Shown here piece by piece: positions 1 to 64,000 of a DNA stretch of 64,000 bases. This stretch comes from Thermoprotei archaeon (lineage in GTDB: Archaea; Thermoproteota; Thermoprotei; QMSL01; B3-G16), in NCBI GenBank assembly GCA_021162845.1, contig JAGGXX010000027.1:60957-124956 (forward strand), in the 5' to 3' direction. The notes beneath the pieces are model-generated. The model saw nothing but the letters and a program-made list of their open reading frames with translations. It was not told the DNA's origin and did no database searches. The position numbers were made by a program, and so were the translations under genes. Numbering within the stretch: the first letter of the stretch is position 1; the number at the start of each line of letters is the position of its first letter.

Positions 1-152
1 AGGGTTCGCACCCTCCTTAAATTAGACGATAGGTCAGTGCTCTTAGAGAATGAGCTCGTAAGCTCTGAAAGCTTTCTCTCCATATCCTCTATCTCAACCT
101 CAACCTCATATACTTTATCTTCTATGGTCACTCTGAACCGCCTACGTTTCAT
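1..152 (-). CDS. Biotin carboxyl carrier protein of acyl-CoA carboxylase/decarboxylase (partial, N-terminus only, runs off window)
   Basis: Reverse-strand translation MKRRRFRVTIEDKVYEVEVEIEDMERKLSEL... typical BCCP N-terminus; immediately downstream of carboxyltransferase gene. Confidence 0.7.
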   Translation of the reverse strand, partial: MKRRRFRVTIEDKVYEVEVEIEDMERKLSELTSSFSKSTDLSSNLRRVRT

Positions 153-159
153 CCTTTCA

Positions 160-309
160 TCACCTCCTTAGGATCTCGAGGCGGGCTGCTAGCTTCCAAA
201 GTGAGGTATTATGCTTACCCTCATTAACACTGGCTACGGATCTAGCCTCCTTTAATGTTGAGAAAGCCACAGCAGCTATTAACGCGATGATCCTGGGGTC
301 TTCTTCCAT
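160..309 (-). CDS. Small (49 aa) OadG/MmdD-tail-like subunit of biotin-dependent carboxylase
   Basis: Reverse translation MEEDPRIIALIAAVAFSTLKEARSVASVNEGKHNTSLWKLAARLEILRR*; W-K-x-A-x-R-L-E-x-L-R ending seen in OadG cytosolic tails; lies between carboxyltransferase and BCCP; absent from supplied ORF track. Confidence 0.6.
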   Translation of the reverse strand: MEEDPRIIALIAAVAFSTLKEARSVASVNEGKHNTSLWKLAARLEILRR

Positions 310-313
310 ATTC

Positions 314-1864
314 TCACACAGGCATTATCCCATGCTTTTTAGGTACTTTAGGCTGTAGAGCCCGCTTAGAGCTTAATAATTCTAGGAGCTTTATGAGGAG
401 CGGACGGGTTTCATGAGGTACTATGACTTTGTCTACATAGCCTCGAGACGTAGCAAAGTAGGGGTTAGCGAACCTTTCCCTGTATTGTTTCACGAACTTC
501 TTGATCAGCTCCTCTCTATTCTCCGCCTTTGCTAACTCCCGCTTATATATTATCTCCACGGCTCCTTCAGGGCCCATCACTGCGATTTCAGCGGTAGGCC
601 AGGCTACTACGAAGTCAGCCCGCAAGTGCTTGCTCCCTAACGCTATGTATCCTCCCCCATATGCTTTCCTCACTATCACCGTTATCTTAGGCACTGTGGC
701 CTGAGAATACGCATATATTATCTTAGCACCATGGCGTATCACACCGTTGTGCTCCTGGAAGGTACCAGGCAGGAAGCCAGGCACATCAACGAACGTTATG
801 ATAGGGATATTGAAGGCATCGCAGAATAGCACGAACCTCGATATCTTATCCGAGGAGTTTATATCAAGCGCGCCCGCGTAGACCTTTGGCTGATTTGCTA
901 CTATGCCAACGGGCATGCCGTTAAGCCTTGCAAAGCCCACTATGATATTGGGGGCAAAGAACTTATGCACTTCAAGGAATGAACCTCTATCGACTATATG
1001 CTCTATAATCATATACATGTCGTAAGGCTCCATGGGGTCTAAGGGAACTAGATCGTCTAATTCATAATCCATCCTCTCGGGATCGTCATCGCTTTCTACT
1101 ATAGGAGGGTCCTCCATGTTATTAGAGGGCAGATAACTCAGTAGGTGCCTTATTAGGAGGAGCGCTTCTTCATCTGTTTCACTCATGAAATGCGCTACCC
1201 CGCTCATGGAAGCGTGGACCTCGGCTCCACCTAGTTCTTCGAACGAGACCTCCTCGCCAGTAGCGGCTTTAACTACCTTCGGGCCGGTTATGAACATGAA
1301 GCTCTTCTTCGTCATTATAATGAAGTCTGCCAAGGCCGGGGAATAGACAGCGCCTCCTGCACAGGGACCCATGATAGCTACTATTTGAGGGATGACCCCC
1401 GAGGCCAGTACGTTCCTATGGAATATCTCTCCATAGCCTTTAAGGGAGTCAACACCCTCTTGGATCCTAGCCCCTCCGGAATCATTAAGGCCGATGACGG
1501 GAACTCCTAGCTGCAATGCAGCATCATAGAGCTGACAAATCTTCTTAGCATGCATTTCTCCGACGCTACCACCAATCACCGTGAAGTCCTGAGCGTAGAC
1601 CGCTACTACCCTTCCGTTTATCTTACCGAAGCCCGTTATGACCCCGTCCCCTAAATACCTCTTTTTGTCCATCCCGAAGTCGGTGCATCTATGCATGACG
1701 AATTCATCAAATTCTATGAAACTGCCCGGATCTAAGAGGAGTTCCATTCGTTCCCTGGCCGTGAGTTTACCCGAGGAATGTTGACGAGCAATGTAATTAG
1801 GCCCTCCACCAAGTAGGCTTTTCTGCCTAAGTTCCTCTAGCCTCTTGAAGGGATCTGAGCTCAT
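314..1864 (-). CDS. Acyl-CoA carboxylase / methylmalonyl-CoA decarboxylase carboxyltransferase subunit
   Basis: 516 aa; GGSVGEMHAKKI, NDSGGARIQEGVDSLKGYGEIF, GPCAGGAVYSPALADF, AYGGGYIALGSKHL motifs of PccB/MmdA family. Confidence 0.93.
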   Translation of the reverse strand: MSSDPFKRLEELRQKSLLGGGPNYIARQHSSGKLTARERMELLLDPGSFIEFDEFVMHRCTDFGMDKKRYLGDGVITGFGKINGRVVAVYAQDFTVIGGSVGEMHAKKICQLYDAALQLGVPVIGLNDSGGARIQEGVDSLKGYGEIFHRNVLASGVIPQIVAIMGPCAGGAVYSPALADFIIMTKKSFMFITGPKVVKAATGEEVSFEELGGAEVHASMSGVAHFMSETDEEALLLIRHLLSYLPSNNMEDPPIVESDDDPERMDYELDDLVPLDPMEPYDMYMIIEHIVDRGSFLEVHKFFAPNIIVGFARLNGMPVGIVANQPKVYAGALDINSSDKISRFVLFCDAFNIPIITFVDVPGFLPGTFQEHNGVIRHGAKIIYAYSQATVPKITVIVRKAYGGGYIALGSKHLRADFVVAWPTAEIAVMGPEGAVEIIYKRELAKAENREELIKKFVKQYRERFANPYFATSRGYVDKVIVPHETRPLLIKLLELLSSKRALQPKVPKKHGIMPV

Positions 1865-1876
1865 GGCAAAACACGC

Positions 1877-2824
1877 TCAGCTTAGCTCTTCAACCCAGGC
1901 TTCATAGAACTTATGACCAAAATGCAGTCTTACGAGCGTAGCACCCCTTCGCAGGGCGTTAACTGCCATTTCTATGATACGCTTTACCTTATGTATTAAG
2001 CGAGCGTATGCCTCTTCCTCTCTAACAGCAAGCAAGGGGGATATCCTCTTAAAGGAGATCTTGGCTCCTAGCGGAATTCGAGAGAGCATATCTATACTAT
2101 TCCTAGGGAGAAAACCAAGAAGCGGTTGCTCCTCATTCGAAGGATGAGATAATGCCACTAACCTATGTTTTTCACAGATCACTCCCCCTAAGGGGGGATC
2201 CATTTCCTCTAGATCAGAGACCGGTACCGTGCCTTTCGGCTCGAGCACCACACCCATGACCGGATCCTTATCGGCTAGGGCATAATCTTTCAACGCGTTA
2301 TCCGCTTCAGAAAGGAGGACTAGCTTAAGATCAAAGTTATCTACAGTAGGTATATAGCTTGGGGGTAAGTGACGAGCGGGTACCTCTAATAGTAACTCCT
2401 CAAAGGGCATGGTGGTAAGGCGCGGCTCAATTACATCCCCTGGTGCTAAGGAGTAACGCCCAGGGTGAGGTGTTTTAGGAGGAAGAGGGATCTCACCAGC
2501 TATCGCCATATATGCTACTGATCCCTCTTCCTCCGTCGATATGGAGATCTTACTACCCTTCCTCACAGGAATGCATTCCCAAAGGTTCTTTAATGGCTTC
2601 CTGTCTAATAGGACGTAGGCTTTACCGGTAACTGAGATTATGGCGTCTTCTAGGAATTCAAGCTCTACGAAACCCTTTGTTACCTCTAGGGCTGGAGATA
2701 GCTCCGGATTGCCTACTAATATATTAGATATGGAATACGCATATGCATCGAGCGCCGCTGTACCATGCTTTAGGTCAGTTTCCTTGACTATGAAGGCATT
2801 ACATTGTTTAAGAACCTTGAACAT
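1877..2824 (-). CDS. Biotin-dependent carboxyltransferase-like protein (PxpC/allophanate hydrolase subunit 2-like)
   Basis: 315 aa; GRYSLAPGDVI...FLPRNSIDMLSRIPLGAKISF resembles the AHS2/KipA/PxpC fold. Confidence 0.5.
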   Translation of the reverse strand: MFKVLKQCNAFIVKETDLKHGTAALDAYAYSISNILVGNPELSPALEVTKGFVELEFLEDAIISVTGKAYVLLDRKPLKNLWECIPVRKGSKISISTEEEGSVAYMAIAGEIPLPPKTPHPGRYSLAPGDVIEPRLTTMPFEELLLEVPARHLPPSYIPTVDNFDLKLVLLSEADNALKDYALADKDPVMGVVLEPKGTVPVSDLEEMDPPLGGVICEKHRLVALSHPSNEEQPLLGFLPRNSIDMLSRIPLGAKISFKRISPLLAVREEEAYARLIHKVKRIIEMAVNALRRGATLVRLHFGHKFYEAWVEELS

Positions 2825-3231
2825 CGCTCGAACACCTAGTTCGACAGTTACTTGAGTATCTCTTTAACGATCGTCGAGTATTTAAGGCTTCATGAAGGCG
2901 CCAAGGTAGCTTGAAGAACAATTTAGCTTCAGTTGATGAATTGTTAAAGAGCAGATACCTTATAAGCGTTACCGTTTGTCCCTGCTACTTCATTCTATTT
3001 CCTAGGACTATATCGTTTTTATAGTACTGAACACTGGAGTATCGCCCAGTGTAGGCTTAGAGCAACACTCTCGTCACCTAGGCAGGCACACAAGAAAAGC
3101 AAGACAAATAAATAAAAATGTTATTGAAATAAAAAGATTAGAAATAAAAAGATACAATTTTATGCTTCAGGTCCCTCAGTACTATAGACACATAAAATAA
3201 GCCTATAATCATTATCTTATGGGTATTCAAT

Positions 3232-3753
3232 TTGTATAGGAGCCTTAATGACCTGAGGAAGAGGCTAGATAGGCTGGAGGAGGAGATACGATCAATTAGG
3301 AGGGAGGTCGATGCGCTTAAGGATGAATTCTCATATATACGTGAGAGAATTAGCGAGCTTGAGGGGATCATAGAAAGAGGAGTTAAGGTTAGAGGGAGGA
3401 GACGGAGGTCCTATGCTTGGGTCCTAGATCTTCTGAGGGAGCATGGTTTCCTAACTCCTATCACTGAAGGCAACACGGTATCATTATTCAATGCTGAAGG
3501 GAAGAAGGTAGTCGAAATAAGGTACAGGAGATTGTTAGAGAAGGTCATAGAAAGAGCGAAGGTCATACGCGATGAGAGTGGTAGGGAATGGTTGATTGAT
3601 GAGGAGCTCTATGAGAGCCTAATGAGGAAATTACCCCTCAGAAGGGAGGAGGTTTCGAGGGTTTTAAACGAGAAAGAAGAGAAACTTCTTGAGCTCTTAA
3701 ATAGGGCGGGCTATGTCCTGCTTAAAGGCAGAGCTTATGTAAAGGCTACCTAA
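3232..3753 (+). CDS. Hypothetical protein with N-terminal coiled coil
   Basis: 173 aa, TTG start; heptad-like LNDLRKRLDRLEEEIRSIRREVDALKDEF; open frame. Confidence 0.55.
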   Translation: MYRSLNDLRKRLDRLEEEIRSIRREVDALKDEFSYIRERISELEGIIERGVKVRGRRRRSYAWVLDLLREHGFLTPITEGNTVSLFNAEGKKVVEIRYRRLLEKVIERAKVIRDESGREWLIDEELYESLMRKLPLRREEVSRVLNEKEEKLLELLNRAGYVLLKGRAYVKAT

Positions 3754-4823
3754 ATAACCCTTAACTTCTCACCGCGAGGAGTTAATAGGATGGCCCCCGC
3801 GTCAAGATGCCTGACTAAGATTAGGCCTTCGGGATATATGTTAAATCCGAGTTTATTGACTTCGTCTAACTCACCTAATCCCAGTTTCACGTAGAGATAA
3901 GGCATATTGAACATAGGATCGAGCTTAAGGGCCTTTATAGTAGCATAGGACCATAATGCGAGGGTAGTATGAGCCTTTATGTTTACCTCGGTCACATGGG
4001 GGATCCCTGAGGCATCCTCTTTGAGATCCACACAGTAGAAGCCTGAAGGGGACGGATCTATAGCCTTAACAGCCCTGAAGGCAATATCATTTACCTTCTC
4101 ATCATGAATTATTCTAGCTACAGTAGGCGTACCCGTGATCCTCGAGGGCGAGAGATGGGGAAATATATAGGCTAGACGTTCCCTGGCATAAGATGCTATT
4201 AGTTCCCCTTTATACCAGAGGCTATCCCAAGCTATATCCCTTCCTGGTAGGTATTCCTGAAGTATTAATTCTTTCGGCCTTATGATGCCCCTCTTAATCC
4301 ACAGCCTAGCCCATAGTTGAAGCTCCTCGAAGCTACTCACTGGTAAGCTTAATCTACCGCCAGCTCCCTTTCTAGCTCTAATCCACCCCTTTTTCATCTC
4401 CCTTAAGAAGCACTCGATGTCCGGATCCGTATAAAGTCTGGTCTCCGGCACGGGTACGTTAGCTTCCTTTAAGCGTAGGTATGTGAGGTATTTATCTCTA
4501 GCAACCTTGATGACCTCAGAATTCGGTATCAGCATTGGAACGGGGACTTCATCCCTCCTTGCGGATAACACCTCTACTTCAACTTCAGGTTGAGGATGTA
4601 TGAATTCCACTTTATGCTCCTTCACTATCCTGAGTATCAAATGCAAGAAGTCGGGATCATCATGTCTAGGGCTCTTATACCGGACGTCTACGGGTGCAAG
4701 GAGTAAATAATAATAATGATAATCTGTTCCTACGATGAACAGCCTTTCTGGGGCCATTCTAAGGGCACGTACGAAGTTTATACCACCGACACCACCAGCT
4801 CCGGTTATCAGTATGCGCCTCAT
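3750..4823 (-). CDS. ATP-grasp / carbamoyl-phosphate synthase large subunit-like protein in glycan cluster
   Basis: MRRILITGAGGVGGINFVRAL N-terminal Rossmann; ARKGAGGRLSLPV, LILQEYLPGRDIAWDSL ATP-grasp signatures. Confidence 0.75.
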   Translation of the reverse strand: MRRILITGAGGVGGINFVRALRMAPERLFIVGTDYHYYYLLLAPVDVRYKSPRHDDPDFLHLILRIVKEHKVEFIHPQPEVEVEVLSARRDEVPVPMLIPNSEVIKVARDKYLTYLRLKEANVPVPETRLYTDPDIECFLREMKKGWIRARKGAGGRLSLPVSSFEELQLWARLWIKRGIIRPKELILQEYLPGRDIAWDSLWYKGELIASYARERLAYIFPHLSPSRITGTPTVARIIHDEKVNDIAFRAVKAIDPSPSGFYCVDLKEDASGIPHVTEVNIKAHTTLALWSYATIKALKLDPMFNMPYLYVKLGLGELDEVNKLGFNIYPEGLILVRHLDAGAILLTPRGEKLRVI

Positions 4824-4846
4824 CGCCTCATCGCACCAGCAAGTCC

Positions 4847-5656
4847 CTAATGAGCCCTAGAACTCATATAAACGTTATATGCATCAATACACCTTAGGAA
4901 TTCATGCTCGTGTTCGTGAAGCCACCATAACAATTTCGAATAGAGCCTACCGCCCTTCATTCTGAAGGATTCCTGGTGAAAGAGGAGCACTATAAACTGT
5001 GAACCACTATTGATGGCCCTCTTAAGCTTCCATTCCATGAACCTCCATGCTGAGTCCTCGCCTAGATGTAATCGTCCAAAGAGATCCGCGTCCATAAGCG
5101 TTATAGGCAACTCTAGCAAGGAATCCCTTATCAGATAGGGATCGTATCTCCCAGCGGTCTCGCATCGAATGCTCGAATCATAGCGGAAGCCCAGATTAGC
5201 ATAGAGGCTAAGGACCCATTCATCGCAGATCAGGTAATGGGAGCGTACGCCCATGGGTCTAAGGCCCAAGTAATCGCGGAGATAGTTCAGTTGCATGCGA
5301 ATAAGGCCGTCTCCTTGGATCCTCTCCACAACAGCATGAAGGCCTATTTCCCATCCTTCATCGCTCAACGACTTCAATTCATCGAAGACTGGATCTAAGG
5401 GAAATAGGAATGCGGGAATGAAGAACGTGGACTTGGCACCCACATCGTCCTCTATATCAGCGATTCTATGGAAATTATCATACAGATTGGTCAGGCCTAA
5501 GAGGTGAGCTATAAGGTCAGTTAACCTGAAACGAGACCTTATGCGTAGTACATGGGACATGGGCTTCGATACGGAATCTGCATCGTGCGTGAGCACTATG
5601 TACGTCATGCCATAACCAAAAATAGTGTGTTTAAAGTCATTATTAGCGTTACCCAA
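4847..5656 (-). CDS. Polysaccharide deacetylase-like protein
   Basis: YIVLTHDADSVSKP, STFFIPAF, WEIGLHAV, GVRSHYLICDE, LFHQESF: NodB-like TxDxD/HxxxH-type motifs. Confidence 0.7.
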   Translation of the reverse strand: MGNANNDFKHTIFGYGMTYIVLTHDADSVSKPMSHVLRIRSRFRLTDLIAHLLGLTNLYDNFHRIADIEDDVGAKSTFFIPAFLFPLDPVFDELKSLSDEGWEIGLHAVVERIQGDGLIRMQLNYLRDYLGLRPMGVRSHYLICDEWVLSLYANLGFRYDSSIRCETAGRYDPYLIRDSLLELPITLMDADLFGRLHLGEDSAWRFMEWKLKRAINSGSQFIVLLFHQESFRMKGGRLYSKLLWWLHEHEHEFLRCIDAYNVYMSSRAH

Positions 5657-5710
5657 TATTCGCGGATCCTAATGAAGTAGCATGGCCTCTCCGTTCATTA
5701 ACTCCTCCCT

Positions 5711-6880
5711 CTAAGTCGAAGCGAGCTCATCTACGTACTTGATTATCTTTACCTTGTATTCATCTTCAGAGAAGGCATGAGCCCGTCTCAGGGACAGGGA
5801 GCTATAATGGTTCCAGAGATCCTCATCGGAGAGCAACGAGTATATTTTCTCGCTTAGCTCATCGACATCCTCAAATGCGAGACCCCATCTGCCTTTCTCT
5901 ATTATGTCCTCGTATGGGCCGCCACTTTTGTGAACTATAACGGCTAAGCCTGAGGCCATGGCCTGTACTACGGATATCCCGAAGTGCTCATTAACCATCG
6001 CATGCACATAGACCTTACATCTACCTAATACATCCAGGAGATCGGCGAAGGGCGCATCAGGCATCATGATGACGCGATTCTCTATACTGAGCTTCTTGGC
6101 TAGTTCCCTTAGCTCATGCATGTACCTGATAGAGCCCGTGGCCTGAGAAGAACCTATCAGATATAACTTTGATCCTTCTACCTCTTCAGCGACTTTCGAG
6201 AATGCCTTGATTATCACCTCAAAGCGCTTCTCCCTTACGAAACGCCCTACGCTTACTATGCTAGCCTCTCGGCCTTCCCGTTTCTCATTCCAAAAGGACC
6301 TTATGTCTACTGGTGGATAGACTACGTCTGCCTCAACGCCCCACACCTCTTTTATCTTCGCTTTAGTGAAATTAGAATTCGTGAGTACGATCTCTTCGCC
6401 GCTTGGCTTCCATTTCCTCAGAAGCCAGACGTAAGGTCTAGCGTAGAGGTTTAAGGGGAACCTTTTGTAACGCGGACTTTCCATGATGGCCAAGGACGTG
6501 GGATAATGGCAATAGAGGATGTACTTACCCTTTAGGGAAAATGGAATCATATCACCGTGGGTATTTATGATAAGATCGAGTTTGCCTCCTTCTAATAACC
6601 TCTTAGCGGTCAGCATCACGAGTATACGCTGATATAGTGAGAACTTGTTGACACCAGAGAGAAGCCCATGAAGTGGACGTATATGTTTACCGACCTTTAG
6701 CTCACGGCCATAAGATGTTCGTATGCTCTCTGAGACCGTTTCAAGGGAGGAGTCATTCGAGATTAACCATACGTCGATATCGGCGTCCCTTAATGCCTCA
6801 ATGGTAACCATTGCTAAGAACTCACCCCCGCCCCGGGCGGTAAGTCTATGATGCACCACTCCGACTCTCATAGTTTTCAT
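5711..6880 (-). CDS. Glycosyltransferase family 4
   Basis: GGGEFLAMVTIEAL; SVGRFVREKRFEVIIKAF; EHFGISVVQAMASGLAVIVHKSGG (E-x7-E GT4 motif). Confidence 0.9.
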   Translation of the reverse strand: MKTMRVGVVHHRLTARGGGEFLAMVTIEALRDADIDVWLISNDSSLETVSESIRTSYGRELKVGKHIRPLHGLLSGVNKFSLYQRILVMLTAKRLLEGGKLDLIINTHGDMIPFSLKGKYILYCHYPTSLAIMESPRYKRFPLNLYARPYVWLLRKWKPSGEEIVLTNSNFTKAKIKEVWGVEADVVYPPVDIRSFWNEKREGREASIVSVGRFVREKRFEVIIKAFSKVAEEVEGSKLYLIGSSQATGSIRYMHELRELAKKLSIENRVIMMPDAPFADLLDVLGRCKVYVHAMVNEHFGISVVQAMASGLAVIVHKSGGPYEDIIEKGRWGLAFEDVDELSEKIYSLLSDEDLWNHYSSLSLRRAHAFSEDEYKVKIIKYVDELAST

Positions 6881-6896
6881 CGCCTTACTTAACGTG

Positions 6897-7799
6897 CTAC
6901 TTCTCCTTTGGGCCCAAGAGATGTGTTCGTATTATGTTATTTATATCCTCCTGAACTACGTCAAAATCACGTTCAGTATTGAGAATTGGAGCATGTAGCC
7001 TCTTAGCCAAGTTAAAGAAGGCTTTCCGGGCCTTATAATAATACCAAAGGGGATGCTCTGCTCCACGACGTTGAAAGGATATCTTAGGATCCACATCGAA
7101 GACTATGAGTAGGTGAGGACGAGGCACCAAGCGCAGGTAGACCTTCTCCAAGGGCCTGGGCATGGGATAGCCGAGGCATTTAAAGCGTATGTAGTAATCG
7201 TAGAAGTACCTATCGGCTATGACCCACTCGCCCTTAAGCATATGAAAGAGCAGACGTAGGCCTATGTAGGCCCAATTATCAATGTATTGGGCTATGGGGC
7301 GTATTTTGGGCAGTATGCCCCGCCTTAGGTGCAGGCGGAACCCAGGGGAGTACGTCCTAACCTCATCCTCACTTACCCTAACGATCTTACGTTTAGCTAG
7401 GGAAAAGAGAGTAACTAGGGGATGCCTGAAGAAGTGATAATAAGTGACCGGGACGCCTAGGCCCTTAAGCCACAACGCAGTTTCCTTCGCATGGGTTGAC
7501 TTACCGGATCCGTCTATTCCGGTGAAAACTATGAGCTTCCATCTCCGCATCCTTCGTAAGCTTTCATCGTTTAGGACGAGTGATATTATAAGGGGTATCG
7601 ACGATAGAAGGATCGGAAGGACCTCAAGGATAGCAAGAGCACATATCATCACCCTTATGGTATTGGCCTTGTCCCTTGTTAGGGCGAAAAAGAGCAGAGG
7701 CAAAAACATCACTAGTAACATCATTAGAGGGACATCGAGGAATACCCTTAAGCTTATCAGAAATATGTATTCGAGCACTAGAAGTATCTTCATCTTCAT
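6897..7799 (-). CDS. Membrane-anchored thymidylate kinase-like P-loop kinase
   Basis: N-terminal TM helices followed by FTGIDGSGKSTHAKETALWL Walker A and ADRYFYDYYIR DRY-type motif. Confidence 0.75.
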   Translation of the reverse strand: MKMKILLVLEYIFLISLRVFLDVPLMMLLVMFLPLLFFALTRDKANTIRVMICALAILEVLPILLSSIPLIISLVLNDESLRRMRRWKLIVFTGIDGSGKSTHAKETALWLKGLGVPVTYYHFFRHPLVTLFSLAKRKIVRVSEDEVRTYSPGFRLHLRRGILPKIRPIAQYIDNWAYIGLRLLFHMLKGEWVIADRYFYDYYIRFKCLGYPMPRPLEKVYLRLVPRPHLLIVFDVDPKISFQRRGAEHPLWYYYKARKAFFNLAKRLHAPILNTERDFDVVQEDINNIIRTHLLGPKEK

Positions 7800-9352
7800 G
7801 ATTTCACTCTCGTCAACATGTCCTTCAACTCGTTAAACGATATTCTCACCAATTGACGGAACTCGGCATCTAATGCATAGAGAGCTAAGCAATATGTGAT
7901 GAGACCTATGAGGAGATAGGGGAGGAGGAGTAATATGGCCTCTCGCGTCCTTAAGCTCCTACCCAAGGTTTCATCCGATATAAAGAAGGTCTTGACCAGA
8001 AGAATAGCTAGGACCATCAAGATGGAAGAGGAGATGTAGTTTAAGAGAGGACGAAGCATCCTTAGACCCATAATAGCGCCCTTTAATAGATGCGCTTTAA
8101 CTGAGGATACTAAGAGCGAGGAGAGCGTTCGAAGGACTATCATCCACATTATAAGATGGAGAGGATTCGTCTTCACTATTAGAAGATAAGGGGCTAGGAG
8201 GGAGAGGTATAGGACAGCTCCTAGTATGTCTAGCGTAGGTATCAAGGTTAGTTTAGATTTAAGGAGGCGACGAAAGGAGGGAGATTCTAGGTCTGCACTC
8301 TCAAGGCCCCTTAGGGAAGCGCCTAGTAGGGAGGATATGGCGAAGATCGTTGAAAAGAGCATCATCAGAGGTAGTAAGGGCGAGACGCTGATATATGCTT
8401 CACCAAACACGGATAAAACCTCCCTTGACAGGACTAGAGCGCCGAATATTAACGGCATATTTAGCATTAACGTAAGCTTTAGCATGACCTCTATGCTCTT
8501 GGCCACTTCATGGATTTCCGAACTGGAGAGAACCTTGCTATAAAGGACTTCTGAAAGTCTAGTCACATATGCCGCAACACCGCCCACTGACATAAGAACC
8601 TGGATGAGGCCCAAAGTCACCTTGGGATCGAGCGCGAGGGAGTTAACCAAGAAATTGTCAAGGGTGTAGATGTAACCTGGGAGTAAACTGTAAAGCTGGA
8701 CCCAGGACATCAGATACCATGCCTTCAATACCTCTTTATCAAACTTCGTGGACGACAATTCCTTTCTCAGTAATATCAAGAAGAAGGATATACGGGCGAT
8801 GAATGCTATCAATACGGAGGAAAAGGCTATTAAGAGATCACATGATCTGAGCGAAAGGACTAACGCGTAAAGCAATAACACCTTTAACGTCTCGAAGAGG
8901 TATTCTCCATAACCTAGCATATGAGGGGCTATGGCTTGAAGACTGGAAGAGGTCACGTAATTCATGGTCAGTATCGGAATTGATAACATACTTACTAACA
9001 TAAGAGGAGGGACATGCCTTAATTCAGGTATCACGGATGGGGATAGGATGAGGAACGCAAAAGATGAGGATACGGCTAAGAATAATCCATTTAATGTCCC
9101 TGTAATTGAGGCCGAGACTATCCCCCTAGCTCTATAGCGGGTTATCCAATCATTGAATATCCTTGAGGGGAGGAGGAAGTACACAAGAAGAGCATTGATG
9201 AGCCGCCATAACCCTACTTCTTGAGGTAGTAGGTTCCTCGTTATAAGGGTAGTGAAAACTAAGCCTGTAAAGGCGGAATAGATTCTCGCCGAGAAGTTAA
9301 CGAGCCCACTGTATCTTAAGCGGATCCTAGGCCTGCTGTGCTGTCCCTTCAT
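7796..9352 (-). CDS. Polysaccharide flippase/MATE-like membrane protein
   Basis: 518 aa polytopic; NFSARIYSAFTGLVFTTLITRNLLPQEVGLWRLI typical Wzx N-terminus; glycan neighbours. Confidence 0.75.
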   Translation of the reverse strand: MKGQHSRPRIRLRYSGLVNFSARIYSAFTGLVFTTLITRNLLPQEVGLWRLINALLVYFLLPSRIFNDWITRYRARGIVSASITGTLNGLFLAVSSSFAFLILSPSVIPELRHVPPLMLVSMLSIPILTMNYVTSSSLQAIAPHMLGYGEYLFETLKVLLLYALVLSLRSCDLLIAFSSVLIAFIARISFFLILLRKELSSTKFDKEVLKAWYLMSWVQLYSLLPGYIYTLDNFLVNSLALDPKVTLGLIQVLMSVGGVAAYVTRLSEVLYSKVLSSSEIHEVAKSIEVMLKLTLMLNMPLIFGALVLSREVLSVFGEAYISVSPLLPLMMLFSTIFAISSLLGASLRGLESADLESPSFRRLLKSKLTLIPTLDILGAVLYLSLLAPYLLIVKTNPLHLIMWMIVLRTLSSLLVSSVKAHLLKGAIMGLRMLRPLLNYISSSILMVLAILLVKTFFISDETLGRSLRTREAILLLLPYLLIGLITYCLALYALDAEFRQLVRISFNELKDMLTRVKS

Positions 9353-10227
9353 GAGTCCACCCGCTCAGCAGCTATTGGAATGTAGAGTAACCTCTGATGG
9401 AGACCGAAGGGGGTGCTCAAGAATATCTTTAGTCGAAGCACAAGCTTCTCCATCGGAAGGGATTGAAACCCATCGGGGATGCCCAATACTATCGTTCTCT
9501 CTGCGTAGTCGCCGGCTTTCACCTCAAGTAGGCCGTAGGAGAAGTCCTCACTAGTGCTATTAATTAGCTTTTTCCCCAAGAGGAGATCATAGATTAAGGT
9601 CTGTACGCGAAGCATTCCTTCGCCCCTATTGAGTATTCTTACACGAACGAGGACCTTATCGTCTTCAACTCTGAAGGAACTTAGTTTAACGTCCATTAAG
9701 CTTATCGAGTTGAGATCTCGTGAGTAGGCGTTATAACTCCTAACCAGCAGAGCTGATGACACCGTAAAGATACACACGAGCATAAGCCACGCGATCCTTA
9801 GTACTGTGCCAGCATTCTTGTTTAAGGAAACGAGAGATCTTAAGTACAAGCCCACGAAGGAGGATAATAATGAGAGGGGCAGAGAAAGGATTATCGAAAA
9901 GAACGTCATATTCCTCACTATATGAAACCACAGAGCTAGCTCCGCGGATAGATGGCCGAAGAACAGCTCTAGGGGGTGTTTGGCAAGGGATGTAGCCAGT
10001 ACATGTGCTAATATAAATGAGCATGAGAGGGACAGTAAGCTCATTTTAGGGCTAGTCATTAAAAAAGACATTAGGGCATAGTTAAAGGACATAAGGAGTA
10101 AATACATCATGGATAGATATGGGGATGGAGGAGTCAGCGAGACCTTGAAGAAGAAGTACGCGGGTAGGAAAGAAGCTGCAGTGAGCGCTACTAGGGGCGA
10201 TAGCTTTTCACGCATCCACTCGCGCAT
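9349..10227 (-). CDS. Membrane protein with C-terminal extracytoplasmic beta (CARDB-like) domain
   Basis: Multiple TM helices then DVKLSSFRVEDDKVLVRVRILNRGEGML... Confidence 0.5.
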   Translation of the reverse strand: MREWMREKLSPLVALTAASFLPAYFFFKVSLTPPSPYLSMMYLLLMSFNYALMSFLMTSPKMSLLSLSCSFILAHVLATSLAKHPLELFFGHLSAELALWFHIVRNMTFFSIILSLPLSLLSSFVGLYLRSLVSLNKNAGTVLRIAWLMLVCIFTVSSALLVRSYNAYSRDLNSISLMDVKLSSFRVEDDKVLVRVRILNRGEGMLRVQTLIYDLLLGKKLINSTSEDFSYGLLEVKAGDYAERTIVLGIPDGFQSLPMEKLVLRLKIFLSTPFGLHQRLLYIPIAAERVDS

Positions 10228-10235
10228 TAGCTTTG

Positions 10236-11687
10236 CTACCTCCTAGCCCTGAGCCTAGGGTTGAATATCTCATCAAGGGCGTAACCGAAGAGTATAAAGC
10301 TGAGGGCGAAGACAGTAAGCATTAAGCCCGGAGGCAGTATCCACCACCATATCAGCCTAGGGAAGGCACCGGCCAGTTCAGCTTTATAAAGCATCCTACC
10401 CCACGAAGGAACCCTAGGATCCCCGAGACCTAGGAAGCTAAGAGAGGCTTCTAATAGAACGGCTCCAGGAACTGAGAGAGCCAATTGAACGTATACGAGG
10501 GGTATCAGCTGGGGTATTATGTGCTTGATTATTATGTAGATATCAGAGGCCCCAACAGCCTTAGCCGCTTCCACAAAGAGGCTCTGCCTTAAGGAAAGGG
10601 TATATGACCTTACCGTACGTGCAAAGGCCATCCAGCTTAAGGAGGCTATGAGTAGTATCTGCAGATATATGTTCTTCCCGTAAAAGACGCTCAACGCAAT
10701 AAGGAGAGGCAGTATAGGCATGAAGTAGAGAGTATCAGTTATGAACAACAACGTTTGATCCATTATCCCGCCTTCATACCCAGCTATAACCCCGACGACT
10801 AATCCGAGGAGTACAGAAATGGATGAGGCGAGGATGCCTACTATCATCGATATTCTAGCGCCGTAAAGTAGCTGAGAGAATAGGTCACTACCATTATTAT
10901 CTGTGCCGAGTAGACCGTATCTCAAGCCTGGAATTCCGAAGACAAGATCCTTTAACGCTAAACTAATGTAACCTCCTTCAACCTCATCACGATCGATAAT
11001 AGTTATATCTAATCTGAGCACGTATTCCCCTTTCTCCTTAAATATAATGGGAGCTAAGTCAGCAAATGGATCAACACCTAACCGTAATTTGAGCGTGACA
11101 TCTCTCGAGTCAACTATCAAAGGGGTGGTCATAGTGACCTCGTCCCTTGCGATTTTCTTGTCCACCAGCAGATAGCGCTTCCCCTGAGTATCCTCAAGGT
11201 ACACTCTTAGCTTGAGGTAAGAGGAATGAAGGTCTCGAATTGTAGCAGAGTACCTTAGTCTAAGGTAGAAGGTCTTAGGAGGAACGAAACGGTAGTCGAA
11301 CTTATAGGTAAAGGAGACATGCTCCTTACCACTGAGCTCAGAGGTCTTCTCATATTCTATAAGTAAACCTTCATTGGCCCTTTCAATCGATATCTGACCT
11401 GAGTTCTCAACTAACTGCCAATCATTCGCAGTGACGTTATGGATTATGTTCGGCGGATAGTCCTTGAATTGAGGAAATATGACGAACCAATCAGGAACGG
11501 CATATCCCTCAGCTAACCTCATCTCAAAGGGATCATGAGGAGAGATATAGGGGCCTATTAAGCCTAATATGAGGTAGAAAAGGAGAAGGAGGAAGCCCGC
11601 CATGCCAACTTTATTTCGCTTCAATTGACACATGAAGTTTAAGAATGAGGCTATTATTTGGCGTTTCCTAAGCCTCTTAACGCTCAT
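10236..11687 (-). CDS. ABC transporter permease, DppC/OppC type, with large inserted extracytoplasmic domain
   Basis: GLIGPYISPHDPFE N-term and LLGTDNNGSDLFSQLLYGARISMIVG ... EAAKAVGASDIYIIIKHIIPQLIP EAA loop; ~190 extra residues between them. Confidence 0.88.
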   Translation of the reverse strand: MSVKRLRKRQIIASFLNFMCQLKRNKVGMAGFLLLLFYLILGLIGPYISPHDPFEMRLAEGYAVPDWFVIFPQFKDYPPNIIHNVTANDWQLVENSGQISIERANEGLLIEYEKTSELSGKEHVSFTYKFDYRFVPPKTFYLRLRYSATIRDLHSSYLKLRVYLEDTQGKRYLLVDKKIARDEVTMTTPLIVDSRDVTLKLRLGVDPFADLAPIIFKEKGEYVLRLDITIIDRDEVEGGYISLALKDLVFGIPGLRYGLLGTDNNGSDLFSQLLYGARISMIVGILASSISVLLGLVVGVIAGYEGGIMDQTLLFITDTLYFMPILPLLIALSVFYGKNIYLQILLIASLSWMAFARTVRSYTLSLRQSLFVEAAKAVGASDIYIIIKHIIPQLIPLVYVQLALSVPGAVLLEASLSFLGLGDPRVPSWGRMLYKAELAGAFPRLIWWWILPPGLMLTVFALSFILFGYALDEIFNPRLRARR

Positions 11688-12715
11688 TCTAATCTCACCC
11701 GGGGATCAACAATACCTAATACCACATCAACTATGAGGAGGGATATCAGGGTTAATACTATGTAGATGAAGAGGACGCCCTGAACTATCGGAAAATCGAA
11801 TTGCATTGATGCGTCGAATAGCCAGCGTCCAACGCCATACCAGGAGAATATGGTCTCAGTTATGACAGCACCGGAAACTATACCCGGCAGCGTAAGGGCT
11901 AAAATCGTCAGTATGGGACCTAATACGTTCCTAAGTACATGCTTGAACATTATGATCCTTTCGGGGACTCCCTTAGCCCTAGCTGTGATTATGTAATCCT
12001 GACCAAGTTGGGAGACCAGGAGGCTACGGATCAATAGCGCGAAACCGCCGAATCCTACTACAGTTAAAGTCGTTAAGGGAAGGGCTAGGTGATGTAGGAG
12101 ATCTAGAACATACGCGACGGGATCCCTAGGCGGTGGCCTCGAGACCGTCCCAGCTATTGGAAAGAGGCCTAGATAGTAACCGAAGCAGAGGAGGAGAAGG
12201 AGGCCTACGAAGAATGCAGGAAAAGCGTTTAGGAAGAGCCCAAGGCCTACTACGGTTGCATCGACCTTGGATCCTCGCTTCATAGTAGCCACTATACCTA
12301 CCGTAAGGCCTATCAATACTTGGAGGACAGTAGCCGTTCCTAGGAGGAGTACAGTATTTGGAAGCCTTTCCATAAGCTCAGCTGCTACAGGCCTCCCAGT
12401 ATAGAGAGAATAACCTAGATCTCCTTTGAAAAGGGACAACACGTATCGGATGAACTGATTTGGGAATATGGGCTCGTCCAATCCAAATCTACTTCGAATA
12501 AGCTTTTGCTGCTCCTCGCTCATATGAGGATTGAGGAAGAAGAATGAGGGATCTATGCCGAGTACATAATAGGGAATTACCCTCAGTAATACGAAGCTTA
12601 ATATCAAAGCGAAGAATAGGACTAGGAACCTGTCAACAGCCCTTCTAGCCAAGTACCTCCATAGGCCGGCCATTCCGTCACCTTCCCCCTTCTTAAGGTA
12701 AGCTGAGTACGGCAT
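11684..12715 (-). CDS. ABC transporter permease, DppB/OppB type
   Basis: FGLDEPIFPNQFIRYVLSLFKGDLGYSLYTGRPVAAELMERLPNTV; YIITARAKGVPERIIMFKHVLRN. Confidence 0.92.
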   Translation of the reverse strand: MPYSAYLKKGEGDGMAGLWRYLARRAVDRFLVLFFALILSFVLLRVIPYYVLGIDPSFFFLNPHMSEEQQKLIRSRFGLDEPIFPNQFIRYVLSLFKGDLGYSLYTGRPVAAELMERLPNTVLLLGTATVLQVLIGLTVGIVATMKRGSKVDATVVGLGLFLNAFPAFFVGLLLLLCFGYYLGLFPIAGTVSRPPPRDPVAYVLDLLHHLALPLTTLTVVGFGGFALLIRSLLVSQLGQDYIITARAKGVPERIIMFKHVLRNVLGPILTILALTLPGIVSGAVITETIFSWYGVGRWLFDASMQFDFPIVQGVLFIYIVLTLISLLIVDVVLGIVDPRVRLE

Positions 12716-12802
12716 TTAATTTAAATCATTCCTAGGATGTAATGGGGGAATAAAAATATTGTCCTAAAACATTTTATCTTATAATTTCATGGAGCCGAGG
12801 CC

Positions 12803-14926
12803 TTACCCCTTGCCCCTCCGCAATACTACGTATACTGCCGCGATTATGATGACCACTACGACTATTGCCACATAAGGTAAGTAGCGCTCATAGGAGGGCC
12901 TTATCGTTATGGACGTCTCCACGCTTCTCGAAAGCTTTGCAGTTCCAACAGTACCGGAGGCAGTAACGCTGATACGACAGTCACCAGTGACCCCTTCAGC
13001 GGGCATTTCAACTGTGCAGGAACCTCCTGTGGCCGTAACTTGTTTCTCGCTAACCACGCTACCATCAGGAGCTACGAGCCTCACTACAACATTAGCATCT
13101 ACGGGCTTACCAGTATAATCCTTAACGGTGATACTGAGTTTAGCGGACTCATCTGAATATATGCTTGAGGGGGCTTCTACTGATACCTCTAGCGTCTTGC
13201 CTGGGTGTCTCCTCCAGTAATTGGGGTTCCAGACCAATAGTATGTATTCGCCTGGCTTCCTATCCTTGAATATGAAAGGCCCCGTTCCTATTAAGCACGT
13301 AAGGCCTGGCACTTTCGGATGAGGTACCTTACTTGGATCCCACTTATCCCATCCACCCTGCTCATCGATGAAGGTTTTATCACCCCATATATGCTTCGGG
13401 ATTATAGGCACGTTTAGGTCGTAAAGGTAGGCCCAACTGGTTCCGTTAACTACGATCTTTATCGTATACGGATCTGGAACCTCCGTCTTTATTAGGTTCT
13501 GTATGGGTACTGCGTAATACCTGCTGACCTTGTTCTCCTTTATAAACCAGAGCGTGAAGTTAACATCATATGCCGTGAACGGCTCACCGTCCTGCCATGT
13601 TACATTCTTAACTAGGTAGAACGTAACCTCCATGCCCTTATGACCTCCCTCAAGCGTCACTTCTTTGACCTCCCACCTCTCTGCTAGCCATGGAAGATCC
13701 TTGGTTACATCATCTGGATGAGCTATGAAGAGGTAATCGAATATACAGTCCATGACATCCCACTCATCGACGGTCATTGCGGTCATTGGATTAAGGGTTC
13801 TGGGATCTGAACCTAGAACATCCTTAAATCTACCGCCTAGTGGCTGGCCTACGAGGAAGACGTTTAGAGGTGTGAGCCAGCTCATACCGCCCAATGGCTT
13901 CAGAAGAACTATGCCGCTTACTTCCTTTCTAACGCCTACTCTTGCGTAAGTCATGTATAGGGGTATCCAGGGTAATTCATCTGACAGTATCTCCTGAACC
14001 TTCTTAGCCGCAGTCTTCGCTTCTTCTATATCGGTAGTCCTGTAGAAGGTCTCAAGTAGCTCATCGACCTCAGGGTTGCTATAGCCCCAGTAATTATAGG
14101 AGCCATCGGACCTGAAGAAGTCGTAAAGGTAAGTAGGATGCCTTCCTAGAGCCCATCCCAGTAGGTACATATCGTAGTCAAGCTTTATGATCTTAGCCAC
14201 CATAGCCTGGAACTCCATAGGGGCCAGCTTTAGCGGGAAGTGTATCTTATCCGCGTCCTCTTTTAGCTTAACGGCTATCTTAAAGAGCCATGGGGCCTGC
14301 GATTCAGGAGGTATTAAAAGCTCAACTTCTCGGACTTCTTTACCGTCGGGGTCATACCACTTACCGGTAGCTTCATCGAACTTAAAGCCCGCATTGAGTA
14401 AAGTCTGCTTCGCCATATCGATATCATAGGCATAAGTCTTGACATCAGGATTATACCAGTCTCCATACGCCGGTGGGACGAAGGTTTCAACAGGAACGCC
14501 ATAGCCTCCAAAGACCTCGCGTATTATCCACTCTCGGTCAACTAAATGGGCCATCGCCTGCCTGAATGCCTTAATGTTAAGGGGCCATCTTCGAACGTTT
14601 ATCTGTATGGCGAAGATGCTATAGGTCTGATAGAACAAGAGGTCTATATTAGGATCCCCCTTGACCTGTTCGATGTCCTCAGCCCTCAGACCGGTGATAT
14701 GTATCTCACCCTTCTTAAGGGCAAGGAGACGGGCGTCAGGTGACGTTATTATGGATATGAGGTATTCGTCAACTCTAGGCCCATGAACGTCCCATTCAGT
14801 AGCCAAGACGGATGGTTTCTCCTCTTGGGACATCGTCGCTGAGGGGAACAATGACAACGCTAACAGCATTAAGGACAATACTACGTAAACGTGTGCTTTC
14901 CTCATAGAATACACCCAATATAGCAT
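12803..14926 (-). CDS. ABC transporter family-5 substrate-binding protein, apparently circularly permuted, with C-terminal Ig-like domain and TM anchor
   Basis: Contains both halves of SBP_bac_5 but in reversed order; C-terminal YVAIVVVVIIIAAVYVVLRRGKG anchor. Confidence 0.88.
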   Translation of the reverse strand: MLYWVYSMRKAHVYVVLSLMLLALSLFPSATMSQEEKPSVLATEWDVHGPRVDEYLISIITSPDARLLALKKGEIHITGLRAEDIEQVKGDPNIDLLFYQTYSIFAIQINVRRWPLNIKAFRQAMAHLVDREWIIREVFGGYGVPVETFVPPAYGDWYNPDVKTYAYDIDMAKQTLLNAGFKFDEATGKWYDPDGKEVREVELLIPPESQAPWLFKIAVKLKEDADKIHFPLKLAPMEFQAMVAKIIKLDYDMYLLGWALGRHPTYLYDFFRSDGSYNYWGYSNPEVDELLETFYRTTDIEEAKTAAKKVQEILSDELPWIPLYMTYARVGVRKEVSGIVLLKPLGGMSWLTPLNVFLVGQPLGGRFKDVLGSDPRTLNPMTAMTVDEWDVMDCIFDYLFIAHPDDVTKDLPWLAERWEVKEVTLEGGHKGMEVTFYLVKNVTWQDGEPFTAYDVNFTLWFIKENKVSRYYAVPIQNLIKTEVPDPYTIKIVVNGTSWAYLYDLNVPIIPKHIWGDKTFIDEQGGWDKWDPSKVPHPKVPGLTCLIGTGPFIFKDRKPGEYILLVWNPNYWRRHPGKTLEVSVEAPSSIYSDESAKLSITVKDYTGKPVDANVVVRLVAPDGSVVSEKQVTATGGSCTVEMPAEGVTGDCRISVTASGTVGTAKLSRSVETSITIRPSYERYLPYVAIVVVVIIIAAVYVVLRRGKG

Positions 14927-15004
14927 TATTATTATGATAGTCTAAGAAGATCTTATAAGCTTTTAAATAAGTTGTAGGAAATCACCTAATGAGCGAAGTG
15001 CCCT

Positions 15005-15511
15005 ATGGATGAAACCAGATATACTGTCAAATATCCCTTCGAAAGAAATGCCATCGTAACTAAAGTCATCACATTATGCTTCACCATAGTCTTCGTGTTG
15101 ATGAGCACGCCTTACAGCCCTGAAATGTTATTGAGCTACTCCGTCGTGACGTCCCTCGTGTTCATCATTCACGTGAACGTTAAATGTAAGCGTTTTCGAG
15201 GGGTTCTTGACGAGCTGAGAACTAAAGGGAACCATAGGCTACAAGACTTTAAGGAGAGCCGCCCGCTTCTTATAGTCTCAAGCTATGTAGCCGCTTTCCT
15301 TATATTTCTCATAATCATAGCCCTTTCACGGTCTACGTTAATACTGGGGGGAGGACTTGGTTTTCTCTCTGGCTTTATGCTTAGCGATATTTCCTATTAT
15401 TTATATATAAGGAATTGGGAGATCAGGATAGGACGCAAGATATATCTTACTGTCATAACTAGGGCTAAAGGCGAGAAGCTTTTCGTCTCAAAGGAGCTGA
15501 TCCTCGCGTGA
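15005..15511 (+). CDS. Hypothetical membrane protein
   Basis: 168 aa with several hydrophobic segments. Confidence 0.55.
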   Translation: MDETRYTVKYPFERNAIVTKVITLCFTIVFVLMSTPYSPEMLLSYSVVTSLVFIIHVNVKCKRFRGVLDELRTKGNHRLQDFKESRPLLIVSSYVAAFLIFLIIIALSRSTLILGGGLGFLSGFMLSDISYYLYIRNWEIRIGRKIYLTVITRAKGEKLFVSKELILA

Positions 15512-15705
15512 GGAGTTCAGAATACGTTACATAGGTAACTTTACCATTGAGAATCCTTAGATAATTCTAATAAACTGCATAATTATGTGACAAGCTAAGA
15601 CGTGACGTTGCTATCATAGCTCCTATATCAAGAGAAAGCAGATGTATTTTTAAGTTTCTTAAGTAACTTATAATAGATGAGGATGCTTATGGAGGTGATC
15701 ACGAT

Positions 15706-15831
15706 ATGGCATGGAATGATAAGCCTGAGTTTATATATAATTATAAAAATTTAGTATATAACGGATATGATCGAAGTAAGAAGAAACTATTCGAGAAGCT
15801 GATTAGATATTCGCTCCTCCTCAGGGCCTAG
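15706..15831 (+). CDS. Small protein (41 aa) MAWNDKPEFIYNYKNLVYNGYDRSKKKLFEKLIRYSLLLRA
   Basis: Strong Shine-Dalgarno GGAGGTGATC (15691-15700) just upstream of the ATG; clean ORF; not in ORF track. Confidence 0.5.
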   Translation: MAWNDKPEFIYNYKNLVYNGYDRSKKKLFEKLIRYSLLLRA

Positions 15832-15876
15832 CGGACAAGACGTTTAAAAGCGCTCGTCCTTAAATCGTTATGAGAG

Positions 15877-16551
15877 ATGATGGGCGCCATTAATGAATTG
15901 CTAAATTATGCTCAGAAGGCCTGGGGCAAAGAGGTAAAGCAGATAGTGGAGAGCATTAAACTTAGGGAGCCCTTTGAAATCTTGGTAGGGACTGTGCTCT
16001 CCCAGAATACGAACGATAAAAATTCTAGCATTGCTTTCATGCGACTGAAGAAACTAACAGAAATAACGCCCTTAGGTATCATCAGGGTAAAGGAAGAGGA
16101 GCTTGCTAAGGCGTTAAGAGTAGCAGGGTTATATAGGGAGAGATCAAAACGGCTTAAGGAGTTGGCCAGGATAATAGTGGAGAGGTACAATGGTGATCTG
16201 ACGTGGATAAAATGCCTCCCTCTCGAAGAGGCGCGGAAGAGGCTTTTAGAACTACCAGGCGTAGGCTACAAGACGGCTGATATATTACTAGCTTTTTATG
16301 GCGGTAGGCCCGTTCTCCCCGTGGATACCCACATACGACGGATAGCCATAAGACTCGGATACGCCAGTAGTAAGGATGGCTATGAGAAGATAAGAAGAGC
16401 CCTAGAAAACGAGATAGCGCCCGAGATGAGGATATACGCACATTTGCTACTGATACGCTTTGGGAGGAATATATGTAAAGCTCGTAAGCCATTATGCGAT
16501 GTATGCCCTATAACCGCTTTTTGTAAGCACTTCAATGCCCGTGCGACCTAG
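15877..16551 (+). CDS. nth: Endonuclease III (HhH-GPD, 4Fe-4S)
   Basis: LPGVGYKTADILLAFYGGRPVLPVDTHIRRIAIRLGY; C-x6-C-x2-C-x5-C (CKARKPLCDVCPITAFC). Confidence 0.93.
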   Translation: MMGAINELLNYAQKAWGKEVKQIVESIKLREPFEILVGTVLSQNTNDKNSSIAFMRLKKLTEITPLGIIRVKEEELAKALRVAGLYRERSKRLKELARIIVERYNGDLTWIKCLPLEEARKRLLELPGVGYKTADILLAFYGGRPVLPVDTHIRRIAIRLGYASSKDGYEKIRRALENEIAPEMRIYAHLLLIRFGRNICKARKPLCDVCPITAFCKHFNARAT

Positions 16552-16975
16552 CTTCTAACAAGCGCTTTATCTTAGAGAGATACCTTGCTGTCTTCACGCA
16601 ATCTCGGCTTACCTCAATTAACTTCCCGCCCTCGACTACGAAGTGGCGCGTATTAAGCTTATTGTTGAAGATCCTATTCACTTCTTCCACCATCATATGT
16701 AATTGTACGCAATGGGGTGATCCATCAACTGTAAGCACTATGATCTCCTTAAGGGGCATACGTGCTAACATAGACGCTAACTTGAAGCCTACCATGTTCA
16801 TGTGCTCTGCTTCAAGGCATATCGAGAGTGGGACGTAGTCATCGGCAAACTTTTCTAGTACTTCTGGATGCTCATCCCTTAAACATCTACCGAATAGAAG
16901 GAGCTTACGTTTACGCCTTAGATCTCGGGGACAAGCGTTAGTATCTATGAGGCGCCTATCATATCGCCTACACAA
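16532..16975 (-). CDS. Conserved-looking cytosolic protein with four cysteines, function unknown
   Basis: 147 aa MCRRYDRRLIDTNACPRDLRR...SICLEAEHMNMVG...SPHCVQLH... Confidence 0.6.
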   Translation of the reverse strand: MCRRYDRRLIDTNACPRDLRRKRKLLLFGRCLRDEHPEVLEKFADDYVPLSICLEAEHMNMVGFKLASMLARMPLKEIIVLTVDGSPHCVQLHMMVEEVNRIFNNKLNTRHFVVEGGKLIEVSRDCVKTARYLSKIKRLLEARSHGH

Positions 16976-17052
16976 ACGTCCTCACCGTGTAAAATGGGAG
17001 ATATGTCCTAATTAAAGGCAGGTTAGCTATTGGTGACCGAGGTAAAGTGAAC

Positions 17053-17457
17053 TCACTCGCCTATGACATTGACTATGACGGTTCTAGTACGCGGATAGAT
17101 GTCCGTCTCTATGAACACTATCGACTGCCATGTCCCGAGTCCAAGCCTACCGTCAATTATGGGAACTGTCTTCTCAGGTGAGAATAGAAGCGATCTCAAA
17201 TGCGCATGAGCATTAGAGGGATGGGCATATGATCCTTCAGAGGGTATAAGGCGTTCTAGCGTGTTACGTATGTCCTCTATCAGGCCTTCTTCGTATTCCG
17301 TAAAGCATATAATGCCTGTCGCATGTGGTGCAAATATGTGCGCTATACCGTTCTTAATCTTTGATTTCCTTACTATGCCTTCTACACGCCCGGTTATGTC
17401 CACAACGTCTATGGGCCCTCGTGTCTTAAACGTAAAACTGTCGACGTAGAGCCTCAA
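17053..17457 (-). CDS. YjbQ family (UPF0047) protein
   Basis: GIAHIFAPHATGIICFTEYEEGL...DGRLGLGTWQSIVFIETD. Confidence 0.9.
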   Translation of the reverse strand: MRLYVDSFTFKTRGPIDVVDITGRVEGIVRKSKIKNGIAHIFAPHATGIICFTEYEEGLIEDIRNTLERLIPSEGSYAHPSNAHAHLRSLLFSPEKTVPIIDGRLGLGTWQSIVFIETDIYPRTRTVIVNVIGE

Positions 17458-17518
17458 GGCTTCAAACCCCCTAGAAAGGAGATGAGGAAAACCCTAATTA
17501 AGCTTTGATGCTCCCTAT

Positions 17519-18040
17519 TTAACTATGTCTAACGGGGAAGCCTTCATTCTCATGAGAGAAGGTCTCAAGGACTAAGAATGTCTCACTAGAGACTACATCG
17601 CCTATACTGGCCAGATACCGAATGAGGAAGTGCGTGAGTTCCTCCCACTTAGTGGCCCAGACCTTGAGTATTATGTCATAGGCACCCGTGACTATGTGGG
17701 CCTCTTCGACGTAAGGTAGATCATGAGCCTTACGGGTATCTGCCAATATGCGTTGTGCCAGCGCCTCCTGATTTGACCGGCCCTCTAAGGTGGCCCCCCT
17801 GCGAACCTTGAGCATAACGAAGGCAAGGAACCTATAACCTAGTTTACTGGGATCTATTATGGCCTTATATCCCTTTATGACGCCCTCACGTTCAAGCCTT
17901 GTTATTCTTTCGCCTATCGTAGTTCTAGGGCGCTTGAGCCTCTTAGCTATGTCTGAGATGGATGCGCGCCCGTCTCTTTGGAGCTCATGTAATATCAGCT
18001 TATCGAGTTCATCCATGGATCTCCTGCCTACTAATGACAT
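17519..18040 (-). CDS. Lrp/AsnC family transcriptional regulator
   Basis: MDELDKLILHELQRDGRASISDIAKRLKRPRTTIGERITRLEREGVIKGYKAIIDPSKLGY. Confidence 0.93.
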   Translation of the reverse strand: MSLVGRRSMDELDKLILHELQRDGRASISDIAKRLKRPRTTIGERITRLEREGVIKGYKAIIDPSKLGYRFLAFVMLKVRRGATLEGRSNQEALAQRILADTRKAHDLPYVEEAHIVTGAYDIILKVWATKWEELTHFLIRYLASIGDVVSSETFLVLETFSHENEGFPVRHS

Positions 18041-18951
18041 GTGAAGCTTTCAAGAACTCTTTCCTTTTCGGAGCTTATAACTGAATGAACTTTCTCGGGC
18101 GCTACCACGCTCATCACTAGTATCCTATTGGACACGTCGCAGAGCCATAGGAAGGAATCCAACACTATTTTCTTCAAGAAGCTTAAACGTGGCTTAAAGA
18201 TAAGCCTACGGCCTTCGTGGCCCTTGAGGGATAATCTATGTTCCTCCGCTAGTTTATAGTAACTGTACTGCTTTAAGGCCTCCTTAAGATAGGCATCCTT
18301 AAACCACTTCTTCAGGTCCCCATTATACCGTTCCTCGAGAATCACATTAGCCATACCTTGATATGCGAAAACGTACCATACGTCTCTCTTAGATCTGAAG
18401 CTTAACCTACCATACATGGAGAGCAATCTATAGTTGTACAGCTCATATTCCTCGGGTAGTTCAAAGCGAAAAGCATATACGCTCCATGTCCACCACTTAC
18501 GGCCATGGCATACAACGCTTTCCAGGAGGCTTTGAAAGATCTCGCGCATACGTTCGTACTCCTCGGTTCGGAAATGCACCTGAACTACGAAGAGCCTTCT
18601 ACTATCGTTACAGTACCAAGAGGCCCCTAATAGCTCTCCACCGCCTCGGACGTGATATAGATAACCTTCATGTCCAGCCACTTCAATCTCTCTAAGGCCT
18701 AACCTGGTGAATTTTAGATTCGCCTTCTCAACTCGCTCCTTCAGCTCATTTAAGAACGAATCTAGGCTCTTCTTAACGTTGGGCTCTTTCTTAGGCGAAA
18801 TATCGTCCCACCTTACTTCTAAGCGCACCATCTGTTCGTCCTCAAGCCTTATGTAAGTACGGCCCCGTCCACCGCCTTCGGCTGTCATTTCCCAGTCCTC
18901 AGGAACTCTTATTTGGAAGAGCCGCCATCCGAATTGCTTCAAATTAACCAT
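18031..18951 (-). CDS. Hypothetical protein
   Basis: 306 aa intact ORF, candidate operon with neighbour 18965-21061. Confidence 0.55.
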   Translation of the reverse strand: MVNLKQFGWRLFQIRVPEDWEMTAEGGGRGRTYIRLEDEQMVRLEVRWDDISPKKEPNVKKSLDSFLNELKERVEKANLKFTRLGLREIEVAGHEGYLYHVRGGGELLGASWYCNDSRRLFVVQVHFRTEEYERMREIFQSLLESVVCHGRKWWTWSVYAFRFELPEEYELYNYRLLSMYGRLSFRSKRDVWYVFAYQGMANVILEERYNGDLKKWFKDAYLKEALKQYSYYKLAEEHRLSLKGHEGRRLIFKPRLSFLKKIVLDSFLWLCDVSNRILVMSVVAPEKVHSVISSEKERVLESFTCH

Positions 18952-18964
18952 AGAAGATCACCTC

Positions 18965-21061
18965 CTAACGCTTTCGAAGTCTAAACCGCCTTGACTTACG
19001 CTCTTCTTCGAATTCTTCAGGAGGAGCTATGAGACCCTTGTAAGTCCTCTCCCGGAGCATCCGCCTTATGAAGGACATCGCGAAGGATGCCCCTACGATT
19101 ATGAGCCCTATAAGGACAAGACCGAGCCATAGTGGGAAGGCTTTACCATCTATAGTAAAGAAGACATCTAACCTACACTCCTTATTCAGGGTCGGTGGAT
19201 CATTGTTAGAGAGGGTGACGGAGTCCGTAGTGCTAGCATCTAAGTATCGCACCCTAATTATATATGTGCCGATGGGGAGCTGTTCAAAACGCACTCCGCC
19301 GGATTTAGTCTTCACCTCACCTATCTTATTGGCGGAGAGCCATAGCTCTACATACGCTCCGTCGAGCGGCTGACCTAATACCCCCTTAACTGCTACTACA
19401 AGGTCATGAACGTTACATACTAAATTATCCTCAAAGTCGCCCCTGGGGTTCCCCTGATACGGCAAGGATACTTTAAACGAGCCCACCTTCACGTTCCTCC
19501 AGGACACATTAAGCGAGTAAACTCCTGCGGGAAGTGGACCGAGATCCAGGAAACCCGATGAACTGGTCTTTAAGTGAAGATAGCTTCCGTTGGCCATGTA
19601 CATGACTACCTTCGCCCCCGCTAAAGGTGCCTTCTTGAGATCAGTTATTCTAGGCCTGAACAGGTATACTTCACAGGGTAATTCGATCCTGGCGAAGGAT
19701 CCGAGCTCCTCAGGACGGAAGTACTTCTCCCCTACCAATATGCCCTGCCAATAAACCTCAGCCTTATAAAGAGCCTTAGGCAGTTTATAGAGGGTTATCT
19801 TCCCTCTGGAATCGCATCTGTCCTCCAATAACAGCGTGGTGGTACCTCCTTTCAGTACGTAGAGACGTATTAATGCGTTTCTCAGGGGCACTGAATTGGC
19901 GCCTAAGGCATATGCTTTAAGCATGACATTGTATATCGGAAGAGATACGGTATACGTCTTCGGCCCGGATATCTCGAACGAGTAAGCACTCCTTATGCCC
20001 CGCCACTCGCTATATATGGTATACGTCCCGTCGATTATACTGGAGATCCTGACCTCTCCGTTTTCATCAGTCCGTATATCGATTTCCTTATTGACATGCG
20101 GAAGAATCAGCTTGAAATCCGTATCGTTTAAAGGGTATCCGAGGGTATCCGTGAGGCGTAGCACGACATCATAGACTTTACACATGACCTTTATGGGCTC
20201 CGTATACGTATCGGAGGTTAGCCAGAACGTGTCCTCATAAAGCGTAATCAAGCCCCACCATGAAACCTTAATCGCGTACTTACCCTTAGGCATGCCACTC
20301 AGGTCTATGGTAGGGCTATTGAACGTGAGCGACGTCCCATTGGGATGCGTTATCTGTACCTCTATCCCCTTTAGGAAAACATCACCTAAGGACCATTGAG
20401 CTGGTAGCGGTTTATAGGCCATGTCATAGATCCTTATCGTAAGGGGGAATACGTGACATTTAAGGGTGAGCACCGATGGTACGTTACCCCTTATGAATAA
20501 ACGGCTTTCAGTGTAGACATCTACTCCCTGCCACTCGACCTTGATGTCAAAGGTATTATCCTGTCCTTCTTCCACGCTAAGCGGTATATTTACCTTCAGT
20601 GAGCCGCTCTTGTTAGCAGTACCTGAGAAGTGGAAACCATTCCTCCCCGTTATGCTGAGCTTAGCGGATAGAGGCCTGCCCTCATAGTCAGTTACGTTGA
20701 ACACCACTGGATAGACTGAAACTTCATGTTTCTTCGCAATTTCCATGAGGCTACTGTCTTTAAGGTAATATACCAATACACCTTCATAATAGACCTTCAG
20801 GCTAGGGTTGCTGACCTTAAGCGACCCAACGTCTATCTCGACTTCACCATTTGCATCGGTAGTATCATGCCCTATTAATTCGCCTGTTCCATTATAGAGG
20901 TACACCTCGGCGTCCTTAAGGGGATCACCTTCAGTATTGCATATCTTTATGTTTATGATGAAAATAGTCCCATACGCGCCTTGGAATAATTGAAGTACGG
21001 AGGACAAGCATAATGCGAGGATTAATATCGTAAGGATGCATGATGCCTTAGAGGGCAGCAT
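18965..21061 (-). CDS. Predicted surface-anchored protein with tandem carboxypeptidase-regulatory-like/Ig-like repeats
   Basis: Signal peptide; repeated SxWxGI/V strand motif; C-terminal TM FPLWLGLVLIGLIIVGASFAMSFIRR followed by basic tail. Confidence 0.75.
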   Translation of the reverse strand: MLPSKASCILTILILALCLSSVLQLFQGAYGTIFIINIKICNTEGDPLKDAEVYLYNGTGELIGHDTTDANGEVEIDVGSLKVSNPSLKVYYEGVLVYYLKDSSLMEIAKKHEVSVYPVVFNVTDYEGRPLSAKLSITGRNGFHFSGTANKSGSLKVNIPLSVEEGQDNTFDIKVEWQGVDVYTESRLFIRGNVPSVLTLKCHVFPLTIRIYDMAYKPLPAQWSLGDVFLKGIEVQITHPNGTSLTFNSPTIDLSGMPKGKYAIKVSWWGLITLYEDTFWLTSDTYTEPIKVMCKVYDVVLRLTDTLGYPLNDTDFKLILPHVNKEIDIRTDENGEVRISSIIDGTYTIYSEWRGIRSAYSFEISGPKTYTVSLPIYNVMLKAYALGANSVPLRNALIRLYVLKGGTTTLLLEDRCDSRGKITLYKLPKALYKAEVYWQGILVGEKYFRPEELGSFARIELPCEVYLFRPRITDLKKAPLAGAKVVMYMANGSYLHLKTSSSGFLDLGPLPAGVYSLNVSWRNVKVGSFKVSLPYQGNPRGDFEDNLVCNVHDLVVAVKGVLGQPLDGAYVELWLSANKIGEVKTKSGGVRFEQLPIGTYIIRVRYLDASTTDSVTLSNNDPPTLNKECRLDVFFTIDGKAFPLWLGLVLIGLIIVGASFAMSFIRRMLRERTYKGLIAPPEEFEEERKSRRFRLRKR

Positions 21062-21166
21062 AAGGATATACCTCGCTATATTAAGGGTGGAACAGAGTTA
21101 AAATTTTACCGGGATTAGCGTAACCCTTAAAAGGATGTAGGAGGAGAGGAGAAAGGGTGTCCTCCT

Positions 21167-21322
21167 ATGCCGATTACAGATCCCGAAAAGCTTCAGATAG
21201 CTATAAAACATAACTTCAACGTGAAGATTTGCAGGAGATGTGGTGCTCGAAATCCCATTAGCGCAGAGAAGTGTAGGAGATGTAGGAGCAAGGATCTAAG
21301 ACCGAAAAGGTATAGGAGATAG
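21167..21322 (+). CDS. rpl40e: 50S ribosomal protein L40e
   Basis: Translation [51 protein letters not shown]; two CxxC zinc knuckles; missed in ORF track. Confidence 0.92.
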
Positions 21323-21328
21323 AGCACA

Positions 21329-21835
21329 TTAGAGCCAGATGATCTCCGAAACGGAGAGGGCTATCTCAAGAGGTAGCGAACGCGGGTCATCGTTTAACTT
21401 GATGCCCACCAGACCTCTTATCAGCTCGGGTAATAGGGAATTCCTGACTAAGTAGCCTTTTCCTAGGCCGGGGCAATGTTCCTCGGCCTCAGGGTTTACA
21501 CCTACTATGAACGTGGATTGCGCCTCTTCCTCTTCCAAGGCTTGAAGGGGGAATACCTTACAGTTCCACGGGAAGAAATCGTAGTCCTTCTTTAAAATGC
21601 AGATACCCTCCCTATAGAAAGGGCATATGTGTTCCGGTTCCTTGAAGCTCATGAAGTAGAGCCCATCTTCTTTATGGAAGAACTTCCCATCCCTTGCGAA
21701 TGAAGATAAGAATTCGATATCGCTTCGATAGAGCTCTAATCGTACTCCTGCCCCATACCCCCTACAGCATCTACCGCACTGAAGGCATTTGAAGGATAAG
21801 TTTCTCTTGAACGTGATTATGAAAGTAAATCTCAA
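21329..21835 (-). CDS. YkgJ-family cysteine cluster protein
   Basis: FKCLQCGRCCRGYGAGV ... CPFYREGICILKKDYDFFPWNCKVFP ... HCPGLGKG; TTG start at 21835 proposed so the gene clears the L6 ORF. Confidence 0.8.
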   Translation of the reverse strand: MRFTFIITFKRNLSFKCLQCGRCCRGYGAGVRLELYRSDIEFLSSFARDGKFFHKEDGLYFMSFKEPEHICPFYREGICILKKDYDFFPWNCKVFPLQALEEEEAQSTFIVGVNPEAEEHCPGLGKGYLVRNSLLPELIRGLVGIKLNDDPRSLPLEIALSVSEIIWL

Positions 21836-21846
21836 TTGGTTCTCCT

Positions 21847-22452
21847 CTATAGCTCCTTCACGCTGACGCCTATTATCTCTCTCTTGTAAGGATATATGCC
21901 GTCTAGAACTCCAGGACCTCCACCTCGTCCATGAGGGCACTTCTTCTCCTTACCCCTAAGCCGGGCTGCATTGCTTATATTAGCTGCCGTTTGCCCTACT
22001 GCAATTACGTCTATGCCCTCAACTATGACGTCGTCCCCCTTTACCATGACCTTCGTATCTTTACCCACTATCTTCGCTATCCGCTTGTCCCTTCCCCCTA
22101 GGAAGTTCTCTATCACGACCTTATTGCCTTCCACCTTAATGCTCATCGGGAAGTGAGCGTATACTATCTTAAGGTAGTAGCGGAAGCCATACTTGACGCC
22201 GAGCATCATGTTCTTTATGTGAGCAGCTATGGTCCTCACGACGGCATACTCCTTCTTTCTCGCCATAAAGGTCTCGACTACGACTTTATCGCCCTCAAGC
22301 CTTATATTGACAGGAGCGAAGCCGAAATCCTTTTCCAGAACTCCCTTAGGCCCTTCCACGTGGACCTTACTCCCCTCTACGGTCACTTTTACACCTTCTA
22401 TGATCTCGACTTCCTCCTTATGATACAATACCTTCAACGTAATCCCCTGCAA
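21847..22452 (-). CDS. rpl6: 50S ribosomal protein L6
   Basis: VEGPKGVLEKDFG, MMLGVKYGFRYYLKIVYAHFPMSI, VIVEGIDVIAVGQTAANI. Confidence 0.93.
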   Translation of the reverse strand: MQGITLKVLYHKEEVEIIEGVKVTVEGSKVHVEGPKGVLEKDFGFAPVNIRLEGDKVVVETFMARKKEYAVVRTIAAHIKNMMLGVKYGFRYYLKIVYAHFPMSIKVEGNKVVIENFLGGRDKRIAKIVGKDTKVMVKGDDVIVEGIDVIAVGQTAANISNAARLRGKEKKCPHGRGGGPGVLDGIYPYKREIIGVSVKEL

Positions 22453-22541
22453 CCTTAGGGTTCAGGTCCTTTATAAAAACTTAACGGAACATTACATCTG
22501 CTACGTTCTATTTGCCATTTTGATGGACAATACGGAATTGC

Positions 22542-23465
22542 TCACACGCCTTCCTTGGCATCCGTTAGGTAAGTCTTACATACGCCGAAGAGCCAACAAT
22601 CCTCACAACGCATATGACGAGGTGTACAGTAGACCTCACCAACATACCTCAGTACATACAGCTTAGAGGGATCTTCGGGGAACATCCCCCTGGCTATGCT
22701 CTGTATAAGGTTATACATCTGTCCTCCATATAGCGTAGCTGGCCTCCTGCCCCGAATTAACCCAACTCTTCTCGCTACCCTGAGGAATGTAGGATCCACT
22801 GGACAGTGCATGTCCTCTAGAGAGACGTCCTCCCATATGCCTAAGACTTTAACTAACAAGAACAGATAGTTATTAGCCAAACGCTGGTTAGACAGAGGGA
22901 ATGTCATTAGCGCTAGTCTAGCTAGTGAAAGGGGATCCAAGCCAAGTTTAACGGAGACGAAAAGCTTTCCAAAGAGATGAGCCTTCCTAAAGTAGCCCTC
23001 CTCATCTAATAGTAGGACTAGCTTATCCAGAGCGTATGAAGAGATGTATCTGGCGAAGATCTTTAGGCTGGAGGAAATGGGTAGGGATAGGAGGAAGGAC
23101 GCATAGAGCCTTATTGAGTCAACCAGGGAGAGCCTATTCGCATCGCTTAATCTCACTAACTTCTCAGTGTCCTCTATGGCGGTCTCTAGGTACTCCTCAT
23201 TAGTGAAGAGGTCTATGTCCCTATCCATGTCGCCTACGTGGCTCACAAAGAGCCAGTACTCCTTCACCATGGAGTCCAATGTATTTAGCTTCCACGCCCA
23301 TCTTCGGGAATCTAATAGGCTCATGATGAACGTCCCAAGAAGTAGGCTCTTCATCTGGCGCCTCTTCGAGAGGCCGACCTTAGCTAGTAGATCAGCGAAA
23401 AAGCCATATGCCTCCTCTTCATGGTCTAAGATCAATAGCTTAAGGGGATCCTCCTTAGCCCTCAT
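22542..23465 (-). CDS. Divergent HhH-GPD/EndoIII-like iron-sulfur protein
   Basis: MHCPVDPTFLRVARRVGLIRG resembles EndoIII PVDTHVRRVARRLGL; C-x6-C-x2-C-x5-C (CTPRHMRCEDCWLFGVC). Start set at internal ATG 23465 (MRAKEDPLK...). Confidence 0.6.
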   Translation of the reverse strand: MRAKEDPLKLLILDHEEEAYGFFADLLAKVGLSKRRQMKSLLLGTFIMSLLDSRRWAWKLNTLDSMVKEYWLFVSHVGDMDRDIDLFTNEEYLETAIEDTEKLVRLSDANRLSLVDSIRLYASFLLSLPISSSLKIFARYISSYALDKLVLLLDEEGYFRKAHLFGKLFVSVKLGLDPLSLARLALMTFPLSNQRLANNYLFLLVKVLGIWEDVSLEDMHCPVDPTFLRVARRVGLIRGRRPATLYGGQMYNLIQSIARGMFPEDPSKLYVLRYVGEVYCTPRHMRCEDCWLFGVCKTYLTDAKEGV

Positions 23466-25113
23466 ATATGTTCCTCCTACTCGGGCAGGCTTCATATAAC
23501 GGACATCGGATATACCCGCTCCTAGTAAGCTTAAAGCACCTAGTATTGCTCCTACACCACCTACGGGCCACGAGGGACAGCAAATGTAGCTTATAGGGTG
23601 CTGAGTTAAATAGTTCAAGGGCTATGCCATGTACTTCGACCCTAACTAAGTTATAGTCCTTTAAGGCTATGCTTATAGGTGTGCTGATAAGGCCTAACTT
23701 GCGAAGCACCAATAGGAGATCGTTATCGGCTGGGGGTAAAACCTGCTTTATGAAATGCTTAGGGATGGGGAACAGGTTCAGTAGATGTATGGCGTACACG
23801 TAGTAATCGGCAGCCTTTATAGTAAGGTAAGGGAACAATATAAGGGAACGCTTAATCACCTCTATGGGATCATCTTCCCAGGCCTTTTCCTTAACCAGCC
23901 TGAGGAGTACGCCTATATTCCTGTACCTAGTGCTGTAAGGGGATACTTCCTCCAACGCGAATTTAGCTAATGATTCCGCATGCTCCTCAAGCAGGTGGAA
24001 CTCGTAGTTTCTCAGGTATTTGACAAACAGCCTTATAGGCAGTTCCTCATCCGGGACTTTCTCTTCTCGATTCTTAATTGACTCCTCATAAGCCCATATA
24101 AACGTCCTAAGCAGGGCACATTTAGTAGCACCCTCAATACCCTCAAGCCTATGGCGGGTACCACAGAGACTTAGCTCTTCCTTAAGCTCCTCTTCCCAAG
24201 GACGTTGGTTCCTCTTGATCACCTCCATTATCTTGAGCTTAACGCGGGCGATGGTCCTTACGCTTTCCTCTAAGAGGCGTAAACCACCTACCTTGGTCAA
24301 TAACAACAGGTTAGATATCGTTAAACGCGGGTTTGACTCCAGGATCCCCCAACTACCATTAGGCTTCTGCATATCGAGTAGCAGATAGACGCTGCGACTT
24401 AGCTCCTCATCGCTTATGGCGTGGTATACAAGCAATGCCTCCAGTACTTCAGCAAGGGCCCATGGTTGGTCAACTCTCTGCATTTTCAAACTAGCTATCA
24501 GCCAATCCTTTATCAATGATATAGCACGCTTACGCCTATCCTCCTTCATCGAAGGGCCTAGTATTCGTAAGGCCCTAGCTGTGACCTCTATGTCCCACAT
24601 ATCCTCCTTGAGGAACGTACCCCGCCAATATCCCTGAGGTTCTTGAAAGGATAGCAACGCCTTGCTAGCATTGGCTAGGATTTCGTCATCAAGACCTAAG
24701 TTCTTAAGCCCCTCGATTATGGCCAGCGTAATCCTGAAAGCTATCCCTCTATCATTAACGAGCCTGTAGTAATCTAATTTGACGTCATAATCCATCCATA
24801 AGCCATTATCGAGTTGAGCTTCCCTTAAGAAGTTAATGCAATGTATCATTATCCGCTTAGCGGGCTTATAACCGCGTGCTAGCGATAACGTCCTGAATAC
24901 ATCGGCGGTCAAGAGGATTCTGCCATACCCGCTTTGATAGAAGGATCCATCCTTATCCTGACGCTCCTCTATGACGCGAGTGACTATATCAGCTAGTTCA
25001 GATACTCCTGAGAGAGCGTAGAGTAATAATCTATAGTGCAGGAGCCCCATGGAGAGTAGATAGCGCACGGCCCGCGATATCGACCTAGCTATAGCGATAC
25101 GGCCTAGCTCCAT
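23455..25113 (-). CDS. Prenyltransferase/terpene-cyclase-like alpha-toroid repeats fused to degenerate HhH-GPD/FeS-like C-terminus
   Basis: QDKDGSFYQSGYGRILLTADVFRTL, QLDNGLWMDYDVKLDY, QEPQGYWRGTF, QKPNGSWGILESNPRLTIS repeats; C-terminal CFKLTRSGYIRCPLYEAC. Confidence 0.6.
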   Translation of the reverse strand: MELGRIAIARSISRAVRYLLSMGLLHYRLLLYALSGVSELADIVTRVIEERQDKDGSFYQSGYGRILLTADVFRTLSLARGYKPAKRIMIHCINFLREAQLDNGLWMDYDVKLDYYRLVNDRGIAFRITLAIIEGLKNLGLDDEILANASKALLSFQEPQGYWRGTFLKEDMWDIEVTARALRILGPSMKEDRRKRAISLIKDWLIASLKMQRVDQPWALAEVLEALLVYHAISDEELSRSVYLLLDMQKPNGSWGILESNPRLTISNLLLLTKVGGLRLLEESVRTIARVKLKIMEVIKRNQRPWEEELKEELSLCGTRHRLEGIEGATKCALLRTFIWAYEESIKNREEKVPDEELPIRLFVKYLRNYEFHLLEEHAESLAKFALEEVSPYSTRYRNIGVLLRLVKEKAWEDDPIEVIKRSLILFPYLTIKAADYYVYAIHLLNLFPIPKHFIKQVLPPADNDLLLVLRKLGLISTPISIALKDYNLVRVEVHGIALELFNSAPYKLHLLSLVARRWCRSNTRCFKLTRSGYIRCPLYEACPSRRNIYEG

Positions 25114-25199
25114 TAGAGGTCAGCTCACTAGAATATATAGTTAGCCTTCTACGCCTATAAATCGATCAGTTATGTGAGGAGGCATGAGGTGGCCCCGGA

Positions 25200-26087
25200 A
25201 TGAAAATCTTAATCATACATGAGGGCAATAGGCCAGATCACCCTACGTACATGCTAATGAGAGCAGCTAAATCCATGGGGCACGAGCCGTTCTATGTGCG
25301 CATGAGTAGGATAGACCTCGAGATAGGTAATAAGATAACGATGCGCGTACAGGGTGACACTACCCTAACGGCATTTAAAGCTGGGCTCATAAGATCTTTT
25401 GGCTTTCTCTTAAGCTTAGCACAGTTCCTCCGCAGGATTGCCCTTTTGACCGCTCTTGAAAGGATCATGCCCCTCATGAACCCCCCAAGTGCCCTCCTAT
25501 CCTCCAGGAATAAGCTGCTAACTACACTGATGCTTAAAGAGGCAGGAATAAAGGTTCCCTATACGTTCTCCACGGAATCCCTGAGGTCAGCCTATAAAGT
25601 AGCCGATACGTTAGGTAGTTCAGTGGTCAAACCCATAATCGGATCGAGGGGATATGGTGTAGCATTATCGCCTAATCCTGATACAGCGTTCATAATGCTT
25701 AAGGCCTTACTCTCCAACAAGGAGCCGCCGCTTATCCAGGAATACTTAGGCGGAACGGGCTATGACATAAGGATAATAATCGTCGGAGACAGGGTACTAG
25801 GAGCTATGAAACGCGTAGCTAGTAAAAGCTGGAAGACCAATATAGCACAGGGGGGCAAAGGTGAGCCCTATGAAGTAGACGGCGAGCTTGAAGACCTAGC
25901 CCTTAGAGCCACTAAAGCACTCGGCTTGTGGTATGCTGGTGTCGACGTGATTATTAAGGGAGGTGAGTATTATGTGCTCGAGGTTAACGGATCGCCTGAT
26001 TGGAGGGAGTTCACGAGGGTGACCGGAATAGATCCCTCTTACGAGATCGTGGATTATCTAGTTAAGGTCGCTGATGATTACGGGTAG
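25200..26087 (+). CDS. RimK/LysX-like ATP-grasp ligase
   Basis: SSRNKLLTTLMLKEAGIKVPYTF; VVKPIIGSRGYGV; LIQEYLGGTGYDIRIIIVGDRVLGAMKR; VLEVNGSPDWREF. Confidence 0.85.
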   Translation: MKILIIHEGNRPDHPTYMLMRAAKSMGHEPFYVRMSRIDLEIGNKITMRVQGDTTLTAFKAGLIRSFGFLLSLAQFLRRIALLTALERIMPLMNPPSALLSSRNKLLTTLMLKEAGIKVPYTFSTESLRSAYKVADTLGSSVVKPIIGSRGYGVALSPNPDTAFIMLKALLSNKEPPLIQEYLGGTGYDIRIIIVGDRVLGAMKRVASKSWKTNIAQGGKGEPYEVDGELEDLALRATKALGLWYAGVDVIIKGGEYYVLEVNGSPDWREFTRVTGIDPSYEIVDYLVKVADDYG

Positions 26088-28956
26088 CCCATCTTAAGAT
26101 CCACATCCTTATAAGGGATACGGGTTCTGAGAGGCGTCTAGCTAGGAAGCGTCTGGCTAGGAACTCCCATTTCCTCCTAGGGGGGTTTGGGCTTAAGCAC
26201 TTAATCCTGAGCAGTAGATCGCATAAACCATCACGTTCCCTACATGTTATCGTTCCCTTAGCCCTTACGGGTCCCTCACCATATTGTACGATTAGGAACG
26301 AGAGGGATGGAGAGGGAATGCTCCTTAACGATAGATCAGTAAATGAGATATACTGGCTCCTATAGGAGGACATGTTGTGCCTGAGGAATCCTAATAGATC
26401 ATTTACCATGGAGGTGGGGATCGTTATTGGAAGCCTGAGCTCGTATTCGCCCTTCGCTGAATCGTAGGAATCGAAACGCCATTTCCTCCTTAGAGAGGGC
26501 GTTGTAATGCGGGATGCCCTTAGAGCGGGGATCAATGCCGCTAATGCCGAAAATGCACCGCAGAGCGATATCAGCAGAGGAGGCCAATACCAGGAATACT
26601 TAGCGGAGAGAGCTAGTCCCGTCCCCCAAAGGGGAAGGAACCCGTAGATCGTTAGGCCTATTACGTAGCCTGAGAAGCCCCCTGTGAGGCCTAATAAGAG
26701 ATATTCGACCATGAAGAGCGCGGTTAGTTGAGAGGGGTTCATACCAACAGCTAATAGTACCTTAGCTTCATGCCTCCTTTCGTAGACGGTGTTCAGGGCG
26801 GAAGAGAATACGAGTAGAAATGCGAGCGCTAAGATGGGTACTAGGAACTCCACACCGAATATATCAGCCGTAAGGGTCATGAACACCAGAAATGAACTAC
26901 CCCCCTTAGAGTACAGGGTCGGGGAATTCAGGTTTAATGCCAGAAACATAGCCGTCTTCTCAGGGTCGGAGGAGAAGGCGAAAATACGGGTTATGGAGGT
27001 ATATGGCAAGGTCAAGGCTTTCTTCCAGTTCAGCAATACTATTTCGTCGGGAAGGCAATATGCCAGCGCGTAAATGGGCCTTCCTCCTGGCCCCTTCTCG
27101 ATGACTATCCTCATCGGCGTTATTCGCGAGCGGTCAATATCGTGTAGGTTATAGATGGCTTTGTCACGTATTATGGCGACTACTTCATATTCCTCATCAT
27201 AAAGTACAACTCGTGACCTCAGGTCCAGCCCTAGGCTTTCAGCTAATGACTCGCTAATGGCTATGCCTCTTCCGTTAAGTCCTGAGAGATCGCCCTTAAG
27301 TAGGCCTCCTCTAAGCTGGTTAACGAGGGGATCGTTAATCGGATCGAAACCTATTAGACCGTAAAGGGGCAGTGATTCATCCCTGAGGGGGGAACGTACG
27401 AAGGTCAGGGGCATAAGGGCGGGTAAAGAGACTACTAGAGGAGACAACCTCCTGGCACCAAGATCTTTAAGCATGGAGAGGAAGGATGGATCTAGTTCCC
27501 TCAGGGGGGCCTTCTTGATCTTAAGACCTAAGGCTTCAATGAGGTATTGCTTGAATATACCTGAGGGAGTCGTCCCCCTGACGAAAAAGGAGCCAGATGG
27601 CAAGGAGATGCCCGTTTTATGCGTATATAATGCTTGTTTGAAGGATATCGAAGTGAACACAGTTAATGATACAGCCAGGAGAGTTATGGACAATACCGTC
27701 AACATATGACGCGAGAACCTGCTCCTTAGATCACCCTTCATCAGCCGTAGATAAATGTAAGGCTTACAGAGCAGCCAGAGAAAACAGGGAGATAATATTG
27801 CTGGTATCAGAAAAAGCGCATCCACTGTAACTATAAATAGCCTCAGGGGAGGGAGGACGGCAAAGAAGAGGAGGAGAAGAACATATGAGGTGGAGGTGGA
27901 TGCTAAATACCTCAGTAATCGATGCTCCACGAATATCGACACTACCATAGCGGAGATTAAGGATGTAATCATGCTTATTATGAGCAGAAGTACCCTGGCC
28001 TCACGTAGAAGCCTTGAGATGCTACTCATTACATAGATTACATCCATGTAGGCCTTGCGTATGCTAATAAGGGCATCTGGATAGGCGGATAGACCACTGA
28101 GCTCTGATGCCTCTTTAAGGTAACGAGAGGCCTTGTTAAGTAGGGCTATTTCCTCGCCTAGATAGAGGCCGGATTCATAGAGCTTGTTAAGGATGTTCCT
28201 AATGTGAAGTACTATATCCTCATAGATCACGAGGTAATTACGTATCACTATGTCCTCTAGCCTGAGGTGAAGGGACTCCATTCTCTTAACTTTAAGAGAA
28301 CCATTTGTGGGGAACGTTATCGTGCTAATCCCCCTAGCTAGCGCCCGCATGGCAATTACGTCCTCTAGCACCTCGTTTACCGGTATATCCGATAATTCGC
28401 TTAGATAAGGGAGCTGTTCGCCTTCCAGATATGCCCTTAGGCAGATGCTAAAGGGTACGTTAGCTGGCACTAACGCTTCATTAGCGGGAAGACCTAGTAT
28501 AGAAGAGGCCTCTGAGAAGGCGCCGAAATTCAGTAGGGTATACTTAGGAAGGACCCCTTGTGGCATAACGTGTATCGTAAAGTACCTAACCACTATGGCA
28601 GGCTCAACAAGTACTAAGCTACCGTTGAGCATAAGATTACCGCAAGGCACTAGGTACACGATTATCGGGCTGAAGCTCCCGTTTAACCTCACTTTAGCTG
28701 GCATATAGTCGTAACCATTCACGTCAGCATGGTATATGAGGAGCGTAGCAGGAAACCTACTGACATTCAATGAGAACATGCCCCTTCTATCGCTGAAGAT
28801 GGTGATGTTCTCATTAAGTAGGAGGATGCGCGCGTGACTTATTGGTTCATTAGTGAAGAAGTCCCGTATTTCGCCCCTGATCACATGTAGGTCGGGATTA
28901 TAAGTTGATACGATCAAGACTTGTGCCAATAGGAGGAGTACGTTAAGAGCCTTCAT
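26062..28956 (-). CDS. FtsX/MacB-like permease with N-terminal carboxypeptidase-regulatory-like domain
   Basis: VIRGEIRDFFTNEPISHARILLLNENITIFSDRRGMFSL plus C-terminal FtsX TM region (YERRHEAKVLLAVGMNPSQLTALFMVEYLLLGLTGGFSGYVIG). Confidence 0.75.
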   Translation of the reverse strand: MKALNVLLLLAQVLIVSTYNPDLHVIRGEIRDFFTNEPISHARILLLNENITIFSDRRGMFSLNVSRFPATLLIYHADVNGYDYMPAKVRLNGSFSPIIVYLVPCGNLMLNGSLVLVEPAIVVRYFTIHVMPQGVLPKYTLLNFGAFSEASSILGLPANEALVPANVPFSICLRAYLEGEQLPYLSELSDIPVNEVLEDVIAMRALARGISTITFPTNGSLKVKRMESLHLRLEDIVIRNYLVIYEDIVLHIRNILNKLYESGLYLGEEIALLNKASRYLKEASELSGLSAYPDALISIRKAYMDVIYVMSSISRLLREARVLLLIISMITSLISAMVVSIFVEHRLLRYLASTSTSYVLLLLFFAVLPPLRLFIVTVDALFLIPAILSPCFLWLLCKPYIYLRLMKGDLRSRFSRHMLTVLSITLLAVSLTVFTSISFKQALYTHKTGISLPSGSFFVRGTTPSGIFKQYLIEALGLKIKKAPLRELDPSFLSMLKDLGARRLSPLVVSLPALMPLTFVRSPLRDESLPLYGLIGFDPINDPLVNQLRGGLLKGDLSGLNGRGIAISESLAESLGLDLRSRVVLYDEEYEVVAIIRDKAIYNLHDIDRSRITPMRIVIEKGPGGRPIYALAYCLPDEIVLLNWKKALTLPYTSITRIFAFSSDPEKTAMFLALNLNSPTLYSKGGSSFLVFMTLTADIFGVEFLVPILALAFLLVFSSALNTVYERRHEAKVLLAVGMNPSQLTALFMVEYLLLGLTGGFSGYVIGLTIYGFLPLWGTGLALSAKYSWYWPPLLISLCGAFSALAALIPALRASRITTPSLRRKWRFDSYDSAKGEYELRLPITIPTSMVNDLLGFLRHNMSSYRSQYISFTDLSLRSIPSPSLSFLIVQYGEGPVRAKGTITCRERDGLCDLLLRIKCLSPNPPRRKWEFLARRFLARRLSEPVSLIRMWILRWATRNHQRP

Positions 28957-30070
28957 TTCCGATCCTCTTGAACTTACCTATGAGCGAGATTATGAGTAGG
29001 AAGATAAGGAGTAAGGGAAGGACGACTATCAATAGGATGCGACCGATTCTTAAGACTTCAGCGGGTAAGAGGAAGCTCCCCGACCTCACAGGCTGTATGT
29101 TAATCGATGAGGAAAACCATACATCGTCCTTAAGACGAGTCCACTCTTCTGACCCTAAGAGGAAGCCCTCATCGTCGGGTATCATAGGCGATACTATGTC
29201 GTTAACCCCATCCTCTATATAGAAGGCTATATAGTTTTCCGGTACCATTCCAAGCTCAAGGTTAATCGACGTCTCGTTAAGAAATGTAGTTTCCAGAGGC
29301 ATCCACGCCCTTTCTCCAGGAAGCCAGACCTCTACCCATGCATGACCCGAAAATACAGGTTTCCCCGCCACATAGCCTAAGAGAACCCATCCCCAGACCC
29401 TTCTAGCTGGAATGCCCAGCGAACGAGCAATTGTTATGAATACATCGGCGTATTCGGAGCAGTCACCTCGAAAGTCTCGCAAGACATTAGAAGCACCTCT
29501 TCTATACCTTAGTTGTGTGTACTTCATGTGCTTCTGGATATATCTTCTAAGGCTATCTAGTACCTCTCCTAATGTCATGTTAAGTGATAAAAGGACGTTG
29601 AACGCATCAATGACCCTTACTACGACGGGATCCGTGTAATTCCACCATTTAGTCGGTAATGTAAAGCGTGAGAGGGAGGTGGCATGTAGTGAATCTAAGT
29701 AAGATGCAAACGATAAGGAGAGAGACGGAAAATGAGCCGCGCCCTTAATACGCAACCTACAGATTACCTTAATACACGCCTGCTTGAAACGTGCTATGAC
29801 AAGCCTAAAGCGTAAGAAGGTATTAGGGCCACAGGTTATCAGCTGAAAGGAAGGAGGGTCGGATTTTATGATGCGAGATTCCTGCCATGAGGTATTTGGT
29901 GGCACGGGTACTTCAATAAACTTGACAATTGAGTCTCTATCCCCCCTATATTCGAGGAAGAGTACTTCGCGAAGCTCATAGCTAACCTCGCTAGTCGAGG
30001 AAAAGCAGGGATATCTTATCATAAGCGAAAGTAGCATGAGGAGCTCTATTAAAGCGAGAAGCTCACTCAT
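28943..30070 (-). CDS. Transglutaminase-like membrane protein
   Basis: FRGDCSEYADVFITIARSLGIPARRVWGW...GHAWVEVWLPGERAWMPLETTF (Cys-His-Asp/Glu core). Confidence 0.88.
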   Translation of the reverse strand: MSELLALIELLMLLSLMIRYPCFSSTSEVSYELREVLFLEYRGDRDSIVKFIEVPVPPNTSWQESRIIKSDPPSFQLITCGPNTFLRFRLVIARFKQACIKVICRLRIKGAAHFPSLSLSFASYLDSLHATSLSRFTLPTKWWNYTDPVVVRVIDAFNVLLSLNMTLGEVLDSLRRYIQKHMKYTQLRYRRGASNVLRDFRGDCSEYADVFITIARSLGIPARRVWGWVLLGYVAGKPVFSGHAWVEVWLPGERAWMPLETTFLNETSINLELGMVPENYIAFYIEDGVNDIVSPMIPDDEGFLLGSEEWTRLKDDVWFSSSINIQPVRSGSFLLPAEVLRIGRILLIVVLPLLLIFLLIISLIGKFKRIGNEGS

Positions 30071-30265
30071 CTGATCCCACTACCAGCCTCTCGATAAATA
30101 AATTCCTGGTTGTATTATTTAATCTTGTTCCAATAATACAAATAGATATTGCATAATGTAAAATTATACGAAGACCTTTATCATCATGCAGGCGAAGCTA
30201 GCAGGATAGCTCAGCACAATAACTATTTAAGCGTCTACATGTGGTGAGTAAAGGAAATGTGAGGT

Positions 30266-30808
30266 GTGGCATGTATGACGATAGAGGACCCACAACTACC
30301 CAGGTACTTCTTCGTAACGGGAGGCAAAGCCCTAAGCCCTATATCATCGCTTAATGCCTTTGATGAAGCCCTCCTTAAAGCCGGAATAGCGCAATGTAAT
30401 TTAGTTCCTGTCTCATCTATCCTACCATCACAAGCAATTGAGGTTGAGTACGTACGCCTGACGCCAGGCGTTATAGCTTTTACTATAATGGCTAGGATAG
30501 AGGGAGGAGAGGGAGAGACGCTTAGTGCAGGAGTTGCATGGGCTTTTGGCACTGATAATGAAGGGACTAGGTACGGGCTCGTCGTTGAAGCTTACGGTCA
30601 TAAGGGCGAGGAAGAATTAAGGGAGAGTTTACATCAGAAATTGACGCGGATGGCAGAGGTTAGGAGCATGAGGCTTGAGAAAGTTAAGTACAGGATCGAA
30701 TACATAGAATCCGTTCCAGCTGGGATGTACGGTTCGGCGCTAGCGGCGGTTATCTTCGTACCTAGAGTAGACTATGATAAAGTTGAGCTAAGGCACGAGA
30801 AGCGCTAA
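30266..30808 (+). CDS. pdaD: Pyruvoyl-dependent arginine decarboxylase
   Basis: FFVTGGKALSPISSLNAFDEALLKAGIAQCNLVPVSSILP: conserved Ser cleavage site; 180 aa. Confidence 0.92.
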   Translation: MACMTIEDPQLPRYFFVTGGKALSPISSLNAFDEALLKAGIAQCNLVPVSSILPSQAIEVEYVRLTPGVIAFTIMARIEGGEGETLSAGVAWAFGTDNEGTRYGLVVEAYGHKGEEELRESLHQKLTRMAEVRSMRLEKVKYRIEYIESVPAGMYGSALAAVIFVPRVDYDKVELRHEKR

Positions 30809-31723
30809 AATGGCCATTTCGGTATAAAGCCTGTTTTCCGCCTGATCCCACACCACCGAATGGAGGGGGTCATCTATTACCTCAGGCGCCACCTCCTCTC
30901 CTCTATGTGCGGGAAGGCAGTGCATGAATATGAAATCGGGCTTCGCTAGTTTGGTGAGCCCCTTAGTGACCTGCCATCCTTTAAAGTCCCTAAGCCGCTT
31001 CTCTTTTTCGGCCTCCCTACCCATCGAGATGAATACATCGGTATATATAACGTCTGCATCTTTAATGGCCTCTGAAGGTGAATCATGCAGCTCTATCTTA
31101 GAGCCAGATCGATGCGCGTTCTCCATGGCGTCATTTATTATGTCAGGATCTGGCTCATAACCCCTAGGGGTGGCTATTGATATGTTGATACCCATCTTGG
31201 AGCAGGCTATCAAAAGCGAGTGACAGACGTTATTGTACCCGTCGCCTACATAGGCTACCTTCACCCCCTTAATAACACCCTTTTTCTCAAGGATTGTCAT
31301 TAGATCGGCTAGCGCCTGACAGGGATGGTATAGGTTGGTGAGAGCGTTGATCACAGGGACTTCGGAATAAGAGGCGAGTTCTAGTAGTTGATCATGCTTT
31401 AAGAGCCGAGCCACTATGGCATCTACATACCTAGAGAGGACACGAGCGGTATCACTGATATCCTCTCCCCTTGATAATTGTAGCTCTCTAGGCCTCATGT
31501 ATATGGGCAATGCCCCTAATCTGAAAGCTGCTACCTCAAAGCTTACCCTAGTTCTAGTAGAAGGAAGAGCGAAGAGCATGGCTATGCTTTTATCCTTAAG
31601 GGCTTTTGGCACAGCATTGCTCTTAGAGAGAAGTTTGTACTCCCTCGCTAAATCTATTAAGAGCTTTATTTCATCCCGGGTAAAATCCTGTAACGTTATC
31701 AGGTCTCTTCCCTTCAAGCTCAT
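30788..31723 (-). CDS. argF: Ornithine carbamoyltransferase
   Basis: FALPSTRTRVSFEVA; NALTNLYHPCQALADLMTI; FMHCLPAHRGEEV. Confidence 0.95.
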   Translation of the reverse strand: MSLKGRDLITLQDFTRDEIKLLIDLAREYKLLSKSNAVPKALKDKSIAMLFALPSTRTRVSFEVAAFRLGALPIYMRPRELQLSRGEDISDTARVLSRYVDAIVARLLKHDQLLELASYSEVPVINALTNLYHPCQALADLMTILEKKGVIKGVKVAYVGDGYNNVCHSLLIACSKMGINISIATPRGYEPDPDIINDAMENAHRSGSKIELHDSPSEAIKDADVIYTDVFISMGREAEKEKRLRDFKGWQVTKGLTKLAKPDFIFMHCLPAHRGEEVAPEVIDDPLHSVVWDQAENRLYTEMAILALLVP

Positions 31724-31746
31724 CCATCACACCGACCTGAGGATGC

Positions 31747-33231
31747 TCAGGGAGATATTATCAGAGGGGCCCTGCCTAGTGAGTTCTTAACGGCCTCAGA
31801 GAGCCACTCTACGAAAGGTGAGGGCACTAAGCCTATTGCTATACACAATAGGGTTAGACATAAGATCGGGAACAACGCCGAGGAGGGAAGAGCTCGAGCA
31901 GTCATTTCGACCTTAGGCTTCCTAAACATCACCTGTAAAACTCGAAGGTAATAAGCAACAGATATGGCACTGTTTATTATGGCTACGATGGCAAGCCAGG
32001 CAAGACCAGAACCAAAAGCGGCGGCTATTAAGATGAACTTACTGATGAACCCGTTAAGACCTGGGATCCCCGCTAGCGAGAGGAGGCCTATGCTCGTGGC
32101 AAAGGCTAATTCATGTGATACCCTGCCGAACCCCTCCAACTTGTCAAGGGATACACTTTCATATCCCCTCCTTAGCTCACCCGTACAGAAGAAGACCAGT
32201 GGCTTCATTAATGCATGATTGAGAGCATGGAAGAGCGCACCTAATATGCCGTAGGGAGTACCCACTGCTATGCCTACAAGGATATAGCCAATATGACTTA
32301 TGCTCGAATAAGCGAATAGCCTCTTTAAATTCTTTTGGAGTAAGGCCGTGATGTTACCTAACGTCATCGTGATAGCAGCTAGAAATGATATAAAGACATC
32401 GAGACCGGGTAGCGGGAAGATCAAGAAGTAAATGCGTAGTAAGGCGTATATCCCGGCCTTAGATGCTATTCCTGAAAGGAAGGCCGTTATAGGGTCTATT
32501 GTCTCCTGGTAGACGTCTGGAGCCCATGTGTGGAACGGAACTACAGCTGCTTTAAAGCCGAACGCAACCGTGAAGAATATGACCGCTAGATAGACCATGC
32601 TGAGATCCCCCTCATAGCTTAATGCTCTTTGTACGCCAATGAAGTCCAGATGACCCGTAGAGCCATAGGTCAGGGATATGGCGTATATTATGAAAGCAGA
32701 GGAGGTAGCGCTCATTATGAGGTATTTAGTGCCAGCCTCAAGGCTGAGGGGTTCGGATCTCCTCAGGAAGATCAGTGCATATAACGTAATGCTCATTAAC
32801 TCCCATGATGCGAAAAGGGATATCAAGTCCCCAACCGTGAACAGGAGGAATAGCGAGGCCATTACTAGGTTAAGGAGGGAATAGTAAAGCTCCGGAGCGT
32901 CATCCTCCTTGAGTATATGCATGGAGTATAGGGCCACTAGTATGCCTAAGCCCAACGCTAGGCATATGAAGAACACGGATATGTAATCCACGTAGAGTGA
33001 TGAGAGGAACGTAGTCCTGAGAAACGACGTTACTAGAACTGGTCTTCGCGAAATCCAGAGAAGGCCATGAGGCATGATGACTAAGAGTAATGAGATGATA
33101 TGCGAGGCTACGGTTATAACTAGCGATAGGTTAAGTATTCTCTTGTATTCACGTAGGGCCTTCGTGAAGGGCGATAATATGGAAGCAGCCAGTAAGGGTA
33201 TTAGAGGGGCATAATAGGGTAGCAACTCCAT
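31747..33231 (-). CDS. Complex I-like antiporter subunit NuoN-type
   Basis: 494 aa; VYQETIDPITAFLSGIASKAGIYALLRI; FAYSSISHIGYILVG. Confidence 0.9.
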   Translation of the reverse strand: MELLPYYAPLIPLLAASILSPFTKALREYKRILNLSLVITVASHIISLLLVIMPHGLLWISRRPVLVTSFLRTTFLSSLYVDYISVFFICLALGLGILVALYSMHILKEDDAPELYYSLLNLVMASLFLLFTVGDLISLFASWELMSITLYALIFLRRSEPLSLEAGTKYLIMSATSSAFIIYAISLTYGSTGHLDFIGVQRALSYEGDLSMVYLAVIFFTVAFGFKAAVVPFHTWAPDVYQETIDPITAFLSGIASKAGIYALLRIYFLIFPLPGLDVFISFLAAITMTLGNITALLQKNLKRLFAYSSISHIGYILVGIAVGTPYGILGALFHALNHALMKPLVFFCTGELRRGYESVSLDKLEGFGRVSHELAFATSIGLLSLAGIPGLNGFISKFILIAAAFGSGLAWLAIVAIINSAISVAYYLRVLQVMFRKPKVEMTARALPSSALFPILCLTLLCIAIGLVPSPFVEWLSEAVKNSLGRAPLIISP

Positions 33232-33235
33232 CTCA

Positions 33236-33541
33236 TCACCACCTCAGGCGCCTTAACTTGCTTGTATCAAGGGAGCCGTAAACGCGATATAGGTTCAGCA
33301 TGACAGCTAACATTACAGCTAACGCACAGGCCTCAATAGCTATTAGGACTATTACTGAGGCCTCTCCGATAGGATCCACGAAGCCTGAACTGAGGGCGAA
33401 CGCTATAATGTTAAGGTTAGCACTATGGAACATTATCTCTAACGCCATCACCATACGGAGCATTTCCTTACGTCCGATAAGCCCGTATAGCCCTATCACC
33501 AAGAGGATGACCGATGTTGTTAGGAAGAGGGTGAGTAGCAT
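33236..33541 (-). CDS. NuoK-like subunit
   Basis: 101 aa; RKEMLRMVMALEIMFHSANLNIIAFA ... VIVLIAIEACALAVMLAVMLNLYR. Confidence 0.9.
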   Translation of the reverse strand: MLLTLFLTTSVILLVIGLYGLIGRKEMLRMVMALEIMFHSANLNIIAFALSSGFVDPIGEASVIVLIAIEACALAVMLAVMLNLYRVYGSLDTSKLRRLRW

Positions 33542-33548
33542 TACTCAA

Positions 33549-33767
33549 TCACCTCAAGATGCGTTCTCTAACCAAGATTAATATGGAGAGAATTGTCGCC
33601 AGGACTATCAGGCCCTGTATCATTATTGGAAGCCAGAAGAACCTCCACATGATGTAGGGTACTGGAGCATGAGAGGAGGCCTCAACTTTCACGCTACACG
33701 AGGTTAAGAAGTATAAGAGAGATAGCGCTAGGAGGGCTAAGAGACATGCAAGGAGCACGTTCCTCAA
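33549..33767 (-). CDS. Small membrane protein, probable C-terminal half of split NuoJ-like subunit
   Basis: 72 aa, two TM segments, between NuoK-like and NuoJ-N-like genes. Confidence 0.6.
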   Translation of the reverse strand: MRNVLLACLLALLALSLLYFLTSCSVKVEASSHAPVPYIMWRFFWLPIMIQGLIVLATILSILILVRERILR

Positions 33768-33773
33768 GCGCGC

Positions 33774-34007
33774 TCACCTCTTAAGCATGTATACCGCAAC
33801 TAACATGAGCACCGTCATGGCACCTGAATAAACCGAGAGCTCAAAGACCGCCACGTAATTAGCTCCCATGACGAAGTATAGTAGCCCTATTGATATCGTG
33901 AAGCATAAGAGCGATAATATTGCGTGAAACGAATCACGCAACTTTAAGCTGAGAAAGGCAGAGATCATAGCTATGACACATAGCACGAGTTCCACGATGC
34001 CTATCAT
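33774..34007 (-). CDS. NuoJ-like subunit (N-terminal half)
   Basis: 77 aa; DSFHAILSLLCFTISIGLLYFVMGANYVAVFELSVYSGAMTVLMLVAVYML. Confidence 0.85.
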   Translation of the reverse strand: MIGIVELVLCVIAMISAFLSLKLRDSFHAILSLLCFTISIGLLYFVMGANYVAVFELSVYSGAMTVLMLVAVYMLKR

Positions 34008-34073
34008 AGGCCTTCCTCATTCACGTTTCTTAATTTAAATCCGGACATCTAATATGCTAATTTAAGCTTAGTT

Positions 34074-34478
34074 TTAACCTTTACTAAGCTCTCGACCTCC
34101 CTTATTACCCTTCTTAACGAAGGGAGGGGCAACTACAGACCCTTCCTTATCATAGCTTGCAAGCTCATATTCGTGGGTAAAGCTTATGACCTTACGAGGA
34201 CAGACAAGCGCACATTGCCCACAGAAGATGCACTTATACAGATGAACCAGGGGCCTTCTACTACGTATGTCCTTCTTGCCTGGGGGATTTACCATGGTTA
34301 TAGCTAAGGCAGGACAGACCCTTGCACAGAGCCCGCAACCTATACAGTTATCATAATCTATAGTTATCCTTCCCCTGAAGCGTTCAGGAAGTTCCTTCCT
34401 CTCCTGAGGATACTTTAGGGTAACTGGGCGGCTTATTATATTCCTCAACACCTCTTTGATCACGGACATGTTAACCAC
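34074..34478 (-). CDS. NuoI-like 2x[4Fe-4S] subunit
   Basis: CIGCGLCARVCPALAI ... CIFCGQCALVCPRKVI. Confidence 0.93.
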   Translation of the reverse strand: MVNMSVIKEVLRNIISRPVTLKYPQERKELPERFRGRITIDYDNCIGCGLCARVCPALAITMVNPPGKKDIRSRRPLVHLYKCIFCGQCALVCPRKVISFTHEYELASYDKEGSVVAPPFVKKGNKGGRELSKG

Positions 34479-34485
34479 CCCACTT

Positions 34486-35445
34486 TTATAACGGCATGAA
34501 GAGGGCTAAGGCTACTTGGAGGAAGGATAGAGGAACCACGAGTTTCCAGAAGAACCCAATCGCCTGATCTATACGGTATCTAGCGAGGAGAGCCCTTAAT
34601 ACAGATGAGAGGAGGACCACCCCTAAGACCTTTAGCAGGAACCAGAGTATACTCGGCCCACCCGGGCCCCATGGCCCACCTAGATAGAGCGTGACCACGA
34701 GCGAAGACAGTAGGAAGAGCTCTATGTCACTTGTAAGCCTTATCATAGCTAGCTTCTTCCCCGTGAACTCAGTTAGCCATCCAGCCACTATCTCAGTCTC
34801 AGCTTCGGGTATATCGAAAGGTATCCTCTCAAGCTCTGCTTGAAGGGAAAGGATTGAGACTATGAAGCCTAATGGCTGTAACACTATGAACCAGAGCGCC
34901 GTGGACTGAACCTCGGCCATCTTGCTCAGACAGAGAGTTTTTGCATCAAGTGCTATTGCGGCAGCACAGAGGAAGAACGGAACTTCATATCCGACCATGA
35001 GCAATAGAGCTCGTATTGAGCCTATAGCTCCGAACCTGTTGACGGATGCCCAACTACCGGCGAAGACGAACATCGTGATGAGTGTAGTTATAGTTAAGAC
35101 CACCAGATAGTCCCCTTCGAATGAGAGAATAGCATGAGGCTCGCCTAGAGCCCCTGTAGGGATCATGTACATCCCCACCAGGGATAGGTATAGGAGCAAC
35201 GGCGGAGCTAATAGGAAGGGCACCTTGTCTACATGAGGGGGAGTTATATCCTCCTTTGATAGGAGCTTTAATATGTCGGCAAAGGGTTGCAAGATACCAA
35301 GAGGCCCAACATAATAGGGCCCTATCCTATTCTGGGCATGCGCATAGATCTTCCTGTCCACCCATTCCAGAAGTAATGAAAATACTATCACGAAGAGAAC
35401 ACCGGGGTATACAAGGGACTTAAAGAGGTCCAATAGGAGGGACAC
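34486..35445 (-). CDS. NuoH-like membrane subunit
   Basis: RKIYAHAQNRIGPYYVGPLGILQPFADILKLLSKEDITP; ERIPFDIPEAETEIVAGWLTEFTGKK. Confidence 0.95.
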   Translation of the reverse strand: MSLLLDLFKSLVYPGVLFVIVFSLLLEWVDRKIYAHAQNRIGPYYVGPLGILQPFADILKLLSKEDITPPHVDKVPFLLAPPLLLYLSLVGMYMIPTGALGEPHAILSFEGDYLVVLTITTLITMFVFAGSWASVNRFGAIGSIRALLLMVGYEVPFFLCAAAIALDAKTLCLSKMAEVQSTALWFIVLQPLGFIVSILSLQAELERIPFDIPEAETEIVAGWLTEFTGKKLAMIRLTSDIELFLLSSLVVTLYLGGPWGPGGPSILWFLLKVLGVVLLSSVLRALLARYRIDQAIGFFWKLVVPLSFLQVALALFMPL

Positions 35446-35451
35446 GACACT

Positions 35452-36633
35452 TCACCTCCTACCATGTTCTTCATACCATTTTAAGCTATATCTCCTGAGC
35501 TCCTCTTTAGTCCACACCCACTTCTTGCCCCTACTCTTATCTATCAATAACACCCTATCCATACACGCTATACAGGGATCTATGCTGGCTACAACCACAG
35601 GTATATCGGCCACGAATATGCCTTCAAGCATTCTACATAAAGCCGGTATGTTGGCCAAGGTTGGAGTCCTGACCTTAAACCTATATGGCCTCATCGTGCC
35701 ATCGGACTTTATGTAGTAGAAGAGCTCACCCCTCGGTGCTTCCACCCTTCCAACCGCTTCACCAGGTGGAGGCCTCATGGGAACCCTGACGGATATCTCA
35801 CCACCTGGCATATGATCCAATGCATATCTTATCATGTTTATGCTCTCCAGTATCTCATCTATCCTTACGAGTGTTTTAGCGAGAGCATCACCCTCGTCAT
35901 AAGTTATGACATTGAAGGGCACTTCGTCGTAGGCCGAATACGGATCATCCCTACGTATGTCCGTCTTAACACCAGATCCTCTGATAGTGGGACCTACTGC
36001 ACAAAGCCTCCTAGCATCTGAGGGCGAGAGAATACCCACCTCGGCTAATCGATTGTTAAACACAGGATCCTCTTCGGCCACTCTCTTGTAATATTTAGTT
36101 CTCTCCTCCAGGTAATCCATTACCTTACGTGCCTTATCGGCCATCTCAGGCGTTATATCGTGTCTAACACCGCCTATCATATTAATCGCGTAAAGCACTC
36201 TATTCCCGGTTATCATCTCTAGCAGATCTAGCACCATCTCCCTGTCACGCCAGGTATACATGAATAGCGTATCAAATCCTACTTCATGTGCTAAGATGCC
36301 TAACCAAAGTAGGTGGCTATGGATCCTGTTAAGCTCGGAGACTATGACCCTTATGTACTTAGCGCGAGGCGGTGCCTCGACATTGAAGACACGCTCTGCC
36401 GTCTCAACATAACACGTAGTATGGGCTACGCTACAGATCCCGCATATCCTCTCGCTTAAGTAAAGGGCCTGAACGTACGTCCTATGTTCCGCCAGTTTCT
36501 CTATGCCTCTGTGAGCATATCCAAGCCTAGGCTCAGCCCCGACTACGATCTCGCCATCTAATTGAAAGATGAAGCGTATAGGCTCTTTAAGAGCAGGGTG
36601 CTGAGGACCAACTGGGATCTCAACTATCGGCAT
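35452..36633 (-). CDS. [NiFe]-hydrogenase group 4-type large subunit (NuoD homologue with retained Ni ligands)
   Basis: GPQHPALKEP; SERICGICSVAHTTC (CxxC L1) and ASIDPCIACMDRV (CxxC L2). Confidence 0.9.
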   Translation of the reverse strand: MPIVEIPVGPQHPALKEPIRFIFQLDGEIVVGAEPRLGYAHRGIEKLAEHRTYVQALYLSERICGICSVAHTTCYVETAERVFNVEAPPRAKYIRVIVSELNRIHSHLLWLGILAHEVGFDTLFMYTWRDREMVLDLLEMITGNRVLYAINMIGGVRHDITPEMADKARKVMDYLEERTKYYKRVAEEDPVFNNRLAEVGILSPSDARRLCAVGPTIRGSGVKTDIRRDDPYSAYDEVPFNVITYDEGDALAKTLVRIDEILESINMIRYALDHMPGGEISVRVPMRPPPGEAVGRVEAPRGELFYYIKSDGTMRPYRFKVRTPTLANIPALCRMLEGIFVADIPVVVASIDPCIACMDRVLLIDKSRGKKWVWTKEELRRYSLKWYEEHGRR

Positions 36634-37126
36634 TACGCTTCGCCCTCTTGCCTAACATGAACTTCCTAGCTTCTTCAAGCGAAACATCCTTCCTAAGCGG
36701 GTAGACACCATCAGGCCAATCCTCCGGGAGGAGAAGACGCTCAAGGGCCGGGTGCCCTAAAAATCGAACACCTAATAAGTCGTAAACCTCCCTCTCATAG
36801 AGGACAGCACCTGGCAAGATATCGCTTATGCTCTCTATTTTAGGGTCATCCCTTGGTAGCTTCACCCTGATGAAGATACCTACACTATACCGATCACACC
36901 ATAGATGGTATATGAGCTCTATCGAGTCCTTCAAATCAACACCACTTATCGTTGAGATATGCCATATACCTAGCTCATCTATAAGCCTCTTAAGGTCGTA
37001 CTTGAAGTTCTCGGGCCTGAGTTCAAGGAATATATAACGGGGGGGAACCGCTTGAAGGGTAGATACATGATCCCCTAGGATTCGTTTGATTGCATCCTCT
37101 ACAGATAAGGTCTCACTTTTCGACAT
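36620..37126 (-). CDS. NuoC-like subunit
   Basis: 168 aa; SDILPGAVLYEREVYDLLGVRFLGHPALERLLLPEDWPDGVYPLRKD. Confidence 0.92.
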   Translation of the reverse strand: MSKSETLSVEDAIKRILGDHVSTLQAVPPRYIFLELRPENFKYDLKRLIDELGIWHISTISGVDLKDSIELIYHLWCDRYSVGIFIRVKLPRDDPKIESISDILPGAVLYEREVYDLLGVRFLGHPALERLLLPEDWPDGVYPLRKDVSLEEARKFMLGKRAKRNADS

Positions 37127-37550
37127 TCTTCGCTCCCCTCGCCTTTTCGAGCAGCTTAACTATTCCGTATAATATGGCCTCAGGTCTAGGCGGACATCCT
37201 GGCACGTAGACATCTACGGGGATTAACTTGTCCACGCCTTCATATACATTATATGATTCCTGAAATACGCCCCCGGAGAGGGCGCAGCTACCAACAGCTA
37301 ATACGAAGCGGGGCTCAGGCATCTGTTCATAGATCCTAAGTAAACGCCTAGCTACCTGCCTAGTTATGGGGCCCGTCACTATAAGGACATCGGCATGTCT
37401 GGGACTTCCCTTAAGTAAGGCGCCAAAACGTTCTGCATCATAGTGAGGACAGAGCGCAGCTACGACCTCAATATCACAACCATTACATCCACCTGAGTTA
37501 AAGTGAAGAAGCCAAGGTGAGGATCTCCTAGCCCAAGCTATCAAGCCCAT
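37113..37550 (-). CDS. [NiFe]-hydrogenase group 4-type small subunit (NuoB homologue)
   Basis: FNSGGCNGCDIEVVA ... VGSCALSGGVF ... VPGCPPRPEAI. Confidence 0.93.
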   Translation of the reverse strand: MGLIAWARRSSPWLLHFNSGGCNGCDIEVVAALCPHYDAERFGALLKGSPRHADVLIVTGPITRQVARRLLRIYEQMPEPRFVLAVGSCALSGGVFQESYNVYEGVDKLIPVDVYVPGCPPRPEAILYGIVKLLEKARGAKNVEK

Positions 37551-37886
37551 TTATCGCCACCTTATAGCGATTATCAGTGCGAGGATAGCTAACGCCAAGT
37601 AGGCTAATGGTAGGAGGGGTGATATAAGCTCTATGCCGTAGGATAGAGCTATGATGAAGTCTATAATGTCGAACACTAGGAATACTGTGGCAAACCAGAA
37701 GAGGTTAATGGTTACCTGAGGCCTAACTGGAGGGAAGTATTCCCCGCAAGCATAAGGAGCATCACGATCAGCTGATTTACGAGGTTTAGGTGATGAAAGA
37801 GCGCTGATGAGGTACAGCAGACATATGACGATCAATGGAACCGTTAATGACGCAAGGATCATCAATTGGATCATTAGCGCTATCAC
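37551..37886 (-). CDS. NuoA-like membrane subunit
   Basis: DAPYACGEYFPPVRPQVTINLFWFATVFLVFDIIDFIIAL resembles NuoA YECG...FDxE region; position at operon start. Confidence 0.8.
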   Translation of the reverse strand: MIALMIQLMILASLTVPLIVICLLYLISALSSPKPRKSADRDAPYACGEYFPPVRPQVTINLFWFATVFLVFDIIDFIIALSYGIELISPLLPLAYLALAILALIIAIRWR

Positions 37887-38006
37887 CTCTCATTACCATG
37901 ATGAATGTAGCTTAAAAGCTTAACTTCACCTGATCACATGAATCCAAGCTTGTTTTCATGGAAAGCCATATGAATAAAGTTCAAATAACCTAACCCTTTA
38001 GGTAGA

Positions 38007-40127
38007 ATGGGACCTGCCATGAATGCACTGCCCTGGCTCTGTTGGTCGGTACCCTTCATAGGCTTCTTCATGACAGCCATAGCAGGCAAAAGGATAAAGC
38101 GAATAGCAGGCCTAATCGAGCCGTCCTTTGCGTTCATCTCCGCGATCTGTGCGATATTAATGGGATTTCAGGTTTTCGAAGGGGGAATAATACACGAAAA
38201 AGTGCCATGGATACCCGTGCTTAACGTGAACATAGGTGTACTAGTGGACCCCTTAAGCGCTATAATGGCTAACATAGTAGCCTGGATCGGATTACTGATA
38301 ATGATCTATAGCGTAAAGTACATGGAAGGAGATCCATCGGTAATGCGGTTTTGGGCGCTGATGAATCTCTTCATAGGAAGCATGTTACTCCTAGTGCTTT
38401 CAGATAACTTCATCCAGATGTTCGTGGGATGGGAACTAGTTGGTGTGGCCTCGTTCTCCCTAATAGGATATTACTACAGAGATGAACCAGAGAACTGGGT
38501 CCTGAACTATCCACCAAGCCACTGTGCCATGAAGGCCTTCGTCGTGACCAAGGTCGGCGATTTAATGATGCTTGCAGGGGCCCTTCTCATATACATTTAT
38601 GCTGGAACCCTCGACTTCATGGAATTAGCTAACAGGACGGATTGGGTGGGGCTTCTCTCAAGCAAAGGGCTTCTTCTTCCAGCCCTCCTCTTACTTCTCG
38701 GGGGTCCTTTAGGCAAATCGGCGCAGTTCCCATTTCACGAGTGGCTACCTGAGGCCATGGCCGGTCCCACGCCTGTCAGCGCATTAATACATGCAGCGAC
38801 CATGGTCAAGGCTGGCGTTTACTTCATAGCTAGAATACTCCCAATATTGCACTATGTTGCATGGACCATGGGGTATGGAGAGGTGTTTGCCTTCTTCTAC
38901 GTCGTTGCGATAATAGGGGCATTTACCACCTTCCTAGCCGGAACACAGGCTATGGTAGCTAAGGAGCTTAAGAGGATACTGGCGTATTCTACGATATCCC
39001 AAATAGGTTATATGATGCTCGGATTAGGAGTGGCCGGGTTGATTAAAGACTACGTGCTCGGGCTTGCCGCAGCGATATTTCACCTGATGAGCCATGCAGT
39101 CTTTAAGGCTTTGTTATTCCTCTCCGCCGGATCGGTGATCCACGTCGCCGAGACTAAAAACGTATACGAAATGGGCGGTCTTAGGAGGTATATGCCCATC
39201 ACTTTCTATTCGATGCTGATAGGCGCACTCGCCCTTGCGGGCGTACCGCCCTTAAGTGGATTTTGGAGTAAGGATGCGGTGCTCTTAGCTTGTGCCCTTT
39301 CAGGGAAGATCGTGCCCTTAATCCTAGGGCTAGCGACAGCGGGAGTTACTATGTTCTATTCCCTGAGGATGATAGGATTAATATTCCTAGGCAATAAGAG
39401 CGAGCACCTAAAGGGCCTAGAGGAAGAGGGACATCACCTTCATGAAGTGCATCCTGTTATGTGGGTTCCTTACGCTATTTTGGCTGGTCTCTCGATAGCT
39501 ATAGGCATTTCAGGGCCCTTCCTCGAGAAGTTCCTACACCATACGCTCGCCCTCAATCTTCTAAGCCAGAGAGGCGCATATCTTGAACTATCCATGGGTT
39601 GGAGCATTAAAGAGCTAGCTGAAAGCGAGGGTTCAATGATGTGGCATGTAGTCATGCCCGGCCTTTCAGTCGTCATGCTTCTGCTAGGCGCTGTTCCAGC
39701 GTATATCTTATACGTGACTAGGAGTACGTCGCCTGAGAAACTCGTACGCGAGAAACCGCTTTTAAGCTCACTTTATCAGTTCTTGCGCATGCGCTGGTAC
39801 ATAAATCCCATGTACTATGCCGTATTTGTGGATGGCTTAATAGGCCTCTCAAGGGGGGTCTACGCTTACATAGAGGACATGATCCTAGAGGGGTTCAATA
39901 ATAAGTTCGCTGAATCATTTAAGGCAGTCTCCTCGTCCTTCTTCCGCTATCTAGAGAAGTACACCTTTGAGGGGTTCAATAACTTAATGGTCGTATTCTT
40001 CAAGGCCGCATCCAGCATATTAAGGAAGGCGCAGACCGGTCGCATCTCCATTAACGTAATAGAAATGGTTATAGGGATGTTATTGTTGACTCTCCTAATG
40101 TTAGGGTTTGTAATTGGAGGAATGTAG
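38007..40127 (+). CDS. NuoL-like antiporter subunit
   Basis: 706 aa; FHEWLPEAMAGPTPVSALIHAATMVKAGVYFIARI; long C-terminal helical arm. Confidence 0.95.
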   Translation: MGPAMNALPWLCWSVPFIGFFMTAIAGKRIKRIAGLIEPSFAFISAICAILMGFQVFEGGIIHEKVPWIPVLNVNIGVLVDPLSAIMANIVAWIGLLIMIYSVKYMEGDPSVMRFWALMNLFIGSMLLLVLSDNFIQMFVGWELVGVASFSLIGYYYRDEPENWVLNYPPSHCAMKAFVVTKVGDLMMLAGALLIYIYAGTLDFMELANRTDWVGLLSSKGLLLPALLLLLGGPLGKSAQFPFHEWLPEAMAGPTPVSALIHAATMVKAGVYFIARILPILHYVAWTMGYGEVFAFFYVVAIIGAFTTFLAGTQAMVAKELKRILAYSTISQIGYMMLGLGVAGLIKDYVLGLAAAIFHLMSHAVFKALLFLSAGSVIHVAETKNVYEMGGLRRYMPITFYSMLIGALALAGVPPLSGFWSKDAVLLACALSGKIVPLILGLATAGVTMFYSLRMIGLIFLGNKSEHLKGLEEEGHHLHEVHPVMWVPYAILAGLSIAIGISGPFLEKFLHHTLALNLLSQRGAYLELSMGWSIKELAESEGSMMWHVVMPGLSVVMLLLGAVPAYILYVTRSTSPEKLVREKPLLSSLYQFLRMRWYINPMYYAVFVDGLIGLSRGVYAYIEDMILEGFNNKFAESFKAVSSSFFRYLEKYTFEGFNNLMVVFFKAASSILRKAQTGRISINVIEMVIGMLLLTLLMLGFVIGGM

Positions 40128-40129
40128 TC

Positions 40130-41608
40130 ATGAGCGAGGGCTTGGCTCCACTCTTGCAAATAGTTTTAGTACCGATAATCCTTGCCCCGATAACGTATTA
40201 CTCATCGAAGAAGATGGGAATTAAGAGCGGGTACATAGCATTTATCGCCTTGCTTTATTCTTCGATCCTAATGTCATGGATTGCCCTAAGTTACGCTACA
40301 ACCGGCAGACCTATAATCGAGGAATATAATTGGGCGCCCGTGGCTGGCCTCTACTTCGGATTAAGGGCCGATGGACTTAGTATACCAGTGGCATTAATCA
40401 TACTGCTACTCTCAACAGCAACAGCCATCTACTCGATGTCATACATGGAACATAAAAGCGGGACGGGGATGTATTTCGCCTTATATTTACTATATGCGGC
40501 GGGCATGACGGGGACGGTATTGGCCACTAACCTCATACAATTCTACCTCTTCTGGGAACTGATGCTAGTACCCTCGTATTTCCTGATAGCGGAATGGGGA
40601 TACGGCGATAGGGAGCGCGTAAGCTTCAAATACTTCATATACACCCATATCGGGGCCCTCTCATTGCTCGCAGGCATCCTAGCTACATACGCGTTTACGG
40701 GCACGTTTAGCATATACGAGTTAAGCTACAAGGCCTCTATGATACCCCCGGAGGTACTTCGCTGGATCTTAGTGGCCATGTGCATTGGCTTTTTCGTTAA
40801 AATGGCCGTGGTGCCATTACATACGTGGCTTCCGGATGCCCACGCGGAAGCCCCTACGCCAATAAGTGTGTTACTAAGCGGTGTCATGATAGAATGCGGC
40901 GTTTACGCTATGACCAGGATCGTGATCTCCCCGTTCTACCGTTTCTTCACCAGCTTCTCCACAGCATTAACGATGTTAGCGGTAGCGACGATGTTCTATG
41001 GTGGAATGATGGCCTTAGTGCAAAGTGACATAAAGAGACTGTTAGCTTATTCCAGTATAAGTCAGATGGGTTACATGCTTTTCGGCATGTCAGTCGCCAC
41101 ATACTACGGGATCATGGGGGCGATATACCACATATTATCACATGCCTGCGCTAAGGGCCTTCTATTCGCTTGTGCAGGTGCCATAATGCATCAGACAGAA
41201 GGTAAGCGGGATATACGAACCTTAGGGGGACTGGCCCAGAGGATGCCCGTGACGGCCATTTTGTTCACCGTAGGCGTCTTCTCCTTAGCAGGGGTTCCAA
41301 CTCTAGCAGGGTTCATAAGCGAATTTATGATATTCCTAGGAGGATTTGAGGGCGCTGAGACTACGGAAAAAGTGGCGATAGTGATAATAGCCGTCCTATG
41401 CGCCGCGTTAACGACAGCATATGGTCTATGGGCCCTAAGGAGGGTGTTCTTTGGCCCTCTTAAACCAGAGCTGAGTGAGGTGAAGGAAGCTTCGCTATTA
41501 ATGCTTATCCCAATGTCGTTCTTAGCAGTTCTGAGTTTCCTCTTTGGAATATACCCGAAGATCCCCTTAACGTTCCTCGATCCCTGGGCTAGGTCAGCGA
41601 TTCCTTGA
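40130..41608 (+). CDS. NuoM-like antiporter subunit
   Basis: 492 aa; HTWLPDAHAEAPTPISVLLSGVMIECGVYAMTRI; YSSISQMGYMLFG. Confidence 0.95.
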   Translation: MSEGLAPLLQIVLVPIILAPITYYSSKKMGIKSGYIAFIALLYSSILMSWIALSYATTGRPIIEEYNWAPVAGLYFGLRADGLSIPVALIILLLSTATAIYSMSYMEHKSGTGMYFALYLLYAAGMTGTVLATNLIQFYLFWELMLVPSYFLIAEWGYGDRERVSFKYFIYTHIGALSLLAGILATYAFTGTFSIYELSYKASMIPPEVLRWILVAMCIGFFVKMAVVPLHTWLPDAHAEAPTPISVLLSGVMIECGVYAMTRIVISPFYRFFTSFSTALTMLAVATMFYGGMMALVQSDIKRLLAYSSISQMGYMLFGMSVATYYGIMGAIYHILSHACAKGLLFACAGAIMHQTEGKRDIRTLGGLAQRMPVTAILFTVGVFSLAGVPTLAGFISEFMIFLGGFEGAETTEKVAIVIIAVLCAALTTAYGLWALRRVFFGPLKPELSEVKEASLLMLIPMSFLAVLSFLFGIYPKIPLTFLDPWARSAIP

Positions 41609-41628
41609 GGATATCCTTGATTTCGTTT

Positions 41629-42753
41629 TTATTCCAGTTCAAATTTCTCAAGCAGAAGCCTTCCTCCATATTTAGCCCATATATGGCAAGTCCCCTCGCT
41701 TGAGACCATGCAAGGACCCAGGGGATGAGCTGGGGTACATGCCTTCATGAAGAAGGGGCAATCTGTGGGCTTAGCTTCTCCTAATATCACCTTGTTACAC
41801 TTACAACCAGATCTAGTGTCAATACCTTTTTCGATCTTAAGGCCATATACATCAATGGCATCTAATGAGGCGTATTTATCCCGTAAGCGTAATGAGCTTG
41901 AGGGTATGAGGCCTATCCCCCTCCAGTACCCATCGGTTACCTCAAAGACCTTATCTGTTATTTCCTGCGCTCTGAGATTCCCATCCCATGTGACCACGCG
42001 CCCATATTCATTATAGAGACGAGAATATCCGTGGAGTTTTTGCCTTAATATCTCAGCTATAGCTATCAGGACATCCAAGGGCTCAAAACCAGCTATAACG
42101 GTTGGCACATTGAATTCTTTCGAGAGGAAGACCCAGGCTTTAGCGCCAGTTATCGTCGAAACATGACCTGGAGCTATGACGCCGTCTAAATCGACGCGAC
42201 TTTTCCTCAGGACATACCGCATGACTGGGGGTGTGAGCCGCAGAGCCAGGAGCAGCTTGAGGTTTTCGGGAATAGCATCCCTGACCATCCAAGAGGCTAA
42301 GGTAGGCTGTGTAGTCTCAAAGCCTACACCAAAGAATACCGCTTCTTTTTTCTCATTCCTCGCTAGCCTAACAGCATCCATGAACCCGTAGACCACCTTG
42401 ACATTAGCTCCCTTGGCTCTAGCCTGAGCTAGGCTTTCATAGGAGCCGGGGACACGGTACATATCGCCATACGTGTAAATGGTTACGCCCTCCATAGCTA
42501 GCTTTATTGCGGTATCTATATAGCCTGCGGGTACAATGCACACGGGACAACCTGGCCCCGCTATCAGGTCTAATGAGCTAGGAACAAGTGAGCGGATCCC
42601 ATAATACGTTATCGTATGCTCATGCGTACCACAGAAATTCATGATCTTGATCCGCGATACCCCCTGCCTCTCCAAACGTGAGACTAACTGATCGATGAGC
42701 TCATGAAGTCTCTTCGCTAGCTTCGGGTCACGGTAAGATGAGATGAACTTCAT
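41629..42753 (-). CDS. hypD: Hydrogenase maturation factor HypD
   Basis: MKFISSYRDPKLAKRLHELI; IMNFCGTHEHTITYYGIRSLVPSSLDLIAGPGCPVCIVP; C-terminal Cys-rich region; start 42753 preferred over 42855 because the longer ORF overlaps divergent hypE. Confidence 0.93.
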   Translation of the reverse strand: MKFISSYRDPKLAKRLHELIDQLVSRLERQGVSRIKIMNFCGTHEHTITYYGIRSLVPSSLDLIAGPGCPVCIVPAGYIDTAIKLAMEGVTIYTYGDMYRVPGSYESLAQARAKGANVKVVYGFMDAVRLARNEKKEAVFFGVGFETTQPTLASWMVRDAIPENLKLLLALRLTPPVMRYVLRKSRVDLDGVIAPGHVSTITGAKAWVFLSKEFNVPTVIAGFEPLDVLIAIAEILRQKLHGYSRLYNEYGRVVTWDGNLRAQEITDKVFEVTDGYWRGIGLIPSSSLRLRDKYASLDAIDVYGLKIEKGIDTRSGCKCNKVILGEAKPTDCPFFMKACTPAHPLGPCMVSSEGTCHIWAKYGGRLLLEKFELE

Positions 42754-42819
42754 GCCATCTTCCTTATTAGAGGGGGTAAAATAAAAGTTGATCCTCATTG
42801 GCATTTCTAAGGGCGAAAC

Positions 42820-43851
42820 ATGATGCATGAGAGGAAATTGATATCGCTTTCTCACGGAGCTGGAGGAAAGGAAATGGGCGAACTCTTGAGGGAGCTGATA
42901 ATCTCTAAAGTGAAGATGAGCGGTTTCGAAGAGGGGATAGGGCTCGAGGACATGGATGACTCATCTACTATACCTTTAGGGGATATACACGTTACGGTCA
43001 CGACCGATAGTTATACCGTAAACCCCGTATTCTTCCCCGGAGGGGATATAGGCAAGCTAGCAGTTACCGGTACGATAAATGATCTAGCAGTAATGGGAGC
43101 GAGACCCCTTGCCATAGTCGACGCTATGGTGGTAGAAGAAGGATTTCCCATGGACGATTTGAAAAGGATAGTATCATCGATGATACATACAGCTGAAGGA
43201 GAGGGAGTAGCGTTAATAGGGGGAGACTTCAAGGTCATGCCGAGGAAATCCCTGGATAAGATCATCATAACCACTAGTGGCATAGGGATAGTGAGCAGAG
43301 AGGCTCTAATTACTGACTCAGGCCTTAGGCCCGGGGATAAGATAATCGTGACGGGAACCATAGGGGAACATGGGGCGACGATATTAGCGCTTCAAAGCGG
43401 TATAGATGTAGGAGGGACTTCACTACGCTCTGATTGCGCTAGCATAGTGGAGGCTATGAAGATCGCCCTTGAACTGGGCGGTGTACACGCAGCTAAGGAT
43501 CCTACGCGTGGCGGATTAGCTATGGCCTTAAATGAGATGGCGAGGAAATCGAAGGTTATGATAGTTCTAGAGGAGGAGAAGATACCGATAAGGGATGAAG
43601 TCAGGATGTACTGTGAAATGCTAGGCATAGACCCGCTTTATCTCGCCTGTGAGGGAAGGGCGGTGATAGGAGCGAGTAGTGAAGTAGCGGACGATATCGT
43701 GCAAAAATTAAATAAAGCGGGCTATAAGGACGCCACGGTCATAGGGGAAGTGAGGAAGGGAAGGGAAGGTTACGTTTTACTAAGAACCGTGGTAGGCGGC
43801 ATAAGGATTGTAGAGCCCCCTACTGGAGAACTAGTGCCACGCATATGCTAA
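42820..43851 (+). CDS. hypE: Hydrogenase expression/formation protein HypE
   Basis: LSHGAGGKEMGELL; ends PTGELVPRIC with conserved C-terminal Cys. Confidence 0.95.
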   Translation: MMHERKLISLSHGAGGKEMGELLRELIISKVKMSGFEEGIGLEDMDDSSTIPLGDIHVTVTTDSYTVNPVFFPGGDIGKLAVTGTINDLAVMGARPLAIVDAMVVEEGFPMDDLKRIVSSMIHTAEGEGVALIGGDFKVMPRKSLDKIIITTSGIGIVSREALITDSGLRPGDKIIVTGTIGEHGATILALQSGIDVGGTSLRSDCASIVEAMKIALELGGVHAAKDPTRGGLAMALNEMARKSKVMIVLEEEKIPIRDEVRMYCEMLGIDPLYLACEGRAVIGASSEVADDIVQKLNKAGYKDATVIGEVRKGREGYVLLRTVVGGIRIVEPPTGELVPRIC

Positions 43852-43924
43852 ATCAATTATGAGCCCAGGGAAGTTCATCTTTTGCAGATCCTAGTTCCTA
43901 CAACTAGGTAAGAGGAGAAAGGAG

Positions 43925-44155
43925 TTATATCTCACCTTTAAGCTCTTCCATTATAGAACTCCAGGCCTTCATCATTTCCATAGCCTCCTTCTCGTTAATC
44001 TTAGCAATTATGGCTCCAGCGTGGACTATCACGTAATCACCAACTTTTAAGTTAGGGACTAAAAAGGCGTCCACATCCTTCATTATGCCACCATAATCCA
44101 CAGTAGCTATATCGCCGTTAATTTTGATCACCCTAGCTGGCACCCCGAGGCACAC
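43925..44155 (-). CDS. hypC: Hydrogenase assembly chaperone HypC
   Basis: MCLGVPARVIKINGDIATVDYGGI; GDYVIVHAGAIIAKI. Confidence 0.95.
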   Translation of the reverse strand: MCLGVPARVIKINGDIATVDYGGIMKDVDAFLVPNLKVGDYVIVHAGAIIAKINEKEAMEMMKAWSSIMEELKGEI

Positions 44156-44209
44156 GAACTGCCACCTTAATGTATATAGCTATGCACTTTCATAAATGTA
44201 AGGGACACA

Positions 44210-46534
44210 ATGCCACTTGAGGCAAAGGTCATAAGGGTCATAGGTCTTGTCCAAGGGGTTGGGTTCAGGCCCTTCGTGTATCGCATTGCTAAGGATAATG
44301 GCCTTAAGGGCTATGTTAGGAATCTAGGGGGAGCAGAGGTAGAAATCCATGTCGAAGGGGAAGAGAGAGCCATAATGAGGTTCCTAGACCAATTAGTTAA
44401 CGAAAAGCCCCCACCCGCCAGGATAGAGAAAATAGACGTCGAAGCCGTTAGGCCACGAGGATATAGGGATTTTATAATAAGCAAGAGCGATGAGGCCAGC
44501 GTACGCCTCTCGATGATCCCCCTCGATCTAGGCATATGCGACGAGTGCCTTAGAGAAATTTTGGATCCTGGGAGCAGATGGTATCTATATCCCTTCAACT
44601 CCTGTGCATGGTGTGGACCACGTTTCACAATGCTTGAGAGGCTACCCTACGACAGGGAGAACACGGCCATGCGCGACTTTCCACTATGTCTAGAGTGCAC
44701 GAGGGAATATGAGGATCCACTAAACGTTAGGAGGTTTCACGCGGAGGGCATCAGTTGCCCTCGCTGTGGTCCTAAAGTCTATCTAGTTGATGGAGATGGA
44801 GGAGTTCTCAACGTTAAAGACCCTATAAAGGAAGCCGTAACCCTCCTAGAGGAGGGGAACATAGTAGCTATTAAGGGCATAGGGGGATTTCATCTAGCGA
44901 CCATAGCCACCGATGATGACGTGGTGCTAAAGCTACGGAAGAGGAAGAGACGCCCTCAAAAACCCTTCGCCTTAATGGCTCTTAGCATGGAAGTAGTGAG
45001 GAGGTTAATTTACGTAGATAAGCTCATAGAGGGGCTCTTAACATCCCCAGAGAGGCCGATAGTGGTTTCTAAGGCTAAAGAGGATAATGAGGTCTCGAAA
45101 TGGGTAGCACCGGGCCTGGACAGCCTAGGCGTGATGTTACCCTACACTGGGCTACATTACCTGATATTGATGAATAGCGATGATAAGTTCCTCATAATGA
45201 CAAGCGGGAACCCAAGCGGTGAGCCGATATGTAAGGGGAACGAGGAGGCTATTAAGAAGTTAAGAGGTGTAGCCGATTACTTCCTCCTTCATAACCGTAG
45301 GATCGTAAACAGAGCGGATGATAGTGTTATAAGGATCACAGCGGGGAATGCATTCTTCTTGAGGAGGAGCCGCGGCTTTGCCCCCGGATGGATATCACTG
45401 CCATTTAGATTGAGGAAGCCCATAATAGCCTTTGGTGGACTTCTCTCTAATGTGGCTGCCTTGGGCATAAAAGAATACGCCATTCCCACTCAGTTTTTGG
45501 GGGACATGGACGATTGGGATAGCTTAAGGTACCTCGAAGAGGCTCTTGGCTTCCTCCTAAGGGCCTATGATGTAAGCCCAAGGGAAGCTATTATAGTGGC
45601 CGATTTAAACCCCACATATACTACAAGGAGGCTTGCTGAGGAGTGGAGCAAAGCATATGGCGGTAAGCTGCTTTTGGTACAACACCATCACGCTCATATA
45701 GCGTCTGTAATGGCTGAAAGAGGGTTAGGCTTAGAGGAGGAAGTCGTCGGAATAGCAATAGATGGAGCGGGGTATGGTCCTGATGGCAGCGTATGGGGTG
45801 GTGAGATCCTCATTGCCTCGTATTCCGGATATGAGAGGGTCGGACACTTAAGGGTACAGGTCATGCCCGGTGGGGATTTAGCTACACTTTATCCTGCAAG
45901 GATGCTAATAGGCGTGTTGTCCTCCATCTTCGATAGAAATGAGCTAGAGGAACTCATCCTCAGAAAGTTCACCCACTTGATTAGAGGACTACCTTATCGG
46001 GAAAGGGAGCTACACGTAATACTAAGCCAAGCATATGGGGGGAGGATGCCTAAGACCTCAAGCTTAGGCCGTTTCTTAGACGCCGTGTCAGCTTTGTTGG
46101 GAATATGCTTAAGGAGAACCTATGAAGGAGAGCCTGCGATTAAGCTTGAAGCCTATGCCTCAAAGGGCGAAGAGGTAGAGCTAGCAACGCCTATACGGAG
46201 CGATGGCAAAGGGATGATGGTTTTAGATACAAGTGAGGTAATGAGGGATGTAATGAACATGTTAGAAGAGTGTGATGGACCCACCATAGCTAGGAGCGTG
46301 CAGTATTCACTGGGCAGGGGATTAGGTCTTATCGCCCTTAGGGCTATGAGGCGCAGACACAAGTACATCGTAGTCTCGGGAGGTGCTGCAGTTAACAACT
46401 ACATACTTAAGGGTATCATGAGCGTAGTCGGAGACAAGGCTACTTTACTCCTACCGAGAAAGATGCCTCCAGGGGATGGCGGATTATGTCTTGGGCAAAT
46501 AGTAATAGCCTACAATAGGATGATGGGTGAGTAA
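44210..46534 (+). CDS. hypF: Carbamoyltransferase HypF
   Basis: N-terminal acylphosphatase VQGVGFRPFVYRIA; zinc fingers CDECLREI...CAWCGPRFT...CLECTREY...CPRCGP; HHHAHIASVMAERG. Confidence 0.96.
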   Translation: MPLEAKVIRVIGLVQGVGFRPFVYRIAKDNGLKGYVRNLGGAEVEIHVEGEERAIMRFLDQLVNEKPPPARIEKIDVEAVRPRGYRDFIISKSDEASVRLSMIPLDLGICDECLREILDPGSRWYLYPFNSCAWCGPRFTMLERLPYDRENTAMRDFPLCLECTREYEDPLNVRRFHAEGISCPRCGPKVYLVDGDGGVLNVKDPIKEAVTLLEEGNIVAIKGIGGFHLATIATDDDVVLKLRKRKRRPQKPFALMALSMEVVRRLIYVDKLIEGLLTSPERPIVVSKAKEDNEVSKWVAPGLDSLGVMLPYTGLHYLILMNSDDKFLIMTSGNPSGEPICKGNEEAIKKLRGVADYFLLHNRRIVNRADDSVIRITAGNAFFLRRSRGFAPGWISLPFRLRKPIIAFGGLLSNVAALGIKEYAIPTQFLGDMDDWDSLRYLEEALGFLLRAYDVSPREAIIVADLNPTYTTRRLAEEWSKAYGGKLLLVQHHHAHIASVMAERGLGLEEEVVGIAIDGAGYGPDGSVWGGEILIASYSGYERVGHLRVQVMPGGDLATLYPARMLIGVLSSIFDRNELEELILRKFTHLIRGLPYRERELHVILSQAYGGRMPKTSSLGRFLDAVSALLGICLRRTYEGEPAIKLEAYASKGEEVELATPIRSDGKGMMVLDTSEVMRDVMNMLEECDGPTIARSVQYSLGRGLGLIALRAMRRRHKYIVVSGGAAVNNYILKGIMSVVGDKATLLLPRKMPPGDGGLCLGQIVIAYNRMMGE

Positions 46535-47054
46535 GTTGATAGATGATCTAAGGGAGGCCATTGAGGGTAGGGATGTATTGATAGTGGGCCTGGGAAACAG
46601 GATACGTGGAGATGATGGCGTGGGCGCATACGTAGCCGAGGAACTCCTCAAAAGGGGTGTTGATAATGTCCTGAATGCAGAGAATGCGGTAGAGAACGTG
46701 TTATCGATCATCGCGATGAAAAAGCCAGACGTGATCATATTAATAGATGCAATTGATGGTGAATTAGAGCCGGGTAACGTGATCTTCGGGACCTTAGAGG
46801 GAATTAGCGATAAGGGATGTCGTTTGATCACCACACATAATATGCCCTTGACGCTTATGATGGAGATCCTTAAGGAGTTAATGGGAAAAATGCCTAGGGT
46901 TTACATACTCGGCATTCAGATAGAGAGGATAGACGTAAGGGACGAACTGAGTCCTAGGGTGAAGGAAAGTGCGGATATTATCGTCGGGATACTGCAACAC
47001 CTTCTAAGCGGATCTCAGTCCTACAAACCTTCAATAAAGCCCGGTAGCATCTAG
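46527..47054 (+). CDS. Hydrogenase maturation protease (HycI/HyaD-like)
   Basis: VLIVGLGNRIRGDDGVGAYVAEEL; IILIDAIDGELEPG; TTHNMPLTLMMEIL. Confidence 0.88.
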   Translation: MSKLIDDLREAIEGRDVLIVGLGNRIRGDDGVGAYVAEELLKRGVDNVLNAENAVENVLSIIAMKKPDVIILIDAIDGELEPGNVIFGTLEGISDKGCRLITTHNMPLTLMMEILKELMGKMPRVYILGIQIERIDVRDELSPRVKESADIIVGILQHLLSGSQSYKPSIKPGSI

Positions 47055-47149
47055 TGGGATGAGTTCCATTGAGGAACTTAAAATGAAGTGCTTTATCTCC
47101 CTGATCTTTCATGACGATGCGAAAATGAGGAGATTAAGGAATCGGCAAA

Positions 47150-47557
47150 TCACTCTATTATGGTCTTAAGAACTCCAAGTACGGAGTGTAACTTAGGCAA
47201 GTCTGCTCTTCTGAGTAATTGTGGGAGTAACTTCTTCAATAGATAATCTTCGTCCAGCACAGTGCTCCTCTGCATCTCATCTATTAACCTACACGCTTCA
47301 TCTATGGAATACATGGCCTCTCCTATGAGGCTGAGGTAGGCCTTATATAGTCTCCTCAGCGGCTCATAGGACGTCTGGGATAGCATGATCTGAAGTACAC
47401 GATGTAGTTCGGTTAAAGACGAGAGGAGGTCCAAGAGTGCGGAATGAAGCTCCTGAAGAGTAATCCTCTTATCCTTTATGGCTAAGAGTTGGTCTATATT
47501 GTTAAGCACGTGGCCTATAAGATCGGGCACTCGGGATCTAGACCCTTCTCCTTGCAT
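47150..47557 (-). CDS. Hypothetical alpha-helical protein
   Basis: 135 aa intact ORF. Confidence 0.45.
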   Translation of the reverse strand: MQGEGSRSRVPDLIGHVLNNIDQLLAIKDKRITLQELHSALLDLLSSLTELHRVLQIMLSQTSYEPLRRLYKAYLSLIGEAMYSIDEACRLIDEMQRSTVLDEDYLLKKLLPQLLRRADLPKLHSVLGVLKTIIE

Positions 47558-47909
47558 AGCATACTGGTCTACATTCCTTTATAGGCTATATAGTAAATGT
47601 ACAAAATAAAGTTATTATGGAAATTTTTTCTAGATGAAATCTCTTAACTAATTCATCAAGCGACCCATTATCGTTCATTTATTTAAGCAAGAATTAATGT
47701 TGTTTTTTGTTTTACCATAAATGGCTGTACATCTTTCCATGAAATCGGTACTGCATGTATTATTTATGTAAATCCAGGAAGTACTTAAAACACCAAAATG
47801 AATTATTTCAATAATATTGAACATTAATACTTGTTATTTTAATTACTTTAGAACAAAATAAGATTATAGCTATGTAAGTATTGGTTTTTATTTGGGATAG
47901 ATGTGATAT

Positions 47910-49037
47910 CTATTTGGATTCATCTAAGGGACCCAAGGACCGTTCCAATTCCATTCCTCGAGCCCTAGGTCTAAGACTCTGCAGAATATCGAGTAACTCC
48001 TCACTCAAAATCCATTTACCATTTTTGAACACCTCACTACCATGTGGTATCGTAAAGGCTTGGATGTACCTCGAATCGATGAAGCCCTCATACTTGAAAT
48101 GCCTTATCTTTCTGTGGGCTTTTAGTTTGCTTAATAAGTCCACGAAGGGAAGGAGCTCGTTATAGGGCATTTGGACTAGCATTAGCATGCTCGGTCGATA
48201 TCTGAAGGGTATCATGACGCGGATGTGTATATTTTCGAGCATGACGCTGACGAAATGCATCATATATTGAATGTTCATGAAGTCGATTCTATATAGGGAG
48301 AGGGGAATTTCTTCCAAGGAAGTGAAAGTCATGTTGATATCATAGTGCCTTATGATGGGCTTGACGTGATTGATGTAGTGGTACCATACCTTCTGAGGGT
48401 ATGTGCCGAGCATGCGTGCTACCTTTGCCAGCGGCGTTAATGCGTCCTTATGTAACTCCTTGATTATTTCCAGATCCACTTCATCTAATATCTGAGGGAC
48501 TAGCCGTTGGTCAAAGATGTCGAATATGGGTGACTTACTGATCAGGGTGCGTTCAATTTTATCCCAAGGACATATGTATTCACGGGATTCGGCATCAAAG
48601 TACTTAGAGGATGGGCGCCATTTGATGGGATTTAACAGCGGTAAATACGTACCAGTGCTGAACAGGGATTTAACGATGCTTAGGATCTCCCCCTCTAGGT
48701 GGATCGGGGGGACGAGCACGAATAGGGATCTCGGTCCTTCAGGTGAGATCAGGCGAGTTACTGATAAGACATAACATCTTCTCAACAATGAAGCCTTAAT
48801 AGGTAGGTCTTGAGGCTGGTTCTCGCTTAGGTAAATGCCATAGCTTAACCCCATAGCGAAATAGTCAGGCTCGACGGTGACCCTACCGTACTTATAGAGC
48901 TTACGAACACGTCTTCTCACAGTTTCATCGGTTACGCCTACTCGCCTAGCTATCTCCGATAAGTTCGTGCTTCGGTATAAGCACTCGAGGATCCTAATGT
49001 CGACTAAGTCGAATTCTGGGAGCTTCAAGATAACCAC
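47910..49037 (-). CDS. Putative transcriptional regulator with two HTH regions
   Basis: VDIRILECLYRSTNLSEIARRVGVTDETVRRRVRKL and VDLEIIKELHKDALTPLAKVARMLGTYPQKVWYHY. Confidence 0.7.
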   Translation of the reverse strand: MVILKLPEFDLVDIRILECLYRSTNLSEIARRVGVTDETVRRRVRKLYKYGRVTVEPDYFAMGLSYGIYLSENQPQDLPIKASLLRRCYVLSVTRLISPEGPRSLFVLVPPIHLEGEILSIVKSLFSTGTYLPLLNPIKWRPSSKYFDAESREYICPWDKIERTLISKSPIFDIFDQRLVPQILDEVDLEIIKELHKDALTPLAKVARMLGTYPQKVWYHYINHVKPIIRHYDINMTFTSLEEIPLSLYRIDFMNIQYMMHFVSVMLENIHIRVMIPFRYRPSMLMLVQMPYNELLPFVDLLSKLKAHRKIRHFKYEGFIDSRYIQAFTIPHGSEVFKNGKWILSEELLDILQSLRPRARGMELERSLGPLDESK

Positions 49038-49149
49038 ATCGCTCTAGATACCTATGCCTCACTCAGCTTATTTATGCTTAAGCGTTTATTAGTTGTTGAA
49101 TTTAACTACTAAGAGTGCGCTTTCATATCAGTCGAACTAATAGCTTAAC

Positions 49150-50025
49150 ATGTTCGATAGCATGAGCGCTAGAGGGTGGGAGGACATGAATGCCAAAAGA
49201 GGTGTAGTAACGCTTACATTGGTGACTATGCTCTGGGGTACTACGTTTCCGGCCATAAAGGTCATAATGAAGTTACTGGACGCTACCTCCTATGCTGGTT
49301 ATCGATCGATGATAGCGGCATTGGCCATGCTGCCCCTTATCGGTAAGAAGGCATTCGAAAACGATAGGGTTCTTAAGGGTGGGATAATACTTGGCCTACT
49401 TTATTTCACGGGTCTAGCATTACAGGCCTGGGGCATCAAATATACCACGGCTTCAAGTGCAGCTTTCATAACAAGCTTCAACGTACCCCTCGTCTGCCTT
49501 TTAGAAGTACTCATATTGAGACGTAGGCCATCACGCGAATTGCTCATCTCAATGATGATGGCAGTACTAGGCGTATTACTTCTATCACTGGAGCCTGGAA
49601 GCTATAGGCTTTCATATGGCGACATCATAGTGTTAGCCTGTACTATTTTCTGGGCGCTCCAAGTGATTTTCATCGATAGGTACTCAAGGGAATGCTCGGT
49701 TATACCTTTAGCTTTCATGCAACTGATGATCTCAGGCGTAGTAGGCATAGCCTTAAGCGCTTCGTTAGGCGAGCCAGTTAGATTAGATTTCAGCTCCTGG
49801 ATCCTATTAGCATATCTAGCAGTCGTGTGCTCAAGCCTCACATGCGTACTTCAGATTTATGGGCAGAGGTATACGACGTCCACCCAAGCAGCAATAATAT
49901 ACACCCTAGAGCCAGTATTTGCTTCAGCATTCTCTTCCATTTTACTAGGGGAGATCTTGACAGCGAGACAGTATGCGGGGGCTATGCTGATAGTGGTCGC
50001 AACCTATATGGCTTCAAAGGCTTGA
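49150..50025 (+). CDS. EamA/DMT family transporter
   Basis: VTMLWGTTFPAIKVIMK; ten hydrophobic segments; YTLEPVFASAFSSILLGE. Confidence 0.9.
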   Translation: MFDSMSARGWEDMNAKRGVVTLTLVTMLWGTTFPAIKVIMKLLDATSYAGYRSMIAALAMLPLIGKKAFENDRVLKGGIILGLLYFTGLALQAWGIKYTTASSAAFITSFNVPLVCLLEVLILRRRPSRELLISMMMAVLGVLLLSLEPGSYRLSYGDIIVLACTIFWALQVIFIDRYSRECSVIPLAFMQLMISGVVGIALSASLGEPVRLDFSSWILLAYLAVVCSSLTCVLQIYGQRYTTSTQAAIIYTLEPVFASAFSSILLGEILTARQYAGAMLIVVATYMASKA

Positions 50026-50089
50026 GGATCTCCCCCTAATCCCCTTTAGGCGGAACTTATAAATGGGAAGTGAACATACTTTAAGGCTC

Positions 50090-50227
50090 ATGGATGTTCA
50101 CATGTTGCTCAAGGCAGTCAGTCATAGTGTAAGATCCTTCCATTCAGAGGATCTCGAAGGGGCTCATTTAGGCTTTAAGTGTCATGAAGGGGAGAACGAT
50201 TCTCCAATGAATGTCTCCCGAGGTTAA
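50090..50227 (+). CDS. Candidate 45-aa His-rich small protein overlapping start of MFS gene
   Basis: MDVHMLLKAVSHSVRSFHSEDLEGAHLGFKCHEGENDSPMNVSRG*; stop overlaps MFS start as TAATG. Confidence 0.35.
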   Translation: MDVHMLLKAVSHSVRSFHSEDLEGAHLGFKCHEGENDSPMNVSRG

Positions 50228-51420
50228 TGGATATGAGCCGCCTTAAAGCTTCCATAATGATCCTCACTACAATAAACATACTCTACATGGCCGTGGGGAG
50301 CCTAACGTATCCTGTGATACCTCTCTACTTAACTAGCTTGAATATGGACATAGTGATGATAAGCAATATAGTAGCGATATTATCCGCTTCAAGCTTCATC
50401 TCACAGATCCTATGGGGCTGGATGTCCGATAAGGTCGAGTATAAGGCATACCTGATAGCAACGGGATCAGCACTAACCTGTATAGCGTATGCCCTTTCAG
50501 CGTTAACTAACAGTTTATTGTTCTTAGTCCTGCTATGGATATTAGCCAATGTCAGCGGCTCAGCTGCCTTCACTCCATCGATGGCCCTTGTGGCCGATGA
50601 AGCCAAGAGAGGGGATATGGGTAAAGCTATGGGGCTATTCTGGGCTGGTGGATCTCTCGGATGGGCGTTCCCCTTGTTATTCGCCGGCTATTTACTTGAG
50701 GAATACGGGATCAACATGATATTGGCCTTATGCGCTCTGCTCTCAGGGACAATCACTCTCTTGACATTAGAGACCATAAGGCGTGGGACATTAAGGCTAA
50801 CATCGAGGAGAAGAAGAGAGGGGAAACTGGGGCTTAGGGATGTATTAAGCCCAGCCCTCATGACCTTATACTTGACTTCGTTGATCTTTTACATAGGTGA
50901 TCTGGTGAAGAACGTTTACGTACCACAATTCCACGTGCGTGAGCTAAAGCTCGAAACATGGCTTACGACATTCATACTCAGCCTTGCCAGCTGGGCTGAG
51001 ATACCCCTCTTAATACTATTCGGTGTCCTGGTGGATATCATTGGTAGTAAGAACGTATTCTTACTGGGGCTTACGACCGCAGCAGCATACCTTTTCATGA
51101 ATTCCATGACGGAAAACGCCATTGAGGCCATATGCGTTATGATATTTTACGGCATTGTATGGGCTAGTTTCTCCTCCTCAAGCTCTACGTTAATCACGGA
51201 AATCGTAGGGGAAGAGAGACGAGGAATCGCATTAGGGATGCTGAACGCCAATTTCTCCTTAGCTAGCATCATAGGCCCTCCCATGATAGGTCCCTTAATC
51301 GCGATCTATGGTTTTAGAACCTGTTTTAATATGCTCTCGACAGCGTTATTGATCTCGGCCTTACTAGTATCACTCTTCATCAGACCCCATGGTCGTAAAC
51401 CATCTCGTGAACGTGGTTGA
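50227..51420 (+). CDS. MFS transporter
   Basis: 397 aa polytopic; LWGWMSDKVEYKAYLIATGSAL motif A. Confidence 0.9.
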   Translation: MDMSRLKASIMILTTINILYMAVGSLTYPVIPLYLTSLNMDIVMISNIVAILSASSFISQILWGWMSDKVEYKAYLIATGSALTCIAYALSALTNSLLFLVLLWILANVSGSAAFTPSMALVADEAKRGDMGKAMGLFWAGGSLGWAFPLLFAGYLLEEYGINMILALCALLSGTITLLTLETIRRGTLRLTSRRRREGKLGLRDVLSPALMTLYLTSLIFYIGDLVKNVYVPQFHVRELKLETWLTTFILSLASWAEIPLLILFGVLVDIIGSKNVFLLGLTTAAAYLFMNSMTENAIEAICVMIFYGIVWASFSSSSSTLITEIVGEERRGIALGMLNANFSLASIIGPPMIGPLIAIYGFRTCFNMLSTALLISALLVSLFIRPHGRKPSRERG

Positions 51421-51470
51421 CGAAAGAGCGTTAACTCCTCAGGGGACATTCGCTGGTGATAGATGCCATT

Positions 51471-52187
51471 CTAGATCATGCTTTTAAGGCCTAAATACAT
51501 CTCACATAATTCCTCACTTGAAAGTATATCCTTAGAGTAGCCTTCGGCTATGCATTCTCCGGAGACTAGGATATAGGCTCTATCAGAGCATTGAAGGGTC
51601 TTAAGCGCATTCTGCTCTGCTATGAGTATCGAAATGCCCAGCTCCTTCAGCTCTACTAACTTTGATAGGATTAGGGAGGCCGCCTTAGGTGAGAGAGAAG
51701 CCGTCGGCTCGTCCAATATTAGCAACCTAGGTTTAGACATGAGTGCTCTTCCGACAGCTAACAGCTGCCTTTCCCCACCGCTAAGATTGCTCGCTTTGCT
51801 TCGCCTATGCCTTCTTAGCTCGGGGAAGAGCTCGTATATGTTCTCCATGTCCTCTTTCACACGTGATTCTCCCCGCCTTATATAAGCCCCCATCTCTAAG
51901 TTCTCTTCGACCGTAAGGCTTAAGAAGACGTTATTAAGCTGGGGGACGTACCCTATACCCATTTTGACGAGTTTATCCGCACTGACTCCCGTAATGTCAG
52001 TGCCCTCATAGATCACCTCCCCTGAGAATACCCTAGCTAAGCCGACTATGCCCTTGATGAGCGTCGACTTACCGCTACCATTTGGTCCGAGAAGAGCAAC
52101 CATCTCGCCTTTATCGACCACTATTGATATGCCCCTCACTATGGGAACATTGCCATAGCCTACGACTAAGTCCTTAGTTTCGAGCAT
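51471..52187 (-). CDS. Branched-chain amino acid ABC transporter ATPase LivF-type
   Basis: LLGPNGSGKSTLIKGI; NLSGGERQLLAVGRALMSKPRLLILDEPTASLSP. Confidence 0.93.
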   Translation of the reverse strand: MLETKDLVVGYGNVPIVRGISIVVDKGEMVALLGPNGSGKSTLIKGIVGLARVFSGEVIYEGTDITGVSADKLVKMGIGYVPQLNNVFLSLTVEENLEMGAYIRRGESRVKEDMENIYELFPELRRHRRSKASNLSGGERQLLAVGRALMSKPRLLILDEPTASLSPKAASLILSKLVELKELGISILIAEQNALKTLQCSDRAYILVSGECIAEGYSKDILSSEELCEMYLGLKSMI

Positions 52188-52193
52188 CTTCCG

Positions 52194-52958
52194 TTATCCT
52201 CCTAAGTAGGTCTCCTTAACTACAGGGTCCTTAATCACATCGTGTGGTTCTCCTTCCGCCACTATCCTTCCCCTGCACATGACGTAAACCCAATCCACGT
52301 TCCTCAAGAGCAGGTTAGCTCTGTGCTCGATTATGAAGAACGTTACATGAAGCTCATCGCGTATCTCCCCTATCTTCTTATATATCTTAGTTGCTAGGAC
52401 TGGGTTTATGCCAGCTGTAGGCTCATCGAGGAGTATGACTTTAGGCCTAGTCATCAAGGCCCTGGCGATTTCCAATAGCTTCATTTGCCCACCGGAGAGC
52501 TCACATGCCCGCCTATCCGCGTACTCCTTAAGGCCTAGTAGGTCCAGTACTTCCTTAGCTTCCATTTCCTTCTCTCTTTCAAACCTACGCCATGCACCTC
52601 GTCTAAGGAAGAGGCCTAACAATCCTTCACCGGGGTTCCCCTCAGATGCTATCAGGAGGTTGTCTAAGACCGTGAGCCTTTGGAGGATTCTAGGAATCTG
52701 GAAAGTCCTAGTTAGACCTAGATCAAACACTTTATGGGGCTTCAGCCCGTCTATACGAGTACCATCAAAGAATATCTTGCCCCTATCAGGCTTATAAAGG
52801 CCACATATTATATTGAATAGCGTCGTCTTACCGCTACCGTTAGGCCCCATTAGGCCGAACATCCCCCCTTTATGTATCGAGAGGGATACGTCGTTTACAA
52901 CTGTTAATCCGCCGAACCTCTTGACCACGCTCTTGAGTGTTAGGATCTCATGTGCCAA
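52194..52958 (-). CDS. Branched-chain amino acid ABC transporter ATPase LivG-type
   Basis: LMGPNGSGKTTLFNIICG; ELSGGQMKLLEIARALMTRPKVILLDEPTAGINP. Confidence 0.93.
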   Translation of the reverse strand: MAHEILTLKSVVKRFGGLTVVNDVSLSIHKGGMFGLMGPNGSGKTTLFNIICGLYKPDRGKIFFDGTRIDGLKPHKVFDLGLTRTFQIPRILQRLTVLDNLLIASEGNPGEGLLGLFLRRGAWRRFEREKEMEAKEVLDLLGLKEYADRRACELSGGQMKLLEIARALMTRPKVILLDEPTAGINPVLATKIYKKIGEIRDELHVTFFIIEHRANLLLRNVDWVYVMCRGRIVAEGEPHDVIKDPVVKETYLGG

Positions 52959-53914
52959 CCTCTCCCCCTCCTTAAATTCATGCCTAATTTAATATGCTTT
53001 AAGTATCCTGAAAGGGGGAATCTCCACCTTACCGGGGATTCCTTAAGTATGCCTTGAGGCCTATATGCGACCATCAATATTATCAGGAGACCTATCAATA
53101 TCACTCTCAGGTTATTGGGGTCTACCGGTAAGGACAGATAGTCCTTAGCCATCCTCGTAGCTCTCTCGAAGAATTCTACCATGAAACTACCCAGTATAGC
53201 ACCTGTATTATTCGCAGGTCCTCCGAGGATCACCATGATCCATATAGTGAAGGTCATCAGGGGATCGAACGTGAACGGATTTATGAAGTTTCTGTACTGG
53301 GCATATAGCCCTCCGGATAAGCCTGTCATGGCTGAGGAGAGGGCTACTATTTGGGCCTTGTACATGAAGACGTTTTTGCCTAAGGTATAGGCTAAGACCT
53401 CATCCTCCCGTATGGTCCTTAGGACACGCCCATATGGAGAGTAGGCCACCAATTGGCTTATGAGGTAACATACCAAGAGCAGGCCATATATGAGCGCTAG
53501 CTGGAGGTACAGATAAGTCCTATGAGAAAGCGCAGTTATGGTCACAAGCGAGGGAGCAGAGATGCCCCAGACGCCGCCTGCAATCCACTCTTCGTTCTTT
53601 ATTATGAGACGGATTATCTCGCCTAAAGCGATAAGGCTTATGGCTAGATAATCCTCCCTAAGCCTTAACGCAGGCAAGCAGGCTATGAGGCCTACCATGG
53701 CTGTAACGATCATCGATAATAACAAGGGAATAGGCTGTGGAAGGCCAGCCCCTGCAGCTATAGCGTATGCATATGCACCCACCATGAAGAAGGCGGCCTT
53801 CCCAAAGTTAGCTATGTTAGTAAAGCCGTACTCCAGGTTTAGGCTTATAGCGACTATGCCGAATAGGCCCGTATAGGCCAGCCCATCTAGGACATAGACA
53901 AGTGGATCACCCAT
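52940..53914 (-). CDS. Branched-chain amino acid ABC transporter permease LivM-type
   Basis: SLNLEYGFTNIANFGKAAFFMVGAYAYAI; operon context. Confidence 0.92.
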   Translation of the reverse strand: MGDPLVYVLDGLAYTGLFGIVAISLNLEYGFTNIANFGKAAFFMVGAYAYAIAAGAGLPQPIPLLLSMIVTAMVGLIACLPALRLREDYLAISLIALGEIIRLIIKNEEWIAGGVWGISAPSLVTITALSHRTYLYLQLALIYGLLLVCYLISQLVAYSPYGRVLRTIREDEVLAYTLGKNVFMYKAQIVALSSAMTGLSGGLYAQYRNFINPFTFDPLMTFTIWIMVILGGPANNTGAILGSFMVEFFERATRMAKDYLSLPVDPNNLRVILIGLLIILMVAYRPQGILKESPVRWRFPLSGYLKHIKLGMNLRRGRGWHMRS

Positions 53915-53918
53915 TCCC

Positions 53919-54833
53919 TCATGCCCTCCTGTGAGTTAAACCAGCGATACCGCTAGGCCTCACTATTAGGGTGATTATCAGAACAGCGAAGGATATTGCG
54001 GTCCTGTAATCAGCCGATAAACCCAAGTTAGTTAATAAGACTACCCCTATGCTCTCGGCGAAACCGAGTATGTAAGAGGCAAGTAGGGCACCATAGAAGC
54101 TACCTATTCCCCCGAAAACGGTTACTGAGAATGCTGGCAGTAACATTTTCCATCCTAGGAGGGGCACTAGGGCCGTACCTATAGCTAGGAACGTACCCGC
54201 TAACCCAGCCAATGAAGCCCCAAGGCACCACGTGAACAGGGTCACGCTCTCAGTATTTATGCCAGAGGCCATGGCTAGCTCTGGATTATCAGCTGTAGCC
54301 CGAATAGCTTTTCCAAAAGCCGTCTTAGTGAAGAATATGTGGAGACTAAGGGAGAAAAGAGCTGAGAAAGCGATTAAGGAGAGCCAGAGAGGCGTTGTGG
54401 ACAAGCTTCCCAAATCATAGCCTAAGAGACTTACCCTAAGGTGAAGAGTAGGCCAGAAGATGCGAAATGAGAGAATGTCCCCACCGAAGATCTCCATTAG
54501 ACAATGCCTTATTATAAGGCCTAGGCCTATCGAAGCCACCATTAAGTGTATTAAGGAGGCGCCCCTCCTTAATAAGGGCTTAAATAAAAGGAGGTATGAC
54601 ACCCCCCCGAGGAGGGCAGAGAGGAGTCCGGATATGAACACAGCTGGCACAAGGGGGAGTCCGAAATACATCAGTAAAGCATATGTCATGTAAGCGCCAA
54701 AGGATATGAATTCAGCATGAGCGAAATTAGGAAATTTGGAAAGGACATATGTCAAGGACAACCCTAAGGCTACGAGTAAGTAAATACTACCGAGGACGAG
54801 GGAGTTAAAGAAAATTTGAATCCAGTTTGTTAT
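53919..54833 (-). CDS. Branched-chain amino acid ABC transporter permease LivH-type (N-terminus problematic)
   Basis: ORF track starts at TTG 54761 but homologous LivH N-terminus (TNWIQIFFNSLVLGSIYLLVALGLSLTY) continues upstream in frame to ATA 54833 with no ATG/GTG/TTG. Confidence 0.85.
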   Translation of the reverse strand: MTNWIQIFFNSLVLGSIYLLVALGLSLTYVLSKFPNFAHAEFISFGAYMTYALLMYFGLPLVPAVFISGLLSALLGGVSYLLLFKPLLRRGASLIHLMVASIGLGLIIRHCLMEIFGGDILSFRIFWPTLHLRVSLLGYDLGSLSTTPLWLSLIAFSALFSLSLHIFFTKTAFGKAIRATADNPELAMASGINTESVTLFTWCLGASLAGLAGTFLAIGTALVPLLGWKMLLPAFSVTVFGGIGSFYGALLASYILGFAESIGVVLLTNLGLSADYRTAISFAVLIITLIVRPSGIAGLTHRRA

Positions 54834-54849
54834 GGGTCATCCCCCCGTT

Positions 54850-56148
54850 CTAAGGCCAGTAGCCTATGTTTACGAACTTGTATTTGCCGTCCTCCTTTAC
54901 GACACCCCAGATCTCATATGTCTGTAAGTATTGATCGCCGTTCTCATCAAATATCTTATAGCCGGTAGCTCCCATGTACGTCTGGCTTACGATCTTAAGG
55001 GCTTCCCTAATTGCGGGCCCACTGTAATTCCCACAGTAAGCTATAGCCATTATGACCATCATCGTCGCATCATACGCTGTATCCGCATACATAGGCGGCT
55101 CTTCACCGTATTTCTCCTTGAACTTCTTAGCGAATAGCTCATAGCTTGGGCTGCCAATCGGCGCTACAGGCCTCGTACCTATGCAAGCTATGGACATGAA
55201 CTCAGCTGCCATGGGATCCTCGAACATAGGCTCGCCATAAACGCCCTCAGCACAAACCCATGTGATGCTCTGGAGCCCGAGTTCAAGCGCCTGTCTGAAC
55301 ATAACCTTCCCGCTTTGATAGTAACCTACGAAGAGGACGCAGTCCGGATTAGCGGCTTTCACCTGTTCAAGTTCACTCCGGAAGTCCATTTTCGAGGGGT
55401 CATATCTTATGGAAAGCACTATGCGGTCACTGATGATCTTCTTGGCCTCTTCCTCTATACCTACACCATAGGGATTATTTAGTACAAGCGTGACCACACG
55501 CTTGTAACCTCTCTTAGCTATTATGTCTGCTAATGCCTTACCTTGTAATGTGTCGCTACCAACTGTCCTGAAGACATAATCATCCGGGAATAGCGTGGTG
55601 ATATATGGAGCTGTGGCTGTAGGCGATATTGTGACCACTTTCTTCTCATTAACGTACTTCCCTATGGCCCTTAGGGAGCCGCTCGTCATCGGGCCTATTA
55701 TGACCTGTACACCGTCTACTTCCACGAGCTTTTTAGCAACCTCAACCGCCTTTTGATCGGAGGTTTCGTCATCCTCCACAATCAGCTTTATCGGCCTTCC
55801 CCTTATGCCTCCCCTAGCGTTTACCTCCTCTACAGCTAGCTTAACTCCCTTAAGAATCTCCTGTCCCATGGGCCCTAGATCCCCTGAAAGGGACATTATG
55901 CAACCTATCTTTATCTCATTAGGTAACACTGGTGCTACTTCCTTCATAGCGGCCTGGTAGCCCTCAGCATATCCTTTATCGTAGCCTTCTTTATAGCCCT
56001 CTTGACGCACTTCACTCATTCCAGAACTTCCCGCCTGATATCCACTATTATAGCCAGCGTAGTATCCACCGACCCCGCTTATCACGATCAGAACTATTAA
56101 CACTGCTAATATTATGTTGGACATACCTCTAGATTTACCACTTCCCAA
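54850..56148 (-). CDS. Branched-chain amino acid-type ABC substrate-binding protein (LivK/Peripla_BP_6)
   Basis: EIKIGCIMSLSGDLGPMGQEILKGVKLAVEEVNARGGIRGRPIKLIVEDDETS; signal/TM N-terminus with Gly/Tyr-rich linker. Confidence 0.92.
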   Translation of the reverse strand: MGSGKSRGMSNIILAVLIVLIVISGVGGYYAGYNSGYQAGSSGMSEVRQEGYKEGYDKGYAEGYQAAMKEVAPVLPNEIKIGCIMSLSGDLGPMGQEILKGVKLAVEEVNARGGIRGRPIKLIVEDDETSDQKAVEVAKKLVEVDGVQVIIGPMTSGSLRAIGKYVNEKKVVTISPTATAPYITTLFPDDYVFRTVGSDTLQGKALADIIAKRGYKRVVTLVLNNPYGVGIEEEAKKIISDRIVLSIRYDPSKMDFRSELEQVKAANPDCVLFVGYYQSGKVMFRQALELGLQSITWVCAEGVYGEPMFEDPMAAEFMSIACIGTRPVAPIGSPSYELFAKKFKEKYGEEPPMYADTAYDATMMVIMAIAYCGNYSGPAIREALKIVSQTYMGATGYKIFDENGDQYLQTYEIWGVVKEDGKYKFVNIGYWP

Positions 56149-56650
56149 TTTTTCACCACCGAGTGGTCATGCCTAAGCTAAAATCAACAAAAGTATTACA
56201 TTTATAAATTTTTCGATTCCCCAACCTCTCCGCCCAAAAGGGCTTTCCATCAAGGCTTTAAGCGATACTATGATCCTGAGAGAACATTATTGATCAACCC
56301 TATGAGAGGCCCAAGTAGAGAGGCTATATGAACAATAAGGTAGGCAACTCCACTTAGTCAGAATATATCAGCGATTACGATACACGCTAGATGATATCTT
56401 GAAAAACGGAGAGGCTAGCTAAAAACTCTCATCGGAGGCTAGCTCATTGGTACACTCTTCCCCCATGATGTGATGATATTATTCATTAATATTATTTATA
56501 TAATTAATAGTGTCATCCCCCTATCCTCAATAAAAAGGAGATTCATAGTTTTAAGGTCAAGTCTCATTCCCATAAGGAGCCTGTTCAAACGCCTATTAAG
56601 CCATTTTTCGTATAGAAGGATGGGAAGTTGATGTGGAGGAAAATAAAGTG

Positions 56651-57994
56651 ATGCTCATAGGCACCGGGAGCCTCATTTTTACACCATCCCTTTTAAGAGG
56701 ACTTATCTTAAGCGACATGGCCTAAGAAGATGCCTTAACAATAGCCTTAGTAGATATAGATCCCAATATGCTTGATATGATGTATGAGGTTGGAACTAGG
56801 CTCCTCGAGGGCTTCAAGAAAATGCGTAAGGCTGAGAAGCTGGGGATTGAGAAGTATGTTGAGAGGAGGGAAGCCCTTGAGGGAGCTGATTTCGTAATTA
56901 TAACGATAGGCGTAGGCGGAGTTAAGGCTACGCACATCGACATCGAGGTACCTAGGAGGTACGGCATAGAACAGACAGTAGGGGATACCGTGGGACCCGG
57001 TGGCATAATGCGGGCCCTTAGGCATATCCCAGCATTGCTGGACATAGCTAGAGATATGGAAGATCTATGCCCGAATGCATACATGTTTAACTACTCGAAC
57101 CCCTTAACCCCCCTCACTAGAGCTGTTCAAAGGGAGACCAAGGTAAAGGCATACGGATTATGTACTGGTGTCTTCGGCATTAGGAGGCTCTTAGCGGGAT
57201 ACCTAGGCGTTGGGCCTGAAGACGTCGAAGTCTACGTAGGAGGCATAAATCACCTCTATTGGATCATGGATTTCGCGGTTAAGGGTGAACCTGGGTATCC
57301 GACAGTGGAGGAAAAGATAGCTAAGGAGGGAATGCCTGAGAGGGGTACGGGGACCATACTACTCAGGCTTTACAGGATTTTCGGCCTAATACCAGCGCCT
57401 GGGGACAGGCATGTAGCCGAATTCTTCCCGCATCTTTTCATGTATAAAGAGGCCATGGAGAAATACGGTATCCCTCGCTTTCCTGAGGACACGGTTTACG
57501 ATTATAAGATCAGGGAGCCCTTTGAGAAACTGCTAAGGGGCATAGCGTCAGGTAGGAGGAGCGTCGACGAGCTATTGAAGGTATGGGGGCTTGAGGAGGA
57601 AGGGAAGGGGATCATAAGGCTTATGGAGGCTATCGCCCTCGATAAGAGAACGCTTTATCCGGGAATTAATGTGCCCAATTTAGGTGTGATATCAAACCTA
57701 CCGATGTGGGGCGTCGTGGAAGTGCCAGCATATGTCGATGCTACAGGCGTTCACCCATTAAATATGGGATCTCTACCTAAGGCCATAGTTGGGATACTTA
57801 CTCAACGCCTAAGCCAGTATGAGGTAACTATAGACGCGGCACTAAGTGGTGATAGGGATTTGGTTATGCAAGCACTTCTGATGGATGGATATGTCAAATC
57901 CGTAGAAGTAGCTGAAAGGTTACTAGAGGATATGCTTAGAGCCGAAAAGGAGTGGTTGCCGAACTATTGGTTTAATGGCAAATCGCGAAACTAG
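56651..57994 (+). pseudogene. Glycoside hydrolase family 4-like protein interrupted by in-frame TAA (56723-56725)
   Basis: MLIGTGSLIFTPSLLRGLILSDMA*EDALTIALVDIDPNMLDMMYEV... continuous GH4 homology across the stop; called ORF begins only at 56768. Confidence 0.7.
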
Positions 57995-58200
57995 TTCTTC
58001 ATAAAATGTAATAAAATGTACAGAAATCAGCTGGGATCCGCTAGTTCGGCTAGTTCCGCTATTAGCCCTTAAAGCCGCCGGAGTAGAGGATATAGAGGGG
58101 AGAGTTAAGCGACTTATAGCGGGGCTTGGTAGGGCCAAGATAAAGGGCATCTAGGCTTTAATAGCTATGGGATATTTAAGTAGCTATTGGTGAAGGGCAT

Positions 58201-59082
58201 ATGGACGATCTAATCGAAGCCCTGGGCTTTGATGGGAAGGATAGGCTTCTCATAATTCATGCCGATGATGTAGGGATGTGCCATTCCGTTAATGAGGCTA
58301 CGTTTTCCGCATTATCGTACGAGATAGTTACATGCGGTAGCCTTATGATGCCCTGCCCCTGGGTACTTGAGGCCGCTGAGCTTACCAAGAAATATGGGTT
58401 CGATGCCGGTGTGCATGTCACACTTAACAGTGAGTGGGAGCATTATAAATGGCCTCCTATCTCATCCGATGGACATAGCACATTAGTCGATGAATATGGC
58501 TATCTCTGGCGTAGCGTAGAGGAGGTGGTAGCTCATGCGGTGCCCTCTGAGGTCGAGAAGGAGGTAGAGGCTCAGGTGATTAGGGCGTTTAAAATGGGGA
58601 TAGAGCCCTCGCATATAGATACTCATATGGGGACCGTATACGCTAAGCCGGAATTCTTCATGGCATATGTGAGGATTGCTGATAGACATAGGATACCGCC
58701 TATGTTAGTGAAGCCCTCAGAGGAGATGATAATGAGGGCTAGGAAAATGGGCTTAGAGATCGAGAGCCTTAAGAAGGCTATAGTAGAATCTCGCTGGCCT
58801 AAACTCGATATGCTCATGGCAGGGATACCCGGAGTTACATTAGATGATAAAAGGAGGGCATTAAGGCAGTTCTTGAGAGGTGTGAAAGGAGGCATGGTGG
58901 TTCAGGTGATAGTCCACTTAGGCTTAGACACGCCGGAACTACGTGCTATCATGCCTCGGAGCTATCCCTCACGGGTTAATGAGTATAAGCTAGTGACGGA
59001 TAATGAAACGCGTAAGCTGATAGAGGAATTAGGATTCCAGCTCATAGGATGGCGGGAGATAAAGAAGGCGACTATGAGATAG
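58201..59082 (+). CDS. YdjC/ChbG family carbohydrate deacetylase
   Basis: LLIIHADDVGMCHSVNEAT; GFDAGVHVTLNSEW; PSHIDTHMG. Confidence 0.9.
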   Translation: MDDLIEALGFDGKDRLLIIHADDVGMCHSVNEATFSALSYEIVTCGSLMMPCPWVLEAAELTKKYGFDAGVHVTLNSEWEHYKWPPISSDGHSTLVDEYGYLWRSVEEVVAHAVPSEVEKEVEAQVIRAFKMGIEPSHIDTHMGTVYAKPEFFMAYVRIADRHRIPPMLVKPSEEMIMRARKMGLEIESLKKAIVESRWPKLDMLMAGIPGVTLDDKRRALRQFLRGVKGGMVVQVIVHLGLDTPELRAIMPRSYPSRVNEYKLVTDNETRKLIEELGFQLIGWREIKKATMR

Positions 59083-59113
59083 GCCCCATAGACGGTATGA
59101 CTGTCCTTGCATG

Positions 59114-60481
59114 TCATAACGTCAGGAGCTCTACGAAGTGCTTTTTCGTTGCCTGGAGGCCATATGTGGCTATCACGATATCACCCTTATTAAGAAGTCC
59201 TTCGTTTAGGGCTTTTTCGATGGTATTCTGAATGCCCTGTGCATATGTTTTGGCAGGTATCCTTAAGGGCTTGAGACCCCAAAGCGCATTAAGCATGTGG
59301 GCGACCTTCTCATGAGGGGTCCCTATAAACGCCGAAACACCTGGTCTATATTTCGCTATCCGGAAGCCTGTCTTTCCGCTCATAGTATATATTATGAGCC
59401 TCGCCCCTAAATCCTCAGCCAGCGTAACTATCCCCTCAGCAAAGCGGTCTCTGACATCCGATGCGATCACATGTACCTTTACGTTTGTATCAGCGGTTCT
59501 CACTATCCGATCGAGCCATTTGACAGCTCTGACTGGATAGCGGCCTATAGCCGTCTCTCCTGTTAGGAGAAGAGAATCAACTCCTTCCCTAACGGCCGTG
59601 TATATATCGTTTACCTCGGCTCTAGTTGGCGTGTTAGAGTATATCATCGACTCTAGGATCTGAGTAGCGATCATAATCGGCTTACCCATGCTAAGCGTCA
59701 TATCAGCTATTCGTTCCTGTAACTGGGGCACTACCTCTAAGCCAAAATGGAGCCCTAGGTCGCCCCTTGCCACCATTATATAATCGGCTTCCTTCACGAT
59801 CTCTTTAAGGTTCTTGACGGCGCTTGGGACTTCTATCTTCGCTAATATCATGCCTCGAAAACCGTATCCTTCAGCGACTTTCCTCACTTTTCGCACATCA
59901 TCGGCCTCTCGAACATAGCTTATAGCGAGAACATCTAGGTCCATCTTAGCTACCAGTTCTATACATCTAACATCCTTTTCAGTCGGTGCTTCAATCCTGT
60001 ATTCTTTGTCCTTTATGACCAGGGCTTTCCCCTCGCTTAGCTTACCGCCTGATAGCGGTTCAGCTAAGACCTCTTTCCTCCCCTGCTTCACCACCCTTAG
60101 CCTTATCCTGCCGTCATCCGCGAGTATCATGTCATCGACTTCTACACGATCAAAGAACTCCTCATGCGGAATGGGGATTCCCTCTGATGGAGGCTTATAT
60201 CCCAGTACTAGCTTAATCTTAGTGCCGGGCATAAGCTTTACAGGAGCATGGATTTTGCCTATTCTGACACTGGGACCTTGCAGATCTCCAATGTACGTTA
60301 TCAGGAGAGAATGCTGGTTCTCTAGGCGTTTAATCATCTTAACCCATGCTCTCCACTCCTTCTCAGTCCCATGGGAGAAGTTTATCCTCACGCCATTCAC
60401 ATAAAGTAGTAGGCGTCTTAGTACCCCTTCTGATGAGGAGGAGGGGCCTATTGTGGCGAAAATCTTAGTACGCCTATACAA
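59114..60481 (-). CDS. pyk: Pyruvate kinase
   Basis: RTKIFATIGPSS; GVRINFSHGTEKEW; LAKIEVPSAVKNLKEIVKEADYIMVARGDLGLHFGLEVVPQLQERI; TQILESMIYSNTPTRAEVNDIYTAVREGVDSLLLTGETAIGRYP. Confidence 0.97.
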   Translation of the reverse strand: MYRRTKIFATIGPSSSSEGVLRRLLLYVNGVRINFSHGTEKEWRAWVKMIKRLENQHSLLITYIGDLQGPSVRIGKIHAPVKLMPGTKIKLVLGYKPPSEGIPIPHEEFFDRVEVDDMILADDGRIRLRVVKQGRKEVLAEPLSGGKLSEGKALVIKDKEYRIEAPTEKDVRCIELVAKMDLDVLAISYVREADDVRKVRKVAEGYGFRGMILAKIEVPSAVKNLKEIVKEADYIMVARGDLGLHFGLEVVPQLQERIADMTLSMGKPIMIATQILESMIYSNTPTRAEVNDIYTAVREGVDSLLLTGETAIGRYPVRAVKWLDRIVRTADTNVKVHVIASDVRDRFAEGIVTLAEDLGARLIIYTMSGKTGFRIAKYRPGVSAFIGTPHEKVAHMLNALWGLKPLRIPAKTYAQGIQNTIEKALNEGLLNKGDIVIATYGLQATKKHFVELLTL

Positions 60482-60597
60482 GACTCAATACCGCTTATAG
60501 GTTGACGCCCAGTGTTAAAAAAACTAACCTAAAGTCCTTAAGTACTATCCGGACGAGATCCGCGCTGAAGGAAATCCGTGTACGCTAGTACTTTTTC

Positions 60598-60613
60598 TGA
60601 CGCATATGCGTCA
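60598..60613. promoter_or_regulatory. Perfect 16-bp palindrome TGACGCATATGCGTCA (18 bp with flanking C/G), upstream of pyruvate kinase
   Basis: Read directly; identical core at 62863-62878. Confidence 0.7.
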
Positions 60614-60769
60614 GTATACTTCGCTAGAAGGTTTCCTGGACCATAAATTATGCATCCCTTATCTCCACTCTCATTTCACCGGAAGGTTCGGACTTCCCCC
60701 TTAAACAAAATCAATCTCAAAAACAAGTTATTTAGCCCCCCTAATGTGAACCGGACAGATGGGTAAAAA

Positions 60770-61876
60770 CTATTCCAATATGGGCTCGATGTACCTCTTG
60801 ATCATTCTCCTTACGTATTGATGTTGTTCATATGTCACTGAGGGCTTGCCGTAAATGGCCCGCATGCTATCCTCGAACTCGCCCTTAGGTATTCTGTCCT
60901 CCTCCCTACACGGTTTTGAGAACTCCTTATGAGGCTCCTCCTGGTACCAATAGGCTACGCTTGAGTAGTCCGCCTCCACTTCATCATATTCCCCATGATG
61001 AACCCTAACGGATATGCGCCTGTAGAAGGGTATAGGGTCGAATATGTGAAATCTGAAGCAGGACGTCCTGAAGCGCCTCTCGTCCTTTATTAATATGCCA
61101 TGGGTCATGGCCGCGTAGACCCCATGAAGGAAGTACCACCCACTTAGGAAGTAGTCCTCGGTACCTGTGGAGCCGTATGATAGGGTCTCCTCATCGTCAA
61201 CCTTAACCTCAAAATTCCCCTCAAGATATGTGAAGCCCCTTTCGCGCCTTAAGGACTGCATGTTAAGCCGGGTTCCAGTATAGAAGCCCTTACCCTCGGC
61301 CTCCAATATCGTATAAGGCTTCCCCTCTTGCGTCGGATTTTCCCTGCGCCACTTAGCATGGAATCTAAGCTTAACGTCGTCCAGACCTTCTTCAAATACG
61401 TAGTAACCGATCATGGCATAAAAGCTGCTTATAGGTTCATTACTGGCGTTTATCACCTCTATCTTGCACGACTCGCTGAAGGGCATAGGGATGAAGCTAT
61501 AGTATCCGCCGCTCGTCTCGCCTAGGAGAAGGGTACTGTGATGCTTGTACTCACCATAGCCCGCTCCCACGAAGTCCCCCAAGGGGACATCAACGCTTGG
61601 ATTCCCCTCCCCATCCCAGTATATGTTCAATATGGCGTTCCTGAGTATGTAGCGATCCCTCGATCGAAGCGTGAACCATATCGAAGCTATGCACCCCGCT
61701 CCCTTCACATCGAGTAGCGTAAACCTCTCACCCGGTTCTATAGGAACCCAGTCAAGCCATCTCTCAACCCTACCTAGAGGGGATGGCGATGCAGGTGGGG
61801 GATGTTTACCCGTCGTTGATGCATATCGCATTCTAGCCTTTTTGATAAAAGGAAGATTGAATAGATTCAAAAGCAT
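60770..61876 (-). CDS. DUF2961 / GH172-like protein
   Basis: DVKGAGCIASIWFTLRS; VPLGDFVGAGYGEYKHHSTLLLGETSGGYYSFIPMPFSESCKIEVIN; YGSTGTEDYFLSGWYF. Confidence 0.88.
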   Translation of the reverse strand: MLLNLFNLPFIKKARMRYASTTGKHPPPASPSPLGRVERWLDWVPIEPGERFTLLDVKGAGCIASIWFTLRSRDRYILRNAILNIYWDGEGNPSVDVPLGDFVGAGYGEYKHHSTLLLGETSGGYYSFIPMPFSESCKIEVINASNEPISSFYAMIGYYVFEEGLDDVKLRFHAKWRRENPTQEGKPYTILEAEGKGFYTGTRLNMQSLRRERGFTYLEGNFEVKVDDEETLSYGSTGTEDYFLSGWYFLHGVYAAMTHGILIKDERRFRTSCFRFHIFDPIPFYRRISVRVHHGEYDEVEADYSSVAYWYQEEPHKEFSKPCREEDRIPKGEFEDSMRAIYGKPSVTYEQHQYVRRMIKRYIEPILE

Positions 61877-61959
61877 TTAAGTCACCAATTTCAACTTAAA
61901 TCATGACGATATAAGCTTTCCACTTGACTGCAATATATGCCTTCATCCTCATTTTGGCC

Positions 61960-62760
61960 TCAGCTAGTCCCTTCGGTGAGCTTATTATAGTATCCCTCAA
62001 GGATACCCTCGGAGAGCTTATCCTCCTTGATCTTCCTGATCAGCTCGCTTAGCCTCTCCACCCATGTACTGAATAGCTCCTTGCCCTTTTCAGCGTTAGC
62101 CTTACTGGGCTCCCCTACATAGCCCTCTAGGGCATAACCTATCCAATCTACTGGGGTCTCAACCCACTCAGCTACTGAACGGGGACCAAGCCTAGCCTTT
62201 CCTTTGGGGATCTTCTCCTCCTTGATAAGCTCAGGGTAGGTATAGGCGACGAGGCTCGTCTCTATCTCACCAGCATGTCCTACGACATCGCTTTCCCTTA
62301 CCCTCTCTATAACATCGCTTATCAAGCCCCATGGCTCAGCTATTACGTAAACTACGTATCTCCTCCTCTTGTTCAGGACTTCCCTCACAAAGAGCCTTAA
62401 GGGCCGTATATTGCCTCCATGACCGTTAAGCAGGATTATCTTCTTAAACCCCATTCTACCTAGCTCCTCACATATCTCCTCCAATAGCCTCAGAAAGGTC
62501 CTCCCCGTTAAGGATATAGTCCCCGGAAAGTGCCTGTTCTCGGGGACATAAGCGTAATAGAGCGGTGGTAGCACTACGACCTTCTCCCTTTTAGCGACCT
62601 CAAGTGCTACTTTATGTATGACTAGTGCATCGGTTCCTAGTGGCAAATGGGGGCCATGTACCTCTAAGCTTCCGATGGGCACTACCGGTATATAACCTTC
62701 CTTCACCATCTCCTCTATATCCCCGTAAGTCAGCCCCTCCCATCTCATCTCGTTCACCAT
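61960..62760 (-). CDS. Creatininase-family amidohydrolase
   Basis: PVVPIGSLEVHGPHLPLGTDALV; IILLNGHGGNIRPLRLFVREV; GHAGEIETSLVAY. Confidence 0.93.
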   Translation of the reverse strand: MVNEMRWEGLTYGDIEEMVKEGYIPVVPIGSLEVHGPHLPLGTDALVIHKVALEVAKREKVVVLPPLYYAYVPENRHFPGTISLTGRTFLRLLEEICEELGRMGFKKIILLNGHGGNIRPLRLFVREVLNKRRRYVVYVIAEPWGLISDVIERVRESDVVGHAGEIETSLVAYTYPELIKEEKIPKGKARLGPRSVAEWVETPVDWIGYALEGYVGEPSKANAEKGKELFSTWVERLSELIRKIKEDKLSEGILEGYYNKLTEGTS

Positions 62761-62862
62761 GAGTGTTATTAATGAGCGATGAGTCTATATAATTTCAGAC
62801 ATCTTCAAAGAACATCAGGCTGTTTGATGCAGTTTATGTGACGATGACCGTTGCTTCCTTTT

Positions 62863-62878
62863 TGACGCATATGCGTCA
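62863..62878. promoter_or_regulatory. Second copy of palindrome TGACGCATATGCGTCA in divergent creatininase/ThuA intergenic region
   Basis: Read directly; preceded by CTTTTT as in first copy. Confidence 0.7.
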
Positions 62879-62995
62879 GAATTTTCACGCAATGTAATGT
62901 TGTTGCATAGTCAACGTTCCTTAAAGTCCTCCCCACCTTAATAACGGCTTTTTTACCATAATAAAGTAAGATAACTTATAGGGGGAGGGCAAAAA

Positions 62996-63664
62996 ATGGA
63001 CCGGATATTGGTCTTAACGCACTCAGCAGGCTTCAGACATAGCTACATACCAACTGCCGTGGAGGTACTAACCAGACTTGGCAAACGCACTGGATCATTC
63101 GAAGTATATGCTACTGATGAATGCCGGGAACTAACATCTGACCTCCTTAGGAGCTGTTCTGCCGTTCTCTTCATGACCTCAGGCGAGCTCCCGCTAAGTG
63201 AAGGCCAGAAGAGGGCGCTATTAGAGTTCGTACATGAGGGTGGTGGCTTCGTGGGCGTGCATAACGCCTCAGATACCCTATATGGATTCCCGGAATACGG
63301 TGAGATGCTGGGGGGATACTTTAACGGTCATCCCTGGACCCAAGAGGTTTATGTGATAGTAGAGGATGGAAGTCATCCGTCCACAAGGCATCTACCCAGG
63401 AGATTCAAGGTTTTCGAGGAGGTATACACTTTCAGGGAATGGAGCAGGGAGAAAACGCATGTACTCATAAGCTTGGATGCGTCATCCGTCGATTTAAGTA
63501 AGGGCAATAGAGCGGACAACGATTACGCCCTGGCATGGTGTCATGAATATGGGAGGGGACGGGTCTTCTACACAGCTTTCGGACACTTCCCTAGGCTCTG
63601 GAGGGAAAAATGGTTCCAGGAACACCTTCTAGGAGGGATACTCTGGGTCATGAGAAAGGCCTAA
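62996..63664 (+). CDS. ThuA-domain (trehalose utilisation-like) protein
   Basis: VLVLTHSAGFRHSYIPTAVEVL; EGGGFVGVHNASDTLYGFPEYGEMLGGYFNGHPW; GRVFYTAFGHFP. Confidence 0.92.
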   Translation: MDRILVLTHSAGFRHSYIPTAVEVLTRLGKRTGSFEVYATDECRELTSDLLRSCSAVLFMTSGELPLSEGQKRALLEFVHEGGGFVGVHNASDTLYGFPEYGEMLGGYFNGHPWTQEVYVIVEDGSHPSTRHLPRRFKVFEEVYTFREWSREKTHVLISLDASSVDLSKGNRADNDYALAWCHEYGRGRVFYTAFGHFPRLWREKWFQEHLLGGILWVMRKA

Positions 63665-63704
63665 ATGTGTCGTGCTCGAGCTTCCTTTAAATCGCACGTT
63701 TTGC

Positions 63705-64000
63705 TTAATACCAGCCGAGCAATCTCGCTACTTTTAGGAGGTCATCAGACACTACCTTTATCGTCCTCGGCCCTAAACGCTTGACCTGCGGCATCTTCGC
63801 AATGGGTTCAGCGAAGTGAGGATGCATGTACTCTACGATCACCTCGACGGGTCTTCTAAAGGTGAACGGTTTCAGTTCACTAGCCCTATTAACCGCCCTC
63901 CTCGCTGCTTCCTTGATGATAGCTCTGGCCTTAGCTGGAGCTAGGCATAGCGCATCAGTTCTGCTCAGACCCTCCTTAACAATAGCCGCCTCTATATTCC
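63705..64000 (-). CDS. M55 D-aminopeptidase-like protein (C-terminal part, runs off window)
   Basis: Reverse translation ...NIEAAIVKEGLSRTDALCLAPAKARAIIKEAARRAVNRASELKPFTFRRPVEVIVEYMHPHFAEPIAKMPQVKRLGPRTIKVVSDDLLKVARLLGWY*. Confidence 0.7.
   Translation of the reverse strand, partial: NIEAAIVKEGLSRTDALCLAPAKARAIIKEAARRAVNRASELKPFTFRRPVEVIVEYMHPHFAEPIAKMPQVKRLGPRTIKVVSDDLLKVARLLGWY

Follow-up and report, generated by a model that had tools for sequence, protein, structure and literature searches.

The 707-amino-acid protein encoded at 12803-14926 on the minus strand is very probably a circularly permuted, membrane-tethered substrate-binding protein (SBP) of an Opp/Dpp-type ABC importer. The window referred to below is the whole stretch of 64,000 nucleotides that was analyzed, which comes from a draft Thermoprotei genome. 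The reading frame is single and uninterrupted, and its sequence makes the protein homologous to the family-5 SBPs, yet a topological variant of them. This assignment draws on direct observations, namely the order and the single copy of the two halves, their conservation, the clade that they form and the operon setting. The chain is composed of the following parts, listed from its N-terminus.

14819..14926, minus strand: signal peptide or N-terminal hydrophobic segment (aa 1-36), with a helix at 2-25 and a low-confidence stretch at 28-39 in the model; cleavage is presumed
13892..14794, minus strand: canonical second half (end of the lobe I part, lobe III and return strand; aa 45-345), matched by PF00496 and 5u4o
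13841..13891, minus strand: linker between the old C-terminus and the old N-terminus (aa 346-362), with pLDDT below 50 only at 346-348
13202..13840, minus strand: canonical first half (GGRFKDVLGSDPRTLNP ... GTGPFIFKDRKPGEYILLVWNPNYW; aa 363-575), matched to 5u4o by phmmer and aligned continuously once the sequence is rotated
12899..13201, minus strand: Ig-like beta domain (aa 576-676), with model strands at 580-676; the module also occurs in a canonical paralogue (G000:C52)
12803..12898, minus strand: C-terminal transmembrane anchor (aa 677-707), with a helix at 678-706 and the basic tail RRGKG

The Pfam profile SBP_bac_5 (PF00496) matched the protein in two stretches with an E-value of 8.5e-63 and a score of 213.1 bits, compared to a curated cut-off of 32.4, which places it in family 5 (Cluster C). 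In the best stretch, residues 45-277 correspond to profile positions 141-367 of 368, so that a late part of the profile lies at the start of the protein. Likewise, a phmmer search of PDB sequences aligned residues 51-324 with positions 229-490 of 5u4o and residues 435-572 with positions 105-225, and these exchanged positions indicate that the two halves are swapped. In its native order, the protein matched each of nine canonical relatives in two blocks of reversed order. A rotated sequence, made of residues 359-575 followed by 45-350, matched the same nine relatives in one continuous alignment each, of approximately 470-530 residues. The rotated sequence scored 207 bits against L170, compared to 134 and 87 bits for the native blocks, and 192 bits against L089, compared to 151 and 67 bits. 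Long single stretches were also obtained with PDB chains (rotated residues 13-499 with 4pft 15-493, and 62-502 with 1xoc 73-492). Thus, the protein has all of the fold segments and motifs, as well as the Opp setting, of the DppA/OppA-type family-5 SBPs (PF00496; e.g., 5u4o, 1dpp and 1xoc), but the order of its two halves departs from the canonical N-to-C order. Each segment is present once, in a cyclically shifted order. The break falls in the loop between the strand ending in NPNYW and the motif GPxxDxxLxxI, so that the new termini, NPNYW and GPxxD, are neighbors in canonical relatives (the canonical L089 runs on without interruption from one to the other), and the old termini are joined by the linker. 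The original prediction had placed the second half first, at 13845-14775, the first half after it, at 13180-13840, and the breakpoint after NPNYW; all three agree with the positions found here. Its placement of an Ig-like domain and a transmembrane anchor at the end of the chain is supported by the modeled strands and helix, together with weak Pfam matches to the Ig-like domain (Big_1, E 0.004).

The same order of parts, C1-C2-N (termed CP-A), was found in a paralogue in the same genome that is 38% identical (G000:C42:44529-46577), and in seven further genomes of the same class (G001, G020, G024, G028, G042, G052 and G062). Named records with this order include Thermofilales, Bathyarchaeota, Methanomethylicota, Candidatus Culexmicrobium, Pyrodictiaceae and one Firmicutes metagenome-assembled genome. 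A match running across the junction of the old C- and N-termini occurs in at least about 51 of 398 sampled Thermoproteota genomes, a count that is a lower bound because no more than two candidates were scored in each genome. The genomes with such a match include many single-contig ones of 1.8-3.0 Mb from family f32, and reading of the open reading frames in the fetched loci bore out the CP-A order. The motifs of both halves are conserved among widely diverged permuted members, and the linker and junction region is common to the orthologues. We conclude that the CP-A permutation is old and widespread in Thermoproteota.

Other permuted orders occur in the same family. Two proteins, L017 (G003:C4) and L030 (G046:C38), have the order C2-N-C1 (CP-B), and their break, unlike that of the window protein, lies in a lobe III loop after LLDxAGFxDxDGDG. 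L017 bears an Ig-like domain and an anchor, as the window protein does, and L030 is encoded beside OppB, OppC and OppD genes. The order C2b-N-C1-C2a (CP-C) was found in a protein of the same genome (G000:C45:7773-9677) and in L185, L186, L203, L205-L212 and L217-L221. CP-C proteins have an N-terminal hydrophobic anchor, often a Ser/Thr-rich linker, and a break after GWxPDYxDPDDY. A fourth order, C1-C2a-[45-60 aa]-C2b-N (CP-A2), was found in L213-L216 and L222-L234. These proteins begin and end at the same points of the fold as the window protein and are close relatives of the CP-C proteins, with HSP identities mostly of 33-54%. Their insert of 45-60 residues sits at the position of the CP-C termini and resembles the CP-C N-terminal segment, as expected if an already permuted protein had been permuted again.

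The four groups were named from topology before a tree was built from 81 sequences with IQ-TREE (LG+C20 PMSF), with the N, C1 and C2 columns placed in canonical order. CP-A forms one clade (98/95). CP-C and CP-A2 together form another (100/99), adjoining the canonical L235 (99/94), and CP-A2 is nested within CP-C (97/95 and 100/100). Unlike the window protein, members of this separate clade (e.g., L186, L209, L203, L214 and L225) carry an N-terminal anchor and no C-terminal Ig-like domain. L017 and L030 lie far apart in the tree. Constraints that joined the two CP-B proteins in one clade (AU p 0.0049), excluded CP-A2 from the CP-C clade (p 0.0001) or joined CP-A with CP-A2 (p 3e-48) were all rejected. 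The groupings and the rejected constraints together imply at least five permutation events in the family. The separation of CP-A from CP-C and CP-A2 is firm; the two CP-B forms apparently arose separately, each being represented by one draft-genome sequence, and the placement of L030 is the least certain, as several rows of the tree are uneven in composition and sit on long branches. Not visible to the original prediction, which had called for a search for other permuted family-5 SBPs, were the age and wide spread of the order and its place as one of at least five permutations of the fold.

This recurrence makes the window case more interesting as a phenomenon than as a single protein, and it bears on how the permutation is to be understood. 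The permutation could be real but a neutral accident, fixed once and then inherited, which competes only with an adaptive reading and to which we give an even chance. The CP-A order belongs to one clade and the rest of its operon is unchanged, as a neutral accident would have it, but at least four further permutations occurred within this family and phylum, including the re-permutation of a permuted protein. The recurrence suggests that the family-5 fold tolerates moved ends and a moved membrane tether unusually well, and frequent permutation may itself reflect neutral tolerance. More tentatively, and with odds that we put somewhat against it, the family-5 core of Thermoproteota may have been repeatedly, even serially, permuted because its lobes accept ends in several surface loops and the tether shifts between lobes, such that topology tunes tethered importers. 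Judged by the established DppA fold, the CP-A break presumably stays on lobe I and the CP-B and CP-C breaks on lobe III, so that the lobe held by the anchor would differ between groups. The natural variants, with three break positions and with N- or C-terminal anchors, make the effect of ends and tethering on binding and transport directly addressable.

Natural circular permutation is already known as a phenomenon. To our knowledge, multiple independent and serial permutations within one binding-protein family have rarely been documented. A search of open-access literature found no paper on a permuted family-5 SBP; the lone paper containing both SBP_bac_5 and 'circular permut' had the two terms in unrelated places. 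The closest known case is that of TpMglB-2 (Tp0684) from Treponema pallidum, a natural circularly permuted, membrane-tethered SBP of an ABC importer for which the designation 'Type Ic / Cluster Bc' was proposed, with tethering also suggested as a reason for the permutation (PMC4990184). TpMglB-2 is a glucose-binding SBP of another family, Type I (Cluster B), in which permutation creates a fourth lobe crossover (PMC4990184); the window protein, by contrast, has its break in the loop beside the NPNYW strand. All sequence and fold matches of the window protein are to family 5, rather than to the Type I sugar-binding fold that defines Type Ic / Cluster Bc. Annotation or structure comparison that assumes linear order would cut permuted SBPs in half.

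The fold of the window protein was predicted with AlphaFold2 from an alignment of 12 permuted relatives and canonical half fragments. For the whole chain, including the signal helix, the Ig-like domain and the anchor, the mean pLDDT was 89.4 and the pTM 0.80, and values below 50 were limited to residues 1-5, 28-39 and 346-348, the last of these lying in the linker between the old termini. From the pTM, the pLDDT and homology, the packing of the two halves against each other is a well-supported prediction, and the protein is expected to take the ordinary two-lobed shape of family 5. In the model, the positions equivalent to the CP-B and CP-C breaks fall in a hairpin or loop at approximately 185-200 and in a loop at 272-284. 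The top Foldseek matches were all family-5 SBPs, each over about 300 columns with a target TM-score near 0.5; since Foldseek preserves the order of residues, an alignment spans approximately one half. When PDB sequences were searched with a profile built from permuted proteins, no chain of permuted order was present among the 60 best matches listed.

The non-canonical order and the alignment of only one half at a time by Foldseek might also be expected of two incomplete SBP half-domains that were fused without forming one fold, as in a decayed or repurposed surface protein. We consider this very unlikely, since both halves are complete when measured against the canonical break, with one copy of each, the single-chain model is confident, the motifs of both halves are conserved and the gene stays in Opp operons. 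Slightly less probable still is domain swapping, in which two chains would pair and the working unit would be an intertwined dimer instead of a permuted monomer. Short linkers between old termini can favor such swapping, but the new termini of the window protein lie on either side of a loop that canonical relatives have without interruption, most of the linker (about 17 residues) is modeled as ordered, and canonical family-5 SBPs are generally monomeric. A tandem SBP duplication mistaken for a permutation was rejected since each half is present once, and an assembly or binning artefact that misordered the halves on a rearranged contig, conceivable for a draft genome of 68 contigs, is ruled out by the uninterrupted frame and by the same order in the 38%-identity paralogue, in orthologues from independent projects and in single-contig genomes. 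The circular permutation of the original prediction is supported by the reversed blocks that fuse upon rotation, the single copy of each half, the confident model and the recurrence of the order in the paralogue and in many unrelated assemblies. Neither of the outcomes that it had named as contrary, separate incomplete domains or an assembly rearrangement, was encountered.

Directly downstream of the SBP gene lie OppB and then OppC, followed by a gene for a further membrane protein.

11684..12715, minus strand: OppB/DppB-type permease (PF00528, 1.5e-36; PF19300), 63-68% identical in orthologous operons
10236..11687, minus strand: OppC/DppC-type permease (PF12911 at 21-57, PF00528 at 295-480), lengthened by approximately 240 residues that lie between TM1 and the permease domain
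9349..10227, minus strand: 292-aa membrane protein with no Pfam match, 22-31% identical to proteins at the same position in L040, L041, L043 and L045

The window OppC is 46-51% identical to the OppC of orthologous operons. Orthologues of the SBP in L040, L041, L042, L044, L045 and L053 are encoded in the order OppD-OppF-SBP-OppB-OppC, and in L043 and L046 an ATPase pair is encoded near the SBP on the other strand. The SBP gene thus stands beside OppB and OppC, with the ATPases adjacent in orthologous loci rather than in the window. No OppD or OppF gene adjoins the window SBP gene, and a scan of the window for ABC-ATPase motifs gave only two matches, at 51-53 kb, which indicates that the ATPases of this importer are probably shared. 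The paralogous permuted SBP, encoded on the same contig at a distance of approximately 29 kb, is accompanied by a complete set (L188). The L053 operon is flanked by genes for an FGGY carbohydrate kinase, a xylose-isomerase-like protein and a Gfo/Idh/MocA oxidoreductase, and a Gfo/Idh/MocA protein is also encoded near the orthologous operon in L042; these sugar genes are a weak hint of sugar uptake. We infer a transport function, in which the window protein would bind an oligopeptide or an oligosaccharide between its lobes and hand it to OppB and OppC, and OppD and OppF encoded elsewhere in the genome would power uptake.

In the same genome, a canonical paralogue (G000:C52:7314-9194; L003) ends in a homologous Ig-like domain and anchor (residues 576-700 of the window protein are 36% identical to C52:8811-9194). 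Its order is N-C1-C2-Ig-TM, whereas the core halves are exchanged in the window protein, which indicates that the tail kept its C-terminal place while the core rotated. The mode of origin that we infer is duplication, fusion and loss. The core would have been tandemly duplicated between the signal peptide and the Ig-TM tail, with a short linker connecting the old C-terminus and the old N-terminus; subsequent loss of the two outer halves, one first and one second, would have opened new termini in the loop after the NPNYW strand. Such a course would leave both the signal peptide and the Ig-TM anchor at their own ends. No tandem-duplicated intermediate was seen among the family-5 SBPs examined.

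Several loci showed additional features. In the same genome, a canonical family-5 SBP gene (L006, G000:C45) is split into two open reading frames, of 415 and 194 aa, very close to the position at which its sister L017 is permuted. It was rejected as evidence for a split-gene origin of the C2-N-C1 order, given a missing stretch, a frame change and a second reading frame without a signal peptide, and it looks like a damaged gene or an assembly error. The orthologue in Thermofilum sp. NZ13 (L014/L046) contains a single TAG, in frame and within the first half of the gene, which could mark a pseudogene, an error or readthrough. The C-terminal tail is of another kind in some Bathyarchaeota CP-A members, dockerin-like repeats among them; in L056 and L118 these lie in long extra C-terminal regions (DVNGDGKVDILD...), which is unusual for a transport SBP. 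An SBP of CP-A order is encoded on a bacterial contig (L049, 6444-8491; Firmicutes bacterium UBA5389, DHON01000022.1), where its neighbors are GntR and ABC genes and a gene whose product resembles a CotF-type spore coat protein. It has an apparent lipobox signal in another frame, without the C-terminal Ig-like domain or anchor, and looks like an inter-domain transfer in which the anchor was changed.

Within the window, the extra residues of OppC probably form an extracytoplasmic beta domain. Orthologous operons with the permuted SBP likewise encode a lengthened OppC, of about 480-500 aa, which might contact the SBP, and the 292-aa membrane protein, which recurs after OppC in four loci, is a possible extra component. 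Downstream, the region 3750-9352 on the minus strand includes genes for a group-1 (GT4-like) glycosyltransferase, a protein with a weak polysaccharide-deacetylase-like (WbmS-like) match, an ATP-grasp protein and a multi-TM protein of 518 aa without a Pfam match, possibly a surface polysaccharide cluster. A 698-aa protein with repeated carboxypeptidase-regulatory or Ig-like domains, encoded near the transporter at 18965-21061 on the minus strand, is likely a surface protein.
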